Source of the DNA: Sulfurifustis variabilis
Lineage (GTDB): Bacteria; Pseudomonadota; Gammaproteobacteria; Acidiferrobacterales; Sulfurifustaceae
Length of the DNA stretch: 64,000 nucleotides
Reading direction: 5' to 3'
NCBI RefSeq assembly: GCF_002355415.1
Contig: NZ_AP014936.1
Span: 1,426,001 to 1,490,000, forward strand
Part shown: in pieces, positions 1 to 64,000 of the stretch
How the letters are laid out: every line of letters starts with the position of its first letter
Numbering within the stretch: position 1 is the first letter of the stretch
Translations under genes and position numbers: made by a program
The notes under the pieces: model-generated
Told to the model about the DNA's origin: nothing
Databases searched by the model: none
Seen by the model: only the letters and a program-made list of their open reading frames with translations

Positions 1-339
1 CTCTCGTGCGTGGTCATCGACAAGCTCCCGTTCGGCTCGCCCGAGGACCCGGTGCTCAAGGCGCGCTCGGAGGCCATGACGGCGGCGGGGCGAAATCCCT
101 TCCGCGAGTTCCAGCTGCCCGAGGCCGTGATCGCGCTCAAGCAGGGCGCGGGACGGCTGATCCGCGACGCGGCGGATCGCGGCGTGCTGGTGATCTGCGA
201 TCCGCGCCTGCTGTCGCGCTCGTACGGACGGCTGTTCCTCGACAGCCTGCCGCCGATGCCGCTCACGCGCGCGCAGGCGGACGTCGAGCGCTTTTTCCGC
301 GAGGCCGGCGCGGTGGATACGGATACGGCCACACTTTAA
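1..339 (+). CDS. DinG/YoaA-family ATP-dependent DNA helicase, C-terminal end (partial)
   Basis: The frame is open from the first base, so this is the last 112 codons of a gene that begins before the window. The protein end carries IALKQGAGRLIR, the motif VI arginine-finger region of the XPD/DinG superfamily 2 helicases, followed by GVLVICDPRL, which is also typical of that family. These enzymes unwind DNA 5' to 3' using ATP and usually hold a 4Fe-4S cluster in the missing N-terminal part. DinG and YoaA cannot be told apart from this fragment, so no symbol is given. The next gene starts 9 bases after the stop and may be cotranscribed. Confidence 0.85.
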   Translation, partial: LSCVVIDKLPFGSPEDPVLKARSEAMTAAGRNPFREFQLPEAVIALKQGAGRLIRDAADRGVLVICDPRLLSRSYGRLFLDSLPPMPLTRAQADVERFFREAGAVDTDTATL

Positions 340-348
340 GATCGCCGG

Positions 349-729
349 ATGGAAGCGCCCGAAGCGCCGAATTCCGTGACGCCGGCCGGCGTGCCCCCCG
401 AGCGGCCGCTCATCACCATCGCCAACGTCGTGTACGGCCTGCAGGCCGTCGGCCTGCTCCTGCCCATCACGTTCATCGCCGGGATCATCATCAACTACGT
501 CAAGCGCGACGACGCGCGCACGACGCTCGTCGAATCCCACTTCCGCTGGCAGATCCGCACGTTCTGGTACGGGCTGCTCTGGGGCGCCCTCGGCGGCCTC
601 ACCGCGGTCATCGGCATCGGCGCCGTGATCCTCTTCGCCGCCTACGTCTGGGTCATGTACCGCATCATTCGCGGCTGGCTCAACCTGGTCGACCGCAAGC
701 CGATGTACCTGAAGGCCAGTGACAAGTGA
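349..729 (+). CDS. DUF4870-type small inner-membrane protein
   Basis: The 126-residue protein has three hydrophobic stretches, near residues 24-48, 60-80 and 80-105. The first two are linked by a charged loop (YVKRDDARTTLVESHFRWQIRT) that matches the DUF4870 pattern, in which a short basic loop with VESHFRWQ lies between membrane helices. The function of the family is unknown. It sits 9 bases after the helicase gene and just before an inverted repeat that could end transcription. The start ATG is the only good candidate. The family assignment rests on the overall helix layout and the HFRWQIRT motif. Confidence 0.75.
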   Translation: MEAPEAPNSVTPAGVPPERPLITIANVVYGLQAVGLLLPITFIAGIIINYVKRDDARTTLVESHFRWQIRTFWYGLLWGALGGLTAVIGIGAVILFAAYVWVMYRIIRGWLNLVDRKPMYLKASDK

Positions 730-791
730 TAAGTGCCAAGTGAGTAGTCGAGGCGCGCGCTGCGCGCGCTCATCAATCCATCACTTGTCAC
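719..791. terminator. Inverted repeat between convergent genes, possible bidirectional terminator
   Basis: The 12-base arm GTGACAAGTGAT at 719-730 is matched by its exact reverse complement at 780-791. A GCGCGCGC-rich inner hairpin lies between them. The structure sits between the convergent 3' ends of the DUF4870 gene and tamB. There is no long T tract, so termination is inferred from position and structure. Confidence 0.45.
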
Positions 792-812
792 GTTGCACTT
801 ATACTTTCCCCT

Positions 813-3800
813 TCAGCGCTCGATCGTGAAGAGCAGGTCGGCGCCCGTGTAGGGGCCGGACTCGGCCTGGAGCGCCCAGCGCGCGCTCAGCTTGTAGCGG
901 ATGCGGAACACATTCACCTGCTCGAACAGGCCGATGCTGTAGTTGACGTACAGCCGCGGCGAGAGCTGGCGGCCGAGGACGAGCGCCGCGTCCTGGTTCT
1001 CGGTTCCGCCCTCGATGCTGACCTCCTCGATGCCGAAGCGCGCGCCGATGCGTTGCGCGAGGAACTCGCCGCCGCTGAGCTGCAGCGCCGCGGCGGCGCC
1101 CGCGAGCGTCTTCCCCTGGGCGGCATCGGCGGATTCCAGCGGCTGGCCGAAGAGGAGGTAGGAGAGCGCGTCCGCCTGGCCCATGGCGGGTTCCGTGAAG
1201 AGGACGAATTCGGGCTCGCGCAGCGTTCCCTTGACGGTGATCCCCGCCGTCACGTCCTCGATCTTGCGCACCGCGCGCGCGTCGATGCCGGGGTTGTCGA
1301 CCGGGCCGCCGGCAAAGAGCAGCCGGCCCCGCTCGATCTCGAGCTTCTGGCCGAAGGCCTCGTACTTGCCTTCGACGATGCGCACCTCGCCCCGGCCCGT
1401 CGTCACGCGGCCGGGGGCCTCGACGACGGTGATCTGGCCGGTGATGTCGCCGGTCAGACCGAAACCGTCGAAGCTCACGCGCTCGCCCAGGATGACCTGC
1501 ACCTGGCCGCCCACGGTCCACGGCGTGGCCGGTGCGGTCTCGGGTTCGTCCTCCGGCGCGTTGACGATGACGACGTCGCGCGAGACCGGAACGGCCGTCG
1601 TCTCGCCGCCGACCAGGCGCGGCCGCGGCGCGAACCGGGCCTGCGGCACGCGTATCTCGCCGTCGATCGTGACGTGGCGCGGAACGACGTCGAGGCGGAG
1701 GTTCGGCGAGACGACCACCGACGCCTCGCGCAGATCGACGGCCTGGAAGCGGTCGCCGGTGACCTGGAGCTTCGCGCGCCAAGCCCGCCCGGCTTCGAGC
1801 GCCAGCGTGCCGGCGACGTCGATCTGACCCTTGCCGGATCGCGCCTGGCCGCGCAGGGTGAGGACATCGTTGCGTTCGGCCGTTGCCGTCAGCTCGACGG
1901 CGTCGAGCCGTATGCCGGGACCGGGCAGACGCGCCGAGGCGTCGCGCAGGCGCGCATCGCCGCGCAGCTGCGGTTCCGCGAGCGTTCCGCCGATGCGCAG
2001 ATCCGCCTGCACCGATCCGCGCAGACGTTCCACTTCGGGAAAGAGAGGCAGCAGCGGCGCGATGTCGGCAATCCGCGCCGTGAACCGGCCATCGAGCGGC
2101 TGAGCGGCGCCGGCCGGGGCGCTGCCGTCGAACTTCGGCAGCGCGAGGTCGAGGCGCGCGCCGTCCTCCCCGGCGAGCCGGATCTCGGCATGGCTGCGCA
2201 ATCCCCGTTCGTCGACGTCGAGGCGCGCGGCGCCGCCGTGAAAGGACACCGCGCTCGCGCCCGCCCCCGCCGCGGCGAGCGTCAGCGTGCCCGGGCTCAA
2301 CTCGAACTCCGCCCGCGCGCGCGTGAGCCGCCGGCGGTCGAGATGCAGGTCCGCGTTTCCGCTCACGGTGCCCCGGACGCGCACGGCAGGCGGCAGCAGC
2401 GGGGCGAGGAGGGGCAGGGGCACGGTCTCGGCCGAAACCTGGAACCGGCTGGCGGCGTTCGGGTTCCAGTCGGCCGAGACGCAGGCGTCGGGACGGCCGG
2501 CGCGCAGGCACGCCTTTTCCAGCACGACGCGATCGCGCCCGCCGCGAAGCGCCGCCGGCGCCTGCAGCGTCCAGAAGCCCGCCGCCTCGCTCTGGAGGAT
2601 GGCCTGACGCAGCTCGCCCTCCCAGGTGCCCGCGGCGTAGCCGCCCGCGAGCCGCAGCGTCGCCGCCAGCTCGTCCATCGCGGCGTGCGCGCTGACGGTG
2701 TGCCTGGCGATATGCCCTTCGGCGCGCAGGCTGAGACGCTCGAGCTCGCGCCCGTCGGCGATCACGCCCCGCGCCTCGAGGCTGGCGCGCGAGGCTTCGC
2801 GGTCCGAGAGGTCGACGGCGCCGTTCAGCGCGAGCGTCTGCGCGCGCAGGTCGCGGTACGCGACGGCCCGACCGGAAACGTTCGCCTCCACGCGCGGCGC
2901 CGCGCGCGGGCCCTGGAGTCGGCCCCGGCCTTCCAGCTCGCCGGCGGCGTCCGGCCACACTGCCGCGAGGTCGCGCGCCTCGATCTCCCAGCGCATGTCC
3001 CAGGCGTCGGTCAGGTGTCCGTTCACGCGCGCGACGGCACCGGCGCTTCGGGCTTCGATGCGCAGGTCCGGATAACGTCCGGCCTGGCGGACCACGTGGC
3101 CGCGCGCGCTGACCGGGCGGCCGCGCAGGTTGCCCTGAAGCCGCTCGAGCGTCAGCTTGAGCCCCTTGGCGGTACCCTGCGCCTGCGCCGTCGCGCCGAT
3201 CTCGCCCGGCCACTCGGGCCACATCGATCCGGGATTGATGCCGGCGGCGGTCGCGCCGGCGGACCAGGCGAGCTGCGGCGACCAGGCGATCCGTCCGCGT
3301 CCTTCGATCCGGCCGTCGAGCAGCTCGGCGACGAGCGTCTCGACGTCGAGGGCCTTGGTGTCGCCCCGGCCCGCCAGCGTCCAGCGCGCCGGCGGAAGAT
3401 CCCGCCCCTCGGTCGCCAGCGCGCCCTCGATCCGGTAGTCGTCGGTTTTTCCGGCGATGCGCGCCTCGCCCTCGGGGCTCGCCACGAGGGCCGTCCCGTC
3501 GAGCGGCCACTGCAGCCCGCGCCAGCGGGCCTGCACCTCGAAGGCCCGGGCCGCGATCGTCCAGCGTCCCTGCGCGTGGGCCTCGCCCGGCGCGCCCGCC
3601 GCCGTGACATCGAGCGAATCGAGCACGACCGCGTCGGCGTCGCCCTTCGCCTCGAAACGGCCGAGCAGCGTTTGTCCCGCGAAGGTCGCCTGCGCGCGGC
3701 CGCTCGCCGCGAAGCGGCTCGCGTCTCCCCGCGCGCCGACTTCGAGGCTCGCGGCGAGCGCAGGCCAATCGCGCCTGATGCGGCTGGGGTCGACCGAAGG

Positions 3801-4565
3801 CAGCAAAAGCTCCGCGTTCCAGGCGAGCTTCGTCGTCGGCTGCCGCACCTCGGCGCGCAGCGTCCCGCGCAGCGGCTCGGTCAGTTCCTGCGCGATGTCG
3901 AGCTTCGCGAGCGTGCCGGAGACGGTGCCGCGGCCGGCGACGGGCGCGTAGCCCGGCGGCTCGAGACGCCACGCCAGGTTCAGCACCCGGCCGTCTTCGT
4001 CGAGGGCCATGCCGCCGTCCGCGGTGACGGAGAACCGCTCGGCATCCACCCGCAGCCGCGACAGCGCGAGCGCGCGCGGTCCCCAGGTCGCGCCCTCGAT
4101 CTCGATCGTCCGGATCTCGATCGGGCTGGCATTCGGGCGGACGACCGCGAGGTTCCGCAGCCGGGCGTCGCCGATGCTGAGCGTCAGCGGCAGGCGCGGC
4201 GCCGGCGACTTGCGCTCGGCCGGCTTTTCTTTCGGTGCCGGCAGCGTCACGCGCAGTCCCTCGACCTCGATGTCGCTCAGCCGCAGGCGCCCGGCGAGGA
4301 GCGCCGTGGGCGACCAGTCGATCGAGGCGTGCTCGAGGCGCGCCGACGTCTCGTCGTCGCGATAGAGCAGGCCGCGCACCTCGATCGGTCCCGCCAGCCG
4401 TCCGGCGAGCGATTCGACCGACAGCGAGCCGGGCAGGCGCGCCTGCAGTCGTTCGTAGGCCCAGCGCAGTCCCGACTCGGTGCCGAGCAGCCACGCGAGC
4501 GCGCCCGCCGCCACGACGAGGAGGCCGAGGAACGCGATCAGAACGAGGAGGCGGCGGCGCTTCAC
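813..4565 (-). CDS. tamB: TamB, inner-membrane-anchored translocation and assembly module subunit
   Basis: This 1250-residue protein is close to the length of E. coli TamB (1259). It begins with a signal-anchor (KRRRLLVLIAFLGLLVVAAG) and continues as a long run of beta-rich repeats. It ends in the conserved TamB/DUF490 domain, with LYVNYSIGLFEQVNVFRIRY near the C-terminus. TamB spans the periplasm and works with TamA; the family is linked to outer-membrane protein assembly and phospholipid transport. The start is a GTG at 4565-4563 that overlaps the tamA stop as GTGA, so the two genes are translationally coupled. The open frame runs much further upstream, but that part is antisense-shadow coding across tamA. 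Confidence 0.93.
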   Translation of the reverse strand: MKRRRLLVLIAFLGLLVVAAGALAWLLGTESGLRWAYERLQARLPGSLSVESLAGRLAGPIEVRGLLYRDDETSARLEHASIDWSPTALLAGRLRLSDIEVEGLRVTLPAPKEKPAERKSPAPRLPLTLSIGDARLRNLAVVRPNASPIEIRTIEIEGATWGPRALALSRLRVDAERFSVTADGGMALDEDGRVLNLAWRLEPPGYAPVAGRGTVSGTLAKLDIAQELTEPLRGTLRAEVRQPTTKLAWNAELLLPSVDPSRIRRDWPALAASLEVGARGDASRFAASGRAQATFAGQTLLGRFEAKGDADAVVLDSLDVTAAGAPGEAHAQGRWTIAARAFEVQARWRGLQWPLDGTALVASPEGEARIAGKTDDYRIEGALATEGRDLPPARWTLAGRGDTKALDVETLVAELLDGRIEGRGRIAWSPQLAWSAGATAAGINPGSMWPEWPGEIGATAQAQGTAKGLKLTLERLQGNLRGRPVSARGHVVRQAGRYPDLRIEARSAGAVARVNGHLTDAWDMRWEIEARDLAAVWPDAAGELEGRGRLQGPRAAPRVEANVSGRAVAYRDLRAQTLALNGAVDLSDREASRASLEARGVIADGRELERLSLRAEGHIARHTVSAHAAMDELAATLRLAGGYAAGTWEGELRQAILQSEAAGFWTLQAPAALRGGRDRVVLEKACLRAGRPDACVSADWNPNAASRFQVSAETVPLPLLAPLLPPAVRVRGTVSGNADLHLDRRRLTRARAEFELSPGTLTLAAAGAGASAVSFHGGAARLDVDERGLRSHAEIRLAGEDGARLDLALPKFDGSAPAGAAQPLDGRFTARIADIAPLLPLFPEVERLRGSVQADLRIGGTLAEPQLRGDARLRDASARLPGPGIRLDAVELTATAERNDVLTLRGQARSGKGQIDVAGTLALEAGRAWRAKLQVTGDRFQAVDLREASVVVSPNLRLDVVPRHVTIDGEIRVPQARFAPRPRLVGGETTAVPVSRDVVIVNAPEDEPETAPATPWTVGGQVQVILGERVSFDGFGLTGDITGQITVVEAPGRVTTGRGEVRIVEGKYEAFGQKLEIERGRLLFAGGPVDNPGIDARAVRKIEDVTAGITVKGTLREPEFVLFTEPAMGQADALSYLLFGQPLESADAAQGKTLAGAAAALQLSGGEFLAQRIGARFGIEEVSIEGGTENQDAALVLGRQLSPRLYVNYSIGLFEQVNVFRIRYKLSARWALQAESGPYTGADLLFTIER

Positions 4566-6298
4566 AGGTCCGGCCCGATGGTGAGATGCAGGCGCCACGG
4601 ATTGCCGTCCTCGCTCAGGGCGCTGGCGAGGTCGACGCGCACCTGACCGATCGGCGAGCGCCAGCGCACGCCGAAGCCGGCGCCGCGCGCGAGCGCGTCG
4701 GTGTAGTCCTCGAGCGCGTTCCCCGCATCGTAGAAGACCGCGGCGGACCAGCCGCCGCGGATCCGGTGCTCGTATTCCAGGCTCGCGACGAGCAGCTTGC
4801 GGGCGCCGATGACGTCGCCGCTGGCGTCCTCCGGTCCGAGCGAGTTGTAGCGGTAGCCGCGCACGCTCTGGTCGCCGCCGGCGAAGAAGCGCAGGCTCGC
4901 CGGCAGCTCGTCGAAGTCGTCGATGCGCGTGCTGCCGACTTCGGCGCGGGCGATGAAGCGCCCCGAATCCCATATCGAGTAAATGAGCTTCGGCTGCAAA
5001 CGCGCCTGGAGGAAGCTGATGTCGGATCCGAGCTCCGCCGATCCGCCGCGCAGCTCGAACCACAGCCGCGCGCCGCGCGGCGTGTAGACCCGCTCCTCGC
5101 CCCAGGTGCGGACCCAGTTGGCCCCCGGCATGACGAGGGCCGTCGCCCCCGTCTGGTCGCCGACGTCGAAGTCCTCGCTCTGGTACGTGAGCGAGAGCGT
5201 CTCGCGGGTCCGGCCCCGCGCGGCCGTGCGGCTCACGCCGACGCGGGTGATCTGGCTTTCGTACACCAGCGTGTCGTCGTCCTCGTAACCGGCCGTGATC
5301 GCGTACTGGTCGGTGCGCGGATTGCGGAACGGAATGAAATAGCCGACCGTGTAGTTCTCCTGGATGCCCGAGGCGCGCAGCTCGGCGCGCAGGTGATGGC
5401 CGCGCTCGTTGATGTAGCGGCGCTGCCACCCGAGGCGCCCGCGCGCGCCGGTGTCCGTACCGTAGCCGATGCCGAAGGTGTAGCGGTCCTGCTTGCGGGG
5501 CGTGAGGCGGATGCGCACCGGAATCGCGTGGTCCACGGCCTGCGCCGGGTCGGCGAGCACGTCGATGTCGGCGAAGTAGTCGCTGTCCGCGAGCGCGGTC
5601 TGGAGCTCGAGCAGCGCGCGCGTCGAGTAGGGCTGGCCCGGCTTGATGCGGAGGTAGCGGCGCAGGAAGGCGGGATCGAGCAGGTCCTGGTCGAGGGTGA
5701 TCTCGCCGAAGCGGTAGCGCGCGCCGGTGTCGATGTGCAGGTGGACGCTCGCCGCGTTCTTCTCGACGTCGACCCGCACCTCGCTTTGCACGATCCTGAA
5801 ATCGAAGTAGCCTCGCTCGGCCGCGACCTTCTGGAGCTCCCGCTTCACCGCCTCGTAGTCCGCGTGGCGCAGCCGCTCCCCCTTCGTGAGAGGAAACGCG
5901 TCGAGGATCCTGCGGAACTCGGGATCCTCGGCGCCTTCGCCGGCGATCCGCAGGTCGAGCTCGCGCACGCGCACGGGCTCGCCGGGCGCGACGACATAGC
6001 GCGCCAGCCATCCCTCGGCGGTCCGGGTCAGCTGGCTCTCGATCCGGGGGCGGTAGAAGCCGAACGGCTGCAGCGCGCGGCGGATCTCGCCCTCGGCTTG
6101 CGTGTGCAGGCGGCGGACGCGCACCGGCGAGAGGTCCTCGCGCGCGCGCGACTGGTATATGCCGAGGAACGCGAGCACGTTGTCGCGCAGCTCGCCGCCC
6201 ACGCCCTCGACCTCGACCGCGATCGCGGGGGAAGCGGCCAGAACGGGAAGCGCGCCGAGCAGCAGACCCAGGAGGCAGGCAAGCGAAGCGGCGCGCAT
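4562..6298 (-). CDS. tamA: TamA, outer-membrane Omp85-family barrel
   Basis: The 578-residue protein matches E. coli TamA in length (577). A signal peptide (MRAASLACLLGLLLG, ending near ALPVLAA) is followed by three POTRA-like domains to about residue 250. A 16-strand Omp85 barrel follows, including a lid-loop region around FFAGGDQSVRGYRYNSLG, the typical VRGF/Y motif. The frame could be extended 47 codons upstream, but the ATG at 6298 starts directly at the signal peptide, so it is preferred. TamA inserts in the outer membrane and pairs with TamB, encoded immediately downstream. Confidence 0.93.
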   Translation of the reverse strand: MRAASLACLLGLLLGALPVLAASPAIAVEVEGVGGELRDNVLAFLGIYQSRAREDLSPVRVRRLHTQAEGEIRRALQPFGFYRPRIESQLTRTAEGWLARYVVAPGEPVRVRELDLRIAGEGAEDPEFRRILDAFPLTKGERLRHADYEAVKRELQKVAAERGYFDFRIVQSEVRVDVEKNAASVHLHIDTGARYRFGEITLDQDLLDPAFLRRYLRIKPGQPYSTRALLELQTALADSDYFADIDVLADPAQAVDHAIPVRIRLTPRKQDRYTFGIGYGTDTGARGRLGWQRRYINERGHHLRAELRASGIQENYTVGYFIPFRNPRTDQYAITAGYEDDDTLVYESQITRVGVSRTAARGRTRETLSLTYQSEDFDVGDQTGATALVMPGANWVRTWGEERVYTPRGARLWFELRGGSAELGSDISFLQARLQPKLIYSIWDSGRFIARAEVGSTRIDDFDELPASLRFFAGGDQSVRGYRYNSLGPEDASGDVIGARKLLVASLEYEHRIRGGWSAAVFYDAGNALEDYTDALARGAGFGVRWRSPIGQVRVDLASALSEDGNPWRLHLTIGPDL

Positions 6299-6480
6299 CG
6301 AGTGGGGCGGTTGAATCCGTTTGTTGGCCGTGAGCGGGCGGTTACCGGCATAATACCCAAAACGCGAAAACCCGCGACCAGAACGGGGCGCCACGCGCCT
6401 TCCGGCGCGGATCTCGAAGGGGAACCGGCCTGCAGGCACAACACCATCGACCGCATCGGGGGGAACGGCTTGCCCGTTTC

Positions 6481-6927
6481 GTGGCGACCGGATTCGGCGT
6501 CGGCAAGGTCGGATTCGCGCCGGGCACGTTCGGCACGCTCCTCGGCGTTCCCGTTTACCTCGTCCTGATGCAGGCCGCCGCCGGCGTCTACCTTCTCGCG
6601 CTCGCGCTGCTGCTGGCCTTCGCCGTCTGGGTCTGCGGCATCGCGGAGCGCGGGCTGCCGCACGACGACGCCTCGATCGTACTCGACGAGATCGTCGGCT
6701 ATCTGATCACCATGTACGCGGCGCCGGTCGGATGGGTCTGGGTGATCGCCGGGTTTCTGTGGTTTCGCCTGTTCGACATCTGGAAGCCGTTTCCGATCGG
6801 TCGCATCGACCGGAGCCTGCCCGGCGGATTCGGAACGGTGCTCGACGACGCGGCGGCCGGTGTCTACGCGTGGGCGGGCCTGCAGGCGACCGCGTTGCTG
6901 ATCGGCGCCCCGACGCTGGTTCCCTGA
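6481..6927 (+). CDS. pgpA: Phosphatidylglycerophosphatase A
   Basis: PgpA removes the phosphate from phosphatidylglycerophosphate to give phosphatidylglycerol in the inner membrane. Visible family features are ATGFGVGKVGFAPGTFGT near the N-terminus, the acidic catalytic stretch DDASIVLDEIVGY, and WFRLFDIWKPFPI. The GTG at 6481 gives 148 residues. Family members usually have some 15 more residues, and the in-frame sequence upstream (ERLARFVATGF) matches that extension. A CTG at 6430 preceded by AAGGGG is therefore a possible true start. The gene is divergent from tamA and 2 bases before the permease gene. Confidence 0.9.
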   Translation: MATGFGVGKVGFAPGTFGTLLGVPVYLVLMQAAAGVYLLALALLLAFAVWVCGIAERGLPHDDASIVLDEIVGYLITMYAAPVGWVWVIAGFLWFRLFDIWKPFPIGRIDRSLPGGFGTVLDDAAAGVYAWAGLQATALLIGAPTLVP

Positions 6928-6929
6928 TC

Positions 6930-8207
6930 GTGAATCGCCCGCCGGGGGAAGAGGACGCGGTGTCGCGCGCGCCGGCCGGCGCCATTGCCCTCAAGCGCTC
7001 GCTCACGCTCGGCCTGCTGACGCTCTACGGCCTCGGGACGATCCTCGGGGCGGGCATCTACGTCCTGGTCGGACGGGTCGCCGCGACCGCCGGGATGTAC
7101 GCGCCGCTCGCGTTCGTCATCGCCGCCTTGCTCGCCGGACTCACCGGCCTTTCCTACGCCGAGCTCTCCGCGCGCCTGCCGAAGAGCGCGGGCGAAGCGG
7201 TCTACGTGCAGGAGGGCCTGCGGCGCCGGTGGCTGTCGGTCGTCGTCGGGCTGCTCATCGTGCTGACCGGCGTGGTCTCCGCGGCCACCATCGCGAACGG
7301 CTTCGTGGGCTACCTCCATGTGTTCGTGGCCGTGCCCGACGGGCTGGCCGTCGTCGTGCTGGTTCTGCTGCTCGGCGCCCTCGCGGCCTGGGGGATCACC
7401 GAGTCGGTGGTCGCCGCCAGCCTGGTCACGCTCGTCGAGCTCGGGGGTCTGGCCTTTATCATTTATATAGGAGGCGCGGGCCTGGTCGATCTCCCGGCGC
7501 GGTGGCCGGAGCTCGTACCCCCGCCCGCGGCGGGGGTGTGGCACGGCATCCTGCTCGGGGCGTTTCTCGCCTTCTACGCCTTCATCGGCTTCGAGGACAT
7601 GGTCAACGTGGCGGAGGAGGTGAAGGAGCCGGGCCGCACCCTGCCGCTCGCGATCCTCATCGCGATCGTCGTCTCGACCGTCCTCTATCTGCTCGTCGCG
7701 CTCGTGGCGGTGCTCGCGCTGCCGCCCGCGGAGCTCGCCGCGTCGCGTGCGCCGCTCGCCCTCATCTACGAGCGGGCGACCGGAAGCCCGCCGACGCTGA
7801 TCGCGCTCGTCAGCCTGTTCGCGGTGGTGAACGGGGCGCTCATCCAGATCATCATGTCGTCGCGCGTGCTCTACGGCATGAGCCGGGAAGGTTGGCTGCC
7901 GGAGGCGCTCGGGAAGGTCTCGCCGGTCACGCGCACTCCGCTCGCGGCCACCGCGCTCGTCGGGGCGACGGTGCTGGTGCTCGCGGTCGCCCTGCCGATC
8001 GTGACCCTCGCCAAGGCGACGAGCCTGATCGTCCTGATCGTGTTCGCGCTCGTGAACCTGGCGCTGGTCCGCATCAAGCGCCGCGATCCGCGCCCCGCGG
8101 GGGTCCGCGTGTTTCCGCTCGCGATTCCGCTCGCGGGTTTCCTCGCCTCGACCGGCTTCGTGGCGCTTCAGCTCGCGGAGCTGCTCGCCGGCCTGCCGCT
8201 CCCGTAG
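6930..8207 (+). CDS. APC-superfamily amino-acid permease
   Basis: The 425-residue protein has about eleven hydrophobic helices. It carries the APC signature GTILGAGIYVLVG in helix 1 and GFEDMVNVAEEVKEPGR in helix 6, with conserved YAELSARLPKSAGEAVY. It probably exchanges or imports amino acids or amines across the inner membrane; the substrate is not evident. The GTG at 6930 lies 2 bases after pgpA. A second in-frame GTG at 6960 has a better ribosome-binding site (AGAGGA) and would remove ten residues of no clear structure. The 3' end overlaps the convergent malonyl-CoA synthetase gene by 40 bases. Confidence 0.85.
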   Translation: MNRPPGEEDAVSRAPAGAIALKRSLTLGLLTLYGLGTILGAGIYVLVGRVAATAGMYAPLAFVIAALLAGLTGLSYAELSARLPKSAGEAVYVQEGLRRRWLSVVVGLLIVLTGVVSAATIANGFVGYLHVFVAVPDGLAVVVLVLLLGALAAWGITESVVAASLVTLVELGGLAFIIYIGGAGLVDLPARWPELVPPPAAGVWHGILLGAFLAFYAFIGFEDMVNVAEEVKEPGRTLPLAILIAIVVSTVLYLLVALVAVLALPPAELAASRAPLALIYERATGSPPTLIALVSLFAVVNGALIQIIMSSRVLYGMSREGWLPEALGKVSPVTRTPLAATALVGATVLVLAVALPIVTLAKATSLIVLIVFALVNLALVRIKRRDPRPAGVRVFPLAIPLAGFLASTGFVALQLAELLAGLPLP

Positions 8208-9697
8208 CGTTCGCGCAGCAGGTTCTTCTGCACCTTGCCCATGGTGTTGCGCGGAAGCTCGTCCACGAAGTGGATCGACTTCGGCACCTTGAAGCCCGCG
8301 ATGGAGCCCTTGAGCGCCGCGATCAGGCCGGCTTCGGTCGCCTCGCTGCCCGGCTTGCGCACGACGACGGCGGTGACGGCCTCGCCGAAGTCGGGATGCG
8401 GCACGCCGATGACCGCCGATTCCAGCACGCCGTCGAGCCGGTCGAGCCACGATTCGACTTCCTTCGGATACACGTTCAGGCCGCCGGAGATGATGAGGTC
8501 CTTCGAGCGCCCGACGATCGCCACGTGCCCGTGCTCCTCGATGCGCGCGAGGTCGCCGGTCCGGAAGTAGCCGTCGGGCGTGAAGTCCTCGTCCGTCTTC
8601 TCCGGCCGGCGCCAGTAGCCCTTGAACACGTTCGGACCGCGCACGAGCAGCTGGCCGACGTCGCCCTCCGGCACGGGCTTCCCCGACTCGTCGACGATGC
8701 GGATCTCGACGCCGGGCAGCGGGCGCCCGACCGTGCCCGGAACCCGCGGGCCCCCGAGCGGGTTCGAGGTGTTCATCCCGGTCTCGGTCATCCCGTAGCG
8801 CTCGAGGATGGTGTGCCCCGTGCGCGCGCGAAACTCGTCGAACGTCTGCGGGAGCAGCGGCGCCGAGCCGCAGACGAACAGGCGCATGTTCCGGCACCGC
8901 GTGGCGTCGAGCGCGGGGTCGGCGAGCAGCCGCGTATAGTAGGTCGGAACGCCCATGAACACCGTGGCGCGCGGCAGCCGCTCGATGACGCTCTTCGGCT
9001 CGAAGCGCGGCAGGAGGATCATGTGGCTGCCGCCGAGGAGCGCGCAGTGGCAGGCCACGAAGAGCCCGTGGATATGGTAGAGGGGCAGGGCGTGCAGCAG
9101 AACGTCGTCGCTGCGCCAACCCCAGGCCTCGAGCAGCGCGAGCGCGTTGGCGACGAGGCTTCCGTGGGTGAGCATCGCGCCTTTCGGGCGACCGGTCGTG
9201 CCGGAGGTATAGAGGATTACCGCCAGGTCGTCGGCGGCGCGTGCGACCGTATCGAACGACGACTCCTGCCCGCGCGCGGCGTCGGGCAGCGTGCCGGTGC
9301 CGTCCTGCGCCAGCGTATGGAAATGCTTTACCCCGCGGCGGTCCGCGATCGGTCGGAGCGGCGGCGCGGCGGCGGGGTCGACCACGACCAGAGCCGGTTC
9401 GGCATCCTCGAGGAAGTATTCGAGCTCCGCCTGGCGGTATGCGGTGTTGAGCGGCAGGTAAACGAGCCCCGCGCGCAGACAGGCGAGATAGAAGAACAGC
9501 ACCTCGACCGACTTCTCGACCTGCACCGCGACGCGTTCCCCGGGCGCGAGGCCGAGCGTCGAGAGCCAGCGCGCATAGCGCGCGCAGGATCGATCGAGAT
9601 CGGCGTAGGAGAAGCGCCGTCCGTCCTCCGTCTCCACCGCCCACGCATCGGGCGAACCGGAGAAACGGTCGGTGAGAAGGGTGTAGAGATTCGCCAT
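8168..9697 (-). CDS. matB: Malonyl-CoA synthetase (MatB-type acyl-CoA ligase)
   Basis: This 509-residue member of the ANL adenylate-forming family has the AMP-binding P-loop YTSGTTGRPKGAMLTH, the motif ERYGMTETGM, the hinge region YFRTGDLARIEEHGHVAIVGRSKDLII, and the catalytic lysine near the end in NTMGKVQKN. The ERYGMTE and PGTVGRPLPGVEIRI stretches are typical of malonyl-CoA synthetases, which join malonate and CoA with ATP to AMP. The location supports this: it is divergent from a TRAP transporter operon that ends in a malonyl-CoA decarboxylase. The start MANLYTLL at 9697 matches the family. The 43 upstream codons lack homology-like sequence and are left out. Confidence 0.88.
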   Translation of the reverse strand: MANLYTLLTDRFSGSPDAWAVETEDGRRFSYADLDRSCARYARWLSTLGLAPGERVAVQVEKSVEVLFFYLACLRAGLVYLPLNTAYRQAELEYFLEDAEPALVVVDPAAAPPLRPIADRRGVKHFHTLAQDGTGTLPDAARGQESSFDTVARAADDLAVILYTSGTTGRPKGAMLTHGSLVANALALLEAWGWRSDDVLLHALPLYHIHGLFVACHCALLGGSHMILLPRFEPKSVIERLPRATVFMGVPTYYTRLLADPALDATRCRNMRLFVCGSAPLLPQTFDEFRARTGHTILERYGMTETGMNTSNPLGGPRVPGTVGRPLPGVEIRIVDESGKPVPEGDVGQLLVRGPNVFKGYWRRPEKTDEDFTPDGYFRTGDLARIEEHGHVAIVGRSKDLIISGGLNVYPKEVESWLDRLDGVLESAVIGVPHPDFGEAVTAVVVRKPGSEATEAGLIAALKGSIAGFKVPKSIHFVDELPRNTMGKVQKNLLRERYGSGRPASSSAS

Positions 9698-9711
9698 GAA
9701 AAGCCTTTTGC

Positions 9712-9741
9712 TTGACACCCTTATTTTGGCCTGACGATAAT
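9712..9741 (+). promoter_or_regulatory. Sigma-70-type promoter for the dctPQM-decarboxylase operon
   Basis: A perfect TTGACA at 9712-9717 is followed after 18 bases by GATAAT at 9736-9741, pointing toward dctP. The intergenic space is shared with the divergent matB. Just downstream, TGTCG occurs twice 8 bases apart (near 9766-9780), which could be an operator half-site pair. The dctP ribosome-binding site AGGAGG lies at about 9862. Confidence 0.6.
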
Positions 9742-9872
9742 CGATCGCGCTCCACAAAAAAACCCGCTGTCGAACTGTCGGGATTCTCGTCATGTGAAAA
9801 CCGTGGCGCGCACGGCGCCCGATCACGCGATGGGCGCGAAGAGATTTCCGGCAACGCTAACCAGGAGGAGTC

Positions 9873-10877
9873 ATGTTTACCCTGCGTTCGTTACTCACCA
9901 GCACGTTCGTCGCAGCGGCCGTTGCGCTGCCCATCGCCACTCAAGCCGCCAACGTCACCCTCAAGGCGTCGCACCAGTTCCCGGGAGGCAAGGGCGACGT
10001 GCGCGACGAGATGGTCCAGATCATGGCGCGCGAAGTCGACAAGGCGAATGTCGGCCTCAAGATCCAGGTGTACCCCGGCCAGTCGCTGTACAAGGCCAAG
10101 GAGCAGTGGGGCGCGCTGGTGAAGGGCCAGCTCGACATCACCGCCTTCCCGCTCGACTACGCGAGCGGACGCCATCCGCAGTTCAGCGCGACGCTGATGC
10201 CCGGGCTGGTCAAGAACCACGAGCACGCCCGGCGCCTGAACAACTCCGAGTTCATGAAGGACATCAAGAAGATCATCGAGGACGCGGGCGCCATGGTCCT
10301 GGCCGACGCGTGGCTGGCGGGCGGCTTCGCCTCGAAGAAGAACTGCATCGTGAACCCCGAGGACATCAAGGGGCAGGTGACGCGGGCCGCGGGCCCGGCG
10401 TTCGAGCAGATGCTCGCGGGGGCCGGGGCATCGATCTCGTCGATGGCGAGCTCGGAGATCTACACCGGCATGCAGACCGGCGTGCTCGACGCGACCAACA
10501 CCAGCTCGGGCAGCTTCGTGTCGTTCCGGCTCTACGAGCAGGTCCAGTGCCTCACGGCGCCGGGCGAGTACGCGCTGTGGTTCATGTACGAGCCGATCCT
10601 CATCTCCAAGCAGACCTGGAGCAAGCTGAACAAGAAGCAGCAGGACGCGCTCATGGCCGCCGCCAGGAAGTCGGAGGAATACTTCGCGGGCGAGGCGAAG
10701 AAGCTCGACGACAAGATGGTCGACGTCTTCAAGAAGGCCGGGGTGAAAGTGGTGACCATGAACGAGCAGCAGTACCAGGCCTGGCTCAAGATCGCCAAGG
10801 ACACCTCGTACAAGCACTTTTCCGAGAAGGTTCCCGGCGGCAAGGAGCTGATCGAGAAGGCGCTCGCGGTCAAGTAG
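9873..10877 (+). CDS. dctP: TRAP transporter substrate-binding protein, probable malonate binder
   Basis: The 334-residue periplasmic protein has a cleavable signal peptide (SLLTSTFVAAAVALPIATQA). It has the DctP fold signatures LKASHQFPGGKGD, the ligand-arginine region IKGQVTRAAGP, and EIYTGMQTGVLDATNTS. DctP proteins capture a carboxylate in the periplasm and pass it to the DctQM membrane complex. Malonate is inferred as ligand because the same operon ends with malonyl-CoA decarboxylase and the divergent gene is malonyl-CoA synthetase. A comparable tripartite malonate TRAP system is known in Sinorhizobium. A strong AGGAGG precedes the ATG. Confidence 0.9.
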   Translation: MFTLRSLLTSTFVAAAVALPIATQAANVTLKASHQFPGGKGDVRDEMVQIMAREVDKANVGLKIQVYPGQSLYKAKEQWGALVKGQLDITAFPLDYASGRHPQFSATLMPGLVKNHEHARRLNNSEFMKDIKKIIEDAGAMVLADAWLAGGFASKKNCIVNPEDIKGQVTRAAGPAFEQMLAGAGASISSMASSEIYTGMQTGVLDATNTSSGSFVSFRLYEQVQCLTAPGEYALWFMYEPILISKQTWSKLNKKQQDALMAAARKSEEYFAGEAKKLDDKMVDVFKKAGVKVVTMNEQQYQAWLKIAKDTSYKHFSEKVPGGKELIEKALAVK

Positions 10878-10923
10878 CCGCTCCACGCCTTATCGGCGGC
10901 GGCAGCAGGGGAGGTCGAGGGTT

Positions 10924-11442
10924 TTGGATTCGTTCGTGCGGCTCGTACGGGCGACGTCGATGCTGTGCGGAATCCTCGCCGTGGCCGCCCTGCTCGCCGC
11001 CGTGGTCGTGGTCTGCCAGATGGTGGTGATGCGCTACTTCCTCGGCGCCTCCACCGTCTGGCAGACCGAGTTCGTCACCTTCGCCATCGTCGCCGCCACC
11101 TTCATCGGCGCGCCCTACGTGCTCCTGCACAAGGGGCACGTCAACGTGGACCTCGTTCCGTTCTATATCCCGCATCGCGCGCGGCTCGTGCTCGCGCTGT
11201 TCGCGTCCGGCGTCTCGCTGGTCTTCTGCCTCGTGCTCGCGTGGTACAGCTGGGTCTACTTCCACGAGGCCTGGACCGGGGGCTGGACCACCGAGACGGT
11301 CTGGGCCCTGCCGCTCTGGATACCGCTGCTGCCGCTGCCGATCGGCATGGCGCTGCTCGCCCTGCAGTACGTCGCGGACATTCTTTGCCTCGCCACCGGG
11401 CGGGACGCGCCCTTCGGGATGCGGGCGGAGGAGGCGGAGTGA
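10924..11442 (+). CDS. dctQ: TRAP transporter small permease subunit
   Basis: The 172-residue protein has four predicted membrane helices, the usual DctQ layout, with the typical central stretch VWQTEFVTFAIVAATFIGAPYVLLHKGHVNVD. It forms the small membrane subunit joining DctP to DctM. The TTG at 10924 follows GGGGAGG by about 12 bases and is the first usable start; a GTG slightly downstream is possible. The stop overlaps the dctM start as GTGA. Confidence 0.88.
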   Translation: MDSFVRLVRATSMLCGILAVAALLAAVVVVCQMVVMRYFLGASTVWQTEFVTFAIVAATFIGAPYVLLHKGHVNVDLVPFYIPHRARLVLALFASGVSLVFCLVLAWYSWVYFHEAWTGGWTTETVWALPLWIPLLPLPIGMALLALQYVADILCLATGRDAPFGMRAEEAE

Positions 11443-12755
11443 CCCCGATCGAGATCGGCATCCTGATCGGGATCGTCACCGTGCTCGTGCTCGCCGCCGG
11501 CGTGCCCATCGCGTTCGGCCTCGGCGTCGTAGCGCTGGGTTTCCTGTTCTACTTCCAGGGGGCGGATACCTTCGGGATCCTCGGCGAGAAGTTCTTCGGC
11601 GGGATCGCGACATTCGAGCTGGTCGCGCTCCCGATGTTCATCCTCATGGGCGCGGCCGTGGCGTCGTCGCCGGCGGGGCGCGACGTCTACCTCGCGCTCG
11701 ATCGCTGGATGAACCGGGTGCCCGGCGGCATCGTGATCTCCAACATCGGCGCGTGCTCGATCTTCGCCGCGCTGTCGGGTTCGTCGCCGGCGACGTGCGC
11801 CGCCATCGGCAAGATGGGCATCCCGGAGATGCGCAAGCGCGGCGTGCCGGACGACCTCGCCACCGGCTCGATCGCCGCGGGCGGCACGCTCGGCATCCTG
11901 ATTCCCCCGAGCATCACCATGATCGTCTACGGCGTCGCCACCGAGACGTCGATCGGGCGGCTGTTCCTCGCGGGGGTCTTTCCCGGTCTCATGCTCACCG
12001 GGCTGTTCATCGCCTGGACCTGGTTCGTCGCGTGGCGGCGGGGCGTCGCGTTCACCGACATGAAGGCGCGCTTCTCGCTGCGCGAGCGGCTCGAGGTGCT
12101 GCCCAAGGTCCTGCCCCTCCTGCTCATCGTCGTCGGCATCCTGTACGTGCTTTACGGCGGAGTCGCGACCCCCTCGGAGGCCGCGGGCGTCGGCGCCATG
12201 TTCTGTCTCGTCCTCGTCGCGGTGATCTATCGCATCTGGCAGCCGGCGCGCATCTGGACGATCTTCCGCGACACGACCCGCGAGAGCGTGATGATCATGA
12301 TGATCATCGCCGCCTCCGAGCTCTTCGGCTACATGATGTCCGTCCTGTACGTCACGCAGTCCGTGGCCGAGTGGATCGCCGTGCTCGAGGTGAACCGCTG
12401 GGTGCTCATGTTCTTCATCAACATTTTCCTGCTCGTCGCCGGCTGCTTCCTGCCGCCGGTTGCGATCATCCTCATGACCGCGCCGATCCTGATCCCGATC
12501 ATCACGAACGCCGGCTTCGACCCGTACTGGTTCGCCGTGATCCTCACGGTCAACATGGAGATCGGGCTGATCACGCCGCCGGTCGGGCTCAACCTCTACG
12601 TCATCAACGGCATCGCCCCGGAGATAAGGCTGCCCGTCATCCTGCGCGGCGCCGTGCCGTTCATCCTGCTCATGGTGCTCGGCATCGTGATCCTGTCGAT
12701 TTTCCCGGGGATCGCGACCTGGCTGCCCGACTACCTGATGGGGCCGACCGGATGA
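11439..12755 (+). CDS. dctM: TRAP transporter large permease subunit
   Basis: The 438-residue protein has about twelve hydrophobic helices. It carries the DctM signatures LVALPMFILMGAAVASS, SGSSPATCAAIGKMGIPEM and GGTLGILIPPSITMIVYG, and near the end NMEIGLITPPVGLNLYVI. DctM is the sodium-driven transport subunit. The GTG start overlaps the dctQ stop (GTGA), and its own TGA overlaps the decarboxylase ATG (ATGA), so the whole operon is translationally coupled. Confidence 0.92.
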   Translation: MTPIEIGILIGIVTVLVLAAGVPIAFGLGVVALGFLFYFQGADTFGILGEKFFGGIATFELVALPMFILMGAAVASSPAGRDVYLALDRWMNRVPGGIVISNIGACSIFAALSGSSPATCAAIGKMGIPEMRKRGVPDDLATGSIAAGGTLGILIPPSITMIVYGVATETSIGRLFLAGVFPGLMLTGLFIAWTWFVAWRRGVAFTDMKARFSLRERLEVLPKVLPLLLIVVGILYVLYGGVATPSEAAGVGAMFCLVLVAVIYRIWQPARIWTIFRDTTRESVMIMMIIAASELFGYMMSVLYVTQSVAEWIAVLEVNRWVLMFFINIFLLVAGCFLPPVAIILMTAPILIPIITNAGFDPYWFAVILTVNMEIGLITPPVGLNLYVINGIAPEIRLPVILRGAVPFILLMVLGIVILSIFPGIATWLPDYLMGPTG

Positions 12756-14137
12756 GGCGCCGCTGGCTCGAGCGTTTCCTCGAATCCATCGCCGACCGCG
12801 GCCGCACGCTGGTGCGCGCCCGCCACGACCGCACGCTCGCGGGGCTGCTCCGTGCGCTGCTGTCCGGACGGGGCGAGGCGTCCGGTACGGCGATGTCGCG
12901 CGAGGTGCTGCAGGCCTACGAGCGGATGAACGCCGAGGAGCGGCTGCGCTTCTTCCAGATGCTCGAGCGCGAGTTCAGCCCGAACCGCGAGGAGGTGCGG
13001 GCGCGGGCCGAGGAGTACCTGCGCACGGGAGAGACGGACGACTTCCTCGCGCTCAGCCGCGCGGTCGAGCCGCCCCGCCAGGAGCTCTTCCGGCGCATGA
13101 ACATGGCGCCCGGCGGCACGGCCGCGCTCGTCGCCATGCGCGCCGAGCTGCTCGGGCTCCTGAAGCGGCATCCCGAGCTCGGCGTGGTCGAGGCGGACCT
13201 GGCCCACCTGCTCGCCTCCTGGTTCAACCGCGGCTTCCTGACGCTGGAGCGCATCGACTGGCACAGTCCCGCCGACGTGCTCGAGAAGCTCATCCGCTAC
13301 GACACGGTGCACCAGATCCAGGGATGGGACGACCTGCAGCGGCGGCTGGCGCCCGACCGGCGCTGCTTCGCGTTTTTTCATCCGGCGCTGCCGGGCGTCC
13401 CGCTGATCTTTCTCGAGGTGGCCCTGGTGAAGGGCATGTCGAGCGAGATCGGACCGCTCATCGATCCCAACGCGCCCGTGCTCGACCCGCGCCAGGCCGA
13501 CAGCGCGATCTTCTACTCGATCAACAACACGCAGCGCGGCCTGAAGGGGCTCGCCTTCGGCAACTTCCTCATCAAGCAGGTGCTCGAGGATCTGGGGGCG
13601 GAGCTGCCGCGCCTGCGCACGCTGGCGACGCTCTCGCCGGTTCCGGGCTTCGCCGCCGCCCTGCGCGCGGCCCGCGCGGGCGAGCACCCGGCGTTCACTC
13701 CGGAGCGGCTCGAGCGCTTGCTCGCCCCGCATCGCGAGGCGCTGACCAGGGCAGCCGGCCCGCTGCTCCCGGCCGACGCGCTGTTCCACCTGCTCGAGCA
13801 TGAGCCGCTGCGTCACCGGGCGCTCCTCGCCGAGGTGCTGGAACGCCTGGTGCTCGCCTACCTCACGCTGCTGCCGCCCCGGGGACCGGGCTACGACCCG
13901 GTCGCGGCGTTCCACCTCGCGAACGGCGCGCGGCTCGAGCGCATCAATCCCTTCTCCGACGGCTCGTCGCAGGGCAGGGACGCCGCCTTCGGCGTGAAGG
14001 TGAACTACCGCTACGACCCCGACATCGTCGTCGAGAACCACGAGCAGTTCGTCGAGGAGGGCGTCATCGACATGTCGCGCCATCTGGCGCGCCTGCACGA
14101 GCGTATCGCCGCCGAATGGAAGAGCGCGGCGGCGTAG
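12752..14137 (+). CDS. matA: Malonyl-CoA decarboxylase
   Basis: The 461-residue protein follows the malonyl-CoA decarboxylase family. Family stretches are FRRMNMAPGGTAALV, CFAFFHPALPGVPLIFLEVAL, AIFYSINNTQRGLKGLAFGN and NFLIKQVLEDLGAELP, then FHLANGARLERINPFSD and GVKVNYRYD. It releases CO2 from malonyl-CoA to give acetyl-CoA, completing malonate assimilation with the synthetase and transporter beside it. The ATG overlaps the dctM stop; a longer open frame upstream is only the shadow of dctM. Symbol matA follows rhizobial usage. Confidence 0.92.
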   Translation: MRRRWLERFLESIADRGRTLVRARHDRTLAGLLRALLSGRGEASGTAMSREVLQAYERMNAEERLRFFQMLEREFSPNREEVRARAEEYLRTGETDDFLALSRAVEPPRQELFRRMNMAPGGTAALVAMRAELLGLLKRHPELGVVEADLAHLLASWFNRGFLTLERIDWHSPADVLEKLIRYDTVHQIQGWDDLQRRLAPDRRCFAFFHPALPGVPLIFLEVALVKGMSSEIGPLIDPNAPVLDPRQADSAIFYSINNTQRGLKGLAFGNFLIKQVLEDLGAELPRLRTLATLSPVPGFAAALRAARAGEHPAFTPERLERLLAPHREALTRAAGPLLPADALFHLLEHEPLRHRALLAEVLERLVLAYLTLLPPRGPGYDPVAAFHLANGARLERINPFSDGSSQGRDAAFGVKVNYRYDPDIVVENHEQFVEEGVIDMSRHLARLHERIAAEWKSAAA

Positions 14138-14166
14138 CGACATCCATGCAAGCTTGTCTTCGAGAA

Positions 14167-14277
14167 CCCTCTCCCCCGCATCGCGGGGGAGAGGGAAGGG
14201 TGAGGGGGAGGGTAAGCAGGTCGCTATTTTTTCCATTGCCCCTCACCCCTTCCCTCTCCCCGCAGGCGGGGAGAGGG
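14167..14277. repeat. Inverted pair of CCCTCTCCC hairpin repeats (REP-like)
   Basis: The first hairpin has a 13-bp perfect stem, arms 14167-14179 and 14183-14195, with loop ATC. The second has a 12-bp stem, arms 14252-14263 and 14266-14277. The two face opposite ways and each is flanked by a CCCCTCACCC-like tail. The same element recurs at 20700-20910 and 50401-50542. They lie downstream of the decarboxylase gene and may act as a transcript stabiliser or attenuator. Confidence 0.8.
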
Positions 14278-14309
14278 CGATAGACGGCGAAGCGAACTCG
14301 CGACCGACC

Positions 14310-15098
14310 GTGGAACTACTCGCACTGATGCTCAGCGGCGCGGCCGCGGGCGTGATGGCCGGGCTGCTCGGCATCGGCGGCGGCATGCTCATCGTGCCCG
14401 TCATCGCGCTGCTGCTCGAGCGCCAGGGCGTGAGCCCCGACGTCATCATGCAGTGCGCCATCGGCACCTCGCTCGCGACGATCACGTTCACGGCGCTCTC
14501 GTCGATGCGCGCGCATCACAAGCGGGGGGCGGTGCGCTGGCCGCTGTTCATGCGGCTCACGCCGGGGATCGTGATCGGCGGGCTGCTCGGCGCGGCGATC
14601 GCGGACTGGCTGCCGGGCCGGTCGCTGCGCTACATCGTCGCCGTCTCCATGCTCGCGGTCGCGGCGCAGATGGCCTTCGGCGGGCGCGCGGCCAATCCCC
14701 ATCGCACACTGCCGGGGCGCCCGGTGCTCGTGACGGCCGGCGGCCTGATCGGCACGCTCTCGACGCTGATCGGCATCGGCGGCGGCTCGCTGACGGTGCC
14801 GTTCCTCACCTGGTGCAGCGTCCCGGTGAAGCAGGCGATCGCGACGGCGGCGGCGCTCGGCTTTCCGATCGCGCTGAGCGGGGCGGTGGGCTATGTCGTG
14901 GGCGGCCTGAACGAGTCCGACCTGCCGCCGTTTTCCCTCGGCTACATCGTGCTCCCGGCGTTTGCCGGGATCGTCGTTGCGAGCACGGCCGCGGCGCCGC
15001 TCGGCGCGCGCCTGGCGCACCGGCTCTCCGACGTCACGCTCCGGCGCATCTTCGCGGTGTTCCTGCTCGTCCTCGGCGTCCGGATGCTCCTGAGCTGA
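14310..15098 (+). CDS. TSUP (TauE/SafE) family permease
   Basis: The 262-residue membrane protein has about eight helices. The two-fold family repeat is visible: GVMAGLLGIGGGMLIVPVI in the first half and GTLSTLIGIGGGSLTVPFL in the second. TSUP proteins export or import small anions such as sulfite, sulfoacetate or other organosulfur compounds; no substrate can be set here. The GTG at 14310 is chosen because the longer frame runs through the hairpin repeat just upstream and adds residues with no membrane or family character. Confidence 0.85.
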   Translation: MELLALMLSGAAAGVMAGLLGIGGGMLIVPVIALLLERQGVSPDVIMQCAIGTSLATITFTALSSMRAHHKRGAVRWPLFMRLTPGIVIGGLLGAAIADWLPGRSLRYIVAVSMLAVAAQMAFGGRAANPHRTLPGRPVLVTAGGLIGTLSTLIGIGGGSLTVPFLTWCSVPVKQAIATAAALGFPIALSGAVGYVVGGLNESDLPPFSLGYIVLPAFAGIVVASTAAAPLGARLAHRLSDVTLRRIFAVFLLVLGVRMLLS

Positions 15099-15124
15099 TC
15101 AATCTCTCTTCCGTGCTGCGAGGC

Positions 15125-15775
15125 TCACTCTCTCAACGCCCCGTGGCTGCGGAGGATCTCCAGGCCTTTCACCGCATGCGGGTAGCCCTGCGCGGCGGCG
15201 CGCCGCCACCACTTGGCGGCCTCCGTGTAGTTCTGGGGCTCGCCTTCGCCGGTCGCCGCGAGGGCGCCGAGGTGAAACTGCGCGGCGGCATCGCCGCCGG
15301 TCGCGGCCCGGTGCCACCAGGTCTTCGCCAGATTCAGGTCCCGCTCGACGCCTTCGCCGCGCGAATAGAGCATCCCGAGATTGAACTGCGCGCCGACGTG
15401 CCCCTGCTCGGCCGCCGCGCGCCACCAGCGAATCGCACGGGCGAGGTCGCTCGCGACGCCTTTGCCGGTGGCGTAGGCGACGCCCAGGCTGAACTGCGCG
15501 CCCGCGTGCCCCTGCTCGGCCGGCGCCTCCCACAGTTGCACCGCGCGCGCGTAGTCCCCGCCGTCGTAGGCCGCGACGCCGGTGAGGAACGCCCGTTGCG
15601 GGCCGTCCGCGCGGCCGTCGGACCCCATCGTTTCGCCGGGAGGCGGCGAGGTGTGCAGGGCGGGCGGTGTGGCGGCCGGAACGGAGACGGGCGTGAGCAG
15701 GAGGGCGAGGAACGGCGCGAGCAGCGGAACCGGGCGCGCGCCGTGACCCTTGCGGGCAGGCTTCGAACGGTGCAT
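15125..15775 (-). CDS. Secreted Sel1-repeat protein
   Basis: The 216-residue protein has an N-terminal hydrophobic signal (LLAPFLALLLTPVSVPAAT) and then four Sel1-type TPR-like repeats of about 36 residues. Repeat markers are GHAGAQFSLGVAYATGKGV, GHVGAQFNLGMLYSRGEGV, GDAAAQFHLGALAATGEGE and a weaker last copy. Sel1 repeats form protein-binding solenoids, often in the periplasm. No partner or pathway is evident from the neighbours, which are read on the other strand. Confidence 0.8.
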   Translation of the reverse strand: MHRSKPARKGHGARPVPLLAPFLALLLTPVSVPAATPPALHTSPPPGETMGSDGRADGPQRAFLTGVAAYDGGDYARAVQLWEAPAEQGHAGAQFSLGVAYATGKGVASDLARAIRWWRAAAEQGHVGAQFNLGMLYSRGEGVERDLNLAKTWWHRAATGGDAAAQFHLGALAATGEGEPQNYTEAAKWWRRAAAQGYPHAVKGLEILRSHGALRE

Positions 15776-15885
15776 GTCGAACCTCGATGCAGTGCGCTGA
15801 AGCTAGTGTAGATCGGGATGCCGCGCCGCTTCGGACCGTTGATCGGGGTTTCACGACACATGAGCGCGCATCTACAATCGTCGCC

Positions 15886-16395
15886 ATGACGAACGATGCC
15901 AGCGACGCCCGTCTGCAGAACCTCGCCGCCGAGGTCGGCCGCGCGCTCGAGCGCGAGCGGCTCATGCTGGCGACCGCGGAGTCGTGCACCGGCGGCTGGG
16001 TCGCGCAGGTGTGCACGGCGATCGCGGGCAGCTCGGAGTGGTTCGAGCGCGGTTTCGTGACCTACAGCAACCGCGCCAAGACCGAGATGCTGGGCGTGGC
16101 GGCGGAAACGCTCGCGGACTACGGCGCCGTCAGCGAGCCGACGGCGCGGGCCATGGCGGAAGGAGCCCTGCGGCACGGCGCCGCGCAGGTGGCGCTCGCG
16201 ATCACGGGCATCGCCGGGCCGACAGGGGGCACCGCGGAGAAACCGGTCGGAACGGTCTGGTTCGCCTGGGCCGCCAGGGGGCGCGCGACACGGAGCGAAC
16301 GACGCCGGTTCGACGGCGACCGCGAAGCGGTGCGTCGCCAGGCCGTGGCGCACGCGCTGGACGGACTATCCTCTTTCCTGGGTTCCCGAAGCTGA
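15886..16395 (+). CDS. pncC: Nicotinamide-nucleotide amidohydrolase PncC (CinA C-terminal family)
   Basis: The 169-residue protein is the stand-alone CinA C-terminal domain. Motifs are TAESCTGGWVAQVCTAIAGSS with the catalytic serine, FVTYSNRAKTEMLGV, GAVSEPTARAMAEGA and ALAITGIAGPTGG. It deamidates nicotinamide mononucleotide to nicotinate mononucleotide in pyridine-nucleotide salvage. The ATG at 15886 starts just before the family core; the 33 upstream codons have no match to the family. Confidence 0.9.
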   Translation: MTNDASDARLQNLAAEVGRALERERLMLATAESCTGGWVAQVCTAIAGSSEWFERGFVTYSNRAKTEMLGVAAETLADYGAVSEPTARAMAEGALRHGAAQVALAITGIAGPTGGTAEKPVGTVWFAWAARGRATRSERRRFDGDREAVRRQAVAHALDGLSSFLGSRS

Positions 16396-16459
16396 CCGCG
16401 GAGGACGCGGCCGGAAACGCCGGCCCGTGTGCAGTGAACCAATAATAAGTGAGGGAGGC

Positions 16460-16993
16460 ATGAAGAAGTTCGTCCTTCTGGCCGCGATCGCCTTCGGCGC
16501 CTGGGCCTGGTCCACGGAAGCCGGGAATGAACTCGTTGCCCGGTTGTACGCGATGGTCACCGGCCGCGCGGCGATCGAGATCGATTTCGACAGCCTGACG
16601 CCGGAAGTCGCCGAGGACGAGATCAAGACGCTCTACTCGTCCAGCAAGTTCAAATGCTACGACGAACGTTCGGAGCTGGGCGATCGGGTCTGTTTCACCG
16701 ACGTCCGCGAGGTCAACGGCGTTCCCGCCCGTTACGCCGCCTTCTTCTTCAAGGACGCCGAGCTGAGCAACGTCAAAGTGGCGTTGGACGGAAAGGACCA
16801 CCCCACGCTGGTGCAGACGTTCACCGATACCTACGGCGAATGGCGCACGGTAGGGAGCAGAAAGGACGTCTACGGAAAGCCCATCGTCGGCTGGTACCTT
16901 TCCTCGGGCGTGCTCGCAGTCAGCGAGACCGCGCCCAGGGACAAGGAAGCCACGCTATTGTGGATCAGCAGGCACCGGCTGCTGCCCGGCTGA
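16460..16993 (+). CDS. Hypothetical membrane-anchored or secreted protein
   Basis: I do not recognise a family. The 177-residue product begins with a short signal or anchor (KKFVLLAAIAFGAWAW). A globular, charged domain follows, with two cysteines (KCYDERSELGDRVCF) that could form a disulfide in the periplasm. The ATG at 16460 has GAGGGAGG just upstream, so it is chosen over an upstream in-frame start. It follows pncC in the same direction with a 64-base gap and is convergent with ispG. Confidence 0.6.
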   Translation: MKKFVLLAAIAFGAWAWSTEAGNELVARLYAMVTGRAAIEIDFDSLTPEVAEDEIKTLYSSSKFKCYDERSELGDRVCFTDVREVNGVPARYAAFFFKDAELSNVKVALDGKDHPTLVQTFTDTYGEWRTVGSRKDVYGKPIVGWYLSSGVLAVSETAPRDKEATLLWISRHRLLPG

Positions 16994-17012
16994 CCGCACG
17001 ACTCGGGCGAGC

Positions 17013-18161
17013 CTAGGCGCTGCCCTTCGAAGCGATCACCGCGTCCAGCTCCTGCTTCAGGCGGGCGAGGATCTCGTCGTAGCGGAACGCCCCGAGCGAG
17101 CGTTCCCCGCGCTTCAGGTTCACGTGGTTCGGGCCGCACCAGAGGCCGAGGTCGGCTTCGTCGGTCTCCCCCGGACCGTTCACCCGGCAGCCCATGACGG
17201 CGATCGTGACCGCGTGCGCCGCGGCGTAGCGCGTCATCTCGCGCACCTGCTCGGCCAGGTCGATGAAGGCCTCGTTCTCCACGCGCGAGCAGCTCGGGCA
17301 GCTGATGATGTTGAGGCCCGAGTTGTCGTAGCGCACGACGCTGCGCACCCGCCCGGCGGCGATGTCGGCGAGGATCTGGCGGCCGACGACGATCTCCTCG
17401 TGCTTGCGCGGGTTCGGCACCGTCAGCGAGACGCGGATCGTGTCGCCGATGCCCCGGCTGATGAGCTGCTCGAACGCCACGCGCGTCTTGACGATGCCGT
17501 CGGGCGGCAGGCCCGCCTCGGTCACGCCGAGGTGCAGGGGGACGTCGGGCCGCTCGGCGGCGAAGCGCGTGTTCACCTCGATCACCTGGTTCGGGTCGGA
17601 GTCCTTGAGCGAGACGCAGTAGTTGGTGAAGCCGATGCGGTCGAGGAGCTCGCAGTGCTCGAGCGCGCTCTCGATCATGGGCGAGAGCTTGTCGTTCGCC
17701 GCGTACTTGTCGGCCTTCGCCGGATCGACCGAGCCGCAGTTCACGCCGACGCGCAGCGCGATGCCGCGGCCGCCGGCGATGTCGACGAGATAGCGCACCT
17801 TGTCCTGCCACGGCTTCGCGCGCTCGTGGTGGTAGAGGTGGCCCGGGTTGTACCGTAGCTTGTCGACGTGCGGCGCGACGAGCTCGGCCATCCGGTAGTT
17901 CTCCTGGAGATCGGCCGACAGATTGGCGTTCGTCTGCGAGCGGATCGACGCGAGCGCCGCGGCGTCCTTGCGGTTGTCGACCGCGATGCGGATCACGTCC
18001 GCGCCGGCGGCCGCCAGCGCCTGCACCTGCCCCACGGTCGCCTCGATGTCCTGCGTGCGGGTCGCGCACATGCTCTGCACCGCGATCGGATGACCGGCGC
18101 CGATGGTCACGGAGCCGATCCGGACGGCGCGCGTGGGGTTGCGGGGGAGCGAATGCGACAT
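17013..18161 (-). CDS. ispG: 4-hydroxy-3-methylbut-2-en-1-yl diphosphate synthase (IspG/GcpE)
   Basis: The 382-residue protein is the compact bacterial form. It has the TIM-barrel start [20 protein letters not shown], the 4Fe-4S cysteine motif [10 protein letters not shown], and the C-terminal [17 protein letters not shown]. It reduces methylerythritol cyclodiphosphate in the non-mevalonate isoprenoid pathway, using an iron-sulfur cluster. Its convergent neighbour is the hypothetical gene 19 bases away. Confidence 0.95.
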
Positions 18162-18237
18162 GGGAGACCGGGCGTGCGGCGGCGAACAAGGGCCGCGAGA
18201 TCGCGGTAACGTTAGCGGCTCACCCCTGAAAAGGCAA

Positions 18238-18984
18238 TCATTCCGCCACGATCGCGCGGTAAATCAGCGACGCCCCGCTCAGCACGAGCAACACGCTGAT
18301 CCCCTGCATGACGGCCTGCCGGGGCAGGCGGTCGTGCACGCGGTTGCCGATCCGCAGGCCGAGCAGCATCACCGGGAAGAGAAGCAGCGCGGACAGCAGC
18401 AGGTCGCTGCGCAGCAGCAGGCCCGAAACGGCGAAGACCGCGATGCGGCCCGAGGTCTGAAGGGTGAAAACGGCCGCGAGGGTCGCCTTGAGCTCCTTGG
18501 TCTTGCGGATGCGCCGGCTGAGATAGATCACGAACAGCGGCCCGCCGGTCCCGAACACCGCGCCCACGATGCCGCCGAGGGTCCCCGCCAGCGCCGCCCA
18601 GGCGCGGCCGACGGTCCGGGTGATCTCATGGTTCCAGAAGCTGTAAAAGCCGTATCCGGCGATGAAGAGGCCGAGGGCCAGCAGGGCCGGTTGCCGGGGG
18701 ACGGTGACCAGCAGGACGACACCGATAATCGTGCCGGCGAGGCCGAACGGCAGCAGGGCATAGATCTCCCGCCGGTTGACCTCCCGCCGGAACCGCACCC
18801 CGGAAAGCAGGGACGCGCTGAAATCGAGCAGGAGCCCCAGCGGCACGACGAACGTGAGCGGCAGGACGTGCGCCAGCACCGGAATGGTGATCAGGGCCGA
18901 GCCAAACCCCGTGGCGCCGAAGATCGTGTACGAGAGCACGATGACGAACGGCGCGAGATACAGGATTTCGTCGGGTATCGGCAT
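18238..18984 (-). CDS. TSUP (TauE/SafE) family permease, second copy
   Basis: The 248-residue protein has about eight membrane helices and the TSUP features [19 protein letters not shown] in the first half and [20 protein letters not shown] in the second. It is not closely similar to the TSUP gene at 14.3 kb. Substrate unknown; anion or organosulfur export is the family norm. MPIPDE at 18984 begins directly before the first helix, so the 21-codon upstream extension is omitted. Confidence 0.83.
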
Positions 18985-19060
18985 CGGGTCGCTTCCGGGG
19001 CGCGCATTCTCGCAGAAAGACAGGGTGAACGCTGCGCGCCCGCCCAAAAACCGCGACCGC

Positions 19061-19101
19061 TTCAGGGCTAGGACACCCCCCGAGTATTATGGAATAATTC
19101 C
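19061..19101 (+). promoter_or_regulatory. Candidate recA promoter with adjacent palindrome
   Basis: TTCAGG at 19061-19066 and TATTAT at 19085-19090 are separated by 18 bases. The palindrome GGAATAATTCC (19091-19101) begins right after the -10 box, where a repressor would block transcription. No E. coli-type LexA box (CTG, ten bases, CAG) was seen in the recA upstream region. The palindrome as an SOS operator is inference. Confidence 0.35.
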
Positions 19102-19170
19102 CCGCTGGATTTTTTGCGCGCCCACCACTTTTTCCAACGAATTTAGCCGGATAGAACCGGGGGACCAAAC

Positions 19171-20217
19171 ATGGACAGCAACAAGACCAAGGCGCTCAGT
19201 GCCGCACTGGGCCAGATCGAGAAGCAGTTCGGCAAGGGCTCGGTCATGCGGCTCGGCGATTCCGGCACCGTGCAGCCGGCGGAGGTCATCTCGACCGGCT
19301 CGCTCGGCCTCGATATCGCCCTCGGCATCGGCGGCATGCCCCGCGGCCGGGTCGTGGAAATCTACGGGCCGGAGTCCTCCGGCAAGACCACCCTGGCGCT
19401 CTCCCTGACCGCCCAGGCCCAGAAACTGGGCGGCACCGCCGCGTTCGTGGACGCGGAGCACGCCCTCGATCCCCTCTATGCCAAGAAGCTCGGGGTCAAC
19501 ATCGACGAGCTCCTCGTCTCCCAGCCGGATTCCGGCGAGCAGGCCCTGGAGATCACGGACATGCTGGTGCGCTCCGGCGCGGTCGATGTGGTCGTGATCG
19601 ACTCCGTGGCGGCGCTCACCCCCAAGGCCGAGATCGAGGGCGAGATGGGCGAGCCGCAGATGGGCCTGCACGCGCGCCTCATGTCCCAGGCCCTGCGCAA
19701 GCTCACCGCAAACATCAAGCGCTCGAACACCCTCGTCATCTTCATCAACCAGATCCGCATGAAGATCGGCGTGATGTTCGGCAACCCCGAGACCACGACC
19801 GGCGGCAACGCCCTCAAGTTCTACGCCTCGCAGCGCCTCGACATCCGCCGCATCGGCTCGATCAAGAAGGGCGAGGAGGTGATCGGCAACCAGACCCGGG
19901 TCAAGGTGGTCAAAAACAAGTTGGCCCCTCCGTTCCGGCAGTGCGAGTTCGACATCCTCTACAACGAGGGCATTTCCAAGCTGGGCGAGCTGATCGACAT
20001 CGGGGTGGAGCAGGGCATCATCGAGAAATCGGGCGCCTGGTACACCTATAAGAAGGACCGGATCGGCCAGGGCAAGGAGAACGCCCGCGAGTACCTGAAG
20101 GAGCACGGCGACACGGCGGCCGAGATCGAGGCGCGTATCCGCGAGAAAACCGTGATTGCGCGGTCGGGCGGTAACGGCGAGGCGGCCGAGGCCGTGCCCG
20201 AGGAGGTCGAGGCCTGA
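19171..20217 (+). CDS. recA: Recombinase RecA
   Basis: The 348-residue protein is full length and has no intein. It shows the Walker A motif [13 protein letters not shown], Walker B region [24 protein letters not shown]-binding loops [16 protein letters not shown] and the [18 protein letters not shown] stretch. RecA forms ATP-dependent filaments on single-stranded DNA for homologous recombination and induces LexA cleavage. Its stop overlaps the likely recX start. Confidence 0.98.
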
Positions 20218-20681
20218 TCGACGAGCCGGCGATCGACGCCGCCAGGGCGCGGTCGCTGGCGCTGCGGTGGCTCACCCGGCGGGAGCACAGCCGGGAGGAG
20301 CTGACCGAGAAGCTCCGGCGCAAGGGATGCGCCGGGGGAGTCGCGGAAGAGGTGGCGGCGCGGCTCGCCGAGGAGGGCCTCCTCTCCGACGAACGCTTCG
20401 CCGAGATCCTCGTGCGGAGCCGGCGCGAGCGGGGTCACGGGCCCCTTCGGATCGCGAAGGAGCTCGAGGAGAAGGGATTGACGCAGGACGCGATCGAGCG
20501 CTGGGTGGATCCCCGAAGCCGAGACTGGGTTGCGCAGGCGAGCCGAGTGCGCCGGCGCAAGTTCGGCGCTCGGCCGCCGAAGGACTACGCGGAGCGCGCG
20601 CGGCAGGCGCGGTTCCTGCAGTACCGGGGCTTCACGTTCGACCAGATCAAGCGGGCGCTGAAGGAAGCGGGCGAGGATTGA
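20214..20681 (+). CDS. recX: RecA regulator RecX, probable CTG start
   Basis: The frame encodes RecX features: [19 protein letters not shown] at the start, then [31 protein letters not shown], and [16 protein letters not shown] at the end. RecX binds and limits RecA filaments. No ATG, GTG or TTG lies in frame before residue 46, and starting there would remove the first helical repeat. The CTG at 20214 overlaps the recA stop as CTGA and has GAGGAGG about 8 bases upstream, so a CTG start giving 155 residues is the best reading. A canonical-start-only annotation would truncate it to 109 residues. Confidence 0.8.
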
Positions 20682-20699
20682 TGTCGAAGCAGAATTACT

Positions 20700-20910
20700 C
20701 CCTCTCCCGCGAAGCGGGAGGGGGATGGGGTGAGGGCAGCTAGTTCGAGAAGATTCTCACCAACTCCCCCTCTCCCGCTTGCGGGAGAGGGATGGGGTGA
20801 GGGCAACTGGTTCGAATGGACTCCCACCAACTCCCCCTCTCCCGCAATGCGGGAGAGGGATGGGGTGAGGGTAGCCCCTCACCCTCGCCCTCTCCCCGGA
20901 GGGGAGAGGG
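20700..20910. repeat. Tandem CCCTCTCCC hairpin array, about 67-bp period
   Basis: Three direct copies begin at 20700, 20768 and 20835, each a CCCTCTCCCGC hairpin followed by GATGGGGTGAGGG. The two spacers between copies are related to each other (both have TTCGA near the start and CACCAACTCC at the end). A fourth hairpin in the opposite orientation (arms 20888-20897 and 20901-20910) closes the array. It fills the gap between recX and alaS. It is the same family as at 14.2 and 50.4 kb, and is not a CRISPR because the spacers are repeats themselves. Confidence 0.85.
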
Positions 20911-20954
20911 AAGGAAGTCGAGAGTCGAGAGAGGACGGGTTTCAAGGCTGAGAG

Positions 20955-23543
20955 ATGAAGAGCACCGAGATTCGGACGCGGTTTCTGGAGTACTTCCGGC
21001 GCAACGGGCACGCGGTCGTGCCCTCGAGCCCGCTCGTGCCGGCGAACGACCCGACCCTGCTCTTCACCAACGCCGGCATGGTGCAGTTCAAGGACGTCTT
21101 CCTCGGCATCGACAAGCGGCCGTACACCCGCGCGGCGAGCAGCCAGCGCTGCGTGCGGGCGGGCGGAAAGCACAACGACCTCGAGAACGTCGGCTACACG
21201 GCCCGCCACCACACCTTCTTCGAGATGCTCGGTAACTTCAGCTTCGGCGACTACTTCAAGCGCGAGGCGATCGGCTACTGCTGGGAGTTCCTGACGAAGG
21301 AGCTGAAGCTCCCGCCCGACCGGCTCTGGGTCACCGTCTACCAGGACGACGACGAGGCCGCCGACATCTGGCTCAAGGAGCTCAAGGTCGATCCGAAGCG
21401 CTTCGCCCGGCTCGGCGAGAAGTCGAACTTCTGGCAGATGGGCGACACCGGCCCCTGCGGCCCGTGCAGCGAGGTGTTTTACGACCACGGCCCCGGCATT
21501 CCCGGCGGACCGCCGGGCAGCCCGGACGAGGACGGGGACCGCTACGTCGAGATCTGGAACCTCGTGTTCATGCAGTACAACCGCGACGGCCAGGGCGTCC
21601 TGACGCCCCTGCCCAAGCCCTCGGTCGATACCGGCATGGGGCTCGAGCGCATCGCGGCGGTGATGCAGGGCGTGCACAGCAACTACGCCATCGATCTTTT
21701 CAAAAATTTGATCGCGGCGACCGCAAAGCTCCTCGGCACCAGCGAACGCGAGAGCCATTCGCTCAACGTCGTCGCCGATCACATCCGCGCGGCGGCCTTC
21801 CTGATCACCGACGGCGTGTTCCCGTCGAACGAGGGCCGGGGCTACGTGCTGCGCCGCATCGTGCGCCGCGCGATCCGCCACGGTCACCGTCTGGGCGCCA
21901 CGGAGCCGTTTTTCTACCGCCTCGTCGCCCCGCTGATCGCCGAGATGGGCGACGCCTACCCGGAGCTCACCGCGGCGCGGGAAACGGTCGAGCGCGCGCT
22001 CCGGCAGGAGGAGGAGCGGTTCAACGAGACCCTCGAGCAGGGGCTCAGGATCCTCGAAGACGGCATCACCGCGCTCGAGGGCGACGTCGTGCCGGGCGAG
22101 CTGGTTTTCCGGCTCTACGACACGTACGGCTTCCCTCTCGACCTCACGCGCGACGTGGCGCTCGAGCGCAACCTGCGGCTCGACATGGAAGGCTTCGAGC
22201 GCGAGATGGCGGCGCAGCGCGAGCGCGCGCGGGCGGCCTCGAGCTTCAAGACCGCGGCGGTGGGCGGCGGCGCGCGCGCCGCGGTGGAGACGGCCTTTAC
22301 CGGCTACGAGACCGTGCGCGACGAGGCGACCGTGCAGGCGATCGTCGTCGACGGCCAGGATCGTTCCGCCATCCGCGCGGGCGAGGAAGGCGTGGTTTAC
22401 CTCGATCGCACGCCGTTCTACGCCGAGTCGGGCGGGCAGGTGGGCGACCAGGGCTGGCTGAAGACCCCCGGCGCCGTGTTCGTCGTTCGGGACACCCAGA
22501 AGGGCTACGCCCACATCGGGCGGCTGGAGCGGGGCGAGATCCAGGTCGGGGCGCGGGTCGAGTGCCAGGTCAACGAAGCGAAGCGCCATGCGACCGCCTA
22601 CAACCATTCCGCGACGCACCTGCTGCACGCGGCCCTGAAGAAGGTGCTCGGCCCTCACGTGCAGCAGAAGGGCTCGCTCGTGGCCCCCGACCGGCTGCGC
22701 TTCGACTTCTCGCACTTCGTGCCGATGACGCTCGAGCAGATCCAGGAGGTCGAGGAGCTGGTCAACGACGAGATCCGCCGGAACAGCCCGGTCGAGACCC
22801 GGCTCATGGCGCTCGACGAGGCCATGAAATCCGGCGCCTGCGCGCTCTTCGGCGAGAAGTACGACGAGGAGGTGCGGGTCGTCGGCATGGGCGAGTTCTC
22901 GCTCGAGCTGTGCGGCGGCACCCACGTGCACCGGACGGGGGACATCGGTTTCTTCAAGATCGTCTCCGAAGGCGGCGTGGCGGCCGGCGTGCGCCGCGTG
23001 GAGGCGGTCACCGGCCCGGGCGCGCTGGAGTACGTGCGCGGGATCGAGGACCGGCTGGGGCGCATCGCCGAGCTGGTCCGGGGCGGACGGGAAGAGGCAG
23101 TCGCTAAGGTCGAGCAGCTCCAGGGCCGCCTGCGCGGGCTGGAGAAGGAGCTCGAGGGGCTGCGGGCGCAGCTCGCGAGCGGCAGCGGCAGCTCGCTCCT
23201 CGACCAGGTCCGGGAGATCAAGGGCGTGAAGGTGCTCGCCGCGCAGCTCGACGGCGCCGACGTCAAGACGCTGCGCGAGGCGATGGACCGGCTCAAGGAC
23301 AAGCTCGGGCGGGCGGCGATCGTGCTCGCGGCCGTGAGCGAGGGCAAGGTGACGCTGATCGCCGGCGTGACCAAGGACCTGACGGGCAAGGTCAACGCCG
23401 GCGAGCTGGTGAACCACGTGGCCACGCACGTCGGCGGACGCGGCGGCGGTCGGGCGGACATGGCGCAGGCCGGCGGGACGAAGCCCGAGGGCCTGCCCGC
23501 CGCGCTCGAGGCCGTGACCGGCTGGGTGGCCGAGCGCCTCTGA
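20955..23543 (+). CDS. alaS: Alanyl-tRNA synthetase
   Basis: The 862-residue protein is full length. The class II catalytic core starts at [19 protein letters not shown] and includes [16 protein letters not shown]. The editing domain carries the zinc-binding motif [11 protein letters not shown] and the matching [12 protein letters not shown]. The C-terminal C-Ala region ends with [17 protein letters not shown]. It charges tRNA-Ala and hydrolyses mischarged Ser and Gly. Position after recA-recX and before lysC-csrA is standard for gammaproteobacteria. Confidence 0.97.
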
Positions 23544-23646
23544 TCGCGCGGCCGCTGTCGGCCAGCCGACACAGGATCCTGTTTACTCGTGCACGGAAAG
23601 CCGGTTTAATCTGCGCCCTTTGATCCGCGAAGCCGCTTCTTCCCGC

Positions 23647-24903
23647 ATGGCGCTGATCGTCCAGAAGTACGGGGGCACCTCGGTGGGCAGCCCCGAGCGC
23701 ATCGCCGCCGTGGCCGACAAGGTCGCGCGCATGCGCGCGGCGGGCCACGACATGGTCGTCGTCGTGTCGGCGATGAGCGGGGAGACGGACCGGCTGATCA
23801 AGCTCGCGAAGAGCGTGCACCCGGAGCCGCCGGCGCGCGAGCTCGACGTGCTGCTCGCGACCGGCGAACAGTCGACGATCGCGCTCCTCAGCATGGCGCT
23901 CAATCGGCGCGGCGCGGAGGCGCGTTCGTACACCGGCCACCAGGTGCACATCCTGACGGACAACGTGCACGGCAAGGCGCGGATCCTCGACATCGACGAC
24001 AAGCGCGTGCGCGACGACCTGAAGAAGGGCCGCGTGGTCGTGATCGCCGGCTTCCAGGGCGTGGACGAAGAGGGCAACATCACGACCCTCGGACGCGGCG
24101 GCTCGGACACGACCGCGGTCGCCATGGCAGCCGCGCTCAAGGCCGACGAGTGCCAGATCTACACCGACGTCGACGGCGTCTACACCACCGATCCGCGGGT
24201 CGTGCCCCAGGCGCGCCGTCTGGACCGGATCACGGACGAGGAGATGCTCGAGATGGCGAGCCTCGGTTCCAAGGTGCTGCAGATCCGGTCGGTCGAGTTC
24301 GCGGGCAAGTACCGCGTCCCGCTGCGGGTGCTGTCCTCCTTCGAGGAAGGACCCGGCACGCTGATCACGTACGAGGAAGACGAGATGGAAGCGCCAGTGA
24401 TATCAGGCATCGCGTTCAACCGCGATGAGGCCAAGATCACGATCCGGGGCGTGCCGGACAAGCCGGGCATCGCGGCGCGCATCCTCGGCGACGTGGGCCG
24501 GGGCAATATCAACGTCGACATGATCGTGCAGAACGTCGGCGCCGACGGCACGACCGACTTCACGTTCACCGTCCATCGTGCCGACTATCCGAAGGCGCTT
24601 GAGATACTGAAGCAGGTGGCGCAGGATTTGAAAGCGCGCGAGGTGAGCGGCGACGACAAGATCGTGAAGATATCCATCGTCGGCGTCGGCATGCGGTCGC
24701 ACGCGGGCGTGGCGGGCACGATGTTCAAGGCGCTGGCGGACGAAGGCATCAACATCCAGATGATCTCGACGTCGGAAATCAAGGTGTCGGTGGTCGTCGA
24801 CGAGAAATATCTGGAGCTCGGCGTGCGTGCCCTGCACGACGCCTTCGGACTCGGCGAGGCGCCGGCTCAGGGGTCGCCGGCCAAGGGTGCCGCCCGCTCC
24901 TGA
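23647..24903 (+). CDS. lysC: Aspartate kinase
   Basis: The 418-residue protein has the aspartokinase start ALIVQKYGGTSVGSPERI, the catalytic region VVVVSAMSGETDRLI and TLGRGGSDTTAVAMAAAL. Two C-terminal ACT domains follow (from about residue 265: ISGIAFNRDEAKITIRGV, then IVKISIVGVGMRSHAGVA), which bind lysine or threonine for feedback control. It phosphorylates aspartate, the first step to Lys, Thr and Met. The ATG at 23647 fits the family start; a TTG 27 bases upstream is possible but unneeded. No lysine riboswitch is seen upstream. Confidence 0.95.
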   Translation: MALIVQKYGGTSVGSPERIAAVADKVARMRAAGHDMVVVVSAMSGETDRLIKLAKSVHPEPPARELDVLLATGEQSTIALLSMALNRRGAEARSYTGHQVHILTDNVHGKARILDIDDKRVRDDLKKGRVVVIAGFQGVDEEGNITTLGRGGSDTTAVAMAAALKADECQIYTDVDGVYTTDPRVVPQARRLDRITDEEMLEMASLGSKVLQIRSVEFAGKYRVPLRVLSSFEEGPGTLITYEEDEMEAPVISGIAFNRDEAKITIRGVPDKPGIAARILGDVGRGNINVDMIVQNVGADGTTDFTFTVHRADYPKALEILKQVAQDLKAREVSGDDKIVKISIVGVGMRSHAGVAGTMFKALADEGINIQMISTSEIKVSVVVDEKYLELGVRALHDAFGLGEAPAQGSPAKGAARS

Positions 24904-25236
24904 TCGCGCGGGACTCTCGAATCGTTGCTCTTCCCCCGGCGAGAGCGCACGGGGGGAGGGGATGCTAGTGTGAGTACAGGAGGGCGACCGCGGCTATCGC
25001 CCAGCAGTCGGCTGGCATGGAAGCTGCATCGATGTGAGTAGGATCGTACGAATTTGCCGGGTATACTGTTTTTTGTCGAAGAATCCGGGACTTAAAAGCA
25101 CCGCGCCCCCGTGCACTTTTGGACCGGCTAGAGCAAGGCCAACGTCAACAGAGGCGGTACACGATCAGCAGGGCGGCTGAAGGCGACAACGGAACGTGGA
25201 TCACCAAAACGGAGCGACTTTAAGGAGTAACAGCGG
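24904..25236. other. Intergenic leader between lysC and csrA
   Basis: No gene is seen. A GC-rich hairpin (CCCCCG near 24936 pairing with CGGGGG near 24951) follows lysC but has no T tract. TATACT at 25062-25067 could be a -10 box for csrA, but no convincing -35 hexamer lies at the right distance. AAGGAG precedes the csrA start and contains a GGA that CsrA itself could bind, as in known csrA autoregulation. Confidence 0.4.
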
Positions 25237-25446
25237 ATGCTGATTCTAACTCGACGCATTGGAGAGACGCTGAACATCGGCGACGACGTTCAGGTGACGG
25301 TCCTCGGGATCAAGGGCAACCAGGTGCGCATCGGCGTGAACGCGCCGAAGGAAATTCCGGTTCATCGCGAAGAAATCTACGAGCGCATCAAGAAGGAGCG
25401 GGAATCCGGCATGGTGCGCGAGCACGACGTGGCGGAAAAGGGCTGA
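25237..25446 (+). CDS. csrA: Carbon storage regulator CsrA
   Basis: The 69-residue protein is a standard Csr[19 protein letters not shown] leads into [19 protein letters not shown], and the RNA-binding segment [10 protein letters not shown] contains the conserved arginine. CsrA dimers bind GGA motifs in mRNA leaders to control translation and stability of carbon, motility and biofilm genes. A hairpin terminator and then tRNA-Ser follow. Confidence 0.97.
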
Positions 25447-25472
25447 GCCCATTTCCTTTACCTCTCGCGGGG

Positions 25473-25498
25473 CAGCAGGTATCCTTGCCTGCTGTTTT
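25473..25498 (+). terminator. Rho-independent terminator after csrA
   Basis: CAGCAGG at 25473-25479 pairs with CCTGCTG at 25488-25494 and is followed by TTTT. It lies 27 bases after the csrA stop and just before tRNA-Ser. Confidence 0.65.
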
Positions 25499-25501
25499 CC
25501 C

Positions 25502-25593
25502 GGAGAGATGGCCGAGTTGGTCGAAGGCGCACCCCTGCTAAGGGTGTATACGCCAAAAGCGTATCGAGGGTTCGAATCCCTCTCTCTCCGCCA
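25502..25593 (+). tRNA. tRNA-Ser (GCT)
   Basis: A 92-base class II tRNA with encoded CCA. Acceptor GGAGAGA pairs with TCTCTCC at 25583-25589, discriminator G at 25590. The anticodon loop CTGCTAA reads GCT. A long variable arm and the T arm GAGGGTTCGAATCCCTC are present. The last 25 bases of gene plus flank (25575-25599) are repeated exactly at 25746-25770 inside a structured repeat. Confidence 0.95.
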
Positions 25594-25611
25594 TCCACGC
25601 ACAAGAGGAAT

Positions 25612-25770
25612 CGACAGCGCAGAGCCTCTTGAGTGGACCAAAAGTGGAGGCGAACCCGAGTAGAGGGTTCGACAAATTCGCCGGGAGCGAATTTGAGCGC
25701 CGCGAGAGCGGCGACCCGGAGGGCGGAGTGCAGGACGCACGGAGTAATCCCTCTCTCTCCGCCATCCACG
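25612..25770 (+). repeat. tRNA-tail hairpin repeat, Ser-type copy
   Basis: The unit core runs 25651-25764. Helix H0 joins CGAACCC (25651-25657) and GGGTTCG (25665-25671), leaving the T-loop half GTTCGA. Then come H1 with stem AAATTCGC, loop CGGGA (25682-25686) and stem GCGAATTT; H2 CGCCGC with loop GAGA; a short CCC/GGG hairpin H3; and H4 GTGC with GCAC (25728-25740). GAGTA leads into the tRNA-Ser 3' tail ATCCCTCTCTCTCCGCCA at 25747-25764 and six more flanking bases. The four-hairpin insert thus splits a copied T arm between TTCGA and ATCCC. Arg-type copies at 27.6-27.9 kb share the same layout. Confidence 0.85.
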
Positions 25771-25786
25771 ATAATGCCGTTTCCAC

Positions 25787-25863
25787 GCGCCCGTAGCTCA
25801 GCTGGATAGAGTACCTGGCTACGAACCAGGCGGTCGGGAGTTCGAATCTCTCCGGGCGCGCCA
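25787..25863 (+). tRNA. tRNA-Arg (ACG)
   Basis: A 77-base tRNA with encoded CCA. Acceptor GCGCCCG pairs with CGGGCGC at 25853-25859, and the anticodon loop CTACGAA reads ACG. The T arm is GGGAGTTCGAATCTCTC. From the anticodon loop to CCA (25816-25863) the sequence is repeated exactly at 27510-27557, marking an insertion into this tRNA gene. The tRNA's own terminator now lies 1.7 kb downstream. Confidence 0.96.
25816..25863 (+). repeat. Left attachment-site copy (tRNA-Arg 3' half, 48 bp)
   Basis: Identical over 48 bases to 27510-27557. The identity runs from the anticodon stem to CCA, the usual crossover zone for tyrosine recombinases in tRNA genes. Confidence 0.85.
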
Positions 25864-25924
25864 TTTTTCAAAAACTTAGCGCGCGGTTTTGCTAACTTTT
25901 TGCACACCCTGTGACATTCCCCGG

Positions 25925-26299
25925 CTACTGTGACATTCGATTGTACTTCCGAGCGTTCACAGTGGCGGGAAGCACTTGCAGGTTCTCGGGCACGTGCAAG
26001 CCGCACACATCTTTCCCTTGCAGCGGAATGACGTGATCGACGACGTACTCGGTCGTCTTCAGTAGCCGGCCACGTCGCCACCTGCGTGCGCCCCGTGTCA
26101 GGCGCGCAGCCTCTTCGTAGCTCGCCTCGATCGCTTTCTTGTCGGCCCATGCGGGGGTCGCTTGGCGCAGCCGCGTGGCGCGCCGGCGGTCGCCCGATTG
26201 CTTTGGCGTGAGCGGCGACGCGTCCTCAGTCGGTTGGTTTAAGAGCTCCGCCAGCCAGGGCGGGCAAGGGAGCGGCTTTACAACAAGAGCGGGTTCCAT
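25925..26299 (-). CDS. HNH endonuclease, phage-type
   Basis: The 124-residue protein has a basic N-terminal half and a C-terminal HNH motif. [20 protein letters not shown] is followed by [15 protein letters not shown], giving the D-H, N and N residues expected of the family. Similar small HNH proteins occur in phages near terminase genes or as free-standing nicking enzymes. It is encoded just inside the left boundary of the tRNA-Arg insertion, reading toward the boundary. The ribosome-binding site is weak. Role in the element is unknown. Confidence 0.75.
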
Positions 26300-26328
26300 G
26301 CCGCTCAGAAAATAGCGCCCTGCTCTTC

Positions 26329-26355
26329 GGGGCTGCAGAAACCGGCTGCAGCCCC
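26329..26355. promoter_or_regulatory. Perfect 10-bp palindromic hairpin in a divergent promoter region
   Basis: GGGGCTGCAG at 26329-26338 is matched by CTGCAGCCCC at 26346-26355 with a 7-base loop. It lies between the divergent HNH gene and the gene at 26408. It could be an operator or a small terminator; the plus strand has TTTTT a few bases later (near 26363). Confidence 0.4.
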
Positions 26356-26407
26356 GGTGGCGTTTTTGGTCAACTCATAGCCTCGATCCTCGGGCTAGGG
26401 AGGGCCC

Positions 26408-26716
26408 ATGGCGACCAAAAACTACACCACGGAGTGGCTCGTCCTGCAGGTGAAAGACGTGAAGGCCTACGTGATCAACATCTGGGACCGCAACGACGTC
26501 TTGGCGGACGTGACGATGGGCGCGATTCGGGCGGCGGTGAACGGCCTGACGTACGCCGAGCTCGTAGCACAGCCGCCGGAGCCGCAAGTGCTTGACGCGG
26601 TGCGCCGCGAGGTAAACCAGTTCGGGTTTAAGCTCCATAAGATCACGTTCTCTGACTTGGGCCGGGTAAAGTCACTTCGGCTGATTCAGCACGCGGCGGA
26701 CAAGCTCGACAACTAG
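26408..26716 (+). CDS. Small protein, possible SPFH/band-7 domain fragment
   Basis: The 102-residue product has an ATG with GGGAGG upstream. Its pattern resembles the C-terminal part of SPFH/band-7 (stomatin-like) proteins: VLQVKDVKAYVINIWDRNDV, then ADVTMGAIRAAVNGLTYAEL, then REVNQFGFKLHKITFSDLGR. Full SPFH proteins are over 250 residues with an N-terminal membrane anchor, which is absent here. The resemblance is suggestive only. The 3' end overlaps the convergent lipoprotein gene by 4 bases. Confidence 0.55.
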   Translation: MATKNYTTEWLVLQVKDVKAYVINIWDRNDVLADVTMGAIRAAVNGLTYAELVAQPPEPQVLDAVRREVNQFGFKLHKITFSDLGRVKSLRLIQHAADKLDN

Positions 26717-26913
26717 CTGCCCCACCAGCGGTAGCCCTTGTCGCGCACGCAGACGTCCACCGCGGCCCGGTTCTCCCCGCCTACTGCAAGCTCGCACTCG
26801 GCCTTGGCGCGCTGGTACTCCTCCCAGGTGGTAGGCTCCCCGTTATGCGTGAACTCCGGGCCCCGCGAGGCGCACCCCGCGAGCAAGGTGCAAAGTACGA
26901 AGACGTAGCGCAT
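26713..26913 (-). CDS. Small lipoprotein
   Basis: The 66-residue product has a short signal peptide with lipobox LLAGCAS (cysteine near residue 15), followed by a mature part of about 50 residues with two cysteines and the end RWWGS. A strong AAGGAGG lies about 12 bases upstream of the ATG. Small lipoproteins of this kind occur in phages and in accessory islands; no family was recognised. Confidence 0.65.
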   Translation of the reverse strand: MRYVFVLCTLLAGCASRGPEFTHNGEPTTWEEYQRAKAECELAVGGENRAAVDVCVRDKGYRWWGS

Positions 26914-26987
26914 GGTTCACAAGTCCTCCTTGTTATCGAAGCGGCGAAATTATGCAGCCCCGGCCGATCCACGGGCAACATCCGTTC

Positions 26988-27389
26988 ATGCACCCCAAAA
27001 CTACAGGCGACATCACAGAAGCAGCCGTTCTAACCGCGCTTCTGCAGGCTGGCAAGGCGGTCCTGCGGCCCTTCAGCGAAAACCACCGGTACGATTTGGC
27101 CATCGACGAGGGCGACGGGCGGATTTCGCGCGTCCAGTGCAAGACTGGGCGGCTCAAGGATGGGGCCATCGAGTTCAAGACGTGTAGCAGTCAGGCTCAT
27201 CGTGGGAAGGGAACGCGGGCGTACCACGGCGACATTGAGTACTTCGGGGTGTATTGCCCAGAAACCGGGCGGAGCTACCTGGTCCCGGTAACCGCGTGTC
27301 AGACTACGCGGGTCGCGAAGCTCCGGGTGGAGCCGCCGAAGAACGGACAAACGAAAGGCGTTCGTCCAGCCGCTGATTTTGAGCTGTGA
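26988..27389 (+). CDS. PD-(D/E)XK endonuclease, group I intron-associated type
   Basis: The 133-residue protein starts KTTGDITEAAVLTALLQAGK. It carries the nuclease core RYDLAIDEGDGRISRVQCKTGR, where D, then Q-C-K after the strand, gives the PD-(D/E)XK site. The family end IEYFGVYCPETGRSYLVPV and LRVEPPKNGQ is present. Relatives are homing-type or repair-type nucleases. An in-frame ATG at 26952 would add twelve residues; 26988 fits the family start better. It reads toward the right boundary of the insertion. Confidence 0.78.
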   Translation: MHPKTTGDITEAAVLTALLQAGKAVLRPFSENHRYDLAIDEGDGRISRVQCKTGRLKDGAIEFKTCSSQAHRGKGTRAYHGDIEYFGVYCPETGRSYLVPVTACQTTRVAKLRVEPPKNGQTKGVRPAADFEL

Positions 27390-27509
27390 CATTCGCGCAG
27401 CCCGTAGTGCGGAGAATCAAGCGCTTATCTCCGCGTACCATGCGGAGGAATGTCACAATCGCGCCACCAAAAACCGAATCGCGCCAGTTACTTGGCGCAA
27501 TTCGACAGA

Positions 27510-27557
27510 TGGCTACGAACCAGGCGGTCGGGAGTTCGAATCTCTCCGGGCGCGCCA
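27510..27557 (+). repeat. Right attachment-site copy (tRNA-Arg 3' half, 48 bp)
   Basis: Exact copy of 25816-25863. It ends in CCA and is followed at once by a terminator hairpin, which is probably the original end of the tRNA-Arg transcript before insertion. Confidence 0.85.
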
Positions 27558-27599
27558 ATCAATGCAAAAGGGCCCCTTGTGGGCCCTTTTGCATTGATT
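27558..27599. terminator. Long terminator-like hairpin after the tRNA-Arg tail
   Basis: ATCAATGCAAAAGGGCCC pairs with GGGCCCTTTTGCATTGAT in an 18-bp stem around a CTTGT-type loop. It contains A and T tracts on both sides and could terminate in both directions. Related hairpins follow the two Arg-type repeat tails downstream. Confidence 0.75.
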
Positions 27600-27611
27600 G
27601 ATGTACTTGTC

Positions 27612-27745
27612 GAGATTCGAACTCCCGACGAAGTCATAAGCAGTTCGACGAGCAGCGCCGGGAGCGCTGCCGAGCGCCGCGCAAGCGGCGACCCCGAAGG
27701 GGCGAAAGCGCATGGATGCGCTGAGTAATCTCTCCGGGCGCGCCA
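27612..27745 (+). repeat. tRNA-tail hairpin repeat, Arg-type copy 1
   Basis: An antisense copy of the tRNA-Arg T arm (27612-27629) precedes the sense half ending GTTCGA (27643-27648). H0 pairs TCGAACT with AGTTCGA. H1 has stem GCAGCGC, loop CGGGA (27659-27663), stem GCGCTGC. H2 is CGCCGC with GCAA tetraloop (27675-27690). H3 is CCCC/GGGG (27692-27702). H4 is AGCGCA/TGCGCT (27707-27722). GAGTA then leads to the tRNA-Arg tail ATCTCTCCGGGCGCGCCA at 27728-27745. Confidence 0.85.
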
Positions 27746-27785
27746 TGCAATAAAAAGGGCCCCTCGCGGGCCCTTTTTTATTGCA
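27746..27785. terminator. Terminator hairpin after Arg-type copy 1
   Basis: TGCAATAAAAAGGGCCC pairs with GGGCCC, a T6 run and ATTGCA around loop CTCGC, with one bulged T. It starts directly after the CCA of the repeat tail, just as the true tRNA-Arg tail copy is followed by a similar hairpin. Confidence 0.7.
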
Positions 27786-27926
27786 CGCCCGGAGAGATAA
27801 GAACTCCCGACGAAATCGTAGGCAGTTCGACCAGCATCGCCGGGAGCGATGCGGAACGCCGCGCAAGCGGCGACCCCGAAGGGGCGAAGCGCATGGATGC
27901 GCTGAGTAATCTCTCCGGGTGTGCCA
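27784..27926 (+). repeat. tRNA-tail hairpin repeat, Arg-type copy 2
   Basis: An antisense tRNA-Arg tail at 27784-27811 can pair with the sense tail. CACGCCCGGAGAGAT (27784-27798) and ATCTCTCCGGGTGTG (27909-27923) form a 15-bp closing stem with one wobble. Enclosed are H0 GAACT/AGTTC, H1 GCATCGC with loop CGGGA (27841-27845) and GCGATGC, H2 CGCCGC with GCAA (27857-27872), H3 CCCC/GGGG (27874-27884) and H4 AGCGCA/TGCGCT (27888-27903). The tail has drifted from the tRNA (GGGTGTGCCA for GGGCGCGCCA), but the outer stem is kept. Confidence 0.85.
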
Positions 27927-27932
27927 CGCAAT

Positions 27933-27961
27933 GAAAAAGGGCCCCTCGCGGGCCTTTTTTT
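27933..27961 (+). terminator. Terminator hairpin after Arg-type copy 2
   Basis: GAAAAAGGGCCCC, loop TCGC, then GGGCC and a T7 run. It follows the copy 2 tail by a few bases, as in the other Arg-type units. Confidence 0.7.
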
Positions 27962-27973
27962 GTTTGTTCGTTC

Positions 27974-28038
27974 GCGGGGAAGGGTTCGAACTTCCGACTT
28001 ATAGGTGGGCCGACCAGCCTGCCCGGCACTGCTGAACA
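27974..28038 (+). repeat. Truncated third Arg-type repeat
   Basis: An antisense T-arm-like stretch (GGGTTCGAACTTCCGAC, about 27982-27998) is followed by TATAGGTGGGCCGACCAGC, which aligns with the H0-H1 entry of copy 2 (GTAGGCAGTTCGACCAGC). The unit then stops; a separate palindromic repeat begins at 28041, and no H2-H4 or tRNA tail is present. Confidence 0.55.
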
Positions 28039-28040
28039 GT

Positions 28041-28126
28041 TGTCATCGCGAGGAGCGAAGCGACGAAGCAATTTGCTGTCCGCTCGCTTCGCCGGGCGAG
28101 ATCGCTTCGCTGCGCTCGCGATGACA
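28041..28126. repeat. Palindromic repeat with TGTCATCGCGAG ends
   Basis: The 12-base ends TGTCATCGCGAG (28041-28052) and CTCGCGATGACA (28115-28126) are exact inverted repeats. An inner pair GCGAAGCGA/TCGCTTCGC (28055-28063 and 28102-28110) extends the cruciform. This is the dispersed TGTCAT-GCGAGGAGCGAAGCG type of intergenic repeat. It lies 20 bases beyond the prsR stop and may help end that transcript. Confidence 0.75.
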
Positions 28127-28146
28127 GAAGACGGTTCCGAGTTTCC

Positions 28147-29493
<1,347 letters not shown>

Positions 29494-31640
29494 CGACGAC
29501 TGGCGGGTTGGGCGTAACGGTAGACGGCAGGCTGCTTCGTGTTTCCGTGCAACGGCAGGTGAAGCCGCACGACCGTCCCGTGGCCCACGCGGCTGTTCAC
29601 CTCGACGCGTCCGCCGAGGGAACGGATGAACTCACGGGTTTCGTACATGCCGATTCCCATGCCGGCCTGCTTGGTGCTGCTGAAGGGCCGGAACAGCCGC
29701 TCGCGCACGAAGTGCTCGTCCATGCCGCAGCCGTTGTCCTCGACCTCGATCACGGCATCGGAGCCGCCGGCGCGCACGCGCACCTGGACGCGGCCCTCGG
29801 GAGGCGTCGCGTCGCGGGAGTTCTGGAGCACGTGTCCGATGACGGCCGCCAGCCGGTCGCGGTCGGCGCACACCATGATCTCGGACTCCCCGCACTCGAA
29901 CACGGCGTTCGGTTGGGGACCCGGCAGGTGGTCCTTGACCGCCCTGGCAGTCATCGCGACCAGATCGACCTGCTCCGTGGCGCAGCACGTCTGGCTGTTG
30001 CTCAGGTGCGTCAGGAGGCGATTCATCTTCTCGATCGAGTTTTCGATCGTCCCGATGGCGTCCTCGAGGAACTCGGGGTTGTTCCGGTGGCGCGAGGCGT
30101 TCGAGACGACGAGCGAGAGCTGTGTGACCAGACCCTTCACGTCGTGCATCACGAAGGCGGAAAGGCGGTTGAAGGCCTCGAACTGGCGCGCCTCCGCGAG
30201 TGCCCGCGAACTCTCGAGCTCGGCCAGGTAGCTCGCCGCCCCGCGGCCCGCCGTCTTGAGCAGGTCGCAGTCTTCCCAGTTGAAGTGCCGGTTCACGGCG
30301 TTGATCGGGGAGCGGGCGAGGATCACGAAGCCGAGCAGGCGCTGATGGAGGACGAGGGGCACGACCAGCCAGGCGTTGCGGGTCGCCTGCAGCCAGTCGG
30401 GCAGCGTGGCGGGATTGACCGAGCGGCCGATGCGGGCGCCCGCCCCGTGCTCGTCCAGGTTGATCACCCACTCGCGGCCCTCGAGCAGGGCCACCAGCGG
30501 GCTGTCGGCGTGCTCGGTGGCGAGCGACTTGGACTCGGACGGCCAGTTCCAGTGTGCGACCGCGGAGAAGCGGTCCTGGTCGTCGCGCAGCCAGAGCACG
30601 CCGGCGGGGGCCGCCATGATCTGCGCGATGGCGCGGATGACGCGCTCGTGCGGCCGCTCGCCGTCGACGCCGGAGGACAGCGTGCGCGTGAAGCGCAGCC
30701 ACTCCTCGCGGTAGTCGTACTTGTAGCGGAAGAAATGCTTGCTGATGAACACGTTCAGCTGCGCGCGGAGCTGCCCGGAGAAGAGCAGCACCGCGAGGAT
30801 CAGGATCGCGCCGAAGAGGAACGTGAGCTGCGCGACCGTGCCCCACTGGCCGCCGAAAGTGCGCACGTAGTACCCGCCCGCGCCCATGAACAGCAGGTAG
30901 AGCCCGGCGGCGGCGAGGGCCGTGGTGTGCAGGACCACGCGGCGGGACAGCAGGACCGTGTTCGAGTGGTCGGCGAGCGACCAGGGGAGCTTGCGGCCGA
31001 TGGCGAAGCCGATCAGGGGGATCACCAGCGCGTGGGCGAAGCCGCGCGCGTTCCAGATCGCGCTGTCGACGCGGTTGAGCAGGAGCGCGTCGGCGTAGAG
31101 ATAGAAATCGTAGGCGAACATGCCGCCGGTACCGATGCAGAGGTACTTCACGGCGCGCCGGTGCCACGGCGGCGTGTTGCGGTACACCTGCTCCACGGCG
31201 ACCAGGCCGCCGACGGCGAGCAGCAGGTGCGCGGCCAGCAGCGGGATATCGGCATACGGCGGAAACCGCGCGTCGAACACGTCGCGCAGGAGCGCCAGAA
31301 GGACGAAGAGCGTGCTGAGCGCCCCGATCGCGCCGAGCACCAGAGGGAACTCGCGGCCGAAGCGGCGATGGAGCAGGGCGGTGCGGAGAAGCGCGAGGAG
31401 GAAGACGATCCAGATGAACCCGCGGACGACCTCGAGGGCGTGCGCGACGAGCAGGAAACGGCCGGTGAAGCTCTGCACGGCCACCGCGCCGGCCCACAGC
31501 GCCGTGAGGATCAGCGCCGCGGTCAACAGGCCGCGCTCGCGGCCGGCCTCGGGTTTGACGAGAAGCGTGATCGCAAGACACGTCGCCGCAAACGACGCGG
31601 TCGCGAAGCTGAACGCTTCCAGGCTTATCTCTCCTCCCAA

Positions 31641-32088
31641 CTGCGCCCTCCTAACGTTCTTGTGTCGAGGCGCGCCTGGATCCTTCCCACCGGATTCTCG
31701 CGGCGAATGCTGTGCCGCGCCCGCTGACCGGGGCTTCCCTGCTTTTATCTCGCGCTTGTTTCTACCGGTCCGGTCGTCGTTTCCGTTCGGGGGCGCTTAA
31801 TGTGGTGCGCCGGTTCCTCGAGTCGGAACGAATTCTCAACCGAATCCGTACGTTATTTGGTTATATAACTAGATGCTCATTGGGACGAACGCATTGTAAG
31901 CATGGTTTCACAATTTCGTCACTACCGATCGTCACAAAATGCTGATCGCGTAGAAGAATTCAAACATTAGCAAAGCCTAATGTACTTCGACGGATCGGAG
32001 GAGCATCAGCGGGCAACCGCCCGCAAAAGAACGAAAATTCCGCGAGGAGCCGGACCGGGCGCCGGACGACGCCCGGTCCGAAGGGGAC
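31641..32088. other. Intergenic region upstream of prsK, with paired CGTCAC words
   Basis: No convincing gene is seen. The stretch is AT-richer than its left neighbours. CGTCAC occurs at 31917-31922 and 31930-31935, 13 bases apart, and a related TTTCACAAT lies just upstream, so an operator is possible. A GCGGGC/GCCCGC hairpin lies at 32009-32024. The right end holds the prsT terminator. Confidence 0.4.
32051..32080 (-). terminator. Terminator hairpin after prsT
   Basis: CGGACCGGGCG (32051-32061) and CGCCCGGTCCG (32070-32080) form an 11-bp stem 8 bases past the prsT stop. On the minus strand it is followed only by a weak T run (AATTTTCG), so efficiency is uncertain. Confidence 0.55.
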
Positions 32089-34476
32089 CTAGGGGATCGC
32101 GCTCAGCGTGGCCCGGGCTTCGTCCGCGCCCGGGAACTTGGCGTTCGCCTCGACGGCCTTGCTCAGGTGCAGCTTCGCCGCCTGCGCGTCGCCCTGCTTG
32201 TGATACGCCATGCCGAGGTGGTACTGGAAGATGGCTACCTTCGGGGCCTTCTCAACGACGGGTTTGAGGAGTGAAATTGCCTTGTCGATCTCGCCTGCAC
32301 GGTAGTACACCCAAGCGGCCGTATCGCGCAGCACCGGCTGCGGCGCCTGCTCGAGCATGGGCACGAGTTCGCGGGCGCGTTTCAATCCGCCCGCGTCGTT
32401 CCGGTGGTCGGCGAGAAGAGCAGCCAAATTATTCGCGGCGACGAGATTGTTGGGGCTATGCCTCAGAACGCGTTCGTAAGCGTCGATTGCTTGAGTATGT
32501 CTGCCCGCACGCTCTTGCGCCTCGGCCAAAGCGAGTGAAAGTACCGTATCCTCTGGAACGTTTTGCAGCCCCTGTTCAAGAATCTTAATCGCCTGCTCGT
32601 TGTCTCCACGCACTGCGTGTGCGTTAGCCAGCGTCCTGTAGGGCAGGTTCCACTTCGGCTGCAGTTCGCGCGCGCGCTCAATTGATTGTTCTGCAGCGAC
32701 GAACTTCTTTTGTCCGAGATACACTTCTCCGAGCATGTGGTGCGCGAGCGCATGATCGGGGGTGTTCTTTAATACATCCTTGAGCCGGGACACTGCGGCT
32801 TCAGGACGACCGCGCGCCAATTCGACCTTTACGATACCTGCCAGAACATCAGGAGAAGCGGGTGACAGCGCGAATGCCAGCTCGAATTCCTTGAGAGCTG
32901 CGTCGTACTTTTTCTGTCCCGCATAGAGTTGTCCGGCCAGAAGATAGACGGTCGGATTCTTAGCATGAGCACTCTTTAGCTTGACGACTGCGGCATCCGC
33001 GGCCGCGAACTCTTTGCGTGTTACGTGTAGCTCAGCTTTGAGTCTAAGCGCGGCTATGTCATCACTCGCGCTTGCGAGCGCTCGCTCTACTTCCTTGAGT
33101 GCCGTAGCGCTATCTCCCGTTTCGGCTAGAAAACGTGCGAACCGCACTCGCGCAGCAACGTTACGCGGATTTGCTTCGACCGCCTTTTGAAAATGCTCTC
33201 TCGCGAGTTCCGACTCACGATTCAATGCGTGTGCCTCGCCAAGAAGGCCCAGTGCGTCAGATGATTCAGGCTGATCCTTGAGTACCGATCGGAATGAAGA
33301 GATCGCAGTCAGTGAATCTCCTTCTTGGAGGGCGAGCTTCCCTCGAAGTAGCAATCCCGCATTGTCCCGCGGATTTTCTTTTAATACCTCAGCCGTTAGG
33401 GTGGCGGCTTCGGCGAACTTCCCCTGACTATACAAAAGGTGGGCTAGCAAATTACGCGCCTGCAGACCCTCAGGTTTTACGCCGTGCTCTGCGATCAGCT
33501 GCCGGTACAACTCGACGGCCTTGCCCGATGCGTCCCGCTTTTCATAAATCCGGCCGAGCGCGAAACGCAATGACGCGTTCGTTCGATCAGATTTGAGCGC
33601 CTCTTCCAATTCCGATTCGGCATACTCGAGCCCTTTACGATTTGCGATGAGCTCCACTAACGCGAGCCGCCTCTGCATGTCCTCGGGATCCGTCTGAATC
33701 GCCTCTCGTAAGACTTTTTCCGCCTGCTCTACGCGATCTGCCTGGGCAAAAAATGCAGCCAGCGTAACGCGGTGGTTAAAGTTTTTCGGTTCGAGCTCAA
33801 TAACCTCGCGCAGGGCCCGCTCGGCCATCTCTGGTTGTTTTTGTGAAGCGTAAAGTCTGGCAAGTTGTAACCGCATACCCACGTCCCTGGGGTTTTTTTC
33901 GATTGCCTGTGCGAGCGTGGCGATGGCCCTTTGAAAATTTCCCGACTTCTGATACATCGCACTTAGAAGCTCGGCTGCGTCCACAGCCTCGGGGTGCTCG
34001 TTTACCACCGCAGTCGCTTCAGTTAGGGCTTTGTCTTCATTTCCCTGGAGCATAGTTATTGCGGCTTTTAGCACGCGTCCCTCAACATGACTGGGATACA
34101 TATTGAGAATGGCGTCGGCCATCTCCTGGGCTTTGGTCAGATCGCCCGCGCGCAGGTAGTAGCGCCCGAGCCGTGCCTGGGCATGTGGGTTGTCGGGAGC
34201 GAGCTCGACAGCTTTGGCGTAAGCACTGAAAGCCTGCCGATGGTTGTTTCGCTTCTCCTCGACTTTAGCGAGCAGCAGGTATGTCGCCGCATCTTTCGGG
34301 TCGATCTGCAAGACGTTCTTGAGTTCGATGACAGCCTTGTCGTAATTCTCCTGGTCAAAATATACCTTGCCGCGCTCGAAATACTTTGCCTTTCTTGCCT
34401 CGGCGCCGCCGCAGGCGACGAGCGCGAGAACAAGGACCAGAAGCACGGTTCTACCTAACAGCGGGCGAAGCGGCAT
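32089..34476 (-). CDS. prsT: PrsT, TPR-repeat lipoprotein of exosortase/PEP-CTERM systems
   Basis: The 795-residue protein has a lipoprotein signal (LLVLVLALVACGG, lipobox cysteine near residue 22). More than fifteen TPR repeats follow, starting at KYFERGKVYFDQENYDKAVI and running to the end. This matches PrsT, which is always found with exosortase exopolysaccharide loci and probably acts as a periplasmic scaffold, perhaps for polymer export or regulation. It is the last gene of the minus-strand block running from the exosortase gene and ends at a hairpin. Confidence 0.88.
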   Translation of the reverse strand: MPLRPLLGRTVLLVLVLALVACGGAEARKAKYFERGKVYFDQENYDKAVIELKNVLQIDPKDAATYLLLAKVEEKRNNHRQAFSAYAKAVELAPDNPHAQARLGRYYLRAGDLTKAQEMADAILNMYPSHVEGRVLKAAITMLQGNEDKALTEATAVVNEHPEAVDAAELLSAMYQKSGNFQRAIATLAQAIEKNPRDVGMRLQLARLYASQKQPEMAERALREVIELEPKNFNHRVTLAAFFAQADRVEQAEKVLREAIQTDPEDMQRRLALVELIANRKGLEYAESELEEALKSDRTNASLRFALGRIYEKRDASGKAVELYRQLIAEHGVKPEGLQARNLLAHLLYSQGKFAEAATLTAEVLKENPRDNAGLLLRGKLALQEGDSLTAISSFRSVLKDQPESSDALGLLGEAHALNRESELAREHFQKAVEANPRNVAARVRFARFLAETGDSATALKEVERALASASDDIAALRLKAELHVTRKEFAAADAAVVKLKSAHAKNPTVYLLAGQLYAGQKKYDAALKEFELAFALSPASPDVLAGIVKVELARGRPEAAVSRLKDVLKNTPDHALAHHMLGEVYLGQKKFVAAEQSIERARELQPKWNLPYRTLANAHAVRGDNEQAIKILEQGLQNVPEDTVLSLALAEAQERAGRHTQAIDAYERVLRHSPNNLVAANNLAALLADHRNDAGGLKRARELVPMLEQAPQPVLRDTAAWVYYRAGEIDKAISLLKPVVEKAPKVAIFQYHLGMAYHKQGDAQAAKLHLSKAVEANAKFPGADEARATLSAIP

Positions 34477-34509
34477 AGGAAAATCTCCAACAATTCGTAA
34501 CAGTAGGTT

Positions 34510-36132
34510 TCAAATCAGACCACGGAAGCCCAAAATTCCGAGAGCACTTAAGGCAGACAGGTTGAGCGGATTCCATTTTGGGCCGAGGCGCGAGAGGACC
34601 AATTCGCAGCCGTAAAAGACGATGACGAGTTTAACCAACATGATGCCTAGTTGCGTCTGAACCAACTCCTGTTCGGCCAGAAATCCGACGGAAAGCACCA
34701 AAAAGAGGATGAGGAAGTCCATAGGGGTCGTCCGAAAATCGGACTCTGCATACCGCATTGCCATCCCAATTGCGACTGCTAGCAGCGCAAAAAACGCCGT
34801 ACCGGCCCAATTAACTAAGGCGATACCCAATGACGGGATGTACTGTGATTCTAGGTAAATCACGAACGCGGCTGTGATGTAGTTCACGGTGCGCGCCAGG
34901 ATCGAGGTGTCGCGTCGCACGCCGATGAGGAAAAGCAGCAAGGCTGCAAGCGCGAGAGAGCCTATAGCCATGTCGCGCGGCACATGCGAAGTCAAGATGC
35001 TTGCCGCTAGGAACAGACCAGCGATTGCCATGGCCACGGCTGTGAGTAACGCCGACTTGAACCGTGGGTGGCGCTTCAGCGACTCGACTAGTCGAGTCAG
35101 CCGGGGGGCAGGTTTCGTTCGAGCCATGCGCCATCCGTGACTTTCGGCCGTGTACAGAAATGCGAATAGCATCCCACAAATGATCAGATACAGGCCTAGA
35201 ATGATGCTGTCGTTTTCGTAGGACATCAGCACTGCGCTCAAGACGAAAACGGTCTGCACCGAGTAGATCACTACGACGGAGCCGTAGTGGCCGAAGCCGA
35301 GATCGAGCAGCCGGTGGTGAATGTGATTGCGTGTGGCCTTGAACCAGTTCATGCCTTGATACACGCGCTGCACAAAGACCGCGAGGATATCGACGATAGG
35401 CAGACCGAGGAGCAGTGCAGGCAATGCCGGGCTGAGGGCGGGATTAGTTCGCTGCGTCAGCAGCACCGCAAGAAAACCGAGGGAAAAGCCAAGAAACTGG
35501 CTGCCACCATCACCCATGAATACTCGCGCCGGATGGGTGTTATAGCGTAGAAATCCGACTATGCCACCAAGCGCGCTAAGCGAGACTATCATGGCTGTTT
35601 GATCTCCCGCGCCATGTGAAAGATAGGCGATGGCGGCAAGGCTTAATACGGATAACCCACCAGCGAGACCATCCAGTCCATCGGAATGGTTAAGCGCGTT
35701 GATCATGCCCACGATCGCGAAGACGGTGAACGGCTTCGTGATGGCATCGGGCAACGCTTCCAGGCCGGAAAATGGCAGGCAGTAAACGTGTAGATCGGCG
35801 TAATAGACAACCGGGAGGACGGCGACAAACTGTCCGAGAAACTTGGTGTAGTGACCAAGTTCAACCGCGTCGTCCCAAAGGCCGAATGCCAGCAACGTCA
35901 GCGAGCCCCAGAGATACGCTAGTAGCAGGGGGTCAATCGGGAGCCACAGTGCGAGCGGTATGAGTGCACCGAGTACAATCCCCGCGCCACCTGCTCGCGG
36001 AATAGGCTGACAGTGTACCTTCCGTGCGTCCGGCCGATCCACCAAACCCAATCGCGGGGCGAGACGAATCATTAGCGGGATGATCGAAACGCTAATTACC
36101 AGAGCGGTGAAGAATGCGAGCAAGTACTGCAC
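34510..36132 (-). CDS. Polyprenyl-phosphate sugar-1-phosphate transferase (WecA/MraY-type)
   Basis: The 540-residue membrane protein has the WecA family motifs: VDRPDARKVHCQPIPRAGG, the catalytic region NALNHSDGLDGLAGG, VFMGDGGSQFLGFSLG and the nucleotide-sugar loop NHIHHRLLDLG. It should transfer a sugar-1-phosphate (often GlcNAc-1-P) from UDP-sugar to undecaprenyl phosphate, starting the repeat unit of the exopolysaccharide. The C-terminal 200 residues hold further membrane helices beyond the WecA core (about 350 residues), a known longer form in exosortase loci. It lies between the exosortase gene and prsT. Confidence 0.87.
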   Translation of the reverse strand: MQYLLAFFTALVISVSIIPLMIRLAPRLGLVDRPDARKVHCQPIPRAGGAGIVLGALIPLALWLPIDPLLLAYLWGSLTLLAFGLWDDAVELGHYTKFLGQFVAVLPVVYYADLHVYCLPFSGLEALPDAITKPFTVFAIVGMINALNHSDGLDGLAGGLSVLSLAAIAYLSHGAGDQTAMIVSLSALGGIVGFLRYNTHPARVFMGDGGSQFLGFSLGFLAVLLTQRTNPALSPALPALLLGLPIVDILAVFVQRVYQGMNWFKATRNHIHHRLLDLGFGHYGSVVVIYSVQTVFVLSAVLMSYENDSIILGLYLIICGMLFAFLYTAESHGWRMARTKPAPRLTRLVESLKRHPRFKSALLTAVAMAIAGLFLAASILTSHVPRDMAIGSLALAALLLFLIGVRRDTSILARTVNYITAAFVIYLESQYIPSLGIALVNWAGTAFFALLAVAIGMAMRYAESDFRTTPMDFLILFLVLSVGFLAEQELVQTQLGIMLVKLVIVFYGCELVLSRLGPKWNPLNLSALSALGILGFRGLI

Positions 36133-36224
36133 TGCGAACTTCCTCCCCTTTATCTAACGGTCGATCTCTGGTCGACTGAAGCTGATATTTCGCCGGCTCC
36201 TGTGCACGCTGGATATATCAGTGC

Positions 36225-37796
36225 TCAATCGGGCAGGTATCGCGCAAGCAGCGGCGAGATATGGCGCACCAAGCTTGCTAAGCGCTGATCCGCTTCCTTC
36301 ATGTCCTCGCCGGGTAACACTGGTGTGACGACGCGGACGAGGCCTCCGTCTGTTCGATTTCTCGTAATTGCATCCCAGAAGATGAACCACTTCACAAGGT
36401 ACTCGTTCGTCAGTACGCGTCCTCGCTGCTGAAACCAGTAATAAACAAGCTGGCGTCTGTCGCCTAGCTGAATAAGCGCACGGTTAATGGGCAGCTGTCC
36501 TGCGAAGATGTCAGTATCTATTGAGGCTTGTTCCAGATCGGCGATGCGCCACCCACCTCCCGGCATGCAGGTCCGCGGTGAATGAGCCGATTGCCCCTTT
36601 CGTTGCGAGCCGTAGTAGGCGATGTAGAGATTAACCGGCGGTTGATTGGGCTTGGCATAATTGACGATCAAATAGTCGTCTAGCTTCAGTTCGTTCAGGT
36701 AAATCTGCTCGATGCGGTCACTCACGCCCTGCCATTCGCCAAGGAGCAGCGGGAACGAAATGAGATCTTCGCGTGCCGGTGTCGCTTCAACTCGTTGCGG
36801 AAGCAGGAACGATAAGACAGCGGTCGAAAGTAGAAGAACCAGGACGGCGAGGTAGGGCACTGGGAGCGACCGGTAATGGACGGGCGCATCCTTCGGTGTC
36901 GCGGCTGGGAGTTCTAGGCCGAACGCTTCCCGCCAAGGACGCCGCGCTTGACCAAAACGGTTAAGCAACCACATCTCCCCAACCAACACGGCAGTGCACG
37001 CCATGAAGACGATCCATCCCTCAAAATCGTGCAGAAAACCCTCAGCCTGCGACTCTCCCCAAAATTCCACGAGAATGCCGATAATCCCGATGCGGAGGCT
37101 ATTCATAAGTACAGTGATCGGAATTGTCGACAGAAACACGAATGCCCGCTTCCAGAATGGCGCGCTGAAAAAATAGGCGCAGATGAAGCCCAGGGTCATG
37201 AGCGGGAAGAGGTAGCGCAAGCCACTGCACGCTTCGACTACCTGCAATTTCATCGTGCCCAGGTCTATCACGTTGCCTTCGAGAAAAACGCTTATTCCAA
37301 AAATGCGAATGAATGCGACGCCGATTTGAGAAGAAATAAGCTGGAGATGCTGAGAAATCTCGCTCAGGAAAAACTGTGGCAACGGCACCATGAAGACGAG
37401 AAGCAGCAGCGGTACTAGTATGACTCGAAACGCGGCCGGTCCCGTAAAGGCGAGAACGAGTCCGGCGAGAGCTAGTAAAAGGGCGTATTGGATGAGGAGA
37501 TACAGGGTGCTGAGTTCGCCAGCTACATAGACGAGGAGGCCGAAGAGCACGAGCGCGAAACCAGCCCACGATCCAGTAAAAGGAACCGATTCCAGGCGGT
37601 CCTTTCGTTGCCAGACAAGGAATAGCGTTATGAATGGGATCAGGTAGCCGAAGCTGTATTCTTCTTTGATCTCCCATACCCGAAGCAGCTCGGCAATTCC
37701 ATGCTGGAAGGTAAATCCAAGAAGGGCGGCGGCCACGACTAGTGTCGTCAGAACGAGTCCGGATGGTCTCCAGACAACGGAAGCCGTTGACTCCAT
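36225..37796 (-). CDS. Exosortase fused to EpsI (XrtD-like)
   Basis: The 523-residue protein has an N-terminal exosortase of about eight helices with the catalytic triad Cys190 (VVEACSGLRYLFP), Arg235 (MNSLRIG) and His256 (FLHDFEGW). The C-terminal EpsI domain (from about residue 315) carries SPRTCMPGGGW. Exosortases cut C-terminal sorting signals and attach the protein to the envelope or surface polymer. The EACSGLRYLFPLM and HDFEGWIVFMAC stretches look more like XrtD (VPLPA-CTERM type) than XrtA, but this subtype call is from memory. No substrate with a matching tail is in the window. A terminator lies just upstream, so this gene probably has its own promoter. Confidence 0.85.
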   Translation of the reverse strand: MESTASVVWRPSGLVLTTLVVAAALLGFTFQHGIAELLRVWEIKEEYSFGYLIPFITLFLVWQRKDRLESVPFTGSWAGFALVLFGLLVYVAGELSTLYLLIQYALLLALAGLVLAFTGPAAFRVILVPLLLLVFMVPLPQFFLSEISQHLQLISSQIGVAFIRIFGISVFLEGNVIDLGTMKLQVVEACSGLRYLFPLMTLGFICAYFFSAPFWKRAFVFLSTIPITVLMNSLRIGIIGILVEFWGESQAEGFLHDFEGWIVFMACTAVLVGEMWLLNRFGQARRPWREAFGLELPAATPKDAPVHYRSLPVPYLAVLVLLLSTAVLSFLLPQRVEATPAREDLISFPLLLGEWQGVSDRIEQIYLNELKLDDYLIVNYAKPNQPPVNLYIAYYGSQRKGQSAHSPRTCMPGGGWRIADLEQASIDTDIFAGQLPINRALIQLGDRRQLVYYWFQQRGRVLTNEYLVKWFIFWDAITRNRTDGGLVRVVTPVLPGEDMKEADQRLASLVRHISPLLARYLPD

Positions 37797-37834
37797 TGGA
37801 TCTCCCCCTGAATGAACTATTAATAATTAATAAA

Positions 37835-37855
37835 GTGCGGTGCTAAAAGCCGCAC
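37835..37855 (-). terminator. Terminator between the glycosyltransferase run and the exosortase gene
   Basis: GTGCGG (37835-37840) pairs with CCGCAC (37850-37855). On the minus strand the hairpin is followed by TTTATTAATTATTAAT. It sits after the last glycosyltransferase and 39 bases before the exosortase ATG. Confidence 0.6.
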
Positions 37856-37896
37856 AAACGAAAGAAACCGAAGAATTCACTGTCTCTGTTTCTTCG

Positions 37897-39078
37897 TCAA
37901 GCGCTTTCTCTGCAGCGCTTTGCTACGCGGCCATAGGCCGAAACTTGCCTGTACGTCTCAAGCAGCATCGCGTAGTTCCGGGCGGGGGTATATTTCGCTT
38001 CGTACATCGCCCGGGCCGCTCGGCTCATGCGTGCCATCTCGCTCGGATTGTTCTCGGCCCATTGGATCTTTCGGGCAAGATCGGATGCATTTCCCGCCTC
38101 AAAGAGAAGCCCGGTTTCGCCATCTTCGACGAGCTCAGCCATGGCACCCAGGCGGCTGGCGATCACGGGAAGCCCCGAAGCATAGGCCTCGACCAGAGCA
38201 CGCGGAAAGCTTTCGTGACAAATGCTGGGGAGAATCAGATATCGCGCCGTTCGCATCTTTTCCAGAACGTCTTCCGATCTTTTCCAACCCAACAGATTCA
38301 AATTAGGGTTGCCGGCTAGCGTCGATTGTTGCTCGCCAGTTCCCATTACGTCGATCCTGGCTGACGGGACCTGTTTCGCAGCTGCCGATAATACTTCCGT
38401 CCCCTTCTCGGGCGACAATCTTCCCACATACAGTCCACTGTCTCGCCTTTCCGTAAGTGGAGCGACGGGGGCATCTACAAAGTTAGGCTTTACCACAATT
38501 CTTTGGTCCGGAAGTCCGCCTTCTATGAGCTTTTTGCGAGAGAACTCGCTGAGAGCGATAAATCGTGAAACGTGCCTTCGGTAAGTGCCGACTGCACGGT
38601 GGAACGCCATCACGCTGAACAAAACACCAGTTTGGACCAAGGATCCTCGATAACAACGATAACGAAGAGCGTCCCACGGCAGCCCTCCGATACAGTTTTC
38701 GCAAATCCGGCCGTTTCGTAAGAGCATCGCCTGTGGGCAAACGAGTCTGAAGTTGTGGACCGTTTGAACGACTGGAATACCCGACCGGCTCGCAGCCCAG
38801 TAAATCGCAGGCGAGATGAGTGGGAAAGTGTTGTGAACGTGTATGACGTTCGGTCGATAGTCGGAGATCGCTGCTGCAATATCGCGCATAGTGCGCGTTG
38901 ACCAGATCGCATTTATGGCAATAGCCGCCGAAGATCCGGAAGTTGTTAGGTCACTGTTATCGCGGAAGTACGTCGCTACTTCGTGCCCGTGACTACGCAG
39001 AAGTGAGACTTCGTCTTCAACGACGCTATCCTCACCTCCTCGCTGCTGATAACGATTATGTACGATGATTATCCGCAT
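37897..39078 (-). CDS. Glycosyltransferase family 4
   Basis: The 393-residue protein has the GT-B fold. The N-terminal half contains HNRYQQRGGEDSVVEDEV and VIHVHNTFPLISP; the C-terminal half has GRLSPEKGTEVLSAA and the donor-binding ESFPRALVEAYASGLPVIAS. It adds a sugar to the lipid-linked exopolysaccharide unit on the cytosolic side; sugar identity is unknown. The start overlaps the end of the upstream glycosyltransferase by 23 bases. It is the last gene before the terminator. Confidence 0.85.
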   Translation of the reverse strand: MRIIIVHNRYQQRGGEDSVVEDEVSLLRSHGHEVATYFRDNSDLTTSGSSAAIAINAIWSTRTMRDIAAAISDYRPNVIHVHNTFPLISPAIYWAASRSGIPVVQTVHNFRLVCPQAMLLRNGRICENCIGGLPWDALRYRCYRGSLVQTGVLFSVMAFHRAVGTYRRHVSRFIALSEFSRKKLIEGGLPDQRIVVKPNFVDAPVAPLTERRDSGLYVGRLSPEKGTEVLSAAAKQVPSARIDVMGTGEQQSTLAGNPNLNLLGWKRSEDVLEKMRTARYLILPSICHESFPRALVEAYASGLPVIASRLGAMAELVEDGETGLLFEAGNASDLARKIQWAENNPSEMARMSRAARAMYEAKYTPARNYAMLLETYRQVSAYGRVAKRCRESA

Positions 39079-40279
39079 CTACCTGGCCAACAGCTTGGTC
39101 AGCGGAAGCTGTATCGTTCCCTGGAATCCCCATAACCCGTCGCACTGACCCGACCAACCGTTGGGAATAATGCTCCAGTGTGTAATCTGCCATCGTTTTG
39201 GCCAGACGTTGCCTGCGATTTGGGCCTGGCTCTTTTTGAACCGCTGAGATGGATAGCCGAATGGCTCTAGCGATATCTCGAACCTCATTGGGATCCACCG
39301 TCCATCCATTATGTCCCGCCTGTATAAAATTCGCGGCGCTGCCATCCCGCTTACTAGCAATCGCGAAAAGACCACAATGCAGTGCTTCACCAAGCGCAAT
39401 CGAAGCTGCGTCCGATAATGATGGGAGAACAAAAACGTCAGCGAGGGCGAAACAGCGTGCTAAGTCATCGCCCTCCAAAAATCCTGTAAAGTACACTTTC
39501 ACTTTCTCTAAAGTTGACGCCTTAGTTTCGAGCTGTTCCCTGAGTGGCCCATCTCCCACCACTAGTAATCCAATTGTTTGCCGCAGCTCAGGACCAATCA
39601 GACCGCAGGCATCCAGAAGTCCAGTAACATTCTTTCGGTCGTTCAGAGCGCCAACGAAGAGAATCAGCACGGAAGGATAGGTCGAACGCTCTGCGTCAAA
39701 ATCAGCATCAGCGCGCAATTTTTGAACTCGCTCTACGAAGTATTTGGAATCGCCAACGTTATAGCCAATGTCTATCTTAGTTGAAGGGACGCCGTACTTT
39801 TGCATTAAGTAGTCTTTCGTCAAACATGAATAGACAAAGTATCTGTCCATTCTCTTGATCAAGAAGCCGAAGAGGACGTCACGCCAACCATGAGCGTCAG
39901 CGGCATGCCAGTGCCGCGCCTCGTATCTGATAATCGGGATACCCCGTTTCCGACATTGATACCAAAGAACCCATGAAGCATTCGATCCAATCAAATCAGC
40001 GCCAAGAAAGACTACGTGAGGGCGAAACTTGTTTAGTAATGAAGGCACTCCCCAAGAAAAATGAAGCGTCTTTTCCTCACCAATCCGCAGATGCAGCCCG
40101 CTTAGTACTGTGAACGGATACCTTGGCGCAGATTCGTCGATCCGCCAACTGCGGTTGCTTTCGCTTTCTGCAATGTATGCAACATGAAGGTCAACTTCGG
40201 ATTGGCTGGCAACCTCGTTAAAAAGCGCAACCCGGTATGGCGCCATGATGTTGGATAGAGCAAGCAGCCGTATAGTCAT
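39056..40279 (-). CDS. Glycosyltransferase family 4
   Basis: The 407-residue protein has a GT4-like GT-B fold. It begins LLALSNIMAPYRVALFNEVA, typical of family 4 acceptor domains, and has the C-terminal donor site VFVLPSLSDAASIALGEALH, where the usual EG acid pair is replaced by SDAAS. NDRKNVTGLLDACGLI marks the interdomain region. It overlaps the upstream gene by four bases (ATGA). The sugar and linkage are unknown. Confidence 0.8.
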   Translation of the reverse strand: MTIRLLALSNIMAPYRVALFNEVASQSEVDLHVAYIAESESNRSWRIDESAPRYPFTVLSGLHLRIGEEKTLHFSWGVPSLLNKFRPHVVFLGADLIGSNASWVLWYQCRKRGIPIIRYEARHWHAADAHGWRDVLFGFLIKRMDRYFVYSCLTKDYLMQKYGVPSTKIDIGYNVGDSKYFVERVQKLRADADFDAERSTYPSVLILFVGALNDRKNVTGLLDACGLIGPELRQTIGLLVVGDGPLREQLETKASTLEKVKVYFTGFLEGDDLARCFALADVFVLPSLSDAASIALGEALHCGLFAIASKRDGSAANFIQAGHNGWTVDPNEVRDIARAIRLSISAVQKEPGPNRRQRLAKTMADYTLEHYSQRLVGSVRRVMGIPGNDTASADQAVGQVDADNHRT

Positions 40280-41448
40280 TGGGCTTTGAGCGCAATCAGA
40301 AATTCTTCTATCTGGTTTATGGCGTCTTGTGGAAAGAGTGATCGCATTTTGCGCTTGGCTGATTCAGTGGCTGTGCGCGTCGTTTTCGGGTGCCTGGTTG
40401 CTTCGACGATGGAGGATGCAAGCAGCTTCGGGTCGGGGTATGGAACTATTTGTACTTCGCCATTGCCGAAAAGCTCCTCGATCCCCCCGACTTTCACGCA
40501 AACGACGTAGAGCTCAAAATGTATCGCTTCCCAAATTGCGCGAGGAAATCCTTCCACGGTGCTGGCAAACAAGAAGAACTCGTGTGATTCATAAAGGCGC
40601 GCCAGCTCCTGTGGATTGTTGACATAGCCGTGAAACCGGACCCGATCCTCCAGCCCCAGCTCGCTGGTTAATGCTTCCAGAGCTCTTCGCCGGTCACCAT
40701 CGCCGACAATCGTAAGGTAAAAATCGGCGCCCGATTGCTGCAGGAGCTTTGCCGCTTCGAGGATGCACTCGAGGTTCTTCTGTCTCCTCAAGTGAGCTAC
40801 GCACAAGAGGCGAAAGGGCCGGGCGCTACCGTAGGTCGGTAGCTCGCGCGCTGGCGAAGCAAATGTCAGTAAGGGCGAGACCGGCGCTGTCATCGTAGTC
40901 AAGCCGTGAGGCTTGTACTTTGCGAAAAGCCGTGGACCGGTCACGACTCGCAGGTGAGCATGATGCATTGCCAAGTGTTCCAACCACAAGAAGAGATGGC
41001 GCTGAACGCGCGATCGTCCCTCTGAGCGAAAGAGCGCATCCCGATCGGTGCCGCAATAGGCAATCGTTTTCTTGCCCAGTATGCGCGCCAAAAGAAGATA
41101 TACGCTGCCGCGGGCAGTATTGACGAAGCTGAACACAACATCCGCGCCAGCTATCTCAAACATAGCCTTCCAGATACGCGCGAGCGTTCGAAAGGGCCGT
41201 GAGACGATGAGAGACTCCATCCCGTGCACTAGTTGGATGTTGTGGCTTGAAAAGCGAAATCCATAGTTGACGGTGGTACCGTCATTGGCGAACTCACGAG
41301 CGATGATTATCACCTGCTCGAAAAACCGAGCGAGACCGTCCAGGTAACGGCCATCATTGTCCTGAAACCGCTTTTCACCGCCTTCGAGGATCCAGCCGGC
41401 GCGCGATATGACCACGAGTTTGCGGAAGAGGGGTCGAACGCTGGTCAC
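40276..41448 (-). CDS. Glycosyltransferase family 4
   Basis: The 390-residue protein starts with a GTG that overlaps the upstream stop (GTGA); a longer open frame is a shadow of that gene. GT4 features are LLCVAHLRRQKNLECILEAA and the donor motif FASTVEGFPRAIWEAIHFEL with the conserved EG and E. It is part of the tightly packed glycosyltransferase run. Confidence 0.82.
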   Translation of the reverse strand: MTSVRPLFRKLVVISRAGWILEGGEKRFQDNDGRYLDGLARFFEQVIIIAREFANDGTTVNYGFRFSSHNIQLVHGMESLIVSRPFRTLARIWKAMFEIAGADVVFSFVNTARGSVYLLLARILGKKTIAYCGTDRDALFRSEGRSRVQRHLFLWLEHLAMHHAHLRVVTGPRLFAKYKPHGLTTMTAPVSPLLTFASPARELPTYGSARPFRLLCVAHLRRQKNLECILEAAKLLQQSGADFYLTIVGDGDRRRALEALTSELGLEDRVRFHGYVNNPQELARLYESHEFFLFASTVEGFPRAIWEAIHFELYVVCVKVGGIEELFGNGEVQIVPYPDPKLLASSIVEATRHPKTTRTATESAKRKMRSLFPQDAINQIEEFLIALKAQ

Positions 41449-42563
41449 TTTCTGGCCTCGTAGAGGGCCTGATAGCGGTCTACCGCGACGCCCAAGCTGT
41501 ATGCGTTGCAGACCCGCCGCCTTGCATTGCGGCAAATAAGCTCGCGATAGGGCCGGTTGGTCAGCACTTCATCGATGGCGTGCGCCAAGGCATTATGGTC
41601 ATTGGGAGGATAGAGTATCCCGAGATCGCGGCTATTAACGATTTCGACGTTTCCTCCCACTCCTGTTGCGATCACAGGACGGGCCATGGCCATGGCCTCG
41701 AGTAGCGACAAACTGACACCTTCGCTCAATGATGTCATGACGTAAGCATCGAGGCTCGCCAGAACATTGGCCACGTCGCGACGCGCGCCTGTAAAGAAGA
41801 ACCGCTGTTCCACTCCGTAACTACGTGCAAGATCGCGTAGAGCAGTCTGGTCACCCCGACCGACAACGACGAAGTAGGCATGCGGATGGTGCTTGATCAC
41901 CTCTGGAGCCGCTTCAATCAATAAGCGATGGTTCTTTACGGGGCTTAGAGTGCCAACAGCGCCGATAAGTAGTGCCCGGGGGGGTAAGCCGAGTTCAGCC
42001 TTTAGTGAACCATGTCCATGAACGGAGGGATCGAAGTGCCGGGTGTCGACTCCGTTAGGTATGACCTCGACGAGCTCGGAAGGCAGGCGGACATTTGAGA
42101 TCAGTGCTTTTCGAATGTCTTCGGATACTGCAATCACCCGCTCATTGATACGCGAGCTACATCTCGCGACGATGTGTTTGAAACGACCGCGCAGGCGTTG
42201 AGGGCCAACCCACTCGTGGACACTTTCCACGGTTGAGTAGACCGGCCGGAGGCCAACGCCCAATGCAATGAGTCGACCGACGAGATCGGCATGGAATAAT
42301 TTTGTATGGATGATGTCATAGCGATTCTTGCGCACAAGCCGTGCCAGTCGGAGATAAGCGCGGAGATCGTAAAGCGCGTTGAAGCCCATCATATGGATCC
42401 GCACGCCAGCCCGCGCAAACTCCGCCTCGAGTTGCCCGCTTCCGTAGAGGCAGGCGACATCCGCTGTGAAGCGACGTTTGTCGAGTTGCTGAAGCATTGA
42501 TAGCAGGAAAGTTTCTGCGCCACCCGGCTCCAAATTACGAACGATGTAGAGGATCCGGATCAT
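41445..42563 (-). CDS. Glycosyltransferase family 4
   Basis: The 372-residue protein begins ILYIVRNLEPGGAETFLLSM, the classic GT4 start with GGAE, and has VGTLSPVKNHRLLIEAAPEV and MTSLSEGVSLSLLEAMAMAR with the conserved EG/E pair. Overlaps of four bases with both neighbours indicate coupling in one operon. Confidence 0.88.
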   Translation of the reverse strand: MIRILYIVRNLEPGGAETFLLSMLQQLDKRRFTADVACLYGSGQLEAEFARAGVRIHMMGFNALYDLRAYLRLARLVRKNRYDIIHTKLFHADLVGRLIALGVGLRPVYSTVESVHEWVGPQRLRGRFKHIVARCSSRINERVIAVSEDIRKALISNVRLPSELVEVIPNGVDTRHFDPSVHGHGSLKAELGLPPRALLIGAVGTLSPVKNHRLLIEAAPEVIKHHPHAYFVVVGRGDQTALRDLARSYGVEQRFFFTGARRDVANVLASLDAYVMTSLSEGVSLSLLEAMAMARPVIATGVGGNVEIVNSRDLGILYPPNDHNALAHAIDEVLTNRPYRELICRNARRRVCNAYSLGVAVDRYQALYEARK

Positions 42564-43801
42564 CCGATCTTCGTTCGCCGAGGCGCAAGTTCGTCCGCGG
42601 GGCGGCCCGCCGGCTCCTTTTCGTCGAGCCGGTACACTTCTCGCATATAGCGATCAGCGATCCGTTCAATAGAGAAACGCTCCAGGGCGTCCAACCTTGC
42701 ATTTTGTCCAAACCGATAGCGCAGCCCGTTGTCTTCGATGAGTTCGGATAGCTTTCGAGTGAAAGCGGCAACATCTCCGAAATCGACAACATGGCCGTCG
42801 ATGCCTTCCCGTACGATGTCCTCGACCCCATCCGCCCGGAAAGCGATGATTGGTTTGCCGGCGGCCTTCGCCTCGAGCAGGACATTGGGAAGTCCTTCAT
42901 TGTTACCTGCAAACACGCAGATGTCGCACAGCCCGTTTAATACCGCTAACTCGTCTTGAGGCAGGCTTCCAAGGAATTTTACTCGACCGCGGAGTCGCAA
43001 TTCGCCCGCTTGTCGAATGATACGGTCGCTATAGATGGAGTTGTGAAAAGGGCCGGCTAGGAGAAGATATGTTCGTTCCCAAAGGTTCACATAACGCAGG
43101 CGTAGTTCAGCTAATGCGGCCAGTATCAGGTGTTGGTTCTTGCGCTTGTCTATGACCCCGGTACATAGAAGCAAGATGCTGTCAGCCGGCAAGTCCTTAG
43201 TGCTGGACATTTCGCGTCGGTCGCCAGCCGATCGCGGGGCGAAGCGTTGTACGTCAACGCCGTTGGGAATTAGGTGCACGTGAGAGTGAGGCAAAGCGAG
43301 AGACAAGAGCCCACGGCGGAGAGGAGAGGAGATTGCAATGAAGTCATTAATAAGTCGAAGGGCCAGGCGGCGCAACGGTGCCAGTACTCCGCCGTCACCG
43401 AATTCGCTGTTTTCGGCGCCGCCCTTTGTCATCTTCTGGACTACCCGAAGCCCGAAAAGCTTTCCAACTGCTACGCAGACGAACTGCGACTTACAAAAGC
43501 CGTGGATATGGAGAGTCGAGAATCGCCGAGAGCCAAATACGAGAAATGCAAAGAGGGCGACCGCAAATGTCCAAGGCCCTCTACCCACGCGATGAACAAG
43601 CGTGCCGTGCTCAAGCGTTCTGCTGTAGAGACGCCGATCGAGAAAGTTCGGTACTGCAAACTCGCAAATAACGCCGCGTTCACGCAAAGCTGTAGCTAGA
43701 GAGAGAGCTTGCACAGCAGCCCCGGAAAAACGCGGTGGAAAAACAAAACAGATCATAAGGACGTGCTTCGACCCTTGTCGCTTGTAGGCCAAACTTGTCA
43801 T
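42560..43801 (-). CDS. Glycosyltransferase family 4
   Basis: The 413-residue protein has the GT4 pattern FVFPPRFSGAAVQALSLATA at the start, VIDKRKNQHLILAALAELR in the linker and VFAGNNEGLPNVLLEAKAAG at the donor site. An internal ATG at MICFVFPP is an alternative start. It begins one base after the flippase gene ends. Confidence 0.85.
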   Translation of the reverse strand: MTSLAYKRQGSKHVLMICFVFPPRFSGAAVQALSLATALRERGVICEFAVPNFLDRRLYSRTLEHGTLVHRVGRGPWTFAVALFAFLVFGSRRFSTLHIHGFCKSQFVCVAVGKLFGLRVVQKMTKGGAENSEFGDGGVLAPLRRLALRLINDFIAISSPLRRGLLSLALPHSHVHLIPNGVDVQRFAPRSAGDRREMSSTKDLPADSILLLCTGVIDKRKNQHLILAALAELRLRYVNLWERTYLLLAGPFHNSIYSDRIIRQAGELRLRGRVKFLGSLPQDELAVLNGLCDICVFAGNNEGLPNVLLEAKAAGKPIIAFRADGVEDIVREGIDGHVVDFGDVAAFTRKLSELIEDNGLRYRFGQNARLDALERFSIERIADRYMREVYRLDEKEPAGRPADELAPRRTKIG

Positions 43802-43802
43802 G

Positions 43803-45095
43803 TCAGCGAGATACCAGAGACATGGCTGACTTCCAAAGAGCGGATGCGTCAGTGCGACGTGGCCGCAAAATTTCCGTGGATCGGGATCCGGTAAGTCGCG
43901 TGAAGATTCTCAAAGCGAACAGCATTTCAGCCAGTGCCCCGAAAAGTGCGGAGATTACGGCCCCATAAATCCCAATAACGGGAATCAAGACTAGATCGAG
44001 TGTGAGAATGACCAGAAAGCCCAGCGTTGCCATCTGTACAAACTGGCTGGCGCGACCGGTCGCTACGAGATACATCACGAGCATGCGCTGCACGCTCAAC
44101 GGGATAAGCGCCAGCAGGAGAATCTGCAGTGGGGTAACGGCATCCCTGAATTCGCTGCCGTATATGAGTGGCACCAGCAGCTCTGCGAGCAATATGGCTG
44201 CTGCAACGATGACGCTCATGAGAACGAGGAGCCTCCGTATTGCGCTGGTCACAAGATCCTGAGGCGCATTGCCGCTTTGCGCCAATTCAGGAACGAGGAT
44301 TGTTCCAAGAGAAACCGGAACCACGCGGATGCGATTCGCGAGATTTCGACCGAGCGTCAAGATGCCGAGAGCACTCGCACCGGAAAAATGAAACAGAAGT
44401 ATTTCGTCCGCCTTCTGTCCGCCAACACGCAGAATCGATCCTAATTGGATCTTGGCGCCGTAGGTGATACTTTTTCTCAATAGGCCCAAGTCCGGCCGGA
44501 AGCTGAAGTGGCCATTTCTGCTGAGTATGGTAAGGATGTAGATAGAGGTCGCAGCAGTGGCGATGATCTGCGAAAGCACGAACCCCCAAAGCGTCATGTC
44601 GAGAACGAAAACGGCTGCGAAGGCCGCAGTGGCATAAGCAAACGTTTGAATCACTTCACATCGACGGTAAACGGCGTGTTGTTTGAGCGCGTTGAAGATG
44701 TTAGCGCCGTACATGTTAAGAATGCGCAACGGAAGATCCATCAGAGGGACCATGATCTCGAGGGTCCCGAGACCCGCTGGCACGAAACTCGGGAAAGTGC
44801 GAAGAGCGGCAAGGACGAGCCCGAGGACAAGAGCCGAACCCAATATGCTGACGAGAACGGAATTGGCGACTAGCGGCCGCGTGAGCGCGGGTTCACGGGC
44901 GGCGAAGTAAAGGTTGGCATTGCCCAGGCCGAGACTCAATGGACCGGCCAGGACGCTGGGCAGCCAAAGCATTAACGTGTACATACCGAGCGCCGCCGGG
45001 CCAAGAACGCGAGCAATCAGGATTCCGGTGGCAATATTCACCGGCAGGAGTGAATAGCGCGTCAAAACAAGCCGCGCTGTGTTGCTTGCGATCAT
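43803..45095 (-). CDS. Polysaccharide flippase (Wzx-like, MOP superfamily)
   Basis: The 430-residue protein has about twelve to fourteen membrane helices. The start NTARLVLTRYSLLPVNIATGILIARVLGP is typical of oligosaccharide flippases (helix 1 with arginine before GP). It would move the finished undecaprenyl-linked unit across the inner membrane for polymerisation. It sits between the methyltransferase and the glycosyltransferases. Confidence 0.83.
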   Translation of the reverse strand: MIASNTARLVLTRYSLLPVNIATGILIARVLGPAALGMYTLMLWLPSVLAGPLSLGLGNANLYFAAREPALTRPLVANSVLVSILGSALVLGLVLAALRTFPSFVPAGLGTLEIMVPLMDLPLRILNMYGANIFNALKQHAVYRRCEVIQTFAYATAAFAAVFVLDMTLWGFVLSQIIATAATSIYILTILSRNGHFSFRPDLGLLRKSITYGAKIQLGSILRVGGQKADEILLFHFSGASALGILTLGRNLANRIRVVPVSLGTILVPELAQSGNAPQDLVTSAIRRLLVLMSVIVAAAILLAELLVPLIYGSEFRDAVTPLQILLLALIPLSVQRMLVMYLVATGRASQFVQMATLGFLVILTLDLVLIPVIGIYGAVISALFGALAEMLFALRIFTRLTGSRSTEILRPRRTDASALWKSAMSLVSR

Positions 45096-45105
45096 CGAGG
45101 TGTAC

Positions 45106-45840
45106 TTATGGCTTCTCGAATTCGAATCGCTTCTTGACCAGTGCGTACTGCATCGCTTGAAACCGCCAGTTGTTCCTAACGAACGGATTGAAAAACGCGG
45201 ACATCACGTTTATGAGAGCGCGGTTCAGCTTGTTTCTGTGAAAGAACTCCATCCAAAAAACGGGGTGCGAGTACGAAAAGCATGCGTCGGGGAAAACTTG
45301 GCGAACCAACTGCTTATATTCGTCGGGGAACCATTCTGCTGCATGCATCGGATCCAGTGGCTGCTCAGTTAGGCGTATCGGGGTGCTGATCACCGCGGCG
45401 CCTCCCGGCACCAATACTCTTCTAATCTCCTCAAGAAGCAGCAGTGGTTCTCTAACATGCTCGATGACGTCGCTCGAAACGACAGCGTGGAAGAAGCCAT
45501 CCGGATACTCGGAGTTGTACGCAGAAATCGTACGGAACTCCGCGTCACTTCCGCGGCGCTCGTGCGTGTCCTTAGCCAATCGGATGGCCAGATCCGAAGT
45601 GTCGACACCATACGACTTGGCACCTTCACACCAAAGCAGCCAACTAAGCACACCGTCGCCGCATCCAAGGTCCAACACCTTCTTGTCATCAAGGCCGCCA
45701 GTCGCCTCACTCAAAAGCGCGAGGCAGTGTTTATAGCGTGCTTTTACGAAAGCATTTGATCTTGTCGGATGCAGCGAAATTTGCTGCCAATGATAGGCGC
45801 CCTTAGTTTTGTACTTCGTGAACTCAATCTCGCTTGCCAT
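45106..45840 (-). CDS. Class I SAM-dependent methyltransferase
   Basis: The 244-residue protein carries the SAM-binding motif I VLDLGCGDGVLSWLLW, an acidic motif II near YGVDTSDLAI and motif IV FHAVVSSDVIEHVREP, followed by LLLEEIRRVLVPGGAAVIST. It may O-methylate a sugar of the repeat unit or cap the chain; the acceptor is not evident. It lies 25 bases after the polymerase gene. Confidence 0.85.
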   Translation of the reverse strand: MASEIEFTKYKTKGAYHWQQISLHPTRSNAFVKARYKHCLALLSEATGGLDDKKVLDLGCGDGVLSWLLWCEGAKSYGVDTSDLAIRLAKDTHERRGSDAEFRTISAYNSEYPDGFFHAVVSSDVIEHVREPLLLLEEIRRVLVPGGAAVISTPIRLTEQPLDPMHAAEWFPDEYKQLVRQVFPDACFSYSHPVFWMEFFHRNKLNRALINVMSAFFNPFVRNNWRFQAMQYALVKKRFEFEKP

Positions 45841-45865
45841 GTGGCTCGTCGTCCCTCATTCGTTT

Positions 45866-47251
45866 TCATCGAGAGTTCGATTGAAGAGCGGCTGGGTTAG
45901 AATATCCGGTCTGCTGCCTCTCTTGCTTGGCGGTTTCCTTATCCTGGTAAGGAGCGAACGTGCTAGGCAGGTCTGGTGAAAGCGAAGCGATTGGTAAGGG
46001 TTTAGCTAGAACGGCGGACAGTGCCACAAAAATAAAGAAGATCCGGTAGTCGAAGCCAAAGTTATCGAATACCCCGCCCGCAAGAAACAAAGCGATTCCT
46101 ATAAGCGTCGCGTCAGCGAAAGCGTGACGCTCGGGGTCAACGTTGCGACGCCTATAAACACTCCGGTGATTGAGCCATACGGAAACGTATAGGCCGAAAT
46201 AGAGAAGCGCGCCCACGATGCCCGTCTCGCTTAAGACCTGTAGCCAGGTGGAGTGAAGCGCGCTGTGTTGGACCCGAAGTCCGCCGATGACGGGCGAGCG
46301 TCGAGGATGACGGAAACTGTCATAGCCGGCGCCAAGGACGGGATTGTCGAGGAACCGTTGCCAAGCTACTGGGTAAATGACGGAACGTCCGGAGCTAAAA
46401 GCACGAAGATCATCGTCTGTCAGTTTTCCTCCGCGCTGCTGTCCTGGAAGGCGAAGAAGTTCCTCGCCGTATCGCGTCGCCGCCGCTAAGGTTAGCCCGA
46501 GTATCAGGGCTGGAACGAGGAGTAGCCACCATTTCGCGCGAATTCGTCCGCGTGCCACATAATAGAGAAAGAGTAGGACAGCTATTCCCGCTAGCGTTCG
46601 GCTGAGCCGGGTTAAGACGAATGCGGCAAAAAGAAGCATCAGAAAAGTCGCAAACCGCTTCTGCCATTGCTTGTCTGTTGTGTTAATGAGGGCGACGAGT
46701 AGGGGAATAGAGAGCGCAACGTGAAAGCCTGGTTGGATGCGTCCGCCGTCGCTAACGTTCGCCATCACGGTACCGGCCGTGATTAAGCGTTCCGCCGTTT
46801 CCTGCAGCACGATCGCAAGACTCGCAGTAACGAGTACCCAAGCCAAGGTGCGTGCTCGCGTCACAACGTCGCCAGAAGCCAAGTAAAGCAACATGACAAG
46901 AAAGAATGCTGCGTTGTTTAGCACCTCGGGGTGGTTACGGCCCATAATTAGAAGGCTCGATGCGAGCAGGTAACCCAGAAACAGATACGTAAGAATCGTG
47001 GTTCGTGAGAAGAGGGCTGCCCTATGTACTCGTATGCGACTGGTGGCAACATGGGCTAGCATCGCCAAAATGGTGAGTAACACCATAAGCTTGTTGATGC
47101 TCAGGAACGGGAGAAATTCTCCCACGTCCGTGATTTTGCCGACCATCCAAGTATCGGCAGCGAGATAAAGCATTCCGAGCGTAGGGAAGAAGAGAGTGCC
47201 GATCGCCACCATGGCGAGCAGCGGGAGCACGAATAGCAGGTAAAGGTTCAT
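45866..47251 (-). CDS. O-antigen ligase/polymerase-like membrane protein (Wzy_C family)
   Basis: The 461-residue protein has ten or more helices and the large periplasmic loop typical of the O-antigen ligase/Wzy family, with VAWQRFLDNPVLGAGYDSFR and the conserved histidine region VQHSALHSTWLQVLSETGIVG. In an exopolysaccharide locus this protein probably polymerises units at the periplasmic face; ligase activity is the alternative. It starts 2 bases after the beta-helix gene. Confidence 0.82.
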   Translation of the reverse strand: MNLYLLFVLPLLAMVAIGTLFFPTLGMLYLAADTWMVGKITDVGEFLPFLSINKLMVLLTILAMLAHVATSRIRVHRAALFSRTTILTYLFLGYLLASSLLIMGRNHPEVLNNAAFFLVMLLYLASGDVVTRARTLAWVLVTASLAIVLQETAERLITAGTVMANVSDGGRIQPGFHVALSIPLLVALINTTDKQWQKRFATFLMLLFAAFVLTRLSRTLAGIAVLLFLYYVARGRIRAKWWLLLVPALILGLTLAAATRYGEELLRLPGQQRGGKLTDDDLRAFSSGRSVIYPVAWQRFLDNPVLGAGYDSFRHPRRSPVIGGLRVQHSALHSTWLQVLSETGIVGALLYFGLYVSVWLNHRSVYRRRNVDPERHAFADATLIGIALFLAGGVFDNFGFDYRIFFIFVALSAVLAKPLPIASLSPDLPSTFAPYQDKETAKQERQQTGYSNPAALQSNSR

Positions 47252-47253
47252 GT

Positions 47254-48558
47254 TTAAGCGTTATCCTCGCGCGCGATAGGCAACGCACCGATGTTCGTTC
47301 CGTTTCGTAATCCGTTTTCCGCGCGGCCTGCGGCTGCGGCGGGACTGCCGGGCCGCAATCTGTAGTCTCTGGTTCGCATGTCCTTAAAAAGTGGATCGGC
47401 GAAGATCGAGTCTTGATTAAAAGGTGCGCTGGTGCGGAAACGCGAGTAACCCATCCAGCTTCCATGCAGCTTGAACTCACCTGTGGCCGTGGCGGTGCGC
47501 CAGTAAAGGTTGTTCCGAACGCGGAGTTCGGCATCGTTGTCTTCATCTATCACGAGGATTCCGTCATTGCCGGTCGAAAAAACGATATTGTTGTCAATCC
47601 GATTGTTAGCTGACTTCTTCTCTAGCCTTGCAGGGTCGCCACCACTACGAACATGAATACCAGCGCCGATAATCGTGTTGTGGTAAACACGGGTCGACCG
47701 TGCGCCCATCAGAAAAATGCCGCCACCGATTCCCAAAGCACGTTCGTACTCGATCACATTACGAGCGACTAATACGTCTTCGGCTTCGGCCGGCGTATTG
47801 GAACGGTTGTGCCAGCGTGGGTCTGTCGTTCCACCGACTCCGATGGCTCCGTGACGCAAGTCGCGGCAGTAATTCTCTTCAATCAAAACGTGACGACTAC
47901 CACCTTTAACCACGATGGCGTTGGCGCAGCCATGAACAAGGTTGCGTCGAAACACCAAGTGCGCCTGCCCAACAGCATCGATTCCCTGATTGGGGGCACC
48001 GTATATCTCGCAGTCCTCTATTAGAATATGGTTGGCGAGTATTTTTACGCAGTCGTACTTTTTCGGCGCCTGACTTGCATCGAAAGCAATTCGGCAACGT
48101 CGTAAGCATGCGTGGTGGCCACCGAGCCCGATTATGTTGCCGGGACCGTCTGCGGTGCGGGAGAGTATGAGACCTTGAAGGATGATGTTTTGCGCGCTTT
48201 CGCTTACGAGGAGAGAATACTCCGACGGAGCATTGAACCGGATTTCGGGAGCGTGACCCGGGAGATTCTCGATAGAAACGCTTGGCGCGCGGACTACCAG
48301 CTTTTCGACATCATACAAACCGCTCTTCAGCAAGATGCGATCGCCAGCAGCAGCCGAATTCAAGCGTTGCTCTAGTTCTCCATTGATAGCGGACTCGACC
48401 ACAATCAGCCGACGTTCTTGAAACGTGGCCGATGAATATGATTGGGCGCCAAGGCGACTAGAAAAACCAAGCAGACCTATGCTCGCGTTTATTAGGAACC
48501 TGCGCCGATTCAGCCGCGCGGTTGAGCCAGCGTACCATCTGCTGCGGAATCTGGTCAT
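47254..48558 (-). CDS. Tat-exported right-handed beta-helix protein
   Basis: The 434-residue protein has a twin-arginine signal (LNRRRFLINASIGLLGFSSR). A chondroitinase-B/poly-mannuronate-lyase-like parallel beta-helix follows, with repeats such as ILIEDCEIYGAPNQGIDAVG, HLVFRRNLVHGCANAIVV and NNRIDNNIVFSTGNDGILV. Such proteins in exopolysaccharide loci are lyases, epimerases or polymer trimmers in the periplasm. Catalytic residues were not identified. The polymerase gene follows 2 bases later. Confidence 0.78.
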   Translation of the reverse strand: MTRFRSRWYAGSTARLNRRRFLINASIGLLGFSSRLGAQSYSSATFQERRLIVVESAINGELEQRLNSAAAGDRILLKSGLYDVEKLVVRAPSVSIENLPGHAPEIRFNAPSEYSLLVSESAQNIILQGLILSRTADGPGNIIGLGGHHACLRRCRIAFDASQAPKKYDCVKILANHILIEDCEIYGAPNQGIDAVGQAHLVFRRNLVHGCANAIVVKGGSRHVLIEENYCRDLRHGAIGVGGTTDPRWHNRSNTPAEAEDVLVARNVIEYERALGIGGGIFLMGARSTRVYHNTIIGAGIHVRSGGDPARLEKKSANNRIDNNIVFSTGNDGILVIDEDNDAELRVRNNLYWRTATATGEFKLHGSWMGYSRFRTSAPFNQDSIFADPLFKDMRTRDYRLRPGSPAAAAGRAENGLRNGTNIGALPIAREDNA

Positions 48559-48602
48559 GACGGCGAATATAGCCTCGTGGCCGTCTAGCTATACGAAATC
48601 GA

Positions 48603-49484
48603 TTATCGGCCCCGAGTGGCCGCGATCTCGCTCAAGCGGCGGGTTGCGTCGGCGAACAGATAGTAGAGAAACAGGGAATTCGTCACCAAGTATCGGCGCG
48701 CGAGACGACGCGGTTCTCGCCCAAGTCGGTAGAGCCATTCCAGACTTGTACACTGCATCCACTTTGGTGCTCGTGGGACGACAGCAGCTTGCATATCGAA
48801 CGCAGCACCAACGCCCAACAGAACCGCTGGTCGCAAATGTTCCCAGTATCGGGCCATCCATTTCTCCTGTTTGGGAGCACCAAGCCCTACCCAAATCACA
48901 TCCGGCCGGCTAGCCTGAATTCTGGCGATTACCGCACGTGCTTCATCTGTTGATAGTTCTTTAAATGGAGGCGAGAAGGCACCGGCGACCGCGATTTCTG
49001 GGAATTGCTGGCGAAGTGCGGTCAAGAGACGATCGAGTGTCTCGGGCGTGGAGCCATAGAAGTAATGGCGTAAATCTCTTGCTCGTTCGATCAGATACGG
49101 CATGAAAGTAGGGCCAGGTACGCGCTGCACATCGATGAGCCCACGCCATCGAGCGATGAGGGAGAGCGGCATCCCGTCGGGAACCGAGAGGAGCGACTCA
49201 TTCGTGATCCGCCGCAGTTCGATATCTTTGCGTGCGGTCACCACCGTGTGGACGTTCGAAAAGCAGACGTAGCCACCGGTCTTGGAGTCAACATGCTCAA
49301 TGACAGACTTGGCGGCGCGCTCGATACTTGTACGGCTGATTAGGCAATCGAGAACCCGAAAGCGGGCATCAGTGGGGTTATCTGGCACAGCCGTTTGCCG
49401 CCGGTCGACACTGTCGGCCGGCGATCCTCCCTTGATAGGCCGCCGCGCATCCGGGCTGCGCGCCGCGCTCTCGTTGTTGGGCAC
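48603..49484 (-). CDS. WecG/TagA/CpsF-family glycosyltransferase
   Basis: The 293-residue protein has the GT26 features GGYVCFSNVHTVVTARKD, the catalytic region LLSVPDGMPLSLIARWRG and RPDVIWVGLGAPKQEKWMA, ending with the membrane-associating basic tail LGREPRRLARRYLVTNSLFL. The family transfers sugars such as ManNAcA to lipid-linked intermediates. The first 40 residues are not part of the fold, so the true start may be internal. It is the first gene of the minus-strand block; 257 bases to dsrE-like 49742 hold no clear promoter. Confidence 0.85.
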   Translation of the reverse strand: MPNNESAARSPDARRPIKGGSPADSVDRRQTAVPDNPTDARFRVLDCLISRTSIERAAKSVIEHVDSKTGGYVCFSNVHTVVTARKDIELRRITNESLLSVPDGMPLSLIARWRGLIDVQRVPGPTFMPYLIERARDLRHYFYGSTPETLDRLLTALRQQFPEIAVAGAFSPPFKELSTDEARAVIARIQASRPDVIWVGLGAPKQEKWMARYWEHLRPAVLLGVGAAFDMQAAVVPRAPKWMQCTSLEWLYRLGREPRRLARRYLVTNSLFLYYLFADATRRLSEIAATRGR

Positions 49485-49741
49485 GTCTGGTTAGCGCTCT
49501 GGTCAGTAGCATAGCGGCCCTACTCCGGCAGCGACAAGGGCCGGTTCTGAAGGGGCCGCACAGGCCTGCCGGCCGGGCCCCCAATCAGAGGAATTAGTGT
49601 AGGTGTCGGTGGTTGTTAACTTATCCGACAGTAGTTTCGAGGCCGACGGCATGGTAAACAGCGAATCGAGCCGTTTGTCTGGCGGCGGATGGGTGTTATC
49701 GGTCGCAGTTCAGAATTCAAACGACCCGGCGAGGAGGGTGC

Positions 49742-50362
49742 ATGGCAACGGTTATCGAGCAGGTCCCGCAGATGGATACGAAGCAGCTCCAGAAACTGAT
49801 CGACGCGCGCCTTGACGAGGTGCTGCCGAAGAAGCTGGCGGAGATCGAGGAGAACAAGACGCCGACGATGGCGATCATCGCGACGAAGGGCACGCTCGAC
49901 TGGGCCTATCCTCCGTTCATCCTGGCCTCGACCGGCGCGGCGCTCGGCTGGGACGTGAAGATCTTCTTTACCTTCTACGGCCTGCTGCTGCTCAAGAAGG
50001 ATTTCAACGCCGACGTCAGCCCGCTCGGCAACCCGGCGATGCCAATGAAGATGCCTTTTGGGCCGAAGTGGTTCCAGAACTTCTCCTGGCCGATCCCGAA
50101 CGCCATCATGGCGGGCGTCCCCGGCTTCGAGAAGGTGGCCACGGGCCTCATGAAGCAGACGTTCAAGAACAAGGGCGTGGCCTCCATCGAGGAGCTGCGG
50201 AGCCTGAGTATCGAGGCCGGCGTGGAGATGATCGCCTGTCAGATGACGGTCGACGTGTTCGGCTTCTCGCAGGACGACTTCATCCCCGAGGTGAAGGACT
50301 ACGTGGGTGCCGCCTCGTTCCTGCCGACGGCCAGGAATGCGGACGTCTGTTTGTTCATCTAG
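49742..50362 (+). CDS. DsrE/DsrF/DrsH-like family protein (DsrE2-type)
   Basis: The 206-residue protein has the DsrE2 pattern: TPTMAIIATKGTLDWAYPPF, LGWDVKIFFTFYGLLLLKKD, FPxx-like GPKWFQNFSWPIPNA, and the cysteine MIACQMTVDVFGF near the end. The family is linked to sulfur transfer in sulfur-oxidising bacteria and often lies by rhd/tusA genes. Here it stands alone on the plus strand in the middle of the exopolysaccharide locus. Its last 15 codons are echoed, with mostly synonymous changes, at 50436-50480. Confidence 0.85.
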   Translation: MATVIEQVPQMDTKQLQKLIDARLDEVLPKKLAEIEENKTPTMAIIATKGTLDWAYPPFILASTGAALGWDVKIFFTFYGLLLLKKDFNADVSPLGNPAMPMKMPFGPKWFQNFSWPIPNAIMAGVPGFEKVATGLMKQTFKNKGVASIEELRSLSIEAGVEMIACQMTVDVFGFSQDDFIPEVKDYVGAASFLPTARNADVCLFI

Positions 50363-50400
50363 CTGCTCGATCACGCTTGTCGTACGCCCCCTCTCCCCAA

Positions 50401-50757
50401 CCCTCTCCCTCGAGGGGAGAGGGAGTCGGGTCTGCTTTCTGACGACGGCGCGGAACGCGGACGTCTGCCTGTTTATCTAGCGGCATTGGCCGTCTAATCC
50501 TGCTGTTTCCTGTCGCTTGCCCTCTCCCCTTTGGGGGAGGGGCGCATTTATAAAATCGATTCGACCGGTTTCCCCCTCTCACTGATCCCTGTGCGGCCGC
50601 GCTTTCCTGCTCCGCAGCAAAGTCCAGGGAAGCCATTCGTGGCTGCCCGGTCGCAGGGCGAACGGTTCACTGGACCGTTTGCACTTTCCCGACTCGCCCC
50701 GCGAGGGGAGAGGGGGCTGTCTCTTGTTCTCTACCTGGGAGCAGGTGGCTGTGCCCC
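50401..50757. repeat. CCCTCTCCC hairpin repeats and gene-free sequence
   Basis: Hairpins occur at 50401-50423 (CCCTCTCCCT with GGGGAGAGGG) and about 50520-50542 (CCTCTCCCC with GGGGAGGGG), plus a lone half near 50703-50716. They belong to the same family as at 14.2 and 20.7 kb. Apart from the dsrE-like tail fragment at 50430-50480, the rest (50543-50757) shows no gene or recognised site. Confidence 0.7.
50430..50480 (+). pseudogene. Detached 3' tail of a DsrE2-like gene
   Basis: Translated in the same frame, 50436-50480 reads FLTTARNADVCLFI then stop, against FLPTARNADVCLFI then stop for the intact gene at 50318-50362. Eight of 45 bases differ and seven of those are silent, so this is a remnant of a once-functional related gene rather than a recent duplicate. 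A hairpin repeat (50401-50423) lies between the two tails. Confidence 0.75.
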
Positions 50758-51081
50758 TCAGTGAGCGGCGAGAGCGGCCAGTTTCACCGTCAGGCGCCGC
50801 GAGAGGCGGTCGAAGGCCGGGGCACCCGGCCGGGTCTCGGAGCCGTCGTTAAACAGCACGGGAACGCGGCAACGGGAGAGGAGGGCGGTCAGGGGCTCGA
50901 GCTCCTGATCGACGCTCGCGTCGAGGTCCACCAGGAGGACGTCCGCCGAGCCGAGATCCAGTCGGGAGAGTAGCGTCGAATCGAAACAGGCCGTGGTTAC
51001 GACCTCCATGCCGGCCGTCTCGAGCAGGTTCCGGAGCAGCCGGCGCTGATCGTCCGAGTCAGAAACCAGCGCTATGCGGAC
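50758..51081 (-). CDS. Receiver-like domain (ChpB/CheB N-terminal type), probably made by -1 frameshift
   Basis: The frame encodes VRIALVSDSDDQRRLLRNLL, then ADVLLVDLDASVDQ and VPVLFNDG, a CheY-like fold resembling the receiver half of ChpB/CheB proteins without the methylesterase half. The first ATG (51009) is inside the fold and no GTG or TTG lies earlier, so an independent start is poor. The frame is -1 to the ATPase gene just upstream and joins it at the A9 tract. The product would be the C-terminal 107 residues of a 407-residue fusion. Translation from 51009 alone would give 83 residues lacking the first strand and helix. Confidence 0.6.
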   Translation of the reverse strand, partial: VRIALVSDSDDQRRLLRNLLETAGMEVVTTACFDSTLLSRLDLGSADVLLVDLDASVDQELEPLTALLSRCRVPVLFNDGSETRPGAPAFDRLSRRLTVKLAALAAH

Positions 51082-51087
51082 TTTTTT
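51043..51087 (-). promoter_or_regulatory. Programmed -1 ribosomal frameshift signal
   Basis: On the minus strand the last codons of the ATPase are GGA AAA AAA AAG. The slippery heptamer A AAA AAG (51087-51081) is in the zero frame, as in dnaX. After an 8-base spacer a stem GCGCTGGTT (51072-51064) pairs with GATCAGCGC (51051-51043) around a 12-base loop. The zero-frame stop TAG overlaps the stem's first base. A -1 slip joins the ATPase to the receiver-like frame. Confidence 0.6.
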
Positions 51088-51980
51088 TTTCCGTCAGCGG
51101 CCGGGGTAGCCGTCTCGTGTTCGCTGTCGCTGCCGGGTGCTGTCTGTCCGCCGGTTCCTCTCGTGCCCGGGAAGATGCCGCCCTTGCGCTTGGCCTGAGC
51201 CACTTCCTCGACGAGGTTTCCATCGATGCGTTTGGCGCGCGCGCCGTAGCCGAAGACGAGCGCCGTGTCGCACAGGAGGTTGATCAGCCGGGGCGTGCCG
51301 CGGCTGTACCGGTACACGGCCTCGCACGCCGGGTCGTCGAACAGCATCGCATCGCCGCCCGCCACGGTGATCCGGTGACGGATGTACGCGGTCGTTTCGG
51401 CGGTATCGAGCGGCTCGAGGTGATAATCGACCACGATCCGCTGGGCGAACTGCTCGAGGTCGGGTCGCAGCAGGAGGTCGCGCAGCCCCGGCTGGCCGAC
51501 GAGGAACACCTGGAGAACCTGGTCCTTGTCGGCGTTGATGTTCGAGAGCATCCGAAGCTCCTCGAGCGTCTCGGCTCCCAGGTTCTGCGCCTCGTCGATG
51601 ATGAGGAGGGTGCGCCGGCCCTTCGCGTATTCGCCGATCATGAAGTTGACGAAGGCGTTGTGCATGCCCGCCTTGTCCTTGCCGGCCGCATCGATTCCGA
51701 AGGCGACGAGTACCCACTGAAGCAGCTCACCGAAGGCGCGATGAGTGTTCGAGATGAGCCCGACGGTGACGTCCTTCTCGAGCTGGGAAAGCAGGTGGCG
51801 GATGAGGGTCGTTTTTCCTGTCCCGATCCCGCCCGAGAGCACGCAGAAGCCCGCCTGGTTCATCAGGCTGTACTCGAGGAGCGTCAGCGCCATGTGGTGC
51901 TGCTCGCTCGGGTAGAGGAAGCTGGGGTCCGGTAGGAGTGAGAAGGGACGTTCGCGCAGGCCGTAGAAGCGCTCGTACAT
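51072..51980 (-). CDS. Exosortase-locus ExeA/MshM-type ATPase
   Basis: The 302-residue AAA ATPase begins MYERFYGLRERPFSLLPDPS, the hallmark of the secretion ATPase subfamily found in exosortase/PEP-CTERM exopolysaccharide loci. It has Walker A LSGGIGTGKTTLI, Walker B RRTLLIIDEAQNLG and sensor region VFLVGQPGLRD. It may couple polymer assembly or export to ATP. Its C-terminal tail (from about residue 270) is low-complexity and ends KKKSA at a slippery A9 tract. The start overlaps the kinase stop by one base (TGATG). Confidence 0.88.
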   Translation of the reverse strand: MYERFYGLRERPFSLLPDPSFLYPSEQHHMALTLLEYSLMNQAGFCVLSGGIGTGKTTLIRHLLSQLEKDVTVGLISNTHRAFGELLQWVLVAFGIDAAGKDKAGMHNAFVNFMIGEYAKGRRTLLIIDEAQNLGAETLEELRMLSNINADKDQVLQVFLVGQPGLRDLLLRPDLEQFAQRIVVDYHLEPLDTAETTAYIRHRITVAGGDAMLFDDPACEAVYRYSRGTPRLINLLCDTALVFGYGARAKRIDGNLVEEVAQAKRKGGIFPGTRGTGGQTAPGSDSEHETATPAADGKKKSA

Positions 51981-52858
51981 CAGTCTCTCCTTCGCCGACG
52001 GACCATATTAAGTAGACGAGCGATGCGAGAGGTGCGTTGGCTTGTTCCGCCCTTTAAAGTTGTCTGTCCGGGAACGCTCAGTGATTTATTGAGCACCGTG
52101 CCGATCAGCCGCGTTTTTTGTAGAAGTTCTGCCGCGCGCGCGACCTCCTCGACTAGCGTTGTGGCTTCTTCGACGACCAGGAGGGCGGCTTCGACGTAAG
52201 GCGTAAAGGCCATGGCATCGGCAGAGGAAAGAAGCGGGGGCAAATCGAAAACAATGATGCGCGAGGCGTAACGACTTTTCATCTCTTCGACGAGCCGGGC
52301 CATTTGCGGTGAACTGAGCATTTCGGCCGAGTTCGCGAGTGGCCGACCTCCAGGGAGAAACACGAAACGGCCGACGTTCGAGGGGTGAACCAGCAGTTCG
52401 GAAAGTGAGGCCTCGCTGAGCAGATAGTTGCTGAGGCCGTTTGTTGGCGCGATCCCAAAGTATGTGTGCACCCGTGGGTTACGCAAGTCTGCATCCACCA
52501 GCAGCACAGTCTGTCCAACTTCCTGTGCGAGACTAATAGCAAGGTTAATCGCTGTGATCGTTTTACCTTCCTGGTCGCCCGGACTCGTCACGGCCAGAGT
52601 CTTCGCGCCGTTTTCCCGCAACCGTTGTAGAACCTGCGTACGCAGGATCTTGTATGCCTCGGTGTATGGTCCGGGTTGGAACGCGCTCACTATACGCTTC
52701 TCACGAAGAAGTTCCGGCGAGACGGACTCGGTTCGAGTCTGTGAGTAGCAGATGTTGTCTGTAGATACGAGCGCGGACGGCGCATGCTCGTTGCTGGCAT
52801 CCGGATGCGAGGCCCGCTCTTCTCGCGCCCGTTGTAATGCTTGCTTGATGCGTTCCAT
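51980..52858 (-). CDS. Exosortase-locus tyrosine autokinase (BY-kinase)
   Basis: The 292-residue protein resembles CpsD/Wze-type kinases. It has Walker A SPGDQEGKTITAIN, Walker A' VLLVDADLRNPRVH and Walker B RIIVFDLPPLLSSADAM. The start MERIKQALQRAREER is typical of exosortase-associated autokinases. The usual C-terminal tyrosine cluster is absent; the tail is arginine-rich (RRRRRD). It pairs with the chain-length protein encoded just upstream to control polymer length. Confidence 0.85.
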   Translation of the reverse strand: MERIKQALQRAREERASHPDASNEHAPSALVSTDNICYSQTRTESVSPELLREKRIVSAFQPGPYTEAYKILRTQVLQRLRENGAKTLAVTSPGDQEGKTITAINLAISLAQEVGQTVLLVDADLRNPRVHTYFGIAPTNGLSNYLLSEASLSELLVHPSNVGRFVFLPGGRPLANSAEMLSSPQMARLVEEMKSRYASRIIVFDLPPLLSSADAMAFTPYVEAALLVVEEATTLVEEVARAAELLQKTRLIGTVLNKSLSVPGQTTLKGGTSQRTSRIARLLNMVRRRRRD

Positions 52859-52870
52859 CGGAGATGCCCC

Positions 52871-54616
52871 TTAGCCGCCCGAAAGGATCCGGAGTCCCTT
52901 AAACCAAAGGATGTCCCATGGAACCCAAAAAAATTGAACTATTACGGCAACTGCGACAAATGCCGCTAGCGCTGACTGTATGGCGATTCGTCGGACACGA
53001 CGGTCCCGCGAGATGTCTTCGCTGTTCCTGACGTACGGTACGATTGATAATGGCGCTTCCTTTAATATCGCCAGCAAGCCGCGGGGGCTTTTCACCGAGG
53101 TGTCGAGACTTTCGGCAGCGAACGCGTAACCGATGCCACCCACTAGCGACAGGATGAGTCCAAGCAGGGCGATCGCGGGCCGATTGGGACGAACTGGCTT
53201 TTGCGGGAGTTGTGGAGGGTCGATCAGGGTGAAGCGCTCGCCCTTGCGCTCCTTCTCGAGCTGCTGGCCGACCTGCGCCTCCATCTGTTTGGCCTTGATC
53301 TCCCGGTATTTGAGTTGCGCGTTCTCGTGGTTGCGCTTGAGCTCGAGGTACTCGCGTTCAACCGACGGAGACATAGCGATTCGCCTCTCGTAGTCGGCGA
53401 TCCGGGCGGACAGCTCCTCGCGCTTCTTCTCCAGCGAACGCAGCTGACTCGCTACACCTTCGAGCTGGCTCTTGATGTTGATATAAGCCGGGTTGTCCGG
53501 TTTTTCGGCGAGTACGAAAGATTCGGGTGGGGCGGTCTTTGATAATGACTTTTCCAGAGACTCAATCTCCGATCGCAAGCGCGCGACGTCGGGATGATGC
53601 TCACCGTATTTCTCTCGGGCTGACGCCAGCTCGCTGCGCAGTTTTGCAAGCTGGCGCGCCTGTTCCTGATCGGGTGAAACCGACCCGACCTCTTTCTCGA
53701 GACCATCGATCTCCTCCTGAAGTCGGACGACATCCGGATGGCGCGGGGAGTACCTAGCGGTTACGGCTGCGAGCTCGGTCTTCAACATCTTGAGGCGCGT
53801 GCCTGGGTCAGGGATTCGCTCGCCCGTCGGTGCATACATCGGACTTGTCGGGCTTAGTTGTCCTAACTGCCCCTCGAGGTAGAACTTGCGCTCTTCCAGA
53901 GCACGAATTTGTGTCCGAGTCTCCCGCAACTCGCCCTGAGTGCGCTCTACGAGCTGATGGTTAAAGCCAGCTAGTTCAGGCAGATTGTCGACATTGCGTT
54001 CCTTGAACTGTGCCATTCTCGTTTCAAGCTCGGCGATCTCCGTATTAAGCCGGTTGGTTTCCTCCGTCAGGAAGTTGTACGTCTCCTCGGCTCGCTCTGT
54101 CCGGCTCTTCAAGTTCTCATTGAGGTATAGGCTAGTAAGCTCGTTGGCCACTTTTTGTGCTACGGCCGGCTGATTGCTTTCGTATCCGAGTGTGAATGCG
54201 ATTGTTGCCTGCATTGGGCGACCGCTGCGCGGATCGATGACGTCGGCACTGATCGGTTCTAAACTGATGTCCTCGCGCATCTGCTCGACGATCTCCTCGC
54301 TGGTCTTGCTTTTTCGCTCCTCGGCATAAAGGTCGTACTTGTCCACGATCTGAAGCAGCGTGGCGCGCGTCATGACACGCTGGCTGATGGTTTGAATACG
54401 TTGCCAGGCGTAGGTGGTGACGGTGGACCGCACGAGATCAGGCGGTATGTCCTGCTCTTCGATTAGGATCGTGGCCGTTGAGGTGTAGACAGGGGGCCAG
54501 AGGAACGCGACCAGCACGGCCAGCCCCAGAATCGATACACTCGTTGCGACCATGGTAGGCCAACGCCGGCGAGCGGCGACGAGGTATTCCGAAAGGTTCT
54601 TGCCTTCCTCCCCCAT
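52871..54616 (-). CDS. Polysaccharide chain-length determinant (Wzz/GNVR type)
   Basis: The 581-residue protein has an N-terminal Wzz domain with a membrane helix (VATSVSILGLAVLVAFLW), a long coiled-coil periplasmic part, a GNVR-type region, the proline-rich LPQKPVRPNRPAIALLG and a second helix. Another hydrophobic helix is near the end. It sets polymer length with the autokinase. In the coiled coil a motif appears twice: YSPRHPDVVRLQEEIDGLEK and YGEHHPDVARLRSEIESLEK, an internal duplication. Confidence 0.88.
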   Translation of the reverse strand: MGEEGKNLSEYLVAARRRWPTMVATSVSILGLAVLVAFLWPPVYTSTATILIEEQDIPPDLVRSTVTTYAWQRIQTISQRVMTRATLLQIVDKYDLYAEERKSKTSEEIVEQMREDISLEPISADVIDPRSGRPMQATIAFTLGYESNQPAVAQKVANELTSLYLNENLKSRTERAEETYNFLTEETNRLNTEIAELETRMAQFKERNVDNLPELAGFNHQLVERTQGELRETRTQIRALEERKFYLEGQLGQLSPTSPMYAPTGERIPDPGTRLKMLKTELAAVTARYSPRHPDVVRLQEEIDGLEKEVGSVSPDQEQARQLAKLRSELASAREKYGEHHPDVARLRSEIESLEKSLSKTAPPESFVLAEKPDNPAYINIKSQLEGVASQLRSLEKKREELSARIADYERRIAMSPSVEREYLELKRNHENAQLKYREIKAKQMEAQVGQQLEKERKGERFTLIDPPQLPQKPVRPNRPAIALLGLILSLVGGIGYAFAAESLDTSVKSPRGLLAILKEAPLSIVPYVRNSEDISRDRRVRRIAIQSALAAFVAVAVIVQFFWVPWDILWFKGLRILSGG

Positions 54617-54670
54617 CGTTGTTCTTAACCCCCTCTAACTAATCGGATTGCAGCGGGCCTCTACCGGGCC

Positions 54671-55987
54671 CTAGCGGGACCGCGTCATCCTAGGCGGTCG
54701 ATAGGTGAGCGTCAAATAGACGCTGTCATTCGTGGCCGCATCCCCAAGCCTTTCATACATTTGCCGCGCGCGGCGGTAACTCGCTTCGAGGTCCAGGTCG
54801 CGGTTTACGCGATAGCGTAGTCGTGGTGCGATCTGGTAATAGTCCCGGTCGACTCCGGCCGGATCGCCGCTGAGGGAGCTGGTTCGAGAGGCATCCACTC
54901 CGAGGATTGCCCAGAGCCGGGAAGCCAGAAGCTGGTGCTCATAAAAGAGGCTGGCTTGGTCGAATTCCACCTCGGTCCCGCTCCCACTGGGCCTGACGTC
55001 TCGGCTCAACTTCCCTGAGAGACGGGAGCGCTTGAACTGCCGTTCAGCATCGGCCTGGAAAAAGACGCCCGACTCTGATGCATCGACGAGACCGGTCACG
55101 CAGACGAGCACCGTTTGGCCATCGAAATCGATGGTGTGGTACTCCGCGCACCCGACTCCCCGCGAGTTATTGCGCCAGCCGCCAATCGAAAGGCCTGTCC
55201 GGAAGACGGGTGTCAGCCGATGAGTCATCCCGGCATAAGCGGAACGAGTACGCGATTCAAACTCGTTATCAGGCACATCATACTGAGAGGCAGCCACGGT
55301 AAACGAAAAGGTCGTTCGAGGGCTCCATTGCTTGGAAAACACGACACTCGCAGACTCGGATCCGTAGTCGTTTAGAATGACTGGTCCGCCTTCTTCGTAA
55401 GTAACATGCGCCGCATTTAGCCGGAACTGAAGCTGAGTGGTCGCACTCATTGAGTAGATCCAGCCGGGGCCAACCGTCTCGGTCCAGCGAGTTCGCTGGA
55501 ACCGAGGGAGGCCGGTGTCTGGATCGACTTCCTCGCTTGTCAAGAGGGATTCCTGCAGGCGCGATCCGTCTAGCTGCCAGTGTGACCGCGGTGCGCGGAA
55601 TTGAGAAAAAAGGCGTATTTGATACTCGTCGCGATCAAATGCCTCCTCGTCGAACCAAGAGCTCTTCGCGCCAATGTTTGCATGAACGTCCCAAGTCGTT
55701 GACCGTACGCCGAGATTTACGCGCGCAGTCGCAGTTGTGCCGGAAATAGGATCGTGCGGCTGCGTAGTAAGCAGAACATTGTCATGGTGCTCGACACCAG
55801 CGCTCACCGTCGGCTCGATGTACCATTCGACGGCCAAGGCAGGGCCCGAGGAGAGCGCTACCCAAGTCAGTAAGGCCGCACGTAGCGTAAGTTGCGGCAG
55901 GAAACAGCCGCTTTCCGCGTGCGCCGGAGAGGGTGGGACCGAGCCTGGTCCACGGTAATCGAGGCCGGCTCTCCCGCGCCGGGCCAA
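54671..55987 (-). CDS. Outer-membrane beta-barrel protein of the exopolysaccharide locus
   Basis: The 438-residue product has a hydrophobic segment (LRAALLTWVALSSGPALAVEW) that would be the signal peptide. About 380 residues of alternating beta-strand pattern rich in aromatic ends follow (for example LQFRLNAAHVTYEEGG and YYQIAPRLRYRVNRDLDLEA), ending VYLTLTYRPP. It resembles the barrel proteins regularly found in exosortase exopolysaccharide loci. About 30 residues before the signal are probably not translated, but no better canonical start was found. It lies 14 bases after the export gene. Confidence 0.72.
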   Translation of the reverse strand: MARRGRAGLDYRGPGSVPPSPAHAESGCFLPQLTLRAALLTWVALSSGPALAVEWYIEPTVSAGVEHHDNVLLTTQPHDPISGTTATARVNLGVRSTTWDVHANIGAKSSWFDEEAFDRDEYQIRLFSQFRAPRSHWQLDGSRLQESLLTSEEVDPDTGLPRFQRTRWTETVGPGWIYSMSATTQLQFRLNAAHVTYEEGGPVILNDYGSESASVVFSKQWSPRTTFSFTVAASQYDVPDNEFESRTRSAYAGMTHRLTPVFRTGLSIGGWRNNSRGVGCAEYHTIDFDGQTVLVCVTGLVDASESGVFFQADAERQFKRSRLSGKLSRDVRPSGSGTEVEFDQASLFYEHQLLASRLWAILGVDASRTSSLSGDPAGVDRDYYQIAPRLRYRVNRDLDLEASYRRARQMYERLGDAATNDSVYLTLTYRPPRMTRSR

Positions 55988-56001
55988 AAATATCGAATGA
56001 G

Positions 56002-56601
56002 TCAGGGAACGACCACCACGTCGCCGCTATGCAGAATGATGTTCTGCTCGAGCTTGCGACCGCTCTCGACCTGGCCGTACTTGAAGGGAATCGCGGTCTC
56101 GACGCCGTTCTCACGGCGAAGCACCTTGATGCTGTTCGCTGCCGCAAACGGGTTGAGGCCGCCTGCCATGCTCAGTGCCTGAACGACGTCGACGGGCCGC
56201 ACGGCGGTGAACTCGCCCGGGCGGTTGACCTGGCCCATGACGTAGATCTTGTATCCCTGCGCCTGCTTGACCGAAACCGAAACAGTCGGGTTCGAGACAT
56301 ATTCGCGAAGCTGCTCGGTCAGCTCGCCGCGAATATCGGAAACGGTCTTGCCGGCGACCTGCATGTCCCCGATAAGCGGAAAGGAGAGGCCTCCGTCCGG
56401 ACGTACGATGACCTCTCGCTGCAAGTCTTTTTCCTTCCAAACGAAGATTTCGAGCAAATCACCGGGTTGAACCGTGTAGGCCGTGTTGCCGCTCTCGGTC
56501 CGCGTCTCGTTCTCGACGGCTCGCGAAGGGGGGTAGGCGCTGAGGAAAAAGAACGCGGTGAGGAGCGCGAACGCTCCGCGGATGTAGTTGGGTTTCGCCA
56601 T
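56002..56601 (-). CDS. Polysaccharide export protein (Wza/EpsA-type)
   Basis: The 199-residue protein has a signal peptide and the polysaccharide export domain YTVQPGDLLEIFVWKEKDL, followed by an SLBB-type domain (YKIYVMGQVNRPGEF, then DVVQALSMAGGLNPFA) and the end HSGDVVVVP. It matches the exopolysaccharide export proteins of exosortase loci and should form the periplasmic/outer-membrane channel. MAKPNYIRG at 56601 is chosen over an upstream start because it opens the signal peptide. Confidence 0.88.
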   Translation of the reverse strand: MAKPNYIRGAFALLTAFFFLSAYPPSRAVENETRTESGNTAYTVQPGDLLEIFVWKEKDLQREVIVRPDGGLSFPLIGDMQVAGKTVSDIRGELTEQLREYVSNPTVSVSVKQAQGYKIYVMGQVNRPGEFTAVRPVDVVQALSMAGGLNPFAAANSIKVLRRENGVETAIPFKYGQVESGRKLEQNIILHSGDVVVVP

Positions 56602-56775
56602 GAAACAGATTTCTGCTCTTGGTATGAAGAAAAGGCCCGTAGGACTGCGTGGCATTCCAGCAGATGCCTCGCGGGCTGGTCAAGGCGCCGATCATTGCGT
56701 TCGAGCGATGAACGGTGGTGGAGTTTCTTCTTCTCCCCTTTAGCGAGGGCTGGGGGAGACGGAAGCATTCCCTAG

Positions 56776-57369
56776 TCATCGCCAACTGCTAGTCCAGTCA
56801 GCCAGGAACATCACGAACACCAGATTCGAAAGGGCATGAACGAGCACGAGCAGGGGAAGATCCCCTGTGCGTTGGTAAAGCCAGCCGTAGACGAGCGAAG
56901 GGAAGAACACCAAAATTCCCGTAAGCGGACCCTGTGCGAGCGCATGGACCACGGAAAAGGCGAGCGACGTCACCATGTTTGCGGCGAGCCCCGCCCCGAT
57001 CGATGTTAGGAAATAGGCTCTGAAAAACCACTCTTCGGGTAAGCCCGCCATGAGTAGTGTCGAAACCGCAAATTCGGCGTGCATCGGTTGCCATAGAATC
57101 AAGGCAACACCGACAGAAACCAAAGCTGTCCAGCCAAGTACGTTGCGCTTGCCCGGAAAGACGGGGGGCCGCCATGATCTGTCGAGCAGTGGTAGGACGA
57201 GCATCAGCCCCACCAAGATGTAGGTTTGACCGCGAAAAGAAAAGGCGGCGCTACCGGCTAGGGTAGCGCCGCTGAGCCAGGGAAGGATACCGCGCTTCAG
57301 TGCAGCGATTGCCTCTGCATGCGCCGACGCACCCAGGCAAGCCACGCGATGAACCCGCCGATTAGCCAC
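56776..57369 (-). CDS. CPBP-family intramembrane glutamic protease
   Basis: The 197-residue membrane protein carries the CPBP (Abi/CAAX) motifs: EEWFFRAY (Glu112, Glu113, Arg117), FSVVH (His142) and HALSN (His178, Asn182). Such proteases cut near the membrane, and some process C-terminal sorting tails. The upstream gene encodes a secreted protein whose end looks like such a tail, and the frames overlap by 73 bases. The GTG at 57369 has AGGTGAT upstream; a later CTG overlapping the upstream stop is an alternative. Confidence 0.8.
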   Translation of the reverse strand: MANRRVHRVACLGASAHAEAIAALKRGILPWLSGATLAGSAAFSFRGQTYILVGLMLVLPLLDRSWRPPVFPGKRNVLGWTALVSVGVALILWQPMHAEFAVSTLLMAGLPEEWFFRAYFLTSIGAGLAANMVTSLAFSVVHALAQGPLTGILVFFPSLVYGWLYQRTGDLPLLVLVHALSNLVFVMFLADWTSSWR

Positions 57370-59378
57370 AGATCACCTCGTTCGAGCGGGCTTATCGGGG
57401 ACTTGCTGAGCGTACAACCCATCGCGCCGCTTTCCAGTTTTGTTTTTGGAGCACTCTTCGGCGGGAGAATAGATGCTACGCAACTGCTCGCTGGTCCAAG
57501 GTTAAAGTTCGCGTTAAAGCCGCGGAATGGTCCATCCACCATAGCCACGCCGTTGTTGCCATCGCTATCGTTATCGGTAGATACGTAGTCGTAAATCGTG
57601 TCCGGATCCACTGTTAACCCGGCTGGGCCGGCCCACAGCGCTCCGCTCCATGGATCATTTTTCGCGCCATCCGGAGCGTGACTCCATGGTGTGCCAAGAT
57701 TCCAGACGTTGACGACATCGATGTTGTCATTGCCGTTCCAGTCAAACAGCATGTGTGCGCCTATCTGTCCGGCTGCAACAGTCATCGTAAGATACCGGGA
57801 AGCTTCCGTCTGACCGTTTTCCGTATCAACCGGATTGTTGCAGGCAGTGACACCCGCTTCCAATTGTGTAGTTGTGCACGTCGTATCGAACGTGTAGGTA
57901 CCCGGTCCTGCGAATAACCGTACGTGGTGGGCCGTCCAGGGGAAACCAAAAAATGGATGAGGTGCAGCGGAACGAAGGATATTCGTGGTGATACCCGAAG
58001 TACCGTTGGCAGCGGTATTCAGGAAGCCATTGTTGATACCGTTATTGATCCCATTTCCGAAATCGTACTCGATGTCGTTCGTGCCGCCGAACGGAATTCC
58101 TGCGGGCGTAAGCATCGTGAAGTTGCTTCCGAGTGGGACGACCACACTAGGATCAGCACAGGCGGCAGCGACTGGCGGTGCCTGCGTCGTAAAATTCCAC
58201 GTGTGGGCCGAAGAAAGCGTTTGGCCTACCGCGTCTTGAATGGTGGTTCCCAGCGTCGCTGTATATTCAGTGCTGTAAGCAAGGTCCGTGTCAGGATTGA
58301 AAGTGAACGTAGTATCCGTGGTACCCGTCGAAGGTGTCACCACTCCTGGGACCGCCATGCCTGTTCCGGTCTCGACCAAACTGAATCCACTGGCCACAGT
58401 GCTTGCGTCCATGGCGGCCGTGAACGTGGCAGTTATGGAGGCACCAACAGGTACGTTTGTTTCGTTGCCGGGCGGATTCGTCGCTTGAACTCCGGGTGGC
58501 GCGCATACACCGTCAACGCATGTCACCGTAATGCTGGCAATGTCGAAGTTAGCGTTATAGTTCGGGAACGGCGAGGTCTGCATCGGGCTACCGCCGACGC
58601 CAAGATCACACTGCCAGCCAACCTGAGCCGGCTTCGTGCCTGCCACCATGTCGGCGGGGCAGGCCGTTTGATAGCCCGGCGTCGTCGGGTCGCCGTCGTA
58701 GTCGGTTACGAAAGCATTGTCGGCGATGAGTGGCAGCACCCCGCTTGGGTTTGTCCCAAGCGTCGTTCCCGGCACGGTGGTCGTGTTCCACGTAGTCGTG
58801 GAAACCGGGAGCAAACCCATGGGGTAAGCGCCTTGCGCTAAGCCTTCACTCGCAGCATACGTCCCAACTCCCGTAATAGTCTGATTCACGGAGAGCGTGC
58901 TGCCATCGGTTGGCATGACACCAAACAGGCCGGCACCGTCTAGGACGATGGAGACAGGAATGCCGTTATTCCCGTTCCAGTTAAACAACATGTTGGCGAG
59001 GATCAGGGTTCCGTCCACCACACCCGGATTCGTATTCGGGTCGCCGTCGCCGATTGCCTGTAAGCTGATCGATTGTGCGATTGCTGAACCACCATTGAAA
59101 AAGTAAAAGGGCACGACAGTACCGGAACCCTGCCCGGTTGCCGTGTCGAAAGTCATCGTCCCGGTAATGTTTGTCCGACTGCCAGCCCAAGAATTCCCGC
59201 TGTAGTCGGTATTCACCAAGGCATTTCCTTGGGCAGTCAGCATGGTGAAGTAACCGGTCCAGCTGAAGGTGTACTGCGTAGAATGAGCAGCTTGTGGCAG
59301 CCCGGCGGCGCCCAGCGCGAGTGCGACCGCGGCCGCAATCGTTTTCTTCTCCGTCTTCGGAGTTTGCCTGATATTCAT
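57297..59378 (-). CDS. Secreted repeat protein with C-terminal sorting-type tail
   Basis: The 693-residue protein has a signal peptide (AAAVALALGAAGLPQAAHS), two related domains flanking an Ig-like Big_5 domain (ATNPPGNETNVPVGASITAT), and a C-terminal tail. The two domains share FTML near their start, MLFNWNGNNGI and MLFDWNGNDNI, and NYNANFDIAS and GFNANFNLG. The tail has Cys in GAMGCTLSKSP, a hydrophobic helix (DLWLIGGFIAWLAWV) and RRRMQRQ. This Cys-TM-Arg form is like MYXO-CTERM or JDVT-CTERM tails and unlike PEP-CTERM. MNIRQTPK at 59378 has GGGAGGG upstream. Confidence 0.75.
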   Translation of the reverse strand: MNIRQTPKTEKKTIAAAVALALGAAGLPQAAHSTQYTFSWTGYFTMLTAQGNALVNTDYSGNSWAGSRTNITGTMTFDTATGQGSGTVVPFYFFNGGSAIAQSISLQAIGDGDPNTNPGVVDGTLILANMLFNWNGNNGIPVSIVLDGAGLFGVMPTDGSTLSVNQTITGVGTYAASEGLAQGAYPMGLLPVSTTTWNTTTVPGTTLGTNPSGVLPLIADNAFVTDYDGDPTTPGYQTACPADMVAGTKPAQVGWQCDLGVGGSPMQTSPFPNYNANFDIASITVTCVDGVCAPPGVQATNPPGNETNVPVGASITATFTAAMDASTVASGFSLVETGTGMAVPGVVTPSTGTTDTTFTFNPDTDLAYSTEYTATLGTTIQDAVGQTLSSAHTWNFTTQAPPVAAACADPSVVVPLGSNFTMLTPAGIPFGGTNDIEYDFGNGINNGINNGFLNTAANGTSGITTNILRSAAPHPFFGFPWTAHHVRLFAGPGTYTFDTTCTTTQLEAGVTACNNPVDTENGQTEASRYLTMTVAAGQIGAHMLFDWNGNDNIDVVNVWNLGTPWSHAPDGAKNDPWSGALWAGPAGLTVDPDTIYDYVSTDNDSDGNNGVAMVDGPFRGFNANFNLGPASSCVASILPPKSAPKTKLESGAMGCTLSKSPISPLERGDLWLIGGFIAWLAWVRRRMQRQSLH

Positions 59379-59417
59379 ACTCTCAACCCTCCCGTACTTC
59401 TCGCCCATGTCCGGCAT

Positions 59418-60752
59418 TCAGAATTTGGCTCCATACGCTACACCGATGGAAGTCTGTTCCATCGCAATCGAAGCGTTGGCTCCCTGTGTGACCGGGTAAC
59501 CCGGTGGCGGGAATGCAGTTGGGCCCTTGATTGTGTTCTTGAAAGCGTGCATCAAGTGGAAGCTGATTTCGCTTTCTTTGCCCAAGGCAAGCGTCGCACC
59601 GAGCGTCGCATGTTTCTCGGTTGTCGCTGGTGCCAGCATGTTGAACAGCACTTGGTCATCGGGAATCGGCGCCTTCCCGTAGTTGTACCCCGCGCGAAAA
59701 GTCAGCCCAGGCGTGTACTTGTAATCGATACCGATTTTGTAGACTGTTTGGTTCTCCCAGCCGAAACCAAGTCCCTTAGGGCCCCCAAGCAGGCACGGTG
59801 TGGGATCGGTGCCGGGAGGGCAAAGGGGAAAGAAGTTGCTCGGATCGCTCGCGAGAGGTCCCGGGTTGCCGATAGACGGAACCTCGCTCCAGAAGATCCG
59901 CTCCACGTCGAAAGCAACCGTGCTTTTGTGCGTCAGCTTGTAGGCGAGACCGACTGTAAAATTCTCAGGTATGTCGAACTCGCCCCTGTTTGCGAAAAGC
60001 CCTTCGTACCGATTGAAACGTTGCATGTTCACTTTCGGCGACCAATTGAGGCCGAGATTTAACCGCTTGTCGAGAAAAGTCCCGAACCACCCCAGACGGT
60101 AACCCAAGCCAAAGCCCCAGTCATATCCTTGGTTTGTTAGACCTTCGGAGCTCGACGAGAAGCCGAGATCTACGAATGCCTCAAGACCGAAAGAGCGAAA
60201 TGTTTGAGCGGCGACGACTACGCCGAGGCCGACGCTGTGGTTGTCATTGATCCTGTAAGCGATGCTCGGAAGGAACTGCATCTGCATCAGGAACACGCCC
60301 ACTCGGTCCTCTGATTTCGTACCGCCCAACGGATCGAAGAAAGTGCCATCCGTCTGCTTGTAATCGGTTCCAAGGCCGGCACCGATTAGGGCGTACCCAA
60401 TTGCAACTACACCTCCGGAATCCGAGAGGACGCTGCCCAATGCGGGAACGGGGAAAAGGTCGTAACGACTGCGTTCATCCGTTGGAAGCAAAGCGCTGTC
60501 GTGAGCGACCGCGCGCGGCGGGTTAAGCAGCTCGAGCGTCACGTCGAAACGCGCGTCAATCTGAGTCATCAGCGCCGGGTTATACGCCACCGCCATCGCA
60601 TCCTGGGGGTAGGCCACGCCTGCTCCACCCATTCCCGTTGCCTTCGCGCCATACCCGATACCGAACATGCCGTTCGTTGCATACGTGTTGGCCGGCAATG
60701 ACAGGGCGAGTCCGATCGCGAAGCCGAGAAGCCGGCTGGCAGCTTTTTTCAT
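59418..60752 (-). CDS. OmpP1/FadL-family outer-membrane transporter
   Basis: The 444-residue protein has a signal peptide and the FadL start TNGMFGIGYGAKATGMGGAG, then DAMAVAYNPALM, with barrel strands to the end (TSIGVAYGAKF). FadL proteins admit hydrophobic compounds such as fatty acids or aromatics across the outer membrane. A GGAGG-type site precedes the ATG. The repeat protein and protease genes follow in the same direction (39-base gap), so the three probably form an operon. Confidence 0.87.
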   Translation of the reverse strand: MKKAASRLLGFAIGLALSLPANTYATNGMFGIGYGAKATGMGGAGVAYPQDAMAVAYNPALMTQIDARFDVTLELLNPPRAVAHDSALLPTDERSRYDLFPVPALGSVLSDSGGVVAIGYALIGAGLGTDYKQTDGTFFDPLGGTKSEDRVGVFLMQMQFLPSIAYRINDNHSVGLGVVVAAQTFRSFGLEAFVDLGFSSSSEGLTNQGYDWGFGLGYRLGWFGTFLDKRLNLGLNWSPKVNMQRFNRYEGLFANRGEFDIPENFTVGLAYKLTHKSTVAFDVERIFWSEVPSIGNPGPLASDPSNFFPLCPPGTDPTPCLLGGPKGLGFGWENQTVYKIGIDYKYTPGLTFRAGYNYGKAPIPDDQVLFNMLAPATTEKHATLGATLALGKESEISFHLMHAFKNTIKGPTAFPPPGYPVTQGANASIAMEQTSIGVAYGAKF

Positions 60753-61114
60753 TTACTTCGCCTCCAAGAATCTACTTCTGCTTTCTTTGAAATGCGACCG
60801 ACCTCGGGCTAGGAGGCAGGGGACTCGCTTGCCAAGTTAGTTTTCCGATCGTTGCGGTGAATGACTCGTCGCTGCAGCGCGTGAAGTAGTAATTTTTTGC
60901 GTGCGCTTCGATATTGCGCGCGCGAAAAACTAAAAGTCAAGCGCGCAGATCGACGGAGCAAGTCGCATGCGATGTAGAGCAAAGCAAAATGGAAGAAGTG
61001 TAAAAGTTATCGACAAGTCACTTTGAAACGCATAGGCGGATCTGGTTTTCACCGTTGACCTTCGTTTAGCGAGCGCATTAAGTTGTTCAAATGTGAAGAT
61101 CCAGAAGCGCAGCC
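60753..61114. other. Divergent intergenic region with a candidate promoter for the TPR genes
   Basis: No gene is seen between the divergent FadL-like gene and the TPR-methyltransferase gene. TTGACC (61055-61060) and TTAAGT (61078-61083) are 17 bases apart and could drive the rightward genes. The region is AT-rich with runs such as TAATTTTTTG. No terminator or repeat was recognised. Confidence 0.35.
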
Positions 61115-62617
61115 GTGCGAAACGATATTGCAGCTCGAAAGGCAAAAGCCTTCGCTCTAGCAAGCGCAGGCCGGTTTGCCGATGCACTACTGGCCTATCA
61201 AGACCTATGCGTCCAGGCACGAGACGATGCGGAGGTCTGGTATCTTTGTGGTGCCGTGTACGAGCAACTCGGCCGAAGAAGCGAGGCTATCGCTGCTATG
61301 CGGGAGGCGCTGGCCTTGGTTCCGCAGCAGGTTGAGTGGCGAAATCACCTCGGCAGCCTATTGGAGTTGGGTGAGGATCTCGCAGCAGCAGAGAATTGTT
61401 ATCGGCAAGTTCTTGCGTATCAGCCGAACCATCCGGCTGCCCGCTATAATCTCGGCAATGTGCTAAACAAGCGTAATCTTTACCCCGAGGCGCTTGAGAA
61501 CCTGCTCAAGTCTTTCGAGACTTTCCCCAACGATCCCCGTGTGAACCTTGCCCTTGGAATAGCGCTAAAGGCGGTAGGAAGGCTTACCGAAGCAATTTGT
61601 GCCCTAAGGCATGCGGTGGCGCTGAGCCCCCGCTACGCAGATGCGCACAACCTGCTTGGATTCGCGCTACAGGCGGTGGGAGACCGGAGGTCAGCGATCG
61701 CTTGCTATGAAGTAGCACTCCGAATGGATCCGAACCACTCGGATGCGGCTAACAATCTCGCTGTCATGCTGCTGGCCGAGGGAAAACGCGACCAAGCTGT
61801 CGTCCATGCTCAACGAGCCGTTCAGTTGAGGCCTGAAAAAGCGGGTTATTACTGCACGCTTGGTGTCGTCTGTCATGCGCTCGGCGAGAGGCAGAAGGCG
61901 ATCGACGCTTACCGGACGGCATTGCAGCTGAATCCAAGACTGACCGAGCCACGCTTCTTTCTGGCCGCCTATGGTGAAGAGGAAGCGCCAAAGCGAGCGC
62001 CGGCAGATTACGTCCGAAATCTGTTCGATGATTATGCCGACATTTTTGATAAGACGTTGGTCGACCGGCTTGGCTATCGAATTCCGGAGTTGCTAGGTAC
62101 GGCGGTACGTCGTGCAGTAGGGAATGCGGCGACTCCTCTCGATGTCATTGACCTTGGCTGCGGAACTGGACTTTGCGGAAAAGTGCTTCGTGGTATTGCT
62201 CGATATCTCGTGGGAGTTGATCTTTCGCCTAAAATGATCAACAAGGCGAGGGAACTCAACGTCTACGATGAACTGCTAATCGGCGATCTGCTGGAACCAA
62301 TATCAATATCGGTTCGAAGTTATGACCTGATTGTCTCGGCCGATGTCTTTGTTTACATCGGCGACCTGTCGCGGGTGTTTTCCGCGTGTCGACGCACTTT
62401 GCGGTCCGGTGGACTGTTAGCATTCTCGACCGAAACAGACGAGAGCGCTGACCGCTTCGTTCTTCGGTCTACGGGCCGGTATGCTCATGCACCCGCATAT
62501 ATCAATCAACTGGCCGAGGAACACGAGCTCGAGTTTGTTGTGCGTGAATCGGTGGTCGTGCGCACGGAGGCAGGCACGCCGGTTGCCGGAGAGCTTGTCG
62601 TCCTGCGACGGCAATGA
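61115..62617 (+). CDS. TPR protein fused to a class I methyltransferase
   Basis: The 500-residue protein has about eight TPR repeats (residues 1-280; for example ARYNLGNVLNKRNLYPEALE and AHNLLGFALQAVGDRRSAIA), then a SAM-dependent methyltransferase domain (about 310-500) with VIDLGCGTGLCGKVL, LVGVDLSPKMI and YDLIVSADVFVYIGDL. Its TPR half is related to the next gene, which carries an O-GlcNAc-transferase-like domain instead. A GTG start is used. The stop overlaps the next ATG (ATGA), so the two are coupled. Confidence 0.82.
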   Translation: MRNDIAARKAKAFALASAGRFADALLAYQDLCVQARDDAEVWYLCGAVYEQLGRRSEAIAAMREALALVPQQVEWRNHLGSLLELGEDLAAAENCYRQVLAYQPNHPAARYNLGNVLNKRNLYPEALENLLKSFETFPNDPRVNLALGIALKAVGRLTEAICALRHAVALSPRYADAHNLLGFALQAVGDRRSAIACYEVALRMDPNHSDAANNLAVMLLAEGKRDQAVVHAQRAVQLRPEKAGYYCTLGVVCHALGERQKAIDAYRTALQLNPRLTEPRFFLAAYGEEEAPKRAPADYVRNLFDDYADIFDKTLVDRLGYRIPELLGTAVRRAVGNAATPLDVIDLGCGTGLCGKVLRGIARYLVGVDLSPKMINKARELNVYDELLIGDLLEPISISVRSYDLIVSADVFVYIGDLSRVFSACRRTLRSGGLLAFSTETDESADRFVLRSTGRYAHAPAYINQLAEEHELEFVVRESVVVRTEAGTPVAGELVVLRRQ

Positions 62618-64000
62618 AAACGCTGGAATCAGCGGGTTCTATTTTAGGGGCCAAGTCCCGGGCTTTTGCGCTCGCGACTGCCGGTCGGTTTGCCGAGGCA
62701 TTACCCATTTATCTCGAATTGTCGGCAGAGTTGCCCGACGACGCAGACGTTTGGTACCTGCGCGGAGCCGTGCACGAGCGGCTCGGTCAATCACGCGAAG
62801 CTGTCGCAGCCGTGCGCAAAGCTGTTGACCTCCAGCCGCAACAAGCCGACTGGGTCAACCATCTCGGAACGCTGCTCGAGTCTGGAAAGGATTTCGCAGG
62901 GGCAGAGGAATGCTATCGCAAAGTCCTTCTAATGAACCCTGATCATTGTCTCGGCCGCTACAATCTTGGAAACGTCCTAAATAAGCGTGCCGAGTACAAC
63001 GAGGCGATAACCCACCTACGGCAAGCCTTGCAGTATTTCCCGAGCGAACCTCGCGTGCATTATGGCCTAGGCTTGGCGAGGTACCGTTTGGGCAACCGCG
63101 GAGAAGCGATTTCACTGCTGCAGAAAGCTATTGCGCTCGATCCGCGCTACGCTGACGCCCACAACGTGCTCGGTATGGCACTACAGGATGCCGGTGACAG
63201 CTACGGTGCGATCGCTTGCTACGAAGCTGCGCTCCGTGCCGATCCGCGTCACGTATACGCGACTAACAATCTTGGCGGTGCGCTCATGGCGCAAGGGCGG
63301 GTGCAGGAGGCACGGAATTATTTCCGACAGGCAATGGATATTAAGCCGGACTGGCCCGTGCCCGAGTCGAATTTGATATTTTCGATGAATTACGATGTCG
63401 CTGATAAAGCGGCCGTGTTCGAAGCGCATCGAGCGTGGGGTAGGTCGCATGCACCAGGGCGGCAGGCGCCGGTGTTCCGTAATATTGCGGATCCGGATCG
63501 ACGACTGCGTGTCGGCTATGTGTCGCCAGATTTTCGAACGCACTCAGTCATGTTTTTCGTGCTCGGGTGGCTCAGGAACTTGGACCGAAATGAATTTGAA
63601 GTGTACTGCTACTCTAACGTAGCGAAGCCGGATACAACCACGGAGCAGCTGAAGCGCGCCGGCGTGGTATGGCGAGACATACATAACGTGCCGGACCAGA
63701 TTGCCGATGAAATTATTCGCGACGACCAAATCGATATTCTCGTCGATCTAGCCGGTCACAGTGCTGACAATCGGCTGTTGCTCTTCTCGGGGCGGCCGGC
63801 TCCGGTTCAAATGACGTGGCTTGGGTATCCGAACACCACAGGTATGAGTGCGATGGACTACCGTGTTACGGACTCGTGGGCGGATCCTGAAGGCCTCACG
63901 GAGGATTTGCACACGGAACAGCTGATACGGATGCCGCACGGATTTTTGTGCTATACGCCAATTCCGGACGCACCCGTTGTCTCTTCGTCACCGTTTCAGG
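62614..64000 (+). CDS. TPR protein with O-GlcNAc-transferase (SPINDLY/OGT-like) domain, partial
   Basis: The frame is open from the ATG at 62614 to the end of the window (462 codons, no stop). Eight TPR repeats (to about residue 270) precede the catalytic part. LRVGYVSPDFRTHSV, DILVDLAGHSADNRLLLFSG and RPAPVQMTWLGYPNTTGMSA are typical of bacterial SPY/OGT-type glycosyltransferases, which add sugars to Ser/Thr of proteins. The N-terminus resembles the preceding gene. The substrate is unknown; a surface or flagellar protein would be usual for this family. Confidence 0.88.
   Translation, partial: MKTLESAGSILGAKSRAFALATAGRFAEALPIYLELSAELPDDADVWYLRGAVHERLGQSREAVAAVRKAVDLQPQQADWVNHLGTLLESGKDFAGAEECYRKVLLMNPDHCLGRYNLGNVLNKRAEYNEAITHLRQALQYFPSEPRVHYGLGLARYRLGNRGEAISLLQKAIALDPRYADAHNVLGMALQDAGDSYGAIACYEAALRADPRHVYATNNLGGALMAQGRVQEARNYFRQAMDIKPDWPVPESNLIFSMNYDVADKAAVFEAHRAWGRSHAPGRQAPVFRNIADPDRRLRVGYVSPDFRTHSVMFFVLGWLRNLDRNEFEVYCYSNVAKPDTTTEQLKRAGVVWRDIHNVPDQIADEIIRDDQIDILVDLAGHSADNRLLLFSGRPAPVQMTWLGYPNTTGMSAMDYRVTDSWADPEGLTEDLHTEQLIRMPHGFLCYTPIPDAPVVSSSPFQ

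Follow-up and report, generated by a model that had tools for sequence, protein, structure and literature searches.

Three short segments behind tRNA genes of Sulfurifustis variabilis each end in a copy of a tRNA 3′ end, which raises the question of what kind of element they are and what occupies the T loop that each of them splits. We examined them in a window of 64,000 nucleotides (contig NZ_AP014936.1, positions 1,426,001 to 1,490,000) and by comparison with related sequences in other genomes. We propose, with a probability of roughly 0.7, that they are units of the tRNA-linked repeat (TLR/RtT) kind, in which a mobile four-hairpin core sits in a duplicated tRNA 3′ end and may yield a decoy RNA for CsrA.

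Three units behind tRNA-Ser and tRNA-Arg

All three units lie on the + strand in the sense direction behind tRNA-Ser or tRNA-Arg (Table 1). The first-pass annotation had described a single design, with GTTCGA followed by a four-hairpin core, GAGTA and a copied tRNA tail, and every part of it is present in the sequence. The tails match the neighboring tRNA as it had claimed, perfectly in units 1 and 2 and at 16 of 18 positions in unit 3; the unit 1 tail belongs to a 25-nt direct repeat with 25575-25599 at the tRNA-Ser 3′ end. Units 2 and 3 had been taken to adjoin tRNA-Arg. Their tails do match it, but they are set apart from it by an island-like stretch of about 1.7 kb, at whose two ends the tRNA-Arg 3′ half recurs as a perfect 48-bp repeat. 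The two units are in tandem with a spacing of 181-182 bp. Terminators had also been described after the Arg-type tails; both can be recognized by eye, while a pattern scan of the + strand returned only the second.

Table 1 Features of the tRNA-Ser/tRNA-Arg region, in window positions
Feature	Position	Strand	Evidence or remark
csrA gene, 69 aa	25237..25446	+	ORF; Pfam CsrA 6.3e-26; upstream neighbor of the tRNA-Ser/unit 1 cluster
tRNA-Ser(GCT), origin of unit 1 tail	25502..25593	+	ARAGORN
Unit 1, TLR/RtT-like: GAACCC...GGGTTC T-arm hairpin, core, tRNA-Ser tail	25647..25764	+	RtT model 1-130, 40.3 bits
Unit 1 core, H1-H4, end GGAGTA, after GTTCGA	25673..25746	+	74 nt
Unit 1 tail, last 18 nt of tRNA-Ser	25747..25764	+	18/18
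tRNA-Arg(ACG)	25787..25863	+	ARAGORN
tRNA-Arg 3′-half copy, 48 nt	27510..27557	+	Perfect direct repeat with 25816-25863; far end of the island-like stretch
Unit 2, tRNA-Arg type	27594..27745	+	RtT model 1-130, 21.6 bits, weak; antisense T arm from 27612
Unit 2 core, H1-H4, end TGAGTA	27649..27727	+	79 nt; R1 84.4 bits, but in R1 seed
Unit 2 tail, tRNA-Arg 3′ end	27728..27745	+	18/18
Terminator-like hairpin after unit 2	27746..27786	+	By eye in sequence
Unit 3, tRNA-Arg type	27776..27926	+	RtT 38.5 bits; 16-bp outer stem 27783-27798/27909-27924, fold z -7.7
Unit 3 core, H1-H4, end TGAGTA	27831..27908	+	78 nt; R1 92.5 bits, but in R1 seed
Unit 3 tail, drifted tRNA-Arg 3′-end copy	27909..27926	+	16/18; 5′ strand compensates drift
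Terminator hairpin after unit 3	27930..27964	+	Pattern scan of + strand

The tail had also been proposed to pair with an antisense copy upstream of the core. This pairing is strong in unit 3, where none of 200 shuffles folded as well and where, as had been noted, the outer stem is kept despite the drifted tail through changes in its 5′ strand. It is weak in unit 1 (z -2.3, 3/200 shuffles as good) and unit 2 (z -1.0, 30/200). Across 43 copies from many genomes in which the core splits a T loop, an outer run of at least 9 bp occurs in 7 (16%) compared with 9.2% when foreign tails are substituted. In the same set, 12 copies contain an exact 6-nt inversion of the T-arm half, compared with 0.3 in shuffles and an expectation of 2.9 from other units. 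The outer antisense stem was rejected as a general feature, being weak over the 43 copies.

Structure of the core and its relation to known repeats

The core was followed across genomes with a covariance model, R1, built from 12 copies. Matches appeared in many genomes, many of them 3′ of a tRNA gene with the matching tail, as had been anticipated. A set of 85 loci, from among the best-scoring ones, gave 114 cores, of which 110 had flanks of at least 60 nt and distinct junctions. Across genomes the core measures about 62-90 nt and has four hairpins. In a set of 111 distinct related cores, the paired share of stem cells is 96.4% compared with 68.5% in shuffles, and double changes in stems occupy 587 cells compared with 153, with none of 500 shuffles as good. 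Covariation is thus strong relative to shuffles, as the first-pass annotation had expected.

While the stems vary, two loops are nearly constant. In the 110 cores, a non-random sample that includes 14 from loci chosen for GTTCGA, the G, G and A of the H1 loop are conserved in 110/110, 105/110 and 107/110, respectively, and the H4 loop reads CA-N-GGA-N-G (C 107/108, A 105/109, G 108/109, G 107/109, A 107/109, G 108/109); since the R1 seed was mostly tRNA-linked and GGA-bearing, it inflates this loop conservation and favors T-loop copies. The GGA of both H1 and H4 is exposed in the loops of all three window units. Their H1 loop, CGGGA, is constant over a stem that varies with compensation and their H2 loop is a GNRA, both as described earlier. 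The original proposal of an element with conserved structure, lying in a split tRNA T loop near the matching tRNA, is supported.

The lack of a named family was not supported; a match to one was among the outcomes that the first-pass annotation had itself listed as counting against it. The three units align with the full RtT model of Rfam (RF00391, positions 1-130), unit 1 with a genome-wide E of 3.7e-6 and unit 2 weakly, with an E of 0.158. None of them reaches the curated cut-off of 45 bits (40.3, 21.6 and 38.5 bits for units 1 to 3), so they are not formal Rfam members and are of the same kind by anatomy. The whole genome holds seven RtT matches, three of which, all full-length, have E values of 3.7e-6, 1.0e-5 and 7.1e-5. 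The four units of the E. coli tyrT region, spaced by 178 bp, score 132.9-137.5 bits, and their order, inspected in two of the four, is GATGAGAAGC..GGTTCGA, core, GAGTA, and ATCC with the tRNA-Tyr tail. R1, built without these units, matches all four at 15.3-27.8 bits with filters off; it also matches E. coli rrnB at 72.8 bits, although an rrnB copy (from locus L013) was in its seed.

The likeness to the E. coli TLR/RttR units extends to the position behind a tRNA, the T loop split as TTCGA/ATCC, the hairpin core, the GAGTA end, the tail identical to the upstream tRNA (near-identical in unit 3) and the tandem arrangement. The differences are that the window units carry GGA loops and the E. coli tyrT units do not, and that the source genome appears to lie outside Enterobacterales, as a genome bearing an enteric-type rrn copy (G213) has no rank below the class in common with it. 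The window units are almost certainly of the TLR/RtT kind. This kind is already named and little understood, and they belong to it by the split T loop, GAGTA and tRNA tail. The first description of TLRs dates from 1978, and no function was known for them until the 2021 work on RrA, RrB and RrF (PMC8144298). In the literature text retrieved by a further search, the element appears only in a passing mention of RtT structure (PMC7657543).

Dispersed copies and insertion sites

A phylum census that scored up to 12 candidates per genome under strict filters found the core in 64 of 397 genomes. It is present in 24 of 60 relatives, with a maximum of 37 copies in one of them, and the source genome has 18 cores at E≤0.1. 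Scanning named genomes for GTTCGA gave at least 118 stretches, mostly by chance; of 80 taken as loci, 12 held a core at E≤0.01, and carriers include Pantoea, Arsukibacterium, Dyella, Marinimicrobium and MAGs. By blastn, 2 phage and 13 plasmid records were matched; the two plasmid-collection records inspected were rrn-type.

By a strict pattern, 43 of the 110 cores follow TTCGA, 11 of these 43 coming from loci chosen for GTTCGA; the pattern misses 3 copies whose model start is one base early, and a loose pattern gives 51. A same-strand tRNA lies within 2.5 kb upstream of 35 of the 43. Among these 35, 19 tails agree with it in register at no fewer than 16 of 18 positions, a further 4 match by eye at an offset of 1-2 nt, and 12 show no close match. 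Of the 96 cores not picked by flank pattern, 57 lie outside T loops even with the loose pattern, and insertion into tRNAs alone was rejected on this ground; a few of the 57 occupy other loops of tRNAs or stand in tandem next to a T-loop copy. At one locus a tRNA-Ser copy is split at its T loop and its acceptor has decayed (L009:1376-1530) next to an intact copy (1586-1676), and elsewhere cores are inserted in anticodon and D loops (L012, L064, L065, L082). Hairpins as targets in general were rejected: flank-to-flank pairing, which would be expected if all targets were hairpins, gave duplex energies no better than shuffled flanks (p 0.067), a null inflated by the tRNA arms that many flanks have in common.

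One filled/empty site pair is established. In recG of one genome (G011), the core forms a clean in-frame insert of 25 codons that is absent from 9 aligned relatives; recG was matched in 19 of 21 genomes, of which 12 gave loci, and the pattern missed L248 and L253. Rickettsia palindromic elements, of another lineage and sequence, also insert in frame into protein genes. The core is very probably a mobile element, and its dispersal goes beyond the description of TLRs in the published text available.

Mobility alone would be accommodated by a purely selfish DNA element, similar to REP or MITE repeats, whose hairpins and GGA serve as transposase sites in single-stranded DNA, whose RNA is inert and whose tRNA-linked copies are tolerated. 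REP/REPIN and MITE repeats are likewise short, non-coding hairpin elements with inverted pairs and many copies per genome. The many dispersed cores, with inverted pairs and head-to-tail tandems, fit this explanation, as do the A found before the core in 86/110 and after it in 83/110, the recG insert, and a genome in which csrA was not detected, yet whose one core keeps both GGA loops (G173). Against it, all 43 T-loop copies are in the tRNA sense direction despite the palindromic TTCGAA (42 judged by the base before TTCGA and L238 by its tail, with 32 of the 43 from loci not chosen by flank), and conservation of the rrn copies extends to at least 31 enteric species (PMC8144298). Y1 transposases, counted by hand in 16/24 core genomes and 25/36 others, do not track the copies; this and the four hairpins with covarying stems set the core apart from REP/REPIN and MITE repeats. 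IS110 (8/24 and 23/36, none in the source genome) does not track the copies either. Both were rejected as drivers, and no mobilizing enzyme was found among the Y1 and IS110 transposases checked in the 60 relatives. We regard the selfish explanation as a serious contender that nevertheless falls well short of even odds.

The GGA loops and CsrA

The near-invariant loops of H1 (GGA) and H4 (CA-N-GGA-N-G) fit the CsrA consensus. RrB, an sRNA from E. coli rrnB, binds CsrA in vitro, and its three-GGA mutant gave no shift within the tested range; the effects reported for deletion and for overexpression of RrA, RrB and RrF were no more than modest and went in one direction (PMC8144298). These RNAs of the rrn dual terminators share the core, the GGA loops and the placement between terminators with the window units, whereas their tails copy the 5S rRNA 3′ end instead of a tRNA (PMC8144298). 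By analogy, the core RNA may act as a CsrA decoy in the source organism, a proposal that we make tentatively, at slightly under even odds. It is equally possible that the GGA loops serve as a signal to a transposase working on single-stranded DNA. A csrA gene is present in 62 of 64 core genomes compared with 137 of 333 others, a co-occurrence confounded by phylogeny. The E. coli tyrT units (rttR) lack GGA in both H1 and H4; therefore, CsrA binding is not common to all TLRs. CsrB, CsrC and RsmX sponges also present GGA in hairpin loops, in contrast to which the core has only two conserved GGA loops and dispersed copies; no Rfam match of this clan reached its cut-off in the scanned sequence (best rsmX, 25.8 versus 56 bits).

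In the reading that we prefer, a unit would be the duplicate of a tRNA 3′ end with a short mobile non-coding four-hairpin element lodged in its T loop (TTCGA^ATCC). The element is dispersed in the source bacterium and its relatives, presumably Gammaproteobacteria. It would insert into hairpin loops as well as elsewhere, mostly behind an A and often behind GA, and copies would have become fixed downstream of tRNA and rRNA genes. There, transcriptional read-through combined with the tRNA-like tail would produce an RNA whose 3′ end is defined. The most likely activity of this RNA would be to offer its two GGA loops to CsrA as a small growth-linked decoy. For the source organism, we infer transcription, processing and CsrA binding alike.

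The tails and terminators could alternatively form a processing or termination module that sets the 3′ end of the tRNA transcript, the core being a spacer. The tails are identical to mature 3′ ends and are followed by terminator hairpins, and Stenum et al. suggest that RNase E recognizes the repeat within RrB, but the near-invariant GGA loops and the dispersed copies would be left unexplained, and we consider this unlikely. An immobile, vertically inherited family of CsrA-sponge sRNAs, spread by ordinary tandem duplication, would account for the tandem spacing of units 2 and 3, like that of the E. coli tyrT units, and for CsrA binding by RrB; it is very improbable given the clean recG insertion, the anticodon- and D-loop insertions and the dispersed copies outside T loops. 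It is just as improbable that the tails are att-site copies left by tRNA-targeting integrases and the insert is island debris, as the island-like stretch before units 2 and 3 might suggest, since its 48-bp repeat starts near the anticodon loop without a core, cores with the same ends also occur away from tRNAs, and the recG core has no att-like repeat.

More broadly, the TLRs of E. coli and the sRNAs of the rrn dual terminators might descend from a widespread transposable CsrA decoy, part selfish and part regulatory RNA, that inserts into tRNA T, anticodon and D loops and other hairpins and carries two CsrA-binding hairpins; we consider this extension rather speculative. CsrA binding would be expected for copies in which both loops bear GGA. 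Many cloning and expression plasmids use the rrnB dual-terminator segment (PMC8144298), which includes one copy of the core. The dispersed core suggests that TLRs originated from a mobile hairpin element, and it ties the tyrT-type copies to the rrn-type copies.

Unit architecture and family assignment

Downstream (3') of csrA, the window contains tRNA-Ser, unit 1 (Ser-type), tRNA-Arg, an island-like stretch of about 1.7 kb and the Arg-type units 2 and 3, both accompanied by terminator hairpins. The stretch is flanked on both sides by the 3' half of tRNA-Arg, as a perfect 48-bp repeat, and no integrase was seen among the three of its ORFs tested.

Features of the tRNA/unit cluster in the window
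Feature	Position	Location	Pfam
csrA	25237-25446	upstream of the whole tRNA/unit cluster	
Unit 1	25647-25764		
Island-like stretch	25816-27557		
ORF (at least two such)	25925-26299	inside island-like stretch	no match
ORF (as preceding)	26408-26716	inside island-like stretch	no match
PD-(D/E)XK endonuclease ORF	26952-27389	inside island-like stretch	PDDEXK_5, 4.3e-36
Unit 2	27594-27745		
Unit 3	27776-27926		

All three units follow one plan: a T-arm half ending in GTTCGA, a four-hairpin core (H1-H4) ending in GAGTA, and the remaining T arm, acceptor strand and CCA. The first-pass annotation had proposed this shared design, with a tail copied from the nearby tRNA, and the tRNA identities of 18/18, 18/18 and 16/18 for units 1, 2 and 3 bear it out. 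The antisense outer stem proposed with it stood for unit 3 (complete, 16 bp; fold z -7.7) but is less specific in units 1 and 2 (z -2.3 and -1.0), and outer stems are not general among core copies. Among 35 tails tested against the upstream tRNA, 12 had no close match. The T-loop copies in duplicated tRNA 3' ends all lie in the sense direction (43/43), as called from the base before TTCGA in 42 and from the tail in one (L238).

At the Rfam gathering level the window returned two tRNAs only. At the permissive level, unit 1 matched RtT (RF00391) over its whole length with 40.3 bits against a cut-off of 45; in the whole S. variabilis genome RtT matched seven places at E<=1 (best three 3.7e-6 to 7.1e-5), none above the cut-off. 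All four E. coli tyrT units, one of which is annotated rttR, are full-length RtT matches, and the two that were compared have their parts in the same order as the window units. By the RtT match and this shared order the units, for which the first-pass annotation knew no named family, are new members of the tRNA-linked repeat kind. According to Stenum et al. 2021 (PMC8144298), who use that name, E. coli K-12 has 22 such repeats, the last 18-19 bp of each are the same as the 3' end of the tRNA or rRNA upstream of it, and they had no known function until it was shown there that RrA/B/F are transcribed and that RrB binds CsrA.

For a covariance model of the core (R1), 12 copies were used, with no tyrT unit among them. 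This model scored weakly against the four tyrT units (15.3-27.8 bits) and strongly against MG1655 rrnB (72.8 bits); an rrnB copy was in its seed. A unit-1 blastn query had hits in 3562/5426 E. coli genomes, and two related copies from a plasmid collection are sited between rrn terminators. The core region of one locus (L229:1565-1658) also matched RF02902 (AaHKsRNA22) with 35.2 bits, below the cut-off of 39.8, as did L009 and L012 more weakly; this family may be a relative.

Conservation and dispersal of the core

The covariation check suggested at first pass came out in favour of the structure: in an alignment of 111 distinct cores, pairing holds in 96.4% of stem cells and double changes are seen in 587, compared with 152.7 in shuffles (0/500 as high) and at most 115 in slid versions. 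Fitting the cores to the model biases this alignment towards the structure. The GGA of the H1 loop is near-invariant (per base 110/110, 105/110 and 107/110; 107/110 cores by regular expression), as is C-A-(N)-G-G-A-(N)-G in H4 (107/108, 105/109, 108/109, 107/109, 107/109 and 108/109), with CA(N)GGA(N)G found in the 3' part of 98/110 cores.

The covariance-model search proposed earlier extended the core well beyond the window, to 64/397 genomes across the phylum; we infer the phylum to be Pseudomonadota and the class Gammaproteobacteria. R1 found 18 cores in the S. variabilis genome (E<=0.1), and among 60 relatives 24 carry cores, at most 37 per genome. Of 110 cores with distinct flanks, 43 come directly after TTCGA under a strict pattern, and a loose pattern raises this to 51; of 96 not chosen by flank pattern, 39 follow TTCGA and 57 do not (loose pattern). 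Cores also occupy anticodon loops of tRNA-Ser copies (L012, L064, L065, L082), a D loop in antisense (L082:318-394) and palindromic repeats, e.g. GTTGGGGTGAACGCAGCGA^AGCCCAAC in L072 (empty site inferred), and occur as inverted pairs and head-to-tail tandems. In five loci (L034, L035, L036, L075, L076) cores, some in inverted pairs, lie within a GGTGACTTT...AAAGTCACC palindromic repeat, which recurs in S. variabilis and in the relative G020.

The clearest insertion event is in recG of genome G011, where the core forms a 25-codon in-frame insert absent from 9/9 aligned relatives. In S. variabilis, a tRNA-Ser(GGA) copy that is split at the T loop, and whose acceptor strand is decayed beyond the first 11 nt, lies beside an intact copy. 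Since A is common both before (86/110) and after (83/110) the core, its exact ends are ambiguous (no duplication, or one A). Core flanks paired no better than shuffled flanks, and the presence of neither Y1 nor IS110 transposases tracks the core. In the literature searched (open-access, with few subscription journals) we found no account of the core as a dispersed mobile element, of the loops it targets or of its occurrence beyond the enterics.

The GGA loops and CsrA

The CsrA consensus is ACANGGANGU. CsrA (PF02599) was found in 199/397 genomes, namely 62/64 with cores versus 137/333 others (Fisher 6.5e-19, without phylogenetic correction). Two core genomes gave no CsrA match: G173, where the only core (L233) retains GGA in both loops, and G151, which is 95% complete; among the members listed for the family of G151, many others have csrA. 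S. variabilis itself has six CsrA-family matches. The rrn-type and most other copies carry both GGA loops, whereas the tyrT units (among them rttR, L254:1585-1652) have no GGA in H1 or H4; CsrA binding therefore cannot define the family. According to Stenum et al. (PMC8144298), RrB binds CsrA in vitro via GGA motifs, processing at the repeat is suggested for RrB, and the E. coli phenotypes of RrA/B/F are weak.

We propose that a short hairpin element, moved by some enzyme, would insert into loops, and elsewhere as well, usually behind an A. In S. variabilis, read-through would then carry copies in duplicated tRNA 3' ends into tRNA transcripts, the tRNA-like tail would provide a processing site, and the freed RNA could present two GGA loops to CsrA.
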